DNA from: Candidatus Zixiibacteriota bacterium
Lineage (GTDB): Bacteria; Zixibacteria; MSB-5A5; WJJR01
Length of the DNA: 34,640 nucleotides
NCBI GenBank assembly: GCA_016199865.1
Contig: JACQFV010000008.1
Coordinates: 1 to 34,640 of the forward strand
Reading direction: 5' to 3'
Positions 1 through 34,640 of the stretch are shown piece after piece (position 1 is the first letter of the stretch; each line of letters begins with the position of its first letter). Under the pieces are notes generated by a model, which was not told where the DNA came from, did no database searches, and worked only from the letters and a program-made list of their open reading frames with translations. The position numbers were made by a program, and so were the translations under genes.

Positions 1-78
1 GAAGTTGGACTGTGGGGATCAGCATCGGATTGTAGAGCCCGCTGATTGATGAAGGCGGGCAATGAACAAATTGAGAGT

Positions 79-135
79 GTGCGCGTCACGCGCCCTCGCG
101 TGACGCTCCGCCACCCGAGGGCGGGTGGCGGGCAC
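79..135. repeat. 57-nt paired-hairpin element, copy A
   Basis: The outer stem GTGC/GCAC (79-82 with 132-135) encloses two hairpins of 24 nt each, separated by one base. Hairpin 1 is 83-106, with a 9-bp stem and loop GCCCTC. Hairpin 2 is 108-131, with a 9-bp stem and loop GAGGGC. The two loops are exact reverse complements. The same geometry recurs at 25794-25850 with compensated stem changes. It lies just upstream of the propeller gene and overlaps the annotated GTG of the longer ORF, which argues against that start. It is seen directly in the sequence; its function is unknown. Confidence 0.8.
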
Positions 136-202
136 TTTTCGGGTTGCTGGCGGAGAGGATCAATTGTTGGACGGACTGAACGCTAACCAGAAGGGGGTAA
201 CA

Positions 203-1438
203 GTGTACTCAAGTCACACATCATGGCGACGTCTGGGGTTCCTAATTCTGATGGGGACGTTCATTCTCGGCCATGCCGTATCGGCCCCCTGCGTGACGGA
301 TCTGGATCGCCTCGTCGTCGTCGACGGGCTGGGGGAGACGTTGTCACTGATCGACCGCTTCCGCGATTCCGTTGCGGTCGGCGTGCGGACCCTTGGGGCG
401 TGCCCCAACCGCATCCGCGATACAGGGACCGATCTGTTGGTCGTGAATTCCTGTTCGGACGATTTATGGGTGCTGAATCGGACCGATTTCACGCTGGAAC
501 GCGCGGTGACCTTCCCTGATGGGGACAATCCCTACGACGTCGCCATCGTCGATGACAGTTTGTGCGCCGTGTCGATGCTCATCACCAATGATGTCGCTGT
601 GGTCAACTACCGCACGGGGGCGAAAGGCAACCATCTGAACGTCGGGACCAGTCCGCAGGCGATTCTGGCGCTGGGACGGCGGCTGTGGGTGGCCAACACC
701 GGCTTCGACTTCGGCACCTTCACATTTGGTCCCGGCACGGTTACAGTTCTCAATGTCGACCTTGAGTCGACCGTGGCGACGATCCCCGTGGGCACCAACC
801 CTCAGGGGCTGGTGGTGGCGCCGGATGGAACCGTCCATGTCCTCTGCACCGGCAACTACTTCGACCAATTCGGCATCCTCTACATTCTCGATCCCGTCGC
901 GTTGACCGTCATTGATTCGCTTCCCGTCGGCGGTTCCCCCGGTGACGTTGTCATCGGTTCCGACGGGGCCGGGTATCTGGCGGCGGGCGGGTTTGTCGAT
1001 TCCGGTCTCGTGTATCGATACGATGCCATCACCCGGCAGGTTCTCAATGGCGCCGGCAATCCCTGGAAGACGGCCGAGGGGGTGATCGCCGTGGCGCCAC
1101 GGGTCGAGGGCGGCGTGTACTGCATCTGCTTCAGCGCCGATTCGGTGACCGCACTGAATCCCAACGGAACTCAGGCGGGAGCATGGCAGGTCGGTGATGG
1201 GCCGGTTCATGCCGCCCTGCTCACCAACAGAATCCCGGGCGATCTCAATGAGGACCAAATCTTGAATGTTCTGGACGTTGTCGGGGTCATCGGCGTGGCG
1301 TTTCGTGGCGCGCCTTTGCCACCGCGACCGGGATCGGGGGACGTAAACGGCGACTGTGTCTACGATATTCTCGACGTCGTCAAATTGATCGACGTCGTAT
1401 TTCGGGGGGGAATCGGACTCCGATGGGGGTGCGCGTGA
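203..1438 (+). CDS. secreted YVTN-like beta-propeller protein with dockerin-like C-terminus
   Basis: This is a predicted extracellular protein of about 411 aa. I prefer the GTG at 203 because AGAAGGGGG lies 5 nt upstream. The ORF-track start at 125 falls inside a repeat element. The chosen start gives a basic N-terminus (SWRRLG), a hydrophobic core and a signal peptidase site near HAVSA. The body has repeated blade-like segments (TVTVLNVDLESTVATIPVGTN, QGLVVAPDGTVHVL) typical of YVTN/NHL-type propellers. The last 60 residues hold two EF-hand-like dockerin repeats, GDLNEDQILNVLDVV..IGVAFRG and GDVNGDCVYDILDVV..IDVVFRG. The same tail type ends the M14 peptidase at 15753-18050. The ligand or role is not recognisable; it may be a surface-displayed binding or scaffold protein. 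Confidence 0.8.
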   Translation: MYSSHTSWRRLGFLILMGTFILGHAVSAPCVTDLDRLVVVDGLGETLSLIDRFRDSVAVGVRTLGACPNRIRDTGTDLLVVNSCSDDLWVLNRTDFTLERAVTFPDGDNPYDVAIVDDSLCAVSMLITNDVAVVNYRTGAKGNHLNVGTSPQAILALGRRLWVANTGFDFGTFTFGPGTVTVLNVDLESTVATIPVGTNPQGLVVAPDGTVHVLCTGNYFDQFGILYILDPVALTVIDSLPVGGSPGDVVIGSDGAGYLAAGGFVDSGLVYRYDAITRQVLNGAGNPWKTAEGVIAVAPRVEGGVYCICFSADSVTALNPNGTQAGAWQVGDGPVHAALLTNRIPGDLNEDQILNVLDVVGVIGVAFRGAPLPPRPGSGDVNGDCVYDILDVVKLIDVVFRGGIGLRWGCA

Positions 1439-1467
1439 TCGTGATGGGGCCAAGGGGAGGATTCGTT

Positions 1468-1857
1468 TTGACAGGTCGATTGCTGCTCATCGTTCCAGCC
1501 GCTTGGCTGACCATCTCGGCCTGCCAGGGCAACGCACCTGGCAAGCAGTCCGCGAAACCAACTGGAGGGGCGCTGATCATTGGATACAGACCCGATTCCG
1601 CCGACACGTTCGCGAGCCGCGCCGGCGATTCATTGACGGCGCTGGCTTGGTTGGAGCGGGCTGCCGATTCGGCCGGCATTGCAGTCACGAGGCGAACGTT
1701 CCCGTTTGGCATACTGGTCGAATCGATCGGCCCGCGTCACAATGGCCAGGGAGGATATTGGCTCTACAAAGTGAACGGCCAGATGATTCCCGAATCCTCC
1801 CACGGCCACCGTGTGGCCCCGACCGACACCGTCGAATTCTTTTTCGATGAACGATAG
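1468..1857 (+). CDS. small DUF4430-like lipoprotein
   Basis: This is a lipoprotein of about 129 aa. The ORF track starts at 1423, inside the previous gene. A TTG at 1468 has AGGGGAGG 7 nt upstream and gives a classical short lipoprotein signal (TGRLLLIVPAAWLTISAC) with lipobox ISAC, so I choose it. The mature part contains LIIGYRPDSADTF, and further on GGYWLYKVNGQMIPESS, which resembles the DUF4430 (transcobalamin C-terminal-like) core with its aromatic-x-YKVNG strand. The protein ends EFFFDER. It starts 29 nt after the propeller gene and is probably co-transcribed. The family assignment rests on one motif and is moderate; the function is unknown beyond a membrane-anchored periplasmic or surface location. 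Confidence 0.65.
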   Translation: MTGRLLLIVPAAWLTISACQGNAPGKQSAKPTGGALIIGYRPDSADTFASRAGDSLTALAWLERAADSAGIAVTRRTFPFGILVESIGPRHNGQGGYWLYKVNGQMIPESSHGHRVAPTDTVEFFFDER

Positions 1858-1881
1858 CGGCTTCGCCGTGACACTTACGAC

Positions 1882-1951
1882 GTAGTGCTGCCACACGTCC
1901 TCGTGTGGCAGCCCATTGCATTCAAGGCGTCACACGAGGACGTGTGCCGCC
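1882..1951. repeat. paired-hairpin element, diverged copy B
   Basis: Hairpin 1 (1888-1911) is again exactly 24 nt, with a perfect 9-bp stem and loop GTCCTC. Hairpin 2 (1926-1951) has a 10-pair stem with one mismatch and loop GAGGAC, the reverse complement of loop 1. The linker is longer (14 nt) than in copies A and C, and no outer stem closes it. A GTAG lies just 5' of hairpin 1. It sits between the lipoprotein gene and the phosphatidyltransferase gene, so the ORF-track start at 1885 inside it is unlikely to be real. Confidence 0.7.
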
Positions 1952-2013
1952 ACCGCCGTGGAGCGCAACAAGAATCGGGGCCTTTTCAACGCGCCCCTTC
2001 CTTGACGGCCCCC

Positions 2014-2586
2014 ATGTCGGGTCGGATATTGGCGCTCATGACGTCAAAGTCCGACGAGCCATGGCTGACCGTACCCAACCTACTGTCCCTCTCGCGCGTT
2101 GCGCTCCTGCCTTTATGGTGGTGGCTGATGGCCTCTCCCGACCGCCGCCTGTGGTGGTGGGGGGGAGGGTTAATCGTCTATGGGATCATGACCGACGTTG
2201 CGGACGGATACCTGGCGCGCCGCTGGCGGCAAGTGACGCAATGGGGCAAGATTTTCGATCCGGTTGGCGACAAAATCGCCGCGGTGGTCGTCGGCATCTT
2301 CTGTATGGTCCATCGCGATCTGCCGGTGCTTGCCTTCGGTCTCGTGACGGGGCGGGATGTGGCGATGGTCGTGGCCGGATGGGTCCGATACCGCCGGCTG
2401 GGTGCGGTGCCGACTTCGGTCAATGTCGGACGGTATGCCGCGCTCCTGTGGGGGATCGTACTCTTGCTTTACGCCTTTGATCTGCAACCGTACGCGCGAA
2501 ACGCCACGTGGCCGGTCGTGGCCTTGTATCTTCTGGCAGGAGTGGTCTATTGGCGCCGACATTCCGCCTCTCCGGAGAGAATTTAG
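2014..2586 (+). CDS. CDP-alcohol phosphatidyltransferase family protein
   Basis: This is an integral membrane enzyme of the CDP-alcohol phosphatidyltransferase family, which moves a phosphatidyl group from CDP-diacylglycerol to an alcohol such as glycerol phosphate. The diagnostic motif D-x2-D-G-x2-A-R-x8-G-x3-D-x3-D is complete at about residues 61-83 (DVADGYLAR...GKIFDPVGD). Five to six hydrophobic segments are present, and the length (about 190 aa) fits PgsA-like enzymes. The N-terminus TVPNLLSLSRVALLP is also typical. The start is uncertain: ATG 2014 or ATG 2038, neither with a good Shine-Dalgarno. The ORF-track start lies in a repeat. The substrate (PgsA versus another alcohol) cannot be settled from the sequence. 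Confidence 0.8.
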   Translation: MSGRILALMTSKSDEPWLTVPNLLSLSRVALLPLWWWLMASPDRRLWWWGGGLIVYGIMTDVADGYLARRWRQVTQWGKIFDPVGDKIAAVVVGIFCMVHRDLPVLAFGLVTGRDVAMVVAGWVRYRRLGAVPTSVNVGRYAALLWGIVLLLYAFDLQPYARNATWPVVALYLLAGVVYWRRHSASPERI

Positions 2587-2718
2587 GGCGCGGAGACCGC
2601 AGCAGCTCCGACGTGGCCAATGGTACCCAGAAACTCTACCTTATAGGTCCTGTTAGCCGTGCGTATTGAGTCTGGATGGACGATCAAGCGACCTGAGAAT
2701 CATGAAGCGACAGCGACG

Positions 2719-5574
2719 ATGGAAAACAGCGTCATAGCACACCAGGAGACAATCGACACCCGAACGACCCTACGGGCTCGGGTAAATGGGGAGGCACGTG
2801 AGGCACGTGCGACAGCCGGGCGCACTTTGCTGGACGTCATCCGCGACGACTGGGGGCTGACCGGCGCCAAACGGGGTTGTGACATCGGCGCCTGCGGCTC
2901 CTGCGCGGTCGTGCTCAACGGCAAGGCCGTGCTCTCCTGCATAGTGCCGGCGGAAAAAGCCCACGATGGAATCATCGAAACGGTGGAAGGGCTGTGCCAG
3001 AACGGCCAACTCCATCCCTTGCAGCAGGGATTCATCGACGCCCACGGCTTTCAATGCGGGATCTGCACCTCCGGTTTTCTCATGTCGGCGAAGGCACTGG
3101 TTGATAAGCATCCTGACCCAACCGAGAAGCAGATCGAACAGGCAATTCACAAGAACATCTGCCGCTGCACGGGATACAATCAGTTGGTCGAGGCGATCAA
3201 ACTCGCCTGCGGCCAGATGACGGTCGACGAACTCGACCACGGCACCTATCGCACGGCGCGCGTGGTCGCGCCGGTCGACGGTACCCCCGAGATGCCGGTG
3301 CGCGAACTCAACGTGGTGGGCAAGCCGCATGCGCGGATCGAATCGCGAAGCCGGGTCGATGGCTCGGCAAAATACACGGCCGACATCGCGATCGCCGGCG
3401 TTCTGCACGGCGTGACCGTTCGTGCCGACCGCGCGTCCGCCGACATTCTGGCGGTCGATATCAATCCGGCGATTGCCGTCGATGGCGTCATCCGCGTGCT
3501 CACCCACCTCGACATCCCCGGCGAAAACGCCTACGGCAAGGTCATCCGTGACCAGCTGGTGTTTGCCGTCGATCAGGTCCGTTACTTCGGCGAGCCGATC
3601 GGCCTGGTAATCGCCGATACGCCCCAAGCCGCGCGGAAAGGGGCCGATGCCGTCCGGATCACCTACGGTTTACGCCCCGGTGTCTATGATCCGGAAGCGG
3701 CGATGGCTGCGGATGCACCCCAAGTGCACAAGGCGGGGAACATCCTCTCGCACTACCACCTGGAGAAGGGGGAAGTTGATTCCGCCTGGAGTCAATGCGC
3801 GCACGTGATCGAACGTCGCTACACGACTCATCCGCAGGACCACTCGCCGATCGAGCCGGAGGCGGCGATCTCGCACTGGGACAATGACGGGCACTTGGTC
3901 GTCATTTCGCCCGGGCAATCGGTCTTTTTCGACCGCCTGAACATCTGCCGGGCGCTGGGAATTCCCAAGGACGACGTCATCTGCGTCCAGCCGGCGATCG
4001 GCGCCGCCTATGGTAAACGCGAGGACATCTACGCTCAGATCCACTGCGCGCTGGCCACATTGGTCACCGGCAAGCCGGTGCGGATGGAATACACGCGTGA
4101 AGAGACGATGTACGTTACGACCAAGCGCACGCAACTGCGCACGAACGTCAAAGGCGGTTGCGACGCCGAAGGGCGCCTCGTGGCGCTGGAGGCGCGGGTG
4201 GTCGGCGACTGTGGCGCCTACGCGTCGTGGTCGGTCAACATCATGCGCAAAGCCGGCGTCCTGGTGTCAGGCCCCTACAGCATTCCCAACATTCGCGTCG
4301 ATTCATACGCCGTCTACACCAACAACCCGATGACCGGCGCCACCCGTGGCTTCGGCGCCGCCGAGACGGCTTTTTGCACCGAATCCTTCATGGACGAACT
4401 GGCGCACGCCGCTGGGATCGACCCGGTGGAGTTTCGACTCAAGAATGCTCTCCGCCCCGGCATGAAATCGGCCACGGATTTTCAACTCCCCGGACCGTTG
4501 CCGGTCGTGGAGACGATCAAGGAAGCGTTGAACGATTATCCGTGGCAGAAGCCACTGGCGCCGCATCCCGATGATCCGCAGCGCTACAAACGGGGTAAAG
4601 GAATGGCCACGATCTGGTACGGCATCGGTTTTGGCTCCGGAATCGAAGACACGCCGGGCGTGATTGCGGAGCTGCACGAGGATGGCTCCGCCACGATCCG
4701 GGTCGGCACGGTGGACTATGGCAACGGCTCCAACACGACCTTCGCCATGATGGCGGCCGAGATGCTGGGCACGACGGTCGAAAACATTCATGTCATCAAT
4801 GGCGACTCCTCGCAGACTCTTAATTGCGGCTCGACGGTGGCAACCAAGCAGACCTACACCACCGGCAATGCCGTCGTCGTCGCCTGCGCGAAGATCCGCG
4901 CCGATATCGATGCTATCGCGGCCCAGTTGTTTGGCGTCACACCCGAACGGATTACGGCGGCCGACGGCATTTATCGTGTCGCGAACGATGGCAACAGGAC
5001 TCTCACGCTCACCGAGATCGCCGGGCGTTTTCAGGAATTCGGCAAGCCGAAGCGCCGCGAAGGGCGATTCGCCGCCGGGGCCATGACCGCGCCCCTGGAC
5101 AAACAAACTGGGTTGGGCAAGGCCTGGTTTCCCATGGCTTATGGAACGCAGATTGCTGAAGTCACAGTCGACACGAAAACGGGGAAGATCGTCGTCGACA
5201 AGCTCGTCGCCGCTCATTATGTCGGCCGCGCGATCAACCCGCGCGCCGTGCGCGGACAGGTGGTCGGCGGCGTCTCGTTCGGAATCGGCTTTGCCCTGAC
5301 CGAGGATTCGAAATACGTAGACGGCATCTGCCAGAACGTGAATTATGACAAGTATAAGCTGATGCGCGTCAATGAAGCGCCGCCGGTGATGGTGATCGCG
5401 GTCGAGCAAGACGAGACAACCGGCCCCTTCGGCGCCATCGGTGTTGGTGAGCCACCGACCCTCGGCCCCGCCCCCGCCATCGCCAACGCCGTCCACGACG
5501 CCATCGGCGTCCGCATACGCGATTTACCCATCACACCCGACAAGATCAAGGAAGCGTTGACCACGCGCCGCTGA
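2719..5574 (+). CDS. fused 2Fe-2S / molybdopterin hydroxylase (xanthine dehydrogenase-aldehyde oxidoreductase family)
   Basis: This is a single-chain molybdenum hydroxylase of about 951 aa (971 if GTG 2659 is used). The N-terminal plant-type 2Fe-2S domain has C-x4-C-x2-C-x11-C (CDIGACGSC...C). The second [2Fe-2S] domain has QCGIC...NICRCTGY. An aldehyde oxidase hammerhead domain (RVDGSAKYTADIAIAGVLHG) and the large Mo-pterin domain follow (SPGQSVFF, TRGFGAAETAF, near-C-terminal GVGEPPT with the candidate catalytic Glu). No FAD domain is present, so the layout resembles Desulfovibrio Mop-type aldehyde oxidoreductase rather than three-subunit XDH. The substrate is unknown. An amidohydrolase follows and moaC lies 13 kb away. 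The start is uncertain; both candidates lack a strong Shine-Dalgarno, and the conserved domain begins about 20 residues after ATG 2719. Confidence 0.85.
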   Translation: MENSVIAHQETIDTRTTLRARVNGEAREARATAGRTLLDVIRDDWGLTGAKRGCDIGACGSCAVVLNGKAVLSCIVPAEKAHDGIIETVEGLCQNGQLHPLQQGFIDAHGFQCGICTSGFLMSAKALVDKHPDPTEKQIEQAIHKNICRCTGYNQLVEAIKLACGQMTVDELDHGTYRTARVVAPVDGTPEMPVRELNVVGKPHARIESRSRVDGSAKYTADIAIAGVLHGVTVRADRASADILAVDINPAIAVDGVIRVLTHLDIPGENAYGKVIRDQLVFAVDQVRYFGEPIGLVIADTPQAARKGADAVRITYGLRPGVYDPEAAMAADAPQVHKAGNILSHYHLEKGEVDSAWSQCAHVIERRYTTHPQDHSPIEPEAAISHWDNDGHLVVISPGQSVFFDRLNICRALGIPKDDVICVQPAIGAAYGKREDIYAQIHCALATLVTGKPVRMEYTREETMYVTTKRTQLRTNVKGGCDAEGRLVALEARVVGDCGAYASWSVNIMRKAGVLVSGPYSIPNIRVDSYAVYTNNPMTGATRGFGAAETAFCTESFMDELAHAAGIDPVEFRLKNALRPGMKSATDFQLPGPLPVVETIKEALNDYPWQKPLAPHPDDPQRYKRGKGMATIWYGIGFGSGIEDTPGVIAELHEDGSATIRVGTVDYGNGSNTTFAMMAAEMLGTTVENIHVINGDSSQTLNCGSTVATKQTYTTGNAVVVACAKIRADIDAIAAQLFGVTPERITAADGIYRVANDGNRTLTLTEIAGRFQEFGKPKRREGRFAAGAMTAPLDKQTGLGKAWFPMAYGTQIAEVTVDTKTGKIVVDKLVAAHYVGRAINPRAVRGQVVGGVSFGIGFALTEDSKYVDGICQNVNYDKYKLMRVNEAPPVMVIAVEQDETTGPFGAIGVGEPPTLGPAPAIANAVHDAIGVRIRDLPITPDKIKEALTTRR

Positions 5575-5597
5575 TCCACAAATTCGTCTGGATGGCC

Positions 5598-5678
5598 CTT
5601 GGGAGGGCGAGGCTCCCGCCGAGCCGCTTTCTGTTGCGGACTTCAAGCACGGCTCCGCAGGAGCGTCGCCCTCCCAAG
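5598..5678. repeat. GGGAGGGCGA-type palindromic element, copy 1
   Basis: A perfect 12-bp outer stem (CTTGGGAGGGCG at 5598-5609 with CGCCCTCCCAAG at 5667-5678) encloses two shorter hairpins, GGCTC-ccgcc-GAGCC and GCTCC-gca-GGAGC. A related copy is at 31975-32048. It fills the gap between the hydroxylase and amidohydrolase genes. It has no T-tract on either side, so it is not a standard terminator. Confidence 0.75.
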
Positions 5679-5720
5679 ACTTGACTTCTCACGCGTTAAT
5701 ACATGAAGTAGCTTCCATCC

Positions 5721-6602
5721 ATGGTTGCATTGCGCCTCCAGCCGTCCCTCGATTACGGCGTCATCGACATCCACATTCACGTTGCGCCGTGGGAGATGAT
5801 GCACGCGCCGATCCTGGCGCAGATGCAAAAGAACCGTCAGCATTTCGAATTCCTCACCTCCATCGCGCGCGACGCCGGACGATTGATCGGAATCATGGAC
5901 GAAGCCGGGATTGCACGGGCGGGGATCATCAATTACGTGGCCCCAGAGATCATGGGATTCACGTTCGAGGCCAACAGATTCTCGGCGGATTATGTGAAGC
6001 AACACCGCGACCGGCTCTTTGCCCACGGTTCCATCGACCCGATCCATTCCAAAGACCCGGAAGGGGAATTGTCCCTCCTGCTCGATGAGTGGGGGATTGC
6101 GGCGATCAAGATTCACCCGCCGCATCAGGGAATCGCGCCCAACGCCTATCTGGAGGGCAACACGATTCTTCCCACGGTGTATGAAGGATGTTCCCGGCGC
6201 GGCGTTCCGGTTGTCTTGCACACCGGGACGACAATCTTCAAAGGCGCCCGAATCAAGTACGGCGATCCGATTCTCATCGACGACGTCGCCTGTGATTTCC
6301 CCGATCTGAAGATAGTTCTCGCGCACGCCGGGCGTCCGCTGTGGACCGAGACGGCGCGATTTCTGGTCAAGCGCCATCCCCATGTCTACATGGATCTCTC
6401 CGGAATTCCCCCACAACGGATCCCGCGATGGTTCCCCGATCTCGACCGTCTGGCCGACAAAGTCCTGTGGGGCACCGACTGGCCGGGGCCGGGCGTGCCG
6501 GATATGGGGACGAATCTGCGGGCGTTTCTGAAGCAGGATCTGGATCAAACTTCGCTGAGGAGAATGCTTCGCGATAATGCGCTGAAATTGTTCTATCCGT
6601 AG
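5721..6602 (+). CDS. amidohydrolase family protein (amidohydrolase-2 type TIM barrel)
   Basis: This is a 293-aa predicted metal-dependent hydrolase or decarboxylase of the amidohydrolase-2 group. Visible motifs are the N-terminal metal-binding DIHIHV, then KIHPPHQG, VVLHTGTT (beta-strand His), LAHAGRP and the C-terminal catalytic-Asp segment VLWGTDWPGPG. Together these match the order expected for a (beta/alpha)8 barrel. It follows the Mo hydroxylase on the same strand, separated by 146 nt that contain a palindromic element. A joint catabolic role for a cyclic or aromatic compound is possible but unproven. Its TAG stop is formed by the GTAG head of the hairpin doublet at 6599-6672. The start ATG 5721 lacks a clear Shine-Dalgarno. 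Confidence 0.8.
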   Translation: MVALRLQPSLDYGVIDIHIHVAPWEMMHAPILAQMQKNRQHFEFLTSIARDAGRLIGIMDEAGIARAGIINYVAPEIMGFTFEANRFSADYVKQHRDRLFAHGSIDPIHSKDPEGELSLLLDEWGIAAIKIHPPHQGIAPNAYLEGNTILPTVYEGCSRRGVPVVLHTGTTIFKGARIKYGDPILIDDVACDFPDLKIVLAHAGRPLWTETARFLVKRHPHVYMDLSGIPPQRIPRWFPDLDRLADKVLWGTDWPGPGVPDMGTNLRAFLKQDLDQTSLRRMLRDNALKLFYP

Positions 6603-6668
6603 GGTGGGTGCTCCGCACCCACCCCTTTTCTCGCTCCGTCCATCATGGGTGGGTGCAAAGCACCCACC

Positions 6669-6672
<4 letters not shown>
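6599..6672. repeat. symmetric GTAG-hairpin doublet (REPIN-like)
   Basis: GTAG at 6599-6602 begins a 10-bp hairpin (GGGTGGGTGC-tcc-GCACCCACCC, 6602-6624). An inverted twin (6647-6669, loop AAA) ends in CTAC at 6669-6672, which is GTAG on the minus strand. Both stems are identical. The doublet exactly fills the space between two convergent genes, and each gene's stop codon is the TAG inside a GTAG head. The architecture matches REP doublets mobilised by RAYT (REP-associated tyrosine transposase) enzymes in other bacteria. No RAYT gene is in the window. It can also act as a bidirectional transcription barrier. Confidence 0.8.
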
Positions 6673-7655
<983 letters not shown>

Positions 7656-7668
7656 AATCTTATGGCGC

Positions 7669-8877
7669 TCAACGGGTCTTGGGGGCTTTCCATTCCGCAG
7701 AGATTACCCGGAAATACAACCTGTCAAGAGTGTGAATAAACTCGTACTCTCCCGGAGTCTCTTCGGTCGTGTGGATAACTCCGAGAGCTTTGAGCTTAAC
7801 GAGAAGGTTGTCTACCTGCTTCTTATCGTCACCCGGAACGGAACTGAGAAGCTGCTTGCGGGTAAATACCCTGCCGGGCAAGGCGGCCATGGCTGATATA
7901 ATTTGCCGATAAGACTTGCTTCTGATCTTGCTGACTACTTGCGGCTCCACGTACTTGAGGCCAATGATCTTGGCCGCCTTGATGATGCCTACTTGGGCGT
8001 CTTCGGAGCTGACTGATTGATCCTGGTTCTGCCAAAAGGCCGCGTCACCCACTTCATGCATGATTGATGGAACACCATCTGAAAAATAGCACAAGTCCCG
8101 AAGTGCTCGCTTCTCAACGGACACGTTTGCGGAAGCGAAAGCTTTTGTGAAAAACGATTCGGTCTTGTCCTTTGGTAACCTATGAAGGACAACAGGCCGG
8201 AAAATGCGACCCACGGATGGCTGACTCTTTGTCAAGGCACCGAGTTTGTCCTCACTGGCAACAACCACTATCGCGAGCGGAATGGCGCGATGGCCACTGG
8301 TTACCATGCCATCGACCCAGCCTTTAAGAAAATTGGCAAAGGTCTGATCACGCACGACTCCGTTGAGGTCGTCCAAGACTATCATCAGGCCATCGATCTC
8401 TGGAGCTAATCGGAGGTAAGTTTCCGTGATCAGCTCGGGGAATCGGAGCTTGAGATCGATTCGAAGCGAAGGGTCCGGTCTGAATTTGACTTGGAGTCCT
8501 GTGCCAAACAGGCCCACGGACACGTGGTCAATGTAGCGATTAAAAACAGTCTTGGCTTTTTGCGCCATTGTATCTGTTGCGAGTTGGGCCAGAAGGCGCT
8601 CTGCAACGAGAGTACAGACTTCTTCGGTCGTGGAAGCGGCTGTGAGCTGACAATACGCGACACCGAATCGTAGGTCTCTTGACGCAAAGGAGGCGGCCAT
8701 CAACGCGAGAGAAGATTTTCCAAACCCACGCTCGCCGCTGATCGCAATATTTTCATTCCGACCCGTCGCGCATTGCCGCAGAAACTGGATGACTTCGCCA
8801 ATCTCGTCCTCTCTGCCGACAAAAAGATCGGCTTGAACGGGTTTGCCTGGCGAAAACGGAGACTCTCTCTCAGTCAT
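7669..8877 (-). CDS. stand-alone AAA-type ATPase with C-terminal winged helix
   Basis: This is a protein of about 402 aa starting at ATG 8877; the ORF track extends to a GTG six codons upstream. It begins ADLFVGREDEI, the usual entry to an Orc1/Cdc6-like or AAA_16 NTPase. Walker A is GERGFGKSS (about 48-56) and Walker B is LMIVLDDL (about 164-171). A sensor-like SDGVPSIMHEVGDAAF follows, then a predicted winged helix (RQIISAMAALPGRVFTRKQLL...LVKLKALGVIHTTEE). No signal peptide or membrane segment is present. Codon use and base composition are visibly less GC-rich than in mtnA and sdhB on either side, which suggests acquisition. A sigma70-like promoter fits a nearly leaderless mRNA. The role is not known; DNA-associated regulation or a defence or signalling ATPase are possibilities. 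It precedes mtnA by 13 nt. Confidence 0.75.
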   Translation of the reverse strand: MTERESPFSPGKPVQADLFVGREDEIGEVIQFLRQCATGRNENIAISGERGFGKSSLALMAASFASRDLRFGVAYCQLTAASTTEEVCTLVAERLLAQLATDTMAQKAKTVFNRYIDHVSVGLFGTGLQVKFRPDPSLRIDLKLRFPELITETYLRLAPEIDGLMIVLDDLNGVVRDQTFANFLKGWVDGMVTSGHRAIPLAIVVVASEDKLGALTKSQPSVGRIFRPVVLHRLPKDKTESFFTKAFASANVSVEKRALRDLCYFSDGVPSIMHEVGDAAFWQNQDQSVSSEDAQVGIIKAAKIIGLKYVEPQVVSKIRSKSYRQIISAMAALPGRVFTRKQLLSSVPGDDKKQVDNLLVKLKALGVIHTTEETPGEYEFIHTLDRLYFRVISAEWKAPKTR

Positions 8878-8883
8878 ACGAGA

Positions 8884-8912
8884 AGGATAACACACTGGCC
8901 GCTCCGTCGCAA
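8884..8912 (-). promoter_or_regulatory. possible sigma70-type promoter of the ATPase gene
   Basis: On the minus strand TTGCGA (8912-8907), a 17-nt spacer and TATCCT (8889-8884) are present. The -10 box ends 6 nt before the ATG at 8877, so the expected transcription start falls on or beside the start codon. This agrees with the absence of a Shine-Dalgarno. Each box matches the consensus at 4 of 6 positions, so this is tentative. Confidence 0.4.
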
Positions 8913-8952
8913 TTTCATTCGGCGGCGACGCGAATTGTAAGTAAAAGCGTGC

Positions 8953-9692
8953 TTATTTGAGCGCCGCCCGGCGGAAATCCCGGTTCAATTCGGCGATCAC
9001 GTCGACTTTGATCTCCTTGGGGCAGACGGCTTCGCATTCATAGGTGTTCGTGCAACTGCCGAAGCCCTCATGGTCCATCGCGGCGACCATGCCGCGGGCG
9101 CGACGGTCGCGTTCCGGCTGACCCTGCGGCAGATGGGCCAGTTGCGAGACTTTGGCGGCGACAAAAAGCATGGCCGAGGCATTCTTGCAGGCGGCCACAC
9201 AGGCGCCGCAGCCGACGCAGGCCGCCGCGTCCATCGCCTTGTCCGCTTCCACCTTCGGCACCGGCAGGGCATTGGCATCGGGGGCGCCGCCGGTGTTGAT
9301 GGAGACAAATCCGCCGGCCTGCATGACGCGGTCAAAGGCGCCGCGGTCGACCACGAGGTCCCGGATGACCGGGAAGGCGCGCGCCCGCCAGGGTTCGATC
9401 GTGATCTGGTCGCCGTCGCGGAAATGCCGCATGTGCAACTGGCAGACGGTGGTCCCGCGTTCCGGGCCATGCGGAACGCCGTTGATGACCAAAGAGCACA
9501 TGCCGCAGATTCCTTCACGGCAGTCATGATCGAAGGCAATCGGCTCCTGCCCGGCCAGAATCAATTGTTCGTTGACAATGTCGAGCATTTCCAAAAACGA
9601 CATATTGGGGCTGATGTTCACTGCCGGGTACGTCTCGAACCGACCCTTATCCCGGACCGACTTCTGACGCCAGACATGGAGCACCAGATTCA

Positions 9693-9696
<4 letters not shown>
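8953..9696 (-). CDS. sdhB: succinate dehydrogenase/fumarate reductase iron-sulfur subunit
   Basis: SdhB carries electrons from the flavoprotein to the quinone site. The 247-aa length is normal. The [2Fe-2S] motif is [11 protein letters not shown] followed by the distal Cys of TTVCQLHM. The [4Fe-4S] motif is [11 protein letters not shown], and the [3Fe-4S] region is [14 protein letters not shown]. The GTG at 9696 overlaps the sdhA TGA by 4 nt, with an ATG directly after at 9693; either could be used. It is the last gene of sdhCAB. The form (long N-terminal VWRQKS segment, single cytochrome b partner) resembles class B enzymes of Bacteroidetes and Epsilonproteobacteria. The direction of catalysis cannot be told from the sequence. 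Confidence 0.95.
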
Positions 9697-11606
<1,910 letters not shown>

Positions 11607-11607
11607 G

Positions 11608-12399
11608 CTACATCCCTCCCCGGACCGTAGGGACCAACCCGAGGAGAACCGACAGAGGAATCGCAATGTAGCCGGCGACGATGATCAGGGCGCTCCAGAA
11701 CGCGATACGTTCGATCACCCTCTTGTTTCGTGGCGTCATCCAGCCAACCGTCTGGAAAATGCTGGCCAGGCCATGGTTGAGATGGAAGCCCAAGACAATC
11801 ATGGCGATGATGTAGCTGCCGGAGACGAGCCGATTCCGGAAACTCAAGACGACCATGGCATAAACATCCGGTTTTCCCTGCCCATTGAGAAGGTGCGAGA
11901 TCGCGGGATTGGTGATCTTCCAGGTAAATTGGGCCAGATGGTATCCCACATAGGCCAGAACCAATAGTCCGCTGTAGACCATTGTGCGCGATGACACAGT
12001 CGCCTGCACCGGAGTCCTGCGGGAATAGGGAATTGGGCGGGCCCGGCGGTTGAGAAGGGCGAGCGACAAGGTTGCGAAAACATGGAGGATGGCACAGACC
12101 AGAATTCCCAACCGTGCGCCCCACAACAGGATGGGCAGCGCCCGCAGTTTTTCCGAGTAGGAGTTCAACGCGGCCGGCCCGCGGAAAATCTGCAGGTTGC
12201 CCAAGAGGTGGCCGATGACAAAAAGAAAGAGGACCACGCCGGTGATCGCCACCAGCAACTTCAGGCCCAGCGACGAGCGCCACCAGACGGTGAGAGGGGA
12301 GCTGCTTATAGTGACGTCGGCTCCGCGCTCCGTTTCAGCGTGCCCCGAACCGGTCGCGGGCCGTTGTGAATCTTGGACGGCAGTGGCGGCGGTGCCCAT
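11608..12399 (-). CDS. sdhC: succinate dehydrogenase cytochrome b subunit (b558 family)
   Basis: This is the membrane anchor and diheme cytochrome of a class B-like succinate:quinone oxidoreductase. I choose ATG 12399 ([11 protein letters not shown]), which gives 263 aa. About 45 residues of hydrophilic N-terminus precede the first membrane helix. Five hydrophobic helices follow, with histidines placed as heme ligands: [28 protein letters not shown] and [15 protein letters not shown] single polypeptide replaces SdhC plus SdhD, and no sdhD is present. The TAG stop lies one base before sdhA, so translation is probably coupled. The start has no strong Shine-Dalgarno and the N-terminal extension is unusually long, so a later start is possible. 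Confidence 0.9.
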
Positions 12400-12498
12400 G
12401 ATGCGTACCCGTGCGGACAGCCCGCAACGATAGGATCGGCAACACAATCGGGCAAGGCAATTCTCGGGCCCCTAACTAAACGAATCCCGAAGGAGGAA

Positions 12499-12629
12499 CG
12501 GTTTCACTGCGGAGGCCAAGCGTCCCCGCCTGGCCCTCACTGCGCCGGGTGAGGATTCATCCTAAGGGGTTTACCCTGAAGGACGCCCGGCGTCCACGTT
12601 TTAACGAGTCATTATGCCAGAAGGTCCAA
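12499..12629 (+). repeat. ~120-bp dispersed element, copy 1
   Basis: It runs from CGGTTTCACTGCGGAGGCC to TCATTATG...AAGGTCCAA. The reverse complement of 20713-20828 matches it along its whole length. This copy has a 14-nt insertion in the middle, after GAGGATTCA. It contains a GC-rich hairpin around GCGTCCCCGC and a second stem CGCCGGG...CCCGGCG. It lies in the intergenic gap upstream of sdhC. Confidence 0.8.
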
Positions 12630-12671
12630 GGGCCCGGCCCATCTACCAATCAGCATGTCTCAAAACACGCC

Positions 12672-12702
12672 AAGGCCGTCGGTCAGATAGCCCGACGGCC
12701 TT
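12672..12702 (-). terminator. hairpin terminator after the ribbon-helix-helix gene
   Basis: A perfect 11-bp stem, AAGGCCGTCGG / CCGACGGCCTT, has a 9-nt loop and lies 24 nt after the minus-strand stop at 12726. On that strand it is followed by GGCGTGTTTTGAG, a short T-run slightly removed from the stem. It is a likely intrinsic terminator. Confidence 0.7.
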
Positions 12703-12725
12703 GAATTTGAATGAGATCGGCTCTG

Positions 12726-13085
12726 CTACTTGCGACGACCGAGCAGGCCGGAGACCATCTGATTCTTCAGGCGCGAGCGGCGCTGCCCCTGGCCAAGCCC
12801 CGGCGGTAGGTGGGTGCGAACCGAGTCCAGAAAGGACTCGACTTCCTTCTCGATGGCGTTCTTGGCCAATTCCGGGTGGGTGCGGAAGATCACGGTGTGG
12901 AGCGCCTGGCGGATCACGCCGGCCACCGACGTCTTGTCGCGGCGCGCCATGCGCCGCAGAATGTTCATTTCCTCAGGTTGGAGGATCAGTGAGAATGGCT
13001 GCTTGGGGGAAGCGCCACGGCCGCGACGGACCGTCCTTCTCCGCGCCGGGCCCCCCGTCCTTTTCTTGCTGGCTCTGGGTGACAT
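12726..13085 (-). CDS. small basic protein with ribbon-helix-helix-like core
   Basis: This is a 119-aa protein starting at ATG 13085, with AAGGA 6 nt upstream. The first 30 residues are a lysine/arginine-rich tail (SKKRTGGPARRRTVRRGRG). The middle, PFSLILQPEEMNILRRMARRDKTSVAGVIRQALHTVIF, has the strand-helix-helix look of an Arc/MetJ/CopG-type DNA-binding domain. It is followed by an acidic helix and a basic C-terminus. No enzyme motif is present. It has its own good promoter and terminator, so it is likely a single-gene transcript. No toxin gene is adjacent, so an antitoxin role is not supported. It is probably a DNA-binding regulator or nucleoid protein; the fold call is by eye. Confidence 0.7.
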   Translation of the reverse strand: MSPRASKKRTGGPARRRTVRRGRGASPKQPFSLILQPEEMNILRRMARRDKTSVAGVIRQALHTVIFRTHPELAKNAIEKEVESFLDSVRTHLPPGLGQGQRRSRLKNQMVSGLLGRRK

Positions 13086-13137
13086 CACGCATCCTTGGTT
13101 GGTTGGTTTGTAGTATCGGACCTGTTAACACCGCGCC

Positions 13138-13167
13138 TTTATACACAGATTCGACTGCCGATGTCAA
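13138..13167 (-). promoter_or_regulatory. sigma70-type promoter of the ribbon-helix-helix gene
   Basis: The minus strand reads TTGACA (13167-13162), an 18-nt spacer, then TATAAA (13143-13138). The -35 is a perfect match and the -10 matches 5 of 6. The expected start near 13131 gives a 5' UTR of about 45 nt before ATG 13085. This is one of the two clearest promoters in the window. Confidence 0.75.
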
Positions 13168-13243
13168 CTAAAATTCAGCGCTCTGAGCCCGTGGCGGGCC
13201 ACAAATTTGACAAATTATCGGGTTCCGAGACTATGAGATTTCG

Positions 13244-15583
13244 TCACGGGTGTTCGACCACCTTCTCGCGGCAGAGGATCGTCAGGTAGTCATTGAAAAG
13301 CACCTGCCTGGGTTTGGACTCCAAAGGCGGTGTCTGAAAGATCGTGTGAGCGCCTTTGACTTCCTGACGAAAGGTCCACTGGCCCGCATCAAATACGAGA
13401 GTGATCGGCATGAAGTTCCGAAACGCACTGTCGGTGTCGAATTGGTCAATTTGGCCGTGCACGACCCACCGGCCGTCGGCGGTCCGTTCCCGCTGCCAGC
13501 GGTATTCAAACCGCGGGATTTGCACTCCATAGACCCACTGGTTGAAGAACCAATCCATTGGCATCCCGACGTGCGCCTCGACAACTTGCTGGAAATCGGC
13601 AGTCGAGGCCTGGGTGTGGGCATACCGGTCGACATAATCGTGCATCATGTCCCAAAATTGCTGATCGGAGCCGCTCTGAAAATCGTGGAGCATCTGGCGC
13701 AACATGTGCAGGACATAGGCGCCCTTGAAGTAAACCAGATTGCGATAGGAGGCCGGGGATCCCGTCGACGCGCAGCGCACCCCCAGCCAGATCGGGGCGA
13801 CCCCGGGGCCTTGATGCCAGTCTTCGTGCCCGCCCGGCTGCAGTATCTGCCGGCGCCACTCACGGAGCAAATTGTAGAAGATCTCCCGCCGCGGATGCCG
13901 CGATTCGACATATAGGGCGCCGGAATACTCGGCGAATCCCTCCGACAGCCACTGATCGTGGTAGGTTTCCCACCCGACCAGGTGGCCGAACCATTGATGC
14001 GCCACCTCATGGGCACGGAAGGCATCGGTCACCCCCTTCTCGCTGGTTTCAAATGAATACCAGGCCAGATGGAGCAATTGGGGAAAACCCTGACCATGAT
14101 CGCCGGGAATCTCGGTCGCCGCCAAATGGTCCCACGGGTAGGGACCAAAGGCCTGAGAAAAGAGCCGCAAGGCGCCGCCAATGTCCGCCGCGACGTCCTT
14201 GCGAATGTCCCCGGCGAATATTCCGCGATGGTGGTTCCGGCTGCGGTAGATGTCCAGTCGTGGGCCCGAGTCCACCGGGATCGACAGGCGATCAAAGCTT
14301 CCGTAGTTGAAGGAGATGAACGCCGCCGGTTCGTAGGTGTCCCAACGCGTGACTCGGAGTTCTGAGCCCACGCTGTCCAAGAGTTGGCGTCCGCAGGACA
14401 CCAGATCGTAGTACTTGGGAAACCGAAACGTGGTGAGATACATCGCCCGATGAAAGGGCGCCGACACGGGGAGCCAGCGGGTCGTGTAACTGATGAAAAA
14501 ATCGCCCCAGGGCGACCGGTAGAGCATGTTGCGACCGTGATACCACAGACGGACCGAGGTGGAATCGCCGGGCTCGAACGGCTGACGTGTCCGCACGATC
14601 ATCCAGCCGCCATCGCCGTCGTAAACGAATGGGGCATTGTCTCCGGCCACGGACACTGAGTCGATCGTCAACTCCGGCGCCAGGGTGAATTCCAAGCCGG
14701 TCAGGTCGCGACGCCGGATGTCGACCGTCAGACGGGTGTCGATGGAAATGACCGTCGAGGGCGCGATCTCGACTTCGGAATCATAGCGCCGAATGTCAAA
14801 GCCACCGTCCACAAGAGACGGTCGGTCCATCAGTTCGGGAGTGGAGCGCGGCCGGTCAGACGATGAAACCAGATCGACCGTGCCGCGACGTTGCACTCCG
14901 GCGGGGACCTGCCAGACCGAGATCGGTTCGCGTTCGGCGTCATCCCAGACAAAATGCAGGCGGTTTTGATCCTTCAGGGTCGGGCAGGCATACAGAAAAC
15001 GGGAGGCCCCCAAAGTGTCGAACAGCGCCTGCCAGCCACGGGCGGCCAAACGGGTCGACAGATCGTCGTTGGCGCGCGCCTCGCTGGTTTCGATCACGCC
15101 GTCGCGCCGCGGGTGCGCCACAACTCGACGCCCCAGACAGGCGTCCAGCCCGGCGGTGCTCGCACTATCAAAGAACCGAAAGTAGACACGTGTGAATGTC
15201 GCCGTCAGGACTGAGTCTCGACAGAATCGGTACAACTGGCCCCGTTCGATGGGGGAGGGAGGCGCGAAGGTGAGAGTGCCTTCGCCCTCGAACAGGCATC
15301 CGGTGGGATGATTCTGGACTCGATACAGGTAGGTGATGGCCCCCGAGCGAAATTGATAGCGGCCGATTGGGGAATCCCAGACTGCCCCGGGAACGACCTC
15401 AAAGGCCGCCTGTGGGTTAAGGGATGGATTATCGAGCGCACCGTAGACGGCCGCATCCGGGCCTTCCAAGTGAACGGTCATGCGCGCCGCGGCGTTGTGA
15501 CTTGGTGCAAAGGACACGATTCCGGCCAGCAGAGAGCAGCCAAATCTTTGACGGCTGAGGGCCGCGGGACTCATAGAGTGCAT
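13244..15583 (-). CDS. secreted M1-family (gluzincin) metallopeptidase
   Basis: This is an exported zinc peptidase of about 779 aa. I choose ATG 15583 (MHSMSPAALSRQRFGCSLLAGIVSFAPSHNAAA), which leaves a plausible signal peptide; ATG 15574 is an alternative. The N-terminal half is beta-rich. The catalytic site is HEVAHQWFGH followed by LSEGFAEY, that is HExxH-x18-E starting near residue 525. YRNLVYFKGAYVLHMLR and the C-terminal MDWFFNQWVYG segments are family-typical. The usual GAMEN exopeptidase loop is replaced by ATEIPGDHGQGFPQL, so true aminopeptidase activity is doubtful. It lies downstream of the M14 peptidase on the same strand, with a 169-nt gap containing a strong hairpin. No dockerin-like tail is seen. 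Confidence 0.85.
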   Translation of the reverse strand: MHSMSPAALSRQRFGCSLLAGIVSFAPSHNAAARMTVHLEGPDAAVYGALDNPSLNPQAAFEVVPGAVWDSPIGRYQFRSGAITYLYRVQNHPTGCLFEGEGTLTFAPPSPIERGQLYRFCRDSVLTATFTRVYFRFFDSASTAGLDACLGRRVVAHPRRDGVIETSEARANDDLSTRLAARGWQALFDTLGASRFLYACPTLKDQNRLHFVWDDAEREPISVWQVPAGVQRRGTVDLVSSSDRPRSTPELMDRPSLVDGGFDIRRYDSEVEIAPSTVISIDTRLTVDIRRRDLTGLEFTLAPELTIDSVSVAGDNAPFVYDGDGGWMIVRTRQPFEPGDSTSVRLWYHGRNMLYRSPWGDFFISYTTRWLPVSAPFHRAMYLTTFRFPKYYDLVSCGRQLLDSVGSELRVTRWDTYEPAAFISFNYGSFDRLSIPVDSGPRLDIYRSRNHHRGIFAGDIRKDVAADIGGALRLFSQAFGPYPWDHLAATEIPGDHGQGFPQLLHLAWYSFETSEKGVTDAFRAHEVAHQWFGHLVGWETYHDQWLSEGFAEYSGALYVESRHPRREIFYNLLREWRRQILQPGGHEDWHQGPGVAPIWLGVRCASTGSPASYRNLVYFKGAYVLHMLRQMLHDFQSGSDQQFWDMMHDYVDRYAHTQASTADFQQVVEAHVGMPMDWFFNQWVYGVQIPRFEYRWQRERTADGRWVVHGQIDQFDTDSAFRNFMPITLVFDAGQWTFRQEVKGAHTIFQTPPLESKPRQVLFNDYLTILCREKVVEHP

Positions 15584-15677
15584 TCTAAGACCCGCAACCG
15601 GGCTTGACAAGCGGCGAAGCGCACGTCAATTCCGTTCACATGTTTGTCGACCCGACTGCCTCTGCCCACAGATGCGA

Positions 15678-15710
15678 GAACCGGGATGCGGCGGATGCGC
15701 ATCCCGGTTC
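15678..15710. repeat. strong isolated hairpin between the M14 and M1 genes
   Basis: A perfect 13-bp stem, GAACCGGGATGCG (15678-15690) with CGCATCCCGGTTC (15698-15710), has a 7-nt loop. It lies 43 nt beyond the M14 stop on the minus strand. There is no T-tract, so it could be a REP-like palindrome, a transcript-end stabiliser or a factor-dependent stop. Confidence 0.65.
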
Positions 15711-15752
15711 CAATGACGACTGGCTCACTGTCAGGCGACGACAAATTTCAAT

Positions 15753-18050
15753 TTACGGGCAGGGTTTGCAGAACGTTGTCGCCGCGTCGGCTCCGCGGAA
15801 GGCCACGCTGATCATCTTGACCACGTCGAGCACGTCCGTGCTGCCGTTGCAGTCAACATCGGTTCGTCCGGCCGGACCGTGCGGGCAGTTGGGATCAACA
15901 GTTGCCGCGCTGCCCCGGAATGCCACCCCCACCGTCTGAACCGCGTCGAGGATGTCGGTGACACCGTCGCAGACGGGATCGCCGTGGCAGGAGCAGTCGC
16001 AGACATAGTCGACGGTCACCGTGTGCGATGCCTCGCCGCCGGTCTGCTCCTGGGCGTCGGTGGAGCGCACCAGATACGAATATGTTCCCGGTGCCTTTCC
16101 GGTCACCGGAAACGTCGTGGCGCCCGTCGTGGCGGTCAGCGTGACAATTGAGTCACTCTTGCCGACCGGCCCAATGTCGTCCAGATAGACACCGGCGCCG
16201 AGGGCGCCCCCATCCGTCACGTAGGAGAAACGGATCAGCACGTCCTGTCCGGCAAAGGCGCTCAGGGAGAACTTGCCGGTGATGAATACGCCGCCGGAGC
16301 CGTTGTAGCCGGTGATGCCGTTGCCCTGGTTTTGACCTTGGGGGTTGGTGACGGTCGTGATGTTGCCGGCAAGGTTGGTCCACGTGCCGCCGGCGTCGCC
16401 GGAGGCGGCAACATAGGCATAATCGTAGTCGGTCTCGACGTCGTACCAGATTTTGATCTTGAGCGAGTCGTTGGGCTGCACGTGCAGAAAATTGGCTGAG
16501 GTCAAAAGGGCCGTGCGGCTGTTGCCGGTGCCGCTGTAGAAACTGTGCGTCACCGAGGCGGCCTTCGCGGTCGACAGGGCGAAACCGCCCAAGGTCCAGA
16601 CGGCGGCGCCCGATTCGGCGTCATCGGTGATGCGTCTCAGCCCGAAGACTTCGCGCAGTCGATAACTGGTGGCGGCATTGATGCCGCTGCCGGGGTCGGA
16701 CCATTGCAGCGTGTAATCGGGCGCATTCACGAGATTCGGCGCGACCCAGGCCGGAATCTCCGGCGGAAAAAAGCGCTCCGGTGCGTCGGCAAAGTCGATG
16801 AACGCCAGGTTCGGCCCTTGATTCTCCGCGATCAAAGTCGGAATACGCGCGGGAGCCGGCCAGAAGCCATCGCTGCCCGAACCGACCTCCGGCGTGAAAG
16901 AATATATCTTCGCGTGTTCGCCGGTGGCCCCGTACCCCCAGTCGTCCGCATCGCCGTTGGTATTGTAGAGGCGCCAGCCGACTTCAGGAGTGTAGCCGTT
17001 AAACGTCGTCACCGAATCCCCGATCGCCTGAAACGCCGCTTCGTCGGGAGAGTAGATGTCGGCATATCCCCACGGCCAGAGGACGAGATTCGAGTAGGAA
17101 TGGTAATTGACCACGATTTTGAAGTGGCGCGCGTTCACGAACGCGCGCACGGCCTGAGTTTCCAATTCGGAGAACGCCGAATCACCGCGATAGATTTCGT
17201 CGCCCGAACTCGGGTCGGGTGACGAGCCCAAGTTGTCGTATCCCCAATTGTACCCGTAGTTGCGATTCACATCGACGCCGTACTGGTCATTGCCGCCAAA
17301 GAACCCGTTGTACTTGCGATTCTTCCGCCACATCCCGAAGCCGTTCGGGTTGGTCAGCTCATTGTAGATGCAACCATCCGGGTTCACGACCGGCAGGAAA
17401 TAGATTTCGCGCTCGTTGACCAATTGCGTGATATGGGGGTCGATGCCGTACTGATCGGTCATGCGCCGCAGGGTTTCCAACAGGACTTCGTAGCTGATCG
17501 GCTCGCGGGCATGGTGCAGACCCGTGAAAAAGACCTCCGGCTCATCTTCGTCGACACCGGGATTGTCGGAGAGCTTCATGACCCAGAGATCTCTGCCCTC
17601 GCCGGTTTGTCCGATGGAGAATTTGCTGGTCGTGATCGTCGGATGTGCGGCGTGAATCGAATCCATCAGGGCAATCGCCTGCGCAAATGTGCGAAAGCCG
17701 TCGTTGGCAAGCTGAACAGACTTGGTGGCATTCGTCTGATACCAGTCGTAGTCGACCACGTCGATCTTGTAGCCGTCGGATTGCAAATCAACCAATTCCT
17801 GGGCATTCACCAGAACCGTGAAATACCCCTGTGCCGGATTCGGGTGGTCCTCCAGGACGTCGATGTTGCGTGCGTAGGCGTCCTCCACGTCGTGCTTGCC
17901 CGTGATTTCCCAGCGGGCCACGATCTTGTGGTCCAAGAACGCCTGATCCGCGGCCGTCAGTTCCCGCGATTGCGCCGGCGGGCACAACAAGAAGAAGAGC
18001 GCCAAGAGCGAAACAACTCCGATGCAACGCCCGGGTGGCTTGCTACGCAT
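15753..18050 (-). CDS. secreted M14 zinc carboxypeptidase with dockerin-like C-terminus
   Basis: This is an extracellular metallocarboxypeptidase of about 765 aa. ATG 18050 has AGGAGGAG directly upstream and opens a clear signal peptide (IGVVSLLALFFLLCPPAQS). A propeptide-like region runs to about residue 115. The M14 domain shows the zinc ligands HAREP (H180, E183), NPDGCIYN, WRKNRKYN, GVDVNRNYGYNW, the third zinc His in NYHSYSNLVLWPWGY, and the catalytic Glu in SFTPEVGSGSDGFWP. A jelly-roll-like domain follows (about 470-640). The tail carries two EF-hand-like dockerin repeats (DGVTDILDAVQTVGVAFRG and DCNGSTDVLDVVKMISVAFRG), preceded by a Cys-rich CDCSCHGDPVC. Family order and motifs resemble carboxypeptidase T. 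The tail matches that of the propeller protein at 203-1438. Confidence 0.9.
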   Translation of the reverse strand: MRSKPPGRCIGVVSLLALFFLLCPPAQSRELTAADQAFLDHKIVARWEITGKHDVEDAYARNIDVLEDHPNPAQGYFTVLVNAQELVDLQSDGYKIDVVDYDWYQTNATKSVQLANDGFRTFAQAIALMDSIHAAHPTITTSKFSIGQTGEGRDLWVMKLSDNPGVDEDEPEVFFTGLHHAREPISYEVLLETLRRMTDQYGIDPHITQLVNEREIYFLPVVNPDGCIYNELTNPNGFGMWRKNRKYNGFFGGNDQYGVDVNRNYGYNWGYDNLGSSPDPSSGDEIYRGDSAFSELETQAVRAFVNARHFKIVVNYHSYSNLVLWPWGYADIYSPDEAAFQAIGDSVTTFNGYTPEVGWRLYNTNGDADDWGYGATGEHAKIYSFTPEVGSGSDGFWPAPARIPTLIAENQGPNLAFIDFADAPERFFPPEIPAWVAPNLVNAPDYTLQWSDPGSGINAATSYRLREVFGLRRITDDAESGAAVWTLGGFALSTAKAASVTHSFYSGTGNSRTALLTSANFLHVQPNDSLKIKIWYDVETDYDYAYVAASGDAGGTWTNLAGNITTVTNPQGQNQGNGITGYNGSGGVFITGKFSLSAFAGQDVLIRFSYVTDGGALGAGVYLDDIGPVGKSDSIVTLTATTGATTFPVTGKAPGTYSYLVRSTDAQEQTGGEASHTVTVDYVCDCSCHGDPVCDGVTDILDAVQTVGVAFRGSAATVDPNCPHGPAGRTDVDCNGSTDVLDVVKMISVAFRGADAATTFCKPCP

Positions 18051-18146
18051 GACTCCTCCTCGACACACTACAGTTTATCGTCATTAATCTTGGGTGGCAT
18101 TGGGGCCGTCGGCGAGGGGGACGACCCAGATCCTGACTTTTCAACA

Positions 18147-18188
18147 CCGGGAAGGCCGTTCTGTTCCCGGCCGCGGCATGTGCCGTGG
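18147..18188. other. tandem hairpins in the M14-moaC divergent region
   Basis: CCGGGAA (18147-18153) pairs with TTCCCGG (18164-18170). It is followed at once by CCGCGGCA-tg-TGCCGTGG (18171-18188), 8 bp with one G.T pair. They lie about 65 nt before the moaC start, in the 202-nt gap between divergent genes. They do not resemble the known Moco RNA motif layout. They may be a leader structure or another REP-type element. Confidence 0.45.
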
Positions 18189-18252
18189 CCCTTGTAAGAT
18201 AAGGAAATGCGAGGTTTCAACAACGACTGTTTTGGGTTATGTTGAGCGCGAT

Positions 18253-18744
18253 ATGACCGTAAAACCCCGACACCCGCTCTCGCATTTTGGCGCCGGTGGA
18301 GAGGCCAGAATGGTCGACGTCGGCGGCAAGACCACGACGGTGCGGCGCGCCGTAGCGAGCGGGCGCATCACGGTAGGAAAGGCCACCCTGCGCGCCATCA
18401 CCCGTGGAACCCTCCCCAAAGGGAATCCCTTTGAAGTGGCGCGCATTGCTGGAATCACCGCCGCCAAGAAAACCGCCGAACTGATTCCCCTATGCCATCC
18501 CCTCCGTCTCACCGCGGTGAACGTGGAGATTGCCGTCAAGGCGGTGGCGTCCGTCATCGAGGTGTCGGTCGCGGCCTCGGCCGAAGAGAAGACAGGCGTG
18601 GAGATGGAAGCGTTGGTCGGTTGTACGGTCGCGCTCTTGACCATTTACGACATGCTCAAGGCCATCGATCCGGCCATGGTCATAAGCGACGTGCGGGTTC
18701 TGGAAAAGACGGGAGGGAAATCGGACTTTCGCCGCGTGAAGTAG
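18253..18744 (+). CDS. moaC: cyclic pyranopterin monophosphate synthase
   Basis: MoaC works with MoaA to convert GTP to cyclic pyranopterin monophosphate, the first stage of molybdenum cofactor synthesis. I choose ATG 18253 (MTVKPRHPLSHF), giving 163 aa, a normal length; the ORF-track start adds 53 unrelated residues. Diagnostic segments are MVDVGGK (20-26), ARIAGITAAKKTAELIPLCHPL (63-84), VEMEALVGCTVALLTIYDMLKAID (117-139, with the conserved Asp at 133) and VRVLEKTGGKS. No other moa or moe gene is nearby. The only visible client in the window is the hydroxylase at 2719-5574. The TAG stop belongs to a GTAG-headed hairpin. Confidence 0.95.
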   Translation: MTVKPRHPLSHFGAGGEARMVDVGGKTTTVRRAVASGRITVGKATLRAITRGTLPKGNPFEVARIAGITAAKKTAELIPLCHPLRLTAVNVEIAVKAVASVIEVSVAASAEEKTGVEMEALVGCTVALLTIYDMLKAIDPAMVISDVRVLEKTGGKSDFRRVK

Positions 18745-18766
18745 GGGCGTATTGAAATACGCCCCT
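18741..18766 (+). terminator. GTAG-headed hairpin at the moaC stop, terminator-like
   Basis: GTAG at 18741-18744 contains the moaC stop codon and leads into an 11-bp stem, AGGGGCGTATT / AATACGCCCCT, with a minimal loop. TTGATTT follows, so it could terminate transcription. The GTAG-plus-hairpin design is the same as that of the doublet at 6599-6672, here as a single unit. Confidence 0.65.
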
Positions 18767-18790
18767 TTGATTTCCACTCATTTTGGTCTT

Positions 18791-18817
18791 TTGACCCCTC
18801 AATGGTTGGTCTATACT
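18791..18817 (+). promoter_or_regulatory. possible sigma70-type promoter upstream of proS
   Basis: TTGACC (18791-18796) and TATACT (18812-18817) are each one mismatch from consensus. The spacer is only 15 nt, shorter than optimal. The site follows the moaC hairpin and would give a leader of about 165 nt running through the palindromic element at 18857-18952. Confidence 0.4.
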
Positions 18818-18856
18818 GAATGTTCGGCGCCGCTGCATCGGGCGAACGCCGAAAAA

Positions 18857-18952
18857 CCCTCACCCTAACCCTCCCTAAGAGGGAGAGGGGAAGCGTGAAT
18901 CGATTATGTATTTGGCCCCCTCTCCCCTCTGGGGAGAGGGTTGGGGTGAGGG
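18857..18952. repeat. CCCTCACCC-type inverted repeat in the proS leader
   Basis: The outer arms CCCTCACCCTAACCCTC (18857-18873) and GAGGGTTGGGGTGAGGG (18936-18952) pair with one mismatch. Inside are a 6-bp hairpin (CTCCCT-aag-AGGGAG) and a 10-bp hairpin (CCCTCTCCCC-tct-GGGGAGAGGG, 18918-18940). The pattern is again two hairpins inside an outer stem, as in the other intergenic elements. The ORF-track start for proS runs through it and is not credible. Confidence 0.75.
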
Positions 18953-18987
18953 GAAAGAGCGGAGCGAATCGACAAAAGGTTCACAGC

Positions 18988-20706
18988 ATGCGCATGAGCC
19001 GCACATTCATTCCCACGCTCCGGGAAGACCCCGCCGAGGCGGAACTGGTCAGCCACAAGTTGCTCTTGCGGGCGGGGTATATCCGCAAGTTGACGGCGGG
19101 AATCTACATCTACCTGCCGCTGATGCAGCGCGTGCTGGCCAAAATTTCGCGGATCGTGCGCGAAGAGATGGACAAGGCCGGCGCGTTTGAAATCACCATG
19201 CCGGTTCTGCATCCCGCCGAATTGTGGCAGAAAACCGGGCGGTACAATGATCTCGGCCCGGAATTGATGCGCCTGCACGATCGTCACGACCGTCCGATGG
19301 TCCTGGGCGGAACACACGAGGAAGTCGTAACCGAATTGGTGAAGGGCGAGTTGCGTTCGTACCGGAAACTGCCTCTCAATCTCTACCAGATTCAAGTCAA
19401 ATTTCGCGACGAGATCCGCCCCCGATTCGGCCTCATGCGCGGACGAGAGTTCATCATGAAAGACGCCTACTCCTTTGATTTCGATGAAGCCGGACTCGAC
19501 TTGAGTTATCAGAAGATGGTGGACGCGTATCAGGCGGCGTTCGCACGCTGCGGGTTGGACACGGTGATGGTCGAATCGGATACCGGCGCCATGGGGGGCA
19601 AGTCGGCGCATGAATTCATGGTCATCGTCGACACCGAAGGGGGAGAGGCGACCATCCTCTCCTGCCCGGACTGCGATTATGCGGCCAATCTCGAACGCGC
19701 TGAATCGCTGCCGAAGGAGCAACCAAAGTCCTCGAGTGAAGCGCCCCGCCCCAGGAGCGCGGTCGATACGCCCAACGCCAAGACCATTGAAGAGGTCACC
19801 GATTTCCTCAACGTGAAGGCCAACCGGCTCGTGAAGACGCTGTTATATCGCTCGGGCGATCAGCTGATCGCCGCGCTCATTCGCGGCGACCGCCAGATCA
19901 ACGAGACCAAGTTGGCGCATGCCGCCGGAGGGCCGACGGTTGAAATGCTGGATGGCCCGACCGTGGAAAAATTGACCGGCGCGCCGGTGGGCTTTGCTGG
20001 ACCCGTCGGCCTGGGCCGGGAAGTAACCGTCATCGCCGATGAGGAAGTGGCGGTGATGGTCAATTTCATCGTCGGCGCCAATGCCCGCGACAAACACCTT
20101 GTGGACGTCAATCTTTCCGACTTCCGGATCGACAAAACCGCCGTGATCCGCGGGGCCGAACCGGCGGAGCGGTGCCCCCGTTGCCGGAAGGGACGCCTGG
20201 TCTCGCGTCGGGGAATCGAAGTCGGCAACACGTTCAAGTTGGGGACCAAGTACTCGCAGGCGTTGGGCGCCACGGTCACCGATGATGCCGGCAACGAGCG
20301 CCCGATCATCATGGGATCATACGGTATCGGCATCACCCGCACCGCGCAGGCCGCCGTTGAGCGATTCCACGACGAACGGGGGATCATCTGGCCGGGGCCG
20401 ATCGCACCCGCCGACTGCCATCTGGTCTGCGCGAATTCCGACGACGCGGCTTTGGCCCGAGCCGCCGACCAAGTCTACGAATCACTGACCCAGGCCGGAT
20501 TGTTCGTTCTCTATGATGACCGCGTCGAGCGGGCCGGGGTGAAGTTTGCCGATGCTGATCTGATCGGGATTCCCTGGCGGGTCACTGTCGGAGCGAAAGG
20601 TCTGGCCAAGGGGACATGGGAGATCAAACGGCGTGACCGCGACGCCGCCGAATCAGCACCCTTCGACCAACTCGTGGATCGGCTCAAGCAGGAAATGTGG
20701 CCGTGA
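18988..20706 (+). CDS. proS: prolyl-tRNA synthetase
   Basis: ProS charges tRNA-Pro with proline. I choose ATG 18988 (MRMSRTFIPTLREDP), with AAAGG 9 nt upstream; the resulting 572 aa matches the usual length of the bacterial form. Motif 1 begins SHKLLLRAGYIRKLTAGIYIYLPL. Motif 2 is FRDEIRPRFGLMRGREFIMKDAYSFD, and motif 3 is GSYGIGITRTAQAAVERFHDERGIIWP. The INS editing domain that removes Ala-tRNA-Pro lies at about 230-400 (TIEEVTDFLNVKANRLVKTLLY). The C-terminal anticodon-binding domain ends DQLVDRLKQEMWP. A repeat element and a new promoter separate it from rimP. Confidence 0.97.
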   Translation: MRMSRTFIPTLREDPAEAELVSHKLLLRAGYIRKLTAGIYIYLPLMQRVLAKISRIVREEMDKAGAFEITMPVLHPAELWQKTGRYNDLGPELMRLHDRHDRPMVLGGTHEEVVTELVKGELRSYRKLPLNLYQIQVKFRDEIRPRFGLMRGREFIMKDAYSFDFDEAGLDLSYQKMVDAYQAAFARCGLDTVMVESDTGAMGGKSAHEFMVIVDTEGGEATILSCPDCDYAANLERAESLPKEQPKSSSEAPRPRSAVDTPNAKTIEEVTDFLNVKANRLVKTLLYRSGDQLIAALIRGDRQINETKLAHAAGGPTVEMLDGPTVEKLTGAPVGFAGPVGLGREVTVIADEEVAVMVNFIVGANARDKHLVDVNLSDFRIDKTAVIRGAEPAERCPRCRKGRLVSRRGIEVGNTFKLGTKYSQALGATVTDDAGNERPIIMGSYGIGITRTAQAAVERFHDERGIIWPGPIAPADCHLVCANSDDAALARAADQVYESLTQAGLFVLYDDRVERAGVKFADADLIGIPWRVTVGAKGLAKGTWEIKRRDRDAAESAPFDQLVDRLKQEMWP

Positions 20707-20712
20707 TTTGCT

Positions 20713-20828
20713 TAGACCTTCCAACATAATGACTCGTAAATGGGTGGACGACGGGCGTCCTTCCGGGTGAATCCTCGCCCGGCGCAGCGAAGGCCAGGCG
20801 GGGACGCCTGGCCTCCACATTGAAACCG
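20713..20828 (-). repeat. ~120-bp dispersed element, copy 2 (inverted)
   Basis: This is the reverse-complement counterpart of 12499-12629. Shared blocks, read on the minus strand, are CGGTTTCA, GGAGGCCAGGCGTCCCCGCC, CTGCGCCGGG, GAGGATTCA, GGACGCCCG and ACGAGTCATTATG. It lacks the 14-nt insertion of copy 1. It contains the strong hairpin GGCCAGGCG-ggga-CGCCTGGCC. It lies between proS and the rimP promoter and may also act as a transcription barrier. Confidence 0.8.
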
Positions 20829-20901
20829 ATCTCCCGTTGCGGGAGTCCGGAATCATCAGTTGGGTCAGACGCCGCCCGGCCGCGAGCCCCTTCTTTTTCT
20901 A

Positions 20902-20930
20902 TTGCGCCCCGGTCTAACCGGCGATATACT
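20902..20930 (+). promoter_or_regulatory. sigma70-type promoter of the rimP-nusA-infB operon
   Basis: TTGCGC (20902-20907), a 17-nt spacer and TATACT (20925-20930) lie upstream of rimP. The expected start is near 20937, just before a UUCG-looped hairpin. Its position rules out the upstream ORF-track start of rimP at 20860. Confidence 0.65.
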
Positions 20931-20939
20931 AAAAGGTTT

Positions 20940-20957
20940 GGAGTGGTTCGCCACTCC
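20940..20957 (+). other. 5'-terminal hairpin of the rimP operon mRNA
   Basis: GGAGTGG-TTCG-CCACTCC forms a perfect 7-bp stem with a UUCG loop. It begins about 3 nt after the predicted transcription start. A hairpin so close to the 5' end is expected to protect an mRNA from 5'-dependent decay. It ends about 28 nt before the rimP start. Confidence 0.5.
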
Positions 20958-20985
20958 ACGTACCGCATCGGCGGGGGGAGATGAG

Positions 20986-21450
20986 GTGGGGAGGCCGACT
21001 TTGGCCACTGCGCCCGACCAAACAGTAGTGGAACGTCTTCGGGCGGTGGTCGAGCCGGTGGCGGAACAATACGGGGTGGAATTGGTTGACGTGATACATC
21101 ATTTGGGACGTAATCAGACGGTCCGCATCCTGATCGACAAGCCGGGTGGGATCACCTTGGACGACTGCACGCGGGTGTCCCGGCGCCTGTCGGCCGATTT
21201 TGATATGGCGGAAGTCATGCCCGGCCGTTACACACTGGAAGTCTCCTCGCCGGGTCTGGACCGGCCGTTGCGTACCCCGGCCGACTTTCGCCGCAAAATG
21301 GGACATAAAGTCGCGTTGCGTTATGAAGATGGGGATGGGAAACGACGCGCCCTGACGGGAGTGATCGCCGGGGTCGAGACGGAGACGCTCACCATCGGTG
21401 AAACACAATTCGAATGGAACCGGATCGTAGAAGGAAAACTGGTGATCTGA
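20986..21450 (+). CDS. rimP: ribosome maturation factor RimP
   Basis: RimP assists assembly of the 30S subunit. The start is either GTG 20986 (GGGGGGAG about 6 nt upstream, 154 aa) or TTG 21001 (GGGGAGG about 6 nt upstream, 149 aa). Both fit the normal length; the ORF-track start at 20860 precedes the promoter. Family segments are VVEPVAEQYGVELVDVIHH, TVRILIDKPGGITLDDCTRVSRRLSADFD, the hallmark YTLEVSSPGLDRPLRTPADF, and a C-terminal Sm-like domain ending FEWNRIVEGKLVI. It is the first gene of the long translation operon and nusA follows after 47 nt. Confidence 0.93.
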   Translation: MGRPTLATAPDQTVVERLRAVVEPVAEQYGVELVDVIHHLGRNQTVRILIDKPGGITLDDCTRVSRRLSADFDMAEVMPGRYTLEVSSPGLDRPLRTPADFRRKMGHKVALRYEDGDGKRRALTGVIAGVETETLTIGETQFEWNRIVEGKLVI

Positions 21451-21497
21451 CATTGGGCAGCCGACTGGCTGAGGCACAGAACCACTGAAGGAAAATT

Positions 21498-22925
21498 ATG
21501 CCGCTGGATTTTGACGTTATGGAGGTGGTCCACCAGATCACCAAGGCCAAGAACCTTGATCAGGAGTACGTCCTCGAGACCATCAAAGAGGGTCTGATGA
21601 CGGCCGCCAAGAAGCGTTTCGGTGAGGCGGACAACATCAAGGTGCACATCGACCGTCGCGAGGGCGAAGTGTACATGGTGGCGACCAAGACCGTCGTGGC
21701 CTACGTGCAGGACGCCCAGCACGAGATTTCGCTGGTCGAAGCGCAGGAGATCGACGAGGAATCCGAGATCGGCGATGAGATGGAAGTCGAGTTGCCGTTC
21801 GAGGAATTCGGCCGCAACGCCATCGCCGCCACCAAGCAGATTCTGGTGCAACGCATCCGGGAGCGTGAACGGGAGCAGATCTACGCCGAATACAAGGATC
21901 GTATCGGCGAGGTGGTGACCGGCATCGTGCAGCACATCGACAAGGGCACGATTATCGTCAACCTCGCGGGCGCCGAGGCGGTGGTCCCGCACAAGGAACA
22001 GATTCCCCGCGAGCGGTTCCGTCAGGGGGATCGGATTCGCGCCTATATTGCCGACGTTCAGCCCAACCTCAAGGGGCCGCAGATCGTCCTGTCGCGAGCG
22101 CATCCCGGGCTCCTGCTGCGCCTCTTCGAATTGGAAGTCCCTGAGATTTTTGAGAAGATCGTGGAGATCAAGGCCGTGGCCCGCGAGCCCGGGGAACGAT
22201 CCAAAGTGGCCGTGGCCTCGATTGACGATCGCGTCGATCCGGTCGGCGCCTGCGTGGGCGTCAAGGGGGTGCGTGTCCAGTCCGTCGTGCGCGAACTGGC
22301 CAATGAGCGCATCGACATTGTCCCCTGGGACTCCGATTCGGAGACATTCGTCGCCCGCGCTCTGGCTCCGGCCCGTGTCGTGCAGGTCAAGACCGACCCG
22401 GAGAGCAAGGCGATGACCGTGATCGTCGACGATGATAAACTGTCGCTGGCGATCGGACGAAATGGCCAGAATGCCCGTCTGGCCGCCAAACTGACGGGAT
22501 GGAAGATCACGATTCGCTCGGAGTCGCAGTATCTGGCCCAGCGGTCGCGCGTTCATGAAACCAACACACCGCTGGTCGAGTTGCCGGGAATCGGCGAAGT
22601 CACCAAGTCCCGCTTGGAAGCCGTGGGCATCGATTCGATTGAGACTTTAGCCGCCAAGACGGCGGAGGAATTGGTCGAGATCGAGGGGATCGGGCCCAAG
22701 ACCGCCGGCAAACTGATCGAGGCGGCGCAAGAGTATGTCTCCCAGCACGTCGACATGACCGTACCCATTGTCGCTCCGAGCTCCCGTTCCACCAAGGGAG
22801 ATGAATTGTTCGAGGACGTGGTCGGCGAGGATGAACCCGAGCCGGTGGAAGAAGAGCACCATGAGTTGGAGCAACTCCCCCCGGATGCGGCTGCACCCAA
22901 ACGACGGATCAAAGAGAAGAAATAA
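21498..22925 (+). CDS. nusA: transcription termination/antitermination protein NusA
   Basis: NusA binds RNA polymerase and nascent RNA and modulates pausing, termination and antitermination. The protein is 475 aa and starts at ATG 21498 after GAAGGAAAATT. The N-terminal polymerase-binding domain (MEVVHQITKAKNLDQEYVLETIKEGLMTAAKKRFG) is followed by an S1 domain (about 135-200, GEVVTGIVQHIDKGTIIVNLAGAEAVVP). KH domains lie at about 230-345 (GACVGVKGVRVQSVVRELANERIDIV and LAIGRNGQNARLAAKLTGW). Two helix-hairpin-helix units follow (ELPGIGEVTKSRLEAVGI, EIEGIGPKTAGKLIEAA), with an acidic tail ending in lysines. No ylxR gene follows; infB begins 52 nt later. Confidence 0.97.
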   Translation: MPLDFDVMEVVHQITKAKNLDQEYVLETIKEGLMTAAKKRFGEADNIKVHIDRREGEVYMVATKTVVAYVQDAQHEISLVEAQEIDEESEIGDEMEVELPFEEFGRNAIAATKQILVQRIREREREQIYAEYKDRIGEVVTGIVQHIDKGTIIVNLAGAEAVVPHKEQIPRERFRQGDRIRAYIADVQPNLKGPQIVLSRAHPGLLLRLFELEVPEIFEKIVEIKAVAREPGERSKVAVASIDDRVDPVGACVGVKGVRVQSVVRELANERIDIVPWDSDSETFVARALAPARVVQVKTDPESKAMTVIVDDDKLSLAIGRNGQNARLAAKLTGWKITIRSESQYLAQRSRVHETNTPLVELPGIGEVTKSRLEAVGIDSIETLAAKTAEELVEIEGIGPKTAGKLIEAAQEYVSQHVDMTVPIVAPSSRSTKGDELFEDVVGEDEPEPVEEEHHELEQLPPDAAAPKRRIKEKK

Positions 22926-22977
22926 TTGCGCCCAAGCGGTGATGCCTTGCCCGCCGGACGATTCGATCTGACCCCTT

Positions 22978-25479
22978 ATGTCGAGTAAACGACTCTACGA
23001 GGTCGCCCGCGACCACAATCTGTCCGCCGACGCCTTGATGGCCCTGGTCAACCGGCTGGGTTTCGACGTTCGCAGCCATATGAGCGTGGCTGAAGACGAC
23101 CTTCTCGCGGCCATTGAAGCCGAGTTCGGCAAACAGAAAGATGCTCTAAAAGCCGAGATCGCCCTGCGCGAGCGCAAGACGCGCGAACGCAAGGCCAAGG
23201 CACGCGAAGCGGCCGAATTGGAAGCGCAGCGTGCCGCCGAAGTGCATCAGGCCGCTGAGAAAGTGCGGCTGGAGGAAGAAGAACGCAAAGCCAAGGAGGC
23301 GGCGGAAACCGCCGCCAAGGCCGCGGTCGCCGCGGCAGAAGCCGCCCGGCTTCATCAGAAAAAAGCCCCGGTCGCTCCGTCCGGGCCGCCACTCCCGTAC
23401 CGACCCAAGCCAGCCCAGGTGGGCATCGTCGGCCGTCCGGGCGGTGGTGTCGTTCGGCCTCAGTCGATTGCGGGTCGACCCGGGGGCGCCACGGCGCTCG
23501 CGCCGGGACGTCCTGGGGCTCTCGCGTCCTCGGCGCCCGCGGTGCCGGGTGCGGAAGTCGGCCGTCGGCGTCGCCGACGTTCGTCGAAAAAGAAGGGATC
23601 GCGTGTCGACCAGCAGGAAGTCGCGGCGAGTTTCCGGAAGACGATTGCGGAACTGGGCACGCGGGCAAAACCCAAACGCCGCCAGAGACGTGACGGTGAG
23701 CCCGGGACCGACTTTGCAGAGCCAACGAAGACAGTTGAAGTCAACGAGTTCATGTCGATCGCGGAATTGGCCCACAAAATGGGCGTCAGCCCCACAGAGG
23801 TCGTTGCCAAGTGTCTCGAGTTGGGGATGCTCGCCACGGTGAATCAGCGGCTCGATCTGGACACCATCGAGACCATAGCGATCGAATTCGACTACGCCAT
23901 CAAGCAGGTCGAAGAGATCGGCGAAGAGGTCTTGGGTGAAGACGAGGAAGAAGCGGGAACTCCAGGCCCCATTCCGCCCGTCGTGACCATCATGGGCCAT
24001 GTCGACCACGGCAAGACCTCGCTTCTGGACCATATCCGCACATCGAACGTCGTCGCCGGCGAAAAAGGGGGGATCACCCAGCACATCGGCGCTTATTCCG
24101 TGCAGACCCAGCGTGGGCGACTCACTTTTCTGGACACGCCGGGGCACGAAGCATTCACGGCCATGCGCGCCCGGGGCGCGCAGGCGACCGACATCGTCAT
24201 CCTCGTGGTGGCGGTGGACGATGCCGTGATGCCGCAGACAATCGAGGCCATCGACCATGCCAAGGCCGCCGGGGTCCCGATCGTGGTCGCCATCAACAAA
24301 ATGGACCTGCCTGGCGCTGATCCCGAGCGGGTCAAGACCCAGTTGTCCGATCACGGGTTGATTCCCGAAGAATGGAGCGGCACGACCATTATGGTGCCCG
24401 TTTCGGCCCGAACCGGCATGGGCGTCGACAAACTCTTGGAAATGGTCCTGTTGCAGGCGGAACTGCTGGAGTTGAAGGCCGCGCCCGACCGTCGCGCGCG
24501 CGGCGTCATCATCGAAGCCCAGCTGGACCGCGGACGGGGCCCCGTGGCTACGGTACTGGTCAAGTCCGGCACGTTGCGCGCCGGTGATTACTTTGTCACC
24601 GGGCCGTACTGGGGCCGGGTGCGCAACATGGTCGACGAACGCGGCCGCGCGGTCATCGAGGCCCCGCCGGCAACGCCGGTACAGGTTACCGGTTCCTCGG
24701 GGGTGGCTCAGGCAGGAGATTCGTTCGTCGTCTCAATCGACGAGCAGCAGGCGCGGCATATTTCCCAGATTCGTGAGCGCCTCCGCCGCGAGCAGACTTA
24801 CCGACGCATCGCCAAGCTGAGCTTGACCAATGTGTACGACCGCATCAAAGAGGGGGCGATCCGCGATCTCAAAATCATCATCAAGGGCGACGTCGACGGG
24901 TCGGTCGAAGTGCTCGCCGATACCTTGACCAAGATCAAGTCCGACGAAATCCAGGTCAACGTCATCCATCGTGGCGTCGGCGCGATCAGCGAAACGGATA
25001 TCCTCCTGGCGGCCGCTTCGGAAGCGGTCGTGATCGGGTTCCATGTACGCCCGGATTCACGGGCGCGCGAGCTGGCGGCGCGCGAAGGCGTTGACGTCCG
25101 CCTGTACGACATCATCTATGAGGTCGAATCGGATATCCGCTCAGCCCTCGAGGGAATGCTGACGCCGATCGAGATTGAGGAACGGACCTGTGAGGTGGTC
25201 GTGAAAAACATCTTCAAGATATCGAAAGTGGGCACGATCGCGGGTTGCGAAGTCACCCAGGGCGTGGCCCGGCCCCGTGATCAGGTCCGAATCGTTCGCG
25301 ATGGCGTCACGATATACACCGCGGCGCTCCAGACCGTGCGCCGCTTCAGCGACGACGTCAAGGAAGTGGCGGCGGGGCTGGAATGCGGCATCAAGATCGA
25401 AAACTATAATGACATCAAAGTTGGCGACGTGTTCGAGTTGTTCCGGGTCGTCCAGCAGGAGCGCAAACTCACGTCGTGA
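22978..25479 (+). CDS. infB: translation initiation factor IF-2
   Basis: IF-2 is the GTPase that recruits initiator tRNA and joins ribosomal subunits. The protein is 833 aa. The N-terminus has an IF2_N domain ([26 protein letters not shown]), then a charged Ala/Glu/Lys/Arg coiled segment, a Pro/Gly-rich linker and a basic run ([13 protein letters not shown]). The second IF2_N-like domain ([25 protein letters not shown]) precedes the G domain, which has G1 GHVDHGKTS (about 340), G3 DTPGHEAF and G4 NKMD. Domain II and the C-terminal C1/C2 domains follow ([34 protein letters not shown]). The GTG of ylxP overlaps its stop by 4 nt. Confidence 0.97.
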
Positions 25480-25751
25480 TCGGCAGCGCCCGCCTCGAGT
25501 TGCGCCTGCCGGGATGCCACAGTCTGAAAGAGAAGCGCGGCATCCTCAGGCGGTTTCTGGAAGGAACGCGGCGCTCCTACGGCGTCGCCATCGCCGAGAT
25601 CGACGCCCAGGATGAATGGCAACGGGCGGTGGTGGAAGCCGCCGCCGTCGGCAACGAGCGCGCCCATCTGCACAGCGTCCTCACCCGAGTGGTCCACGAT
25701 GCCGACCGTCCCGGTGAGATGATCCTGGTCGATTGCGAATTGTCCGTCTGA
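25476..25751 (+). CDS. YlxP/DUF503 family protein
   Basis: This is a 91-aa protein of the DUF503 (YlxP-like) family, recognised by RLELRLPGCHSLKEKRGILRRFLEGTRRSYGVAIAEIDAQDEWQRAVVEAAAVGNE. It is commonly found between infB and rbfA, as here. It starts with a GTG whose GTGA overlaps the infB stop, so it is probably translationally coupled. The molecular role of the family is not established; a link to ribosome assembly is suggested only by this conserved position. A structured 57-nt element separates it from rbfA. Confidence 0.88.
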   Translation: MIGSARLELRLPGCHSLKEKRGILRRFLEGTRRSYGVAIAEIDAQDEWQRAVVEAAAVGNERAHLHSVLTRVVHDADRPGEMILVDCELSV

Positions 25752-25793
25752 TCCCGTAAGAGCATCCTGTAAGATGACCGAAGTATACAAACT

Positions 25794-25850
25794 GTGCACG
25801 CCAGGCGCCCTCGCCTGGCGTCACGCCACCCGAGGGCGGGTGGCGTGCAC
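25794..25850. repeat. 57-nt paired-hairpin element, copy C
   Basis: The geometry is the same as at 79-135. The outer stem is GTGC/GCAC (25794-25797 with 25847-25850). Hairpin 1 is 25798-25821, with a 9-bp stem and loop GCCCTC. There is one linker base, then hairpin 2 at 25823-25846, with a 9-bp stem and loop GAGGGC. Three stem pairs of hairpin 1 and one of hairpin 2 differ from copy A, and all four changes preserve pairing. It sits inside the long operon between ylxP and rbfA, so it would be transcribed. Confidence 0.8.
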
Positions 25851-25897
25851 CTTGTTTGTGAGTGTCGGAACTATCATTTCATTAGGGCCCGAACGAT

Positions 25898-26260
25898 ATG
25901 AAGCCTGCTGACCGCAACCGACGGGTCGCCGAGGAAATGCAACGGGTCGTCGCCGAGACGCTGCATCGGGACATCAAGGATTTTGATCTGCGGATGGTCA
26001 CGGTGATCCGCTGCGAACTGGCCCGTGATTTCAGTGAGGTGATCGTGCGGTACTCGGTTCTAGGCAATGAGGACATGCGCCGCCAGTGCGCGACGACCTT
26101 GTCCAAGGTCGCCGGATTCGTGCAACGGCAGGTCGGCCTGGCCATCAAACTCCACCGCGTCCCCCACGTGCGTTTCCAGTTCGATGCGTCGATTGAAGAA
26201 GGATTGAAGCTGGAACAGTTGTTTGACCGGATCACGCGCGAACGCAATGCCGATCAGTAG
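25898..26260 (+). CDS. rbfA: ribosome-binding factor A
   Basis: RbfA is a KH-like 30S maturation factor that acts on 16S rRNA. The protein is 120 aa, a normal length. It has the family entry segment RNRRVAEEMQRVVAETLHRDIKDFDLRMVTVIRCELARDFSEVIVRYSVLG and the C-terminal strand-turn HRVPHVRFQFDASIEEGLKLEQLFDRI, which matches the family's P.L.F..D.s...g..i..li pattern. ATG 25898 has no strong Shine-Dalgarno. The 146-nt gap before it carries the paired-hairpin element. nrnA starts 14 nt before its stop. Confidence 0.95.
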   Translation: MKPADRNRRVAEEMQRVVAETLHRDIKDFDLRMVTVIRCELARDFSEVIVRYSVLGNEDMRRQCATTLSKVAGFVQRQVGLAIKLHRVPHVRFQFDASIEEGLKLEQLFDRITRERNADQ

Positions 26261-27263
26261 ACCAACGGCCCAACGCATCGCCCGGCTTCTGGACGGAGCG
26301 CAGCGGATTCTCATTTCGTCCCATCGGGACCCCGACGGCGATTCGATCGGCTGTCAGTTGGCGTTCCACGAGTATTGGACCAAGCAAAAGGGGCGCCCCG
26401 CCGACGTGCTCGACCACGGCACCATTCCGTTACGGTATCGTTTTCTGGATCCCACCGGGATCATCCGCGCCGCAAGACACGGCCCGGTCCGATCCAGATG
26501 GGACGCCGCGGTCATCTTCGAATGTTCCAGTCTGGACCGCGTTGGCAACGTCGCCAGACTGGTCCCGTCGGGGCTGCCGATCATCAACATCGATCATCAT
26601 GAACGCAACGATAGCTACGGCACCGTCAACGTGCTGGATAGCCAACGGTCGGCGTGCGCCGAACTGGTGTTTGAACTTCTGCGCTTGTGGAAAGCCCGCA
26701 TCACGCCGCGGATGGCGCAACTTCTGGCGGCGGCCGTTCTCACCGACACGGGACGGTTCCGTCATCCGAGTACGAACGAGGGCACGTTGCGCACCACGGC
26801 TGAGCTCCTCCGTCTGGGCGCCGACCTCACGGCCTTGACCGACAGGATTTACTTCTCGCAGCCCGAATCGCACTTTCGCCTGTTCCATCATGTCTTGGGG
26901 CAGGCCGAACTGCGTAATCGGGGGCGAATCTGCCTCTTGTATCTGCGAGCCAGTGACCGCCGGCGTTATCGCGTGCCCTCCGGCGACATGGAAGGCCTGG
27001 TCGACTTTTCCCTCTCCTTGCAGGGCGTCCGGGTGGGCGCTCTCCTGAAGGAGCGGGGGCCGCGCAAGACGAAAGTGAGTCTCCGTTCTTCCGATTCGGT
27101 AGACGTGGCCGCCGTGGCGCGACAGTTCGGCGGGGGCGGACACAAGAACGCGGCCGGGTGCCTGATGGATCTGTCTTTGGGCGCGGCGGCCGACGCTATT
27201 GTCAAGGCCATCGGACCACTTCCTCAGAATTATGCCCACGTAAGAGCGAAGTCAACGAAATGA
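26247..27263 (+). CDS. nrnA: DHH-family phosphoesterase, NrnA-like (oligoribonuclease/pAp phosphatase)
   Basis: NrnA-type enzymes degrade very short RNAs and dephosphorylate pAp. I choose ATG 26247 (MPISRPTAQRIARLL), giving 338 aa and a 14-nt overlap with rbfA. Motif I is SSHRDPDGDSIG (24-35). The motif II position reads VIFECSSLDR, with Glu (about residue 92) where B. subtilis NrnA has Asp. Motif III is INIDHHERND (DHH at 116-118). Motif IV is AVLTDTGRFRHPSTNEGTL. The C-terminal DHHA1 domain has VDVAAVARQFGGGGHKNAAGC. The rbfA-nrnA-truB order is common in bacteria. The Asp-to-Glu change keeps a carboxylate, so activity is likely retained. Confidence 0.92.
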   Translation: MPISRPTAQRIARLLDGAQRILISSHRDPDGDSIGCQLAFHEYWTKQKGRPADVLDHGTIPLRYRFLDPTGIIRAARHGPVRSRWDAAVIFECSSLDRVGNVARLVPSGLPIINIDHHERNDSYGTVNVLDSQRSACAELVFELLRLWKARITPRMAQLLAAAVLTDTGRFRHPSTNEGTLRTTAELLRLGADLTALTDRIYFSQPESHFRLFHHVLGQAELRNRGRICLLYLRASDRRRYRVPSGDMEGLVDFSLSLQGVRVGALLKERGPRKTKVSLRSSDSVDVAAVARQFGGGGHKNAAGCLMDLSLGAAADAIVKAIGPLPQNYAHVRAKSTK

Positions 27264-28255
27264 TGAGCGTCGCGGCAATTCCAGAGGTACGACAAGAGCA
27301 GGAATCGGGGAATCCAGTCACCGACGGCATCCTCCCCATTGACAAACCGACGGGGATGACGTCACACGACGTCGTAGACGTCATCCGCCGACTCTATGGA
27401 GTCCGGCGGGTGGGTCACACCGGTACGCTTGATCCGGCGGCCTCCGGACTTCTCTTGCTGATGCTGGGTCGTGCCACCAAAGCCGCCCCGTGGCTCACCG
27501 CCCAGGAGAAGACTTACCTGGCGTCCATCGAATTTGGCTCGACGTCAGACTCAGGCGACTCCGAAGGGCGCATTGCTGCCACACCCGATGCCACACCGCC
27601 CGGGCGTGATGAACTCGCGGCGCTGATCTCGCAGTTTGTGGGAACGATTGCCCTGGCTGTCCCCGATCTATCGGCCGTGCACACGGATGGTCGGCGTCGC
27701 TATGAACTCGCCCGTCTGGGGGAAACACCGGCGCCGGTTCAACGGGATGCCACAATCCATGAACTGGCACTGCTCCGATACGATCCCCCGGTCGCCGAGA
27801 TGCGTGTCCGATGTTCCTCGGGAACCTACATCCGCTCGCTGGCGTCGGCGTTGGGGAGTACGGCGGGATGCGGCGCCTACCTCAAGGGACTGACACGCGA
27901 ACAGATCGGACGATGCGACCTGAATTCGGCTTTCGCCCTTAAGGAACTCAATGAACGATCGACTTTGGGAGAGCCGCTTCCCCAGCCAAGACCGCTCGGG
28001 GACTTTCTCGATCTGCCGGGGATCGATCTGTCGCCTTCAGGCGAGATGGCCGTGCGGCATGGACGCCCCATTGTCGCAAGGGACATCGTTGGAGTCGACT
28101 TGCATGTTGTCACGGGTGACACAGTGGCCCTGCGCGCAACCGACCGGCGGGTTATCGCCATCGGCCAAGCCATGTTCAACGCCACGCAATGCCCCGGATC
28201 GTTGCCCAGTTCCGGAGAATCGCTCTTCGAATACCAGCGGGTGCTCATCGGATGA
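27260..28255 (+). CDS. truB: tRNA pseudouridine(55) synthase
   Basis: TruB makes pseudouridine 55 in the T-loop of tRNAs. I choose ATG 27260 (MMSVAAIPEV), whose ATGA overlaps the nrnA stop; the resulting length is 331 aa. The core motifs are DGILPIDKPTGMTSHDVVDVIRRLYGVRRVGHTGTLDPAASGLL, with catalytic Asp 58. KTYLASIEFGSTSDSGDSEG, VPDLSAVHTDGRRRYELARLGE and RVRCSSGTYIRSLASALG follow. The C-terminus (about 230-331) is a longer extension with a PUA-like segment (GEMAVRHGRPIVARDIVG). ribF overlaps its stop by 4 nt, indicating translational coupling. Confidence 0.96.
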   Translation: MMSVAAIPEVRQEQESGNPVTDGILPIDKPTGMTSHDVVDVIRRLYGVRRVGHTGTLDPAASGLLLLMLGRATKAAPWLTAQEKTYLASIEFGSTSDSGDSEGRIAATPDATPPGRDELAALISQFVGTIALAVPDLSAVHTDGRRRYELARLGETPAPVQRDATIHELALLRYDPPVAEMRVRCSSGTYIRSLASALGSTAGCGAYLKGLTREQIGRCDLNSAFALKELNERSTLGEPLPQPRPLGDFLDLPGIDLSPSGEMAVRHGRPIVARDIVGVDLHVVTGDTVALRATDRRVIAIGQAMFNATQCPGSLPSSGESLFEYQRVLIG

Positions 28256-29295
28256 GCCAGACGTTTGCCGGCATACCCCAGCCGCGCCCGATTGTCAGAC
28301 TCGACACCGAGTCTGGTGTGGCTAAACATGTCAGTACACCAACGGTCGTCTGCGTGGGCACTTTCGATGGCGTTCATCTGGGCCATCAGATGATCGTTCG
28401 ACGCGGGCGGGCTCTGGCGGACGAACGCGGCTGGCCCTTGTGGGTGCTCACCTTTCATCCCCACCCGAAGACAGTTGTCCAACCGGCCCGAGCCCCGCTT
28501 CTGTTGACCGATCCGGAAGAGCGGGTGGCGCTTTTCTCAGCGTATGGCGCCGACGGCGCCGTGATCCTGCATTTCGATGCCGCTACGGCCCGCACGGGTG
28601 CCCAGGAATTTGCTGAGTCTATGCTTGGCGGCCAGATGCAGGCCGGAGCGGTGGTCGTCGGCGAGGACTTCGCCTTCGGCCGGGCCAGAGAGGGGACAGC
28701 CCAGTTTCTGGCGGAATGGGGGCAACGGACGGCACGGAAGGTGGAGATTGTCCCATTGGTCAAAAACGGCGACGACGAAGCCATCCGCTCAAGCGTAATC
28801 CGCAACTGTCTGAGCCACGGCGACTTCGGGCGGGCCATCCGGCTCATGGGGCATCCGTACCTTTTTACCGGTCGCGTGGTCAAAGGAGACGGCCGGGGCA
28901 AAGAGCTCGGATATCCCACTTGGAATCTGGCCCCCAGTGAGGTTAAATTGTCTCCGGAGGCGGGGGTTTACATCGGCTGGACTTGGCGGCCGAGACCCAT
29001 GCCGGCGATGGCGTATTATGGCTCCAACCCGACCTTCGGGGAACACCCCTCCCGGCTGGAGGTTCATGTCTTGGATGGGGAAGAAGAAGATCGGACGCCA
29101 CAGGGCCCGGTCGAAGGGATCTGGCTGACTGAGTTTGTCCGTCCCGAGAAGAGATTCGGCGGAGCCGACGAGTTGGTCAGGCAAATGGTTGACGACGAAC
29201 AAGTGGCGCGATTGAAACTGAACTTGAAGCCAACGATCCAAACCACGACTACTCACCTTAAGACCGAAAGGAGAAAACCAGCCAGTGCCGGCTGA
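28252..29295 (+). CDS. ribF: bifunctional riboflavin kinase / FMN adenylyltransferase
   Basis: RibF converts riboflavin to FMN and FMN to FAD. I choose ATG 28252 ([10 protein letters not shown]), whose ATGA overlaps the truB stop, giving 347 aa. The nucleotidyltransferase domain starts [15 protein letters not shown] (about 32-46) and includes [22 protein letters not shown] and a [13 protein letters not shown] segment. The kinase domain has [27 protein letters not shown] and, near the C-terminus, [27 protein letters not shown]. The FAD product serves SdhA and the flavoprotein at the end of this operon, among others. The last 11 nt overlap rpsO, and the rpsO Shine-Dalgarno lies inside ribF. Confidence 0.96.
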
Positions 29296-29554
29296 AACGG
29301 AAAAGAGACAGGCGATCGTCAAGGCGTACCGGCTGCATGAGTCAGACACCGGTTCGCCGGAGGTGCAAGTCGCGCTTCTGTCGTCGCGCATCGCCAAGGT
29401 CACGGATCATCTGGAACGCAACGTCAGCGATTTTTCCTCGCGGCGTGGGTTGCTGAAAATGGTGGGGCAGCGCCGCCGGCTCTTGAATTATCTGCGCCGC
29501 AGCGATATCGCCGCCTACCGGCAACTGTTGGACAATCTGAACCTGCGCAAATAA
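29285..29554 (+). CDS. rpsO: 30S ribosomal protein S15
   Basis: S15 is an early-binding small-subunit protein that contacts 16S rRNA helices 20-22. It is 89 aa, exactly the usual size. It has the family sequence [24 protein letters not shown] and [37 protein letters not shown]. It starts at GTG 29285 with AAGGAG about 11 nt upstream, inside the end of ribF. pnp follows after 194 nt, the widely conserved rpsO-pnp order. Confidence 0.97.
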
Positions 29555-29650
29555 TCTTGCGCCATCGGGCGGGACGGGGAATCGTCTCGCGGCGGGACCC
29601 AGGATCAGGCACGAGTAAACCTCGGCCCCGGGGCGAGCCGTCCACCCCAA

Positions 29651-29679
29651 CCGGCCGACCGCCAATGCGGTCCGGCCGG
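29651..29679 (+). other. strong hairpin in the rpsO-pnp intergenic leader
   Basis: CCGGCCGACCGC-caat-GCGGT(C)CCGGCCGG-type pairing gives a stem of about 12 bp with one bulged base and a 4-nt loop. A second GC-rich hairpin (CTCGGCCCCGGGGCGAG) lies about 30 nt upstream. No T-tract follows. The rpsO-pnp gap of E. coli carries an RNase III-processed hairpin involved in PNPase autoregulation; a similar role here is inferred from position only. Confidence 0.5.
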
Positions 29680-29748
29680 GCCAAGCCCCACCTGATGAAT
29701 CGATGAAAGGGCGTGGACCGCGCGGGCGGCCACGCGGCAGAATCATTT

Positions 29749-31923
29749 ATGGAACGAGTAGAGCTCGATTTCGGCGGCCGTCCGTTTTCCATCGAAACCG
29801 GACACGTCGCCCGTCAGGCCAACGGCGCCGCCTTGGTGCGCCATGGCGACACGGTTGTGATGGCGGCGGTGGTGGCCTCCAAGGAACCGCTTCTGGGACG
29901 CGACTTTTTCCCGTTGCAGGTTGATTACCGGGAAAAGGCCTACGCAGCCGGGAAAATACCCGGCGGCTTCTTCAAACGCGAAGGGCGCCCCTCGGAAAAG
30001 GAAACCCTGTCGGCGCGGATGATCGACCGGCCGCTACGGCCATTGTTTCCGGAAGGGTACAAGAACGAGGTCCAGGTTTACGTCAACGTCCTGTCCTCCG
30101 ATCAGCAGAACGACGCCGACGTGCTCGGCATCTGCGCCGCGGCCGCGTCGCTGGCGATCTCGGATGTGCCCTTTGAACACTTGGTCGCCGGGGCGCGTGT
30201 CGGGCGCGTTGATGGGGCGTTCGTGATCAATCCGACGATTGCCCAATTGGAAGTGTCCGACATCAACCTCGTCGTTGCCGGCACACGCTCCGACGTCATC
30301 ATGGTTGAGGGCGGATGTCTGGAAGTCTCGGAAGACGATCTGGCCGCGGCCCTGGAATTCGGGCTGCGTGAAGTCGGAATGTTGGTCGATCTCATTGATC
30401 GTCTCAAGTCCCGGATCGGACGCCCCAAGTTGCCGTTCACGCCGACGCCCGTCGATCCCGAACTGTCGCGCCTTGTTGCCGGCCAGACGACCGACCGCAT
30501 CCGCCAGGCCAATCAGCTCACGGACAAAACCGAACGGGAAGACGCTCTGGCCGTGATCCAGAAGGCCGTTCAAACGGCCCTGGCCGAGCAATTCCCCGAT
30601 CAGGACCGCGTCATCGCGGCGGTGTTGGATGATATCGAGCGCGACGATCTGCGCGAACGGGTCTTGACGCAATCGCGGCGCGCCGATGGCCGTGGGCCGG
30701 ATGACATCCGTGCCATCTCGGCCGAGGTCAATTTCCTGCCCCGCACTCACGGTTCGTCATTGTTCACCCGCGGCCAGACGCAGGCCCTGGCGGCCGTCAC
30801 CTTGGGCACGAAAGTCGACGAGCAGCGCATTGACAATTTGATGGGGGATACGAAGAAGAGCTACATGCTGCATTACAATTTCCCGTCCTACTCGGTCGGT
30901 GAAGTGCGGCCGATCCGAGGTCCAGGACGCCGTGAGATCGGCCACGGCGCTTTGGCCGAACGCGCCATCCAACCGGTCATCCCCAATGAGGAGATGTTCC
31001 CCTACACGATCCGGATCGTCTCCGACGTGCTCGAATCGAACGGGTCCTCCTCGATGGCGACGGTCTGCGCCGGCTCCTTGGCCCTGATGGACGCCGGTGT
31101 TCCGATCAAGGCCCCGGTGGCCGGGATCGCCATGGGGTTGATCAAGTCCGACGGCCGGTTTGTCGTCCTGACCGACATCCTCGGGGTCGAGGACCATCTC
31201 GGCGACATGGACTTCAAAGTCACCGGCACGCGCACGGGGATCACCGCCTTTCAGATGGACCTGAAGATCGAAGGGCTGTCGTTTGCGATCCTGCGCGAAG
31301 CCCTCGCCAAGGCGCGGCTCGCCCGGTTGCACGTCTTGGACCGCATGGCGGCCACGCTGGCTGAGCCGCGACCCGAACTGTCACCGTATGCGCCGCGCAT
31401 TCTGATCTTCCAGATCAAGGTCGATCGGATCGGCGACGTCATCGGCCCAGGCGGCAAGCACATCCGCGGCATCTGCGAACAAACCGGCGCCAAGATCGAC
31501 ATCGATGACGACGGCACCGTGATCATCGCCTCGGTGGACGTGACCGCGGCGGAAGCGGCCAAACGGATGGTTCTGGCGCTCGTGGAAGAACCCGAACTGG
31601 ACCGCGTCTACGAGGGAAAGGTGCGCCGGATCACCGCCTTCGGCGCCTTTGTCGAGATTCTGCCCGGCACCGATGGGCTGGTGCACATCTCCGAACTCGA
31701 TTACGGCCGAACGGAACGGGTCGAGGACGTGCTCAAGATGGGCGAGACGGTCCAAGTGAAAGTGATCGAGATCGATCCCGAAGGGAAGGTGCGCTTATCC
31801 CGCAAGGCGCTCTTGCCCAAGCCGGAAGGGTATGTCGAGTCGGACCGCCCAAGCTCCAGACCGCCGCGACGCCCTTCGAACGGTGGCCGGGGAGACCGTC
31901 GGCCGGAGAGACATCGGGGGTAG
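29749..31923 (+). CDS. pnp: polyribonucleotide nucleotidyltransferase (PNPase)
   Basis: PNPase is a trimeric phosphorolytic 3'-5' exoribonuclease central to mRNA decay. I choose ATG 29749 (MERVELDFGGRPFSIETGHVARQANGA), giving 724 aa, a normal length. The first RNase PH domain contains GFFKREGRPSEKETLSARMIDRPLRPLFP. An alpha-helical domain (about 215-310) follows. The second RNase PH domain has FPSYSVGEVRPIRGPGRREIGHGALAERA, SNGSSSMATVCAGSLALMDAG and the metal/catalytic region LGVEDHLGDMDFKVTGT. KH is VIGPGGKHIRGICEQTGAKIDID, and S1 is YEGKVRRITAFGAFVEILPGTDGLVHISEL. The tail is a short basic run. Confidence 0.97.
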   Translation: MERVELDFGGRPFSIETGHVARQANGAALVRHGDTVVMAAVVASKEPLLGRDFFPLQVDYREKAYAAGKIPGGFFKREGRPSEKETLSARMIDRPLRPLFPEGYKNEVQVYVNVLSSDQQNDADVLGICAAAASLAISDVPFEHLVAGARVGRVDGAFVINPTIAQLEVSDINLVVAGTRSDVIMVEGGCLEVSEDDLAAALEFGLREVGMLVDLIDRLKSRIGRPKLPFTPTPVDPELSRLVAGQTTDRIRQANQLTDKTEREDALAVIQKAVQTALAEQFPDQDRVIAAVLDDIERDDLRERVLTQSRRADGRGPDDIRAISAEVNFLPRTHGSSLFTRGQTQALAAVTLGTKVDEQRIDNLMGDTKKSYMLHYNFPSYSVGEVRPIRGPGRREIGHGALAERAIQPVIPNEEMFPYTIRIVSDVLESNGSSSMATVCAGSLALMDAGVPIKAPVAGIAMGLIKSDGRFVVLTDILGVEDHLGDMDFKVTGTRTGITAFQMDLKIEGLSFAILREALAKARLARLHVLDRMAATLAEPRPELSPYAPRILIFQIKVDRIGDVIGPGGKHIRGICEQTGAKIDIDDDGTVIIASVDVTAAEAAKRMVLALVEEPELDRVYEGKVRRITAFGAFVEILPGTDGLVHISELDYGRTERVEDVLKMGETVQVKVIEIDPEGKVRLSRKALLPKPEGYVESDRPSSRPPRRPSNGGRGDRRPERHRG

Positions 31924-31974
31924 AGTCCGAAGGCTGTGGCTGGATTGAGTCACCGATCTCGTTGGTCTTCTTAC

Positions 31975-32048
31975 GGGAGGGCGAAGCTCCTGCTGAGCCG
32001 CTTTTGGTTTCATCTTGAGATGCGGCTCGGCAGGAGCCTCGCCCTCCC
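31975..32048. repeat. GGGAGGGCGA-type palindromic element, copy 2
   Basis: GGGAGGGCG at 31975 starts a 27-nt arm that pairs with the arm ending in CGCCCTCCC at 32048. Only two of the 27 positions mismatch (A opposite C). The same family occurs at 5598-5678. It lies between pnp and the M16 gene, within the operon. No T-tract adjoins it. Confidence 0.75.
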
Positions 32049-32157
32049 AACCTGCAAGTTCAAGGATCGAGTGGGTGGGAAGGGTAAAGACAGACATTCT
32101 CTCGTGAGAAATCATTTGCTGATAATTAGTTGAATGAATCAACTGAAGTGATTGTTT

Positions 32158-33465
32158 ATGGCGGCAGATAAGGTGTACAAAACTGTCCTGCCGAACGGGC
32201 TGCGGGTCATCAGCGAGCCGATGCCCGACCGGGATTCGGTCACGCTGGGCGTATGGGTCGAGGTGGGTTCGCGCTATGAGCCGGATGCGGTCGCCGGCGT
32301 CTCCCATTTCCTTGAGCACATGGTCTTCAAGGGAACTCCGACCCGATCCGCCAAGCAGATCGCGCTGGCTATCGAGCGTCTCGGCGGCTCGCTCAACGCG
32401 TTCACGGCCCGTGAACACACCTGTTTTCATGTGCGTGTGCCCGGGCACGATCTGCCGATGGCGGTCGACATTCTGGCCGACCTGTCGACACGCGCCACGC
32501 TCCCCGGCGCCGAGGTGGTCAAGGAACGCAAAGTCATCTCAGAAGAAATCAAGGACGTGCATGACACACCGCACGAGCACGTGCACGATCTGTTCGCCGG
32601 GCAGATGTGGCCGGGACATCCGATCGGGCGCCCCATCGCGGGCACATTGGCCACGGTCGGGGCCACAACGCGCGCCGCTCTGCAAAGCCACCGTCGCGCT
32701 TATTACCGCCCGGACCGCGTCGTGGTCGCGGCCTCAGGGGCTTTGCAGCACAAGCGGCTGGTGGATCTGGTGCGACGGCAATTTCGATTTGGAGCCAAAA
32801 GTGCCAGTCGAATGGCCCAAAGTCCGCCCAACGGCCTGCCGCCGATCCGTCGGGTGACTGGCCGCGACATCAACCAGACACACGTTGTGATCGGCGTGCC
32901 AACCTGGGCTTTCGCCGACAAACGCCGTTATGCGCTTCTGGTGGCCTCGAGTCTCCTGGGGGGCGGAATGTCCTCGCGCCTCTTCCAGACCGTGAGAGAG
33001 AAACGCGGGCTGGTCTACACGATCTACGCTTTCCATGATGCCTATCAGGATACCGGATTTCTGGCGGTCTATTTCGCCTGCGATCCGTCGCAAGTGGTGC
33101 AGGCGACCGATCTTGTCCTGGCGGAGGTGGGCCGTTTGGCCAGGACCCAAGTCGGGACCGTCGAAATGGCGGATGTCAAGTCGCAGTTGACCGGGAGTCT
33201 GCTTTTGGGTCTGGAATCGACATCGTCGCGCATGCACCGTCTGGCGCGCCACGAATTGTACCTGGGGGATTACATCTCTCCCAAGGAGACGATGAAATCG
33301 ATCAACCGGGTCAGCGCGTCGGATTTGACGTCGCTGGCCCGCGAGGCCTTCACGACCGACCGCGTGGCGCTGACCATTCTGGGACCGGTTACCGACACTA
33401 CGATAGGGGAGATCGACTGGGGCCGATTAAGCCCCGGGCGCGCCAAGAAGACGCCACAGCAATAG
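32158..33465 (+). CDS. M16-family zinc peptidase (insulinase-like)
   Basis: This is a 435-aa zinc metallopeptidase of the pitrilysin/M16 family, close to the single-chain form often encoded just after pnp. ATG 32158 follows an AT-rich 109-nt leader; the ORF-track TTG two codons earlier is less likely. The inverted zinc motif HFLEH lies at residues 50-54, with the third ligand in VISEEIKDVHD (about 128-129). The C-terminal half shows the family segment LVASSLLGGGMSSRLFQTVREKRGLVYTIYAFHDAYQDTGFLAVYFACDP. No signal peptide is seen, so it is cytoplasmic. The likely role is turnover of small peptides. The next gene starts within 10 nt of its stop. Confidence 0.92.
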   Translation: MAADKVYKTVLPNGLRVISEPMPDRDSVTLGVWVEVGSRYEPDAVAGVSHFLEHMVFKGTPTRSAKQIALAIERLGGSLNAFTAREHTCFHVRVPGHDLPMAVDILADLSTRATLPGAEVVKERKVISEEIKDVHDTPHEHVHDLFAGQMWPGHPIGRPIAGTLATVGATTRAALQSHRRAYYRPDRVVVAASGALQHKRLVDLVRRQFRFGAKSASRMAQSPPNGLPPIRRVTGRDINQTHVVIGVPTWAFADKRRYALLVASSLLGGGMSSRLFQTVREKRGLVYTIYAFHDAYQDTGFLAVYFACDPSQVVQATDLVLAEVGRLARTQVGTVEMADVKSQLTGSLLLGLESTSSRMHRLARHELYLGDYISPKETMKSINRVSASDLTSLAREAFTTDRVALTILGPVTDTTIGEIDWGRLSPGRAKKTPQQ

Positions 33466-33474
33466 GTGAATCCG

Positions 33475-34503
33475 ATGACCGATGACTCCGACCTGTACGA
33501 CATCACCATCGTCGGCGGCGGGCCGGTCGGGCTGTTCGCCGCTTTCTATGCCGGCCTGCGCGACATGAAGACCAAGATCATCGACTCACTGCCCGAACTG
33601 GGCGGGCAGTTGGTGACCCTGTATCCGGAAAAAATGGTCTATGATGTCCCGGGGTTCCCGCAGGAATTGGGACGCGATCTGGCCAGCGGGTTTATCGAGC
33701 AGGGGACACGCTTTCATCCGACGATTTGTCTGAACGAGAATGTCATCCACCTGCAACGGACGCCGGAGGGCCTGCCGGTTCTGGTAACGCAAAAAGGCGA
33801 ACACTGTTCGCGCTCGGTCCTACTGGCGACCGGCGTGGGGGCGTTTCGCCCGGTCAAGACCGGAATCCCCGACGTGGACGATCTGGAAGGGCATGGCGTC
33901 TATTATTTGGTCAAATCGTTGGCGGAATTCGCCGGCAAACGGCTGGTGATCTTGGGTGGCGGCGATTCGGCGGTGGACTGGGCGCTGAATCTGTACGGGA
34001 AGGCCAAATCAATCGTTCTGGTGCATCGACGTGAACAATTCCGCGCCCACGAGAAATCGGTCGAGGAAATGCACCGGCTCAAGACCGATGTGCGCATCCC
34101 CTACGAGGCCAAGGGCGCCTTCGCCGATGCGGCAGGCCACATTCGTGAAATCGAGATTGTACACAAGGAGACCGGCCAGGTGGTTTTTCTGGAGTGCGAC
34201 GCCCTACTGGTCAATTTCGGGTTCAAAGCGGACACCAAATTCCTGCGCGATTGGGGGCTGGAGATGGCGGGGGGGAAGGTGACGGTCGACGCCTATATGC
34301 GCACCTCGCTGCCGGCCGTCTACGCCGCCGGTGACGCCGCAACCTATGATGGCTCGCTCAATCTGATCGTGACCGGCGTGGCCGATGCCACCATCGCCGT
34401 CAATCACGCCAAGACCCTGGTGGACCCCAGGGCCAAATTGGATCCGGGGCATTCGTCGGCGCGCGAGGACCTGGCACAGCCGGCCCCCGGCAAATCCGCT
34501 TGA
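33475..34503 (+). CDS. TrxB-like ferredoxin-NAD(P)+ reductase (YumC type)
   Basis: This is a 342-aa FAD/NAD(P)-binding oxidoreductase. I choose ATG 33475, with AGGTG 7 nt upstream; a GTG sits directly after the M16 stop at 33466. The FAD motif is DITIVGGGPVGLFAAFYAGLRDMKTKIID. It continues PELGGQLVTLYPEKMVYDVPGFP, as in YumC-type reductases. The second dinucleotide site is LVILGGGDSAVDWALNL followed by HRREQFRAHE, a basic pattern that suggests NADPH. The C-terminal FAD segment is PAVYAAGDAATYDG. The redox CxxC of true thioredoxin reductase is absent, which supports ferredoxin (or flavodoxin) reductase over TrxB. It is the last gene of the operon. Confidence 0.9.
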   Translation: MTDDSDLYDITIVGGGPVGLFAAFYAGLRDMKTKIIDSLPELGGQLVTLYPEKMVYDVPGFPQELGRDLASGFIEQGTRFHPTICLNENVIHLQRTPEGLPVLVTQKGEHCSRSVLLATGVGAFRPVKTGIPDVDDLEGHGVYYLVKSLAEFAGKRLVILGGGDSAVDWALNLYGKAKSIVLVHRREQFRAHEKSVEEMHRLKTDVRIPYEAKGAFADAAGHIREIEIVHKETGQVVFLECDALLVNFGFKADTKFLRDWGLEMAGGKVTVDAYMRTSLPAVYAAGDAATYDGSLNLIVTGVADATIAVNHAKTLVDPRAKLDPGHSSAREDLAQPAPGKSA

Positions 34504-34543
34504 CCCGCTGGAAGGTCATCCTCAACATTGCCGGTGCCCAGAG

Positions 34544-34615
34544 GCGGGCGTAATTCAGTGGTAGAATGCAAGCTTCCCAAGCTTGACGTCGTGGGTTCGA
34601 GTCCCATCGCCCGCT
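34544..34615 (+). tRNA. tRNA-Gly(CCC)
   Basis: A complete 72-nt cloverleaf is present. The acceptor GCGGGCG pairs with CGCCCGC and the discriminator is T. The D arm is ATTC-AGTGGTA-GAAT, and the anticodon arm CAAGC-TTCCCAA-GCTTG has anticodon CCC at 34576-34578. The T arm is GTGGG-TTCGAGT-CCCAT with one G.T pair. The CCA end is not encoded (CTCT follows). It lies 40 nt after the reductase stop. Confidence 0.95.
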
Positions 34616-34640
34616 CTTGACACGCAGAATTCACATCGCC

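Follow-up and report, generated by a model that had tools for sequence, protein, structure and literature searches.

Tagged double hairpins in a Zixibacteria genome probably form a new family of REP doublets

Introduction

A 34,640-nucleotide stretch of DNA from an uncultured member of the class Zixibacteria (contig JACQFV010000008.1; hereafter the window) carries two copies of a 57-nt element made of two adjacent hairpins. The question that this locus raises is what kind of element such a double hairpin is. The original prediction, made from the letters of the window, recognized no described family and offered two readings, a functional folded RNA or a single-stranded DNA transposition substrate. 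The copying of REPINs is attributed to a transposase that acts on single-stranded DNA, the RAYT (REP-associated tyrosine transposase). The terms REP doublet, BIME, and REPIN are defined in PMC3116915 and PMC6006769. Published REPs carry GT(A/G)G heads, are accompanied by RAYT genes lying between inverted REPs, and show compensatory changes (PMC2817692, PMC3116915); in single-stranded form, REPs are cleaved and rejoined by RAYTs, and in the systems that were tested the tag is important for cleavage (PMC8266576). Qualifying RAYTs were found only in gammaproteobacteria in one such study (PMC2817692), and our search of the literature available to us found no report of REPs in Zixibacteria.

Results

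The double hairpins of the window are listed in Table 1. The 57-nt layout was predicted for copies A and C, and the sequence reads exactly so. In both copies, each hairpin is a perfect 10-bp stem around a tetraloop, CCCT or AGGG; the 6-nt loops described originally are this tetraloop plus the closing G-C pair. Folded as single-stranded DNA, copy A takes on the very structure that was proposed (-31.6 kcal/mol, z = -7.9), while copy C at its minimum forms the two hairpins and leaves the 4-bp outer stem open (-30.0 kcal/mol, z = -6.7). Doublets with complementary loops occur twice in the window versus never in 60 Markov-shuffled windows. Copy C lies just after infB, between a DUF503 gene (25476-25751) and rbfA (25898-26260), and the D copy has a prolyl-tRNA synthetase-like gene on one side and rimP on the other. 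The conserved rimP-infB-rbfA region holds two of the four window doublets, both between same-strand genes.

Table 1. Positions of the doublets, their parts, and the predicted RAYT gene. Positions are those of the window unless a contig is named.
Feature	Position	Strand	Sequence or structure	Basis or remark
Left shell end of copy A	35..52	+	Degenerate TIR GAGCCCGCTGATTGATGA at -44	Analogy with other A copies; alone not above chance
Copy A, 57 nt (subfamily A)	79-135		GTGC + 24-nt hairpin + 1 nt + 24-nt hairpin + GCAC; GTGC GCGTCACGCG-CCCT... / CGCCACCCG-AGGG	
5' tag, REP unit 1 of copy A	79..82	+	GTGC	Originally described as half of an outer stem
REP unit 1 hairpin of copy A	83..106	+	10-bp stem, loop CCCT	Sequence, DNA folding
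Inverted REP unit 2 hairpin of copy A	108..131	-	10-bp stem, loop AGGG (CCCT on - strand)	
Tag of REP unit 2, copy A	132..135	-	GTGC on - strand	
Right shell end of copy A	159..176	-	Degenerate TIR	Weak in copy A
E-type REP doublet (subfamily E)	1885..1953	-	GTGG CGTCACACG-TCCT / CTGCCACACG-AGGA ... GCAC	Longer linker
TIR of D copy shell	20715..20732	+		
D-type REP doublet (subfamily D)	20744..20818	-	GTGG AGGCCAGGCG-TCCC / GCGCCGGGCG-AGGA ... CCAC	Second loop with insertion
Left TIR of copy C shell	25760..25777	+	GAGCATCCTGTAAGATGA	Flanked by TAA
Copy C, REP doublet (subfamily C)	25794..25850	+	GTGC-hairpin(CCCT)-hairpin(AGGG)-GCAC; GTGC ACGCCAGGCG-CCCT	Sequence, DNA folding
Right TIR of copy C shell	25874..25891	-		
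Subfamily F doublets			GTGC GCGCCACGCG-CCCC	61-bp doublets, unrelated flanks
Predicted RAYT gene	contig C122, L050:1006-1452	-		Marginal profile match, HUH and catalytic Tyr, structure relative

The source genome (2.24 Mb in 207 contigs) holds 28 copies of the exact pattern. A covariance-model search for more copies had been proposed originally, and a model built from 15 of the 28 gave 134 matches over both strands at E <= 0.1 (a lower bound; 150 candidates were scored). From sampled genome stretches we parsed 72 copies with both hairpins, comprising 62 distinct cores with compensated stems, and about 14 additional D-type copies were found through a shared flank. At least 80 copies are scattered through this one genome; since copies were gathered by stretches, these totals are lower bounds. 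Among 57 relatives, the model found weak matches only, in four genomes (G001, G004, G021, and G057), which points to an amplification local to this species. REPs are usually amplified within species.

The copies vary around a common plan. If 10-bp stems are assumed, the one-base spacer that was predicted, and that is present in copies A and C, is found in 41 of the 72 copies, and the linker reaches about 19 nt in others. Four copies carry a similar self-pairing insertion of ~28 bp (CCTTCAGGGTAAATCCTGCAGGATGAACCC) in the loop of hairpin 1 (L094:3459-3543, L097:2008-2092, L101:2067-2149, and L105:2031-2116), and loop 2 is interrupted in the D copy of the window and in L311. At L045:3367-3665, three A-type doublets form a tandem array that repeats every 120 bp or so; between them lies a GTCAGGAGC...GCTCCTGAC hairpin of a kind that also occurs close to another Y1 gene (L049).

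Covariation in the stems was judged against shuffles and against structures slid along the alignment. In 15 distinct cores, 96.7% of cells were paired versus 91.3% after shuffling, and 30 cells had changed on both sides versus 12.8 after shuffling and 0-2 in slid structures. In the 62 distinct cores, 97.8% were paired versus 85.6%. The compensated changes noted originally between two copies are true and extend to these further copies. The pair changes are real, but they mostly sort by subfamily and so are not independent events; the independent events are fewer than the counts. The outer four bases behave differently from what was first described as an outer stem. Among the 72 copies, the end pairs are GTGC/GTGC in 44, GTGG/GTGG in nine, and GTGG/GTGC in another nine. 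In the last nine, GTGG stands opposite GTGC and the ends do not pair fully, so a pair of opposed tags is a better reading of these positions than a stem.

The genome encodes five IS200-like (Y1) genes, several with their own adjacent hairpin repeats. The gene on contig C122 is, by its sequence, a predicted RAYT of the HUH/Y1 type, although its profile score is marginal: 79.7 bits against NCBIfam NF047646 (REP-associated tyrosine transposase; cut-off 80), and likewise just under the Pfam cut-off (22.4 versus 23 bits). H61, H63, and Y119, the HUH motif and catalytic tyrosine, are invariant across 23 aligned proteins, and the best solved relative of the family is E. coli TnpA-REP (4ER8, E = 1.2e-16). 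GTGC-tagged hairpins with CCCT loops border the gene on both sides; they are in direct, not inverted, orientation, and unit 2 of copy A is of the same type. The association extends to the class. RAYT homologs were found in 69 of 133 genomes by an alignment-based scan, unlike a single-protein scan of named genomes, which gave no matches. At 13 of 29 homologous RAYT loci, inverted hairpins with YCC/GGR-type loops enclose the gene, one on each side and no more than 170 nt away (background, 10 such hairpins in 66 kb), while the other 16 homologs have no such pair by this criterion. The tags of the flanking hairpins are mostly GTGGGC, with GTGCGC also present. A 26-nt REP unit, GTGGGCGGCAGAYGYCCHCRTCTGCC, occurs in 50 of the 133 genomes, compared with zero for the reversed-pattern control among the genomes listed. 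When 30 of the sites were read, six proved to be inverted doublets, and in some of these GTGG at one end faces GTGC at the opposite end. Three more Y1 transposase genes (L046, L047, and L048) have hairpin repeats of their own nearby: CCCAGGGC-TTGC every 72 bp, AGCGCAGACA-GGAA, and CCCTGAC-CTTG/CAAG.

We conclude that the element is very probably a REP doublet (BIME/REPIN), that is, two GC-rich hairpins with YCCY-type loops and GTGC or GTGG tags, placed in inverted orientation, and we infer that it is mobilized by a RAYT. Two inverted hairpin-forming units recur in many extragenic copies, and a RAYT gene in the same genome carries the same hairpin, which gives a described family to an element for which none had been recognized. 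The GT(A/G)G tag is represented by GTGG in the D and E copies and in most RAYT-flanking hairpins; the GTGC of the A, C, and F copies departs from the canonical GTRG and counts against this assignment. As to the two readings offered originally, the single-stranded DNA transposition substrate fits best, while a functional folded RNA found no independent evidence.

Most copies are embedded in a larger unit. A shell of ~150 bp bounded by terminal inverted repeats (TIRs), TNA-GASCCTCTAACARAATGA, encloses the A, C, and D copies. It is possible, though on balance we doubt it, that what moves is a DDE-type MITE of this size with the double hairpin merely as its cargo or center. The 13-mer of the TIR occurs 58 times at <=1 mismatch versus once for the reversed control, the TIRs keep fixed distances from the core (-34/+41 in C, -44/+42 in A, and -44/+29 in D), the arms are conserved within subfamilies, and the flanks are mostly TNA. 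A C-type shell at L119:1920-2010 has both inverted repeats but only a single GTGCA where the doublet would be, which is consistent with loss of the doublet between its two GTGCAC ends. However, flanking trinucleotides are identical at seven of 23 sites versus 4.1 by shuffling (p = 0.07), so target duplication is suggestive only, and our search for a transposase with the same ends in the draft genome (DDE_Tnp_1 family) yielded a single gene, and the 1.9 kb surrounding it contain no TIR of this kind. Moreover, F-type doublets have no shell, other E copies have a different outer repeat (GGGCGTGTTGAAAAA), and a MITE would leave the RAYT association unexplained. The ends also resemble those of an integron attC site (TCTAAC...GTTAGA). 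Judged by its sequence, this candidate was rejected; the inverted repeat runs outward past the core of an attC site, and its final R/Y positions depart from the attC consensus.

In a survey of its sites, the TIR enclosed doublets of types A, C, and D as well as a double hairpin with CCCTCTCCC, and it also lay beside nested E copies. One and the same shell encloses REPIN types that differ from one another (A, C, D, and the separate CCCTCTCCC double hairpin). Speculatively, and in our estimate improbably, REPINs may be exchanged inside a second transposable unit, which would mean that two transposition systems, a RAYT and a TIR transposase, act on one composite element.

A role for the host at the mRNA level could also maintain pairing, with the doublets serving as transcription terminators or stabilizers of 3' ends. 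Such roles have been proposed for REP elements in other bacteria (PMC3733652). By crude gene calls on 83 matches, 39 copies lie between co-directional, 14 between convergent, and six between divergent genes, with 11 within genes and 13 at stretch edges without assignment. All intergenic gaps, these copies included, show a similar mix (109/31/23), so there is no strong bias towards gene ends; the copies are mostly intergenic, without clear preference for such ends by these calls. A terminator between the DUF503 gene and rbfA would cut a conserved cluster, and a host role explains neither the tag nor the RAYT association. We give it little credence.

The loops were predicted to be complementary and to allow a kissing-loop fold. 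Complementarity holds for copies A and C and for 35 of the 62 distinct cores in all, but not fully for the other 27 (CCCC/AGGG, TCCC/AGGA, and others). It follows from the presence of two inverted copies of one unit: a single rule, under which one unit of tag and YCCY-type-loop hairpin is used twice in opposite orientations, accounts for the outer “stem” and the loops alike. Since loops and tags often vary without compensation, a conserved kissing loop is unsupported. The element is also nearly symmetric, and the covariance model matches on both strands because the opposite strand reads in the same order, with the CCCT-type loop first and the AGGG-type loop second. A functional structured RNA with kissing between its two hairpins is a highly improbable reading. 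The stems are compensated, many loops are complementary (including a paired change from CCCT/AGGG to TCCT/AGGA), most copies lie outside genes, many of them between co-directional genes, and copies C and D lie inside apparently transcribed gene clusters, but 27 of the 62 distinct cores have loops that do not pair fully, a strand-specific RNA needs no symmetry that scores on both strands, the element has a high, species-specific copy number, loops of this kind are expected from the RAYT link with no need for kissing, and a comparison with Rfam, also proposed originally, gave no match for the element (at gathering cut-offs, the only match in the window was a tRNA).

Discussion

The best explanation for the double hairpins is that they are REP doublets of a new family in Zixibacteria, an element of a known kind and not a new class of RNA. 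They can be compared with several characterized systems. The REPINs of Pseudomonas fluorescens SBW25 (PMC3116915) are likewise two inverted REPs in extragenic locations, with high copy number, compensatory changes, and a RAYT in the genome. In SBW25, however, a single long hairpin surrounds a spacer, with the conserved REPs forming its outer portions, whereas the Zixibacteria doublet is two separate, almost fused hairpins, many of them within an outer TIR shell. E. coli BIMEs with TnpA-REP (PDB 4er8; PMC8266576) share the REP/iREP pairs, the tag at the hairpin foot, and an HUH/Y1 enzyme of the same family, but have a GTAG tag and bulged stems in place of GTGC or GTGG and perfect stems. The GTAG and CGTC REP dimers of Di Nocera and colleagues (2013; PMC3733652) also have 1-2 bp between partners and include heterodimers with different stems, and some lie inside longer palindromes (A. 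variabilis GTAG-15 and H. neapolitanus CGTC-1). They differ in tag and phylum, and the shell in Zixibacteria encloses several REP types. The RAYT-associated REPs of Stenotrophomonas (PMC2817692) consist of a head immediately followed by a perfect GC-rich palindrome with an interruption of 2-4 bases, and inverted REPs flank the RAYT gene; the head in that case is GT(A/G)G.

A mechanism can be proposed on this basis. The RAYT, an HUH/Y1 transposase, would recognize tag and hairpin as single-stranded DNA, cut near the tag, and rejoin the DNA, and the doublets would spread as non-autonomous passengers. The agent of spreading may be the RAYT encoded on contig C122 or a lost relative. If the enzyme needs or reads the hairpin, the stems would be kept paired for that reason. 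Loss of long, perfect palindromes may explain why the two halves remain slightly unlike. In this genome, many doublets were evidently also copied as part of the TIR-bounded unit of ~150 bp. That the A, C, and D copies have evidently been copied together with their shell weighs against a RAYT as the agent; RAYTs are not known to copy TIR shells along with REPs.

With this assignment, tagged REP doublets and RAYTs are extended to Zixibacteria, with a defined unit, GTGS plus a hairpin with a YCCY-type loop, found across the class and GTGC as a variant tag. As the tag is thought to guide the RAYT cut, the natural GTGC/GTGG pairs provide a ready set for tests of the guide-cut rule. One candidate “new RNA family” is removed from the list, and interest now centers on the shell, which encloses REPs of more than one type. 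At five sites (L131, L140, L143, L145, and L318), the same TIR bounds a different double hairpin, CCCTCACCC...CCCTCTCCC/GGGAGAGGG...GGGTGAGGG, again with an outer stem and two hairpins.
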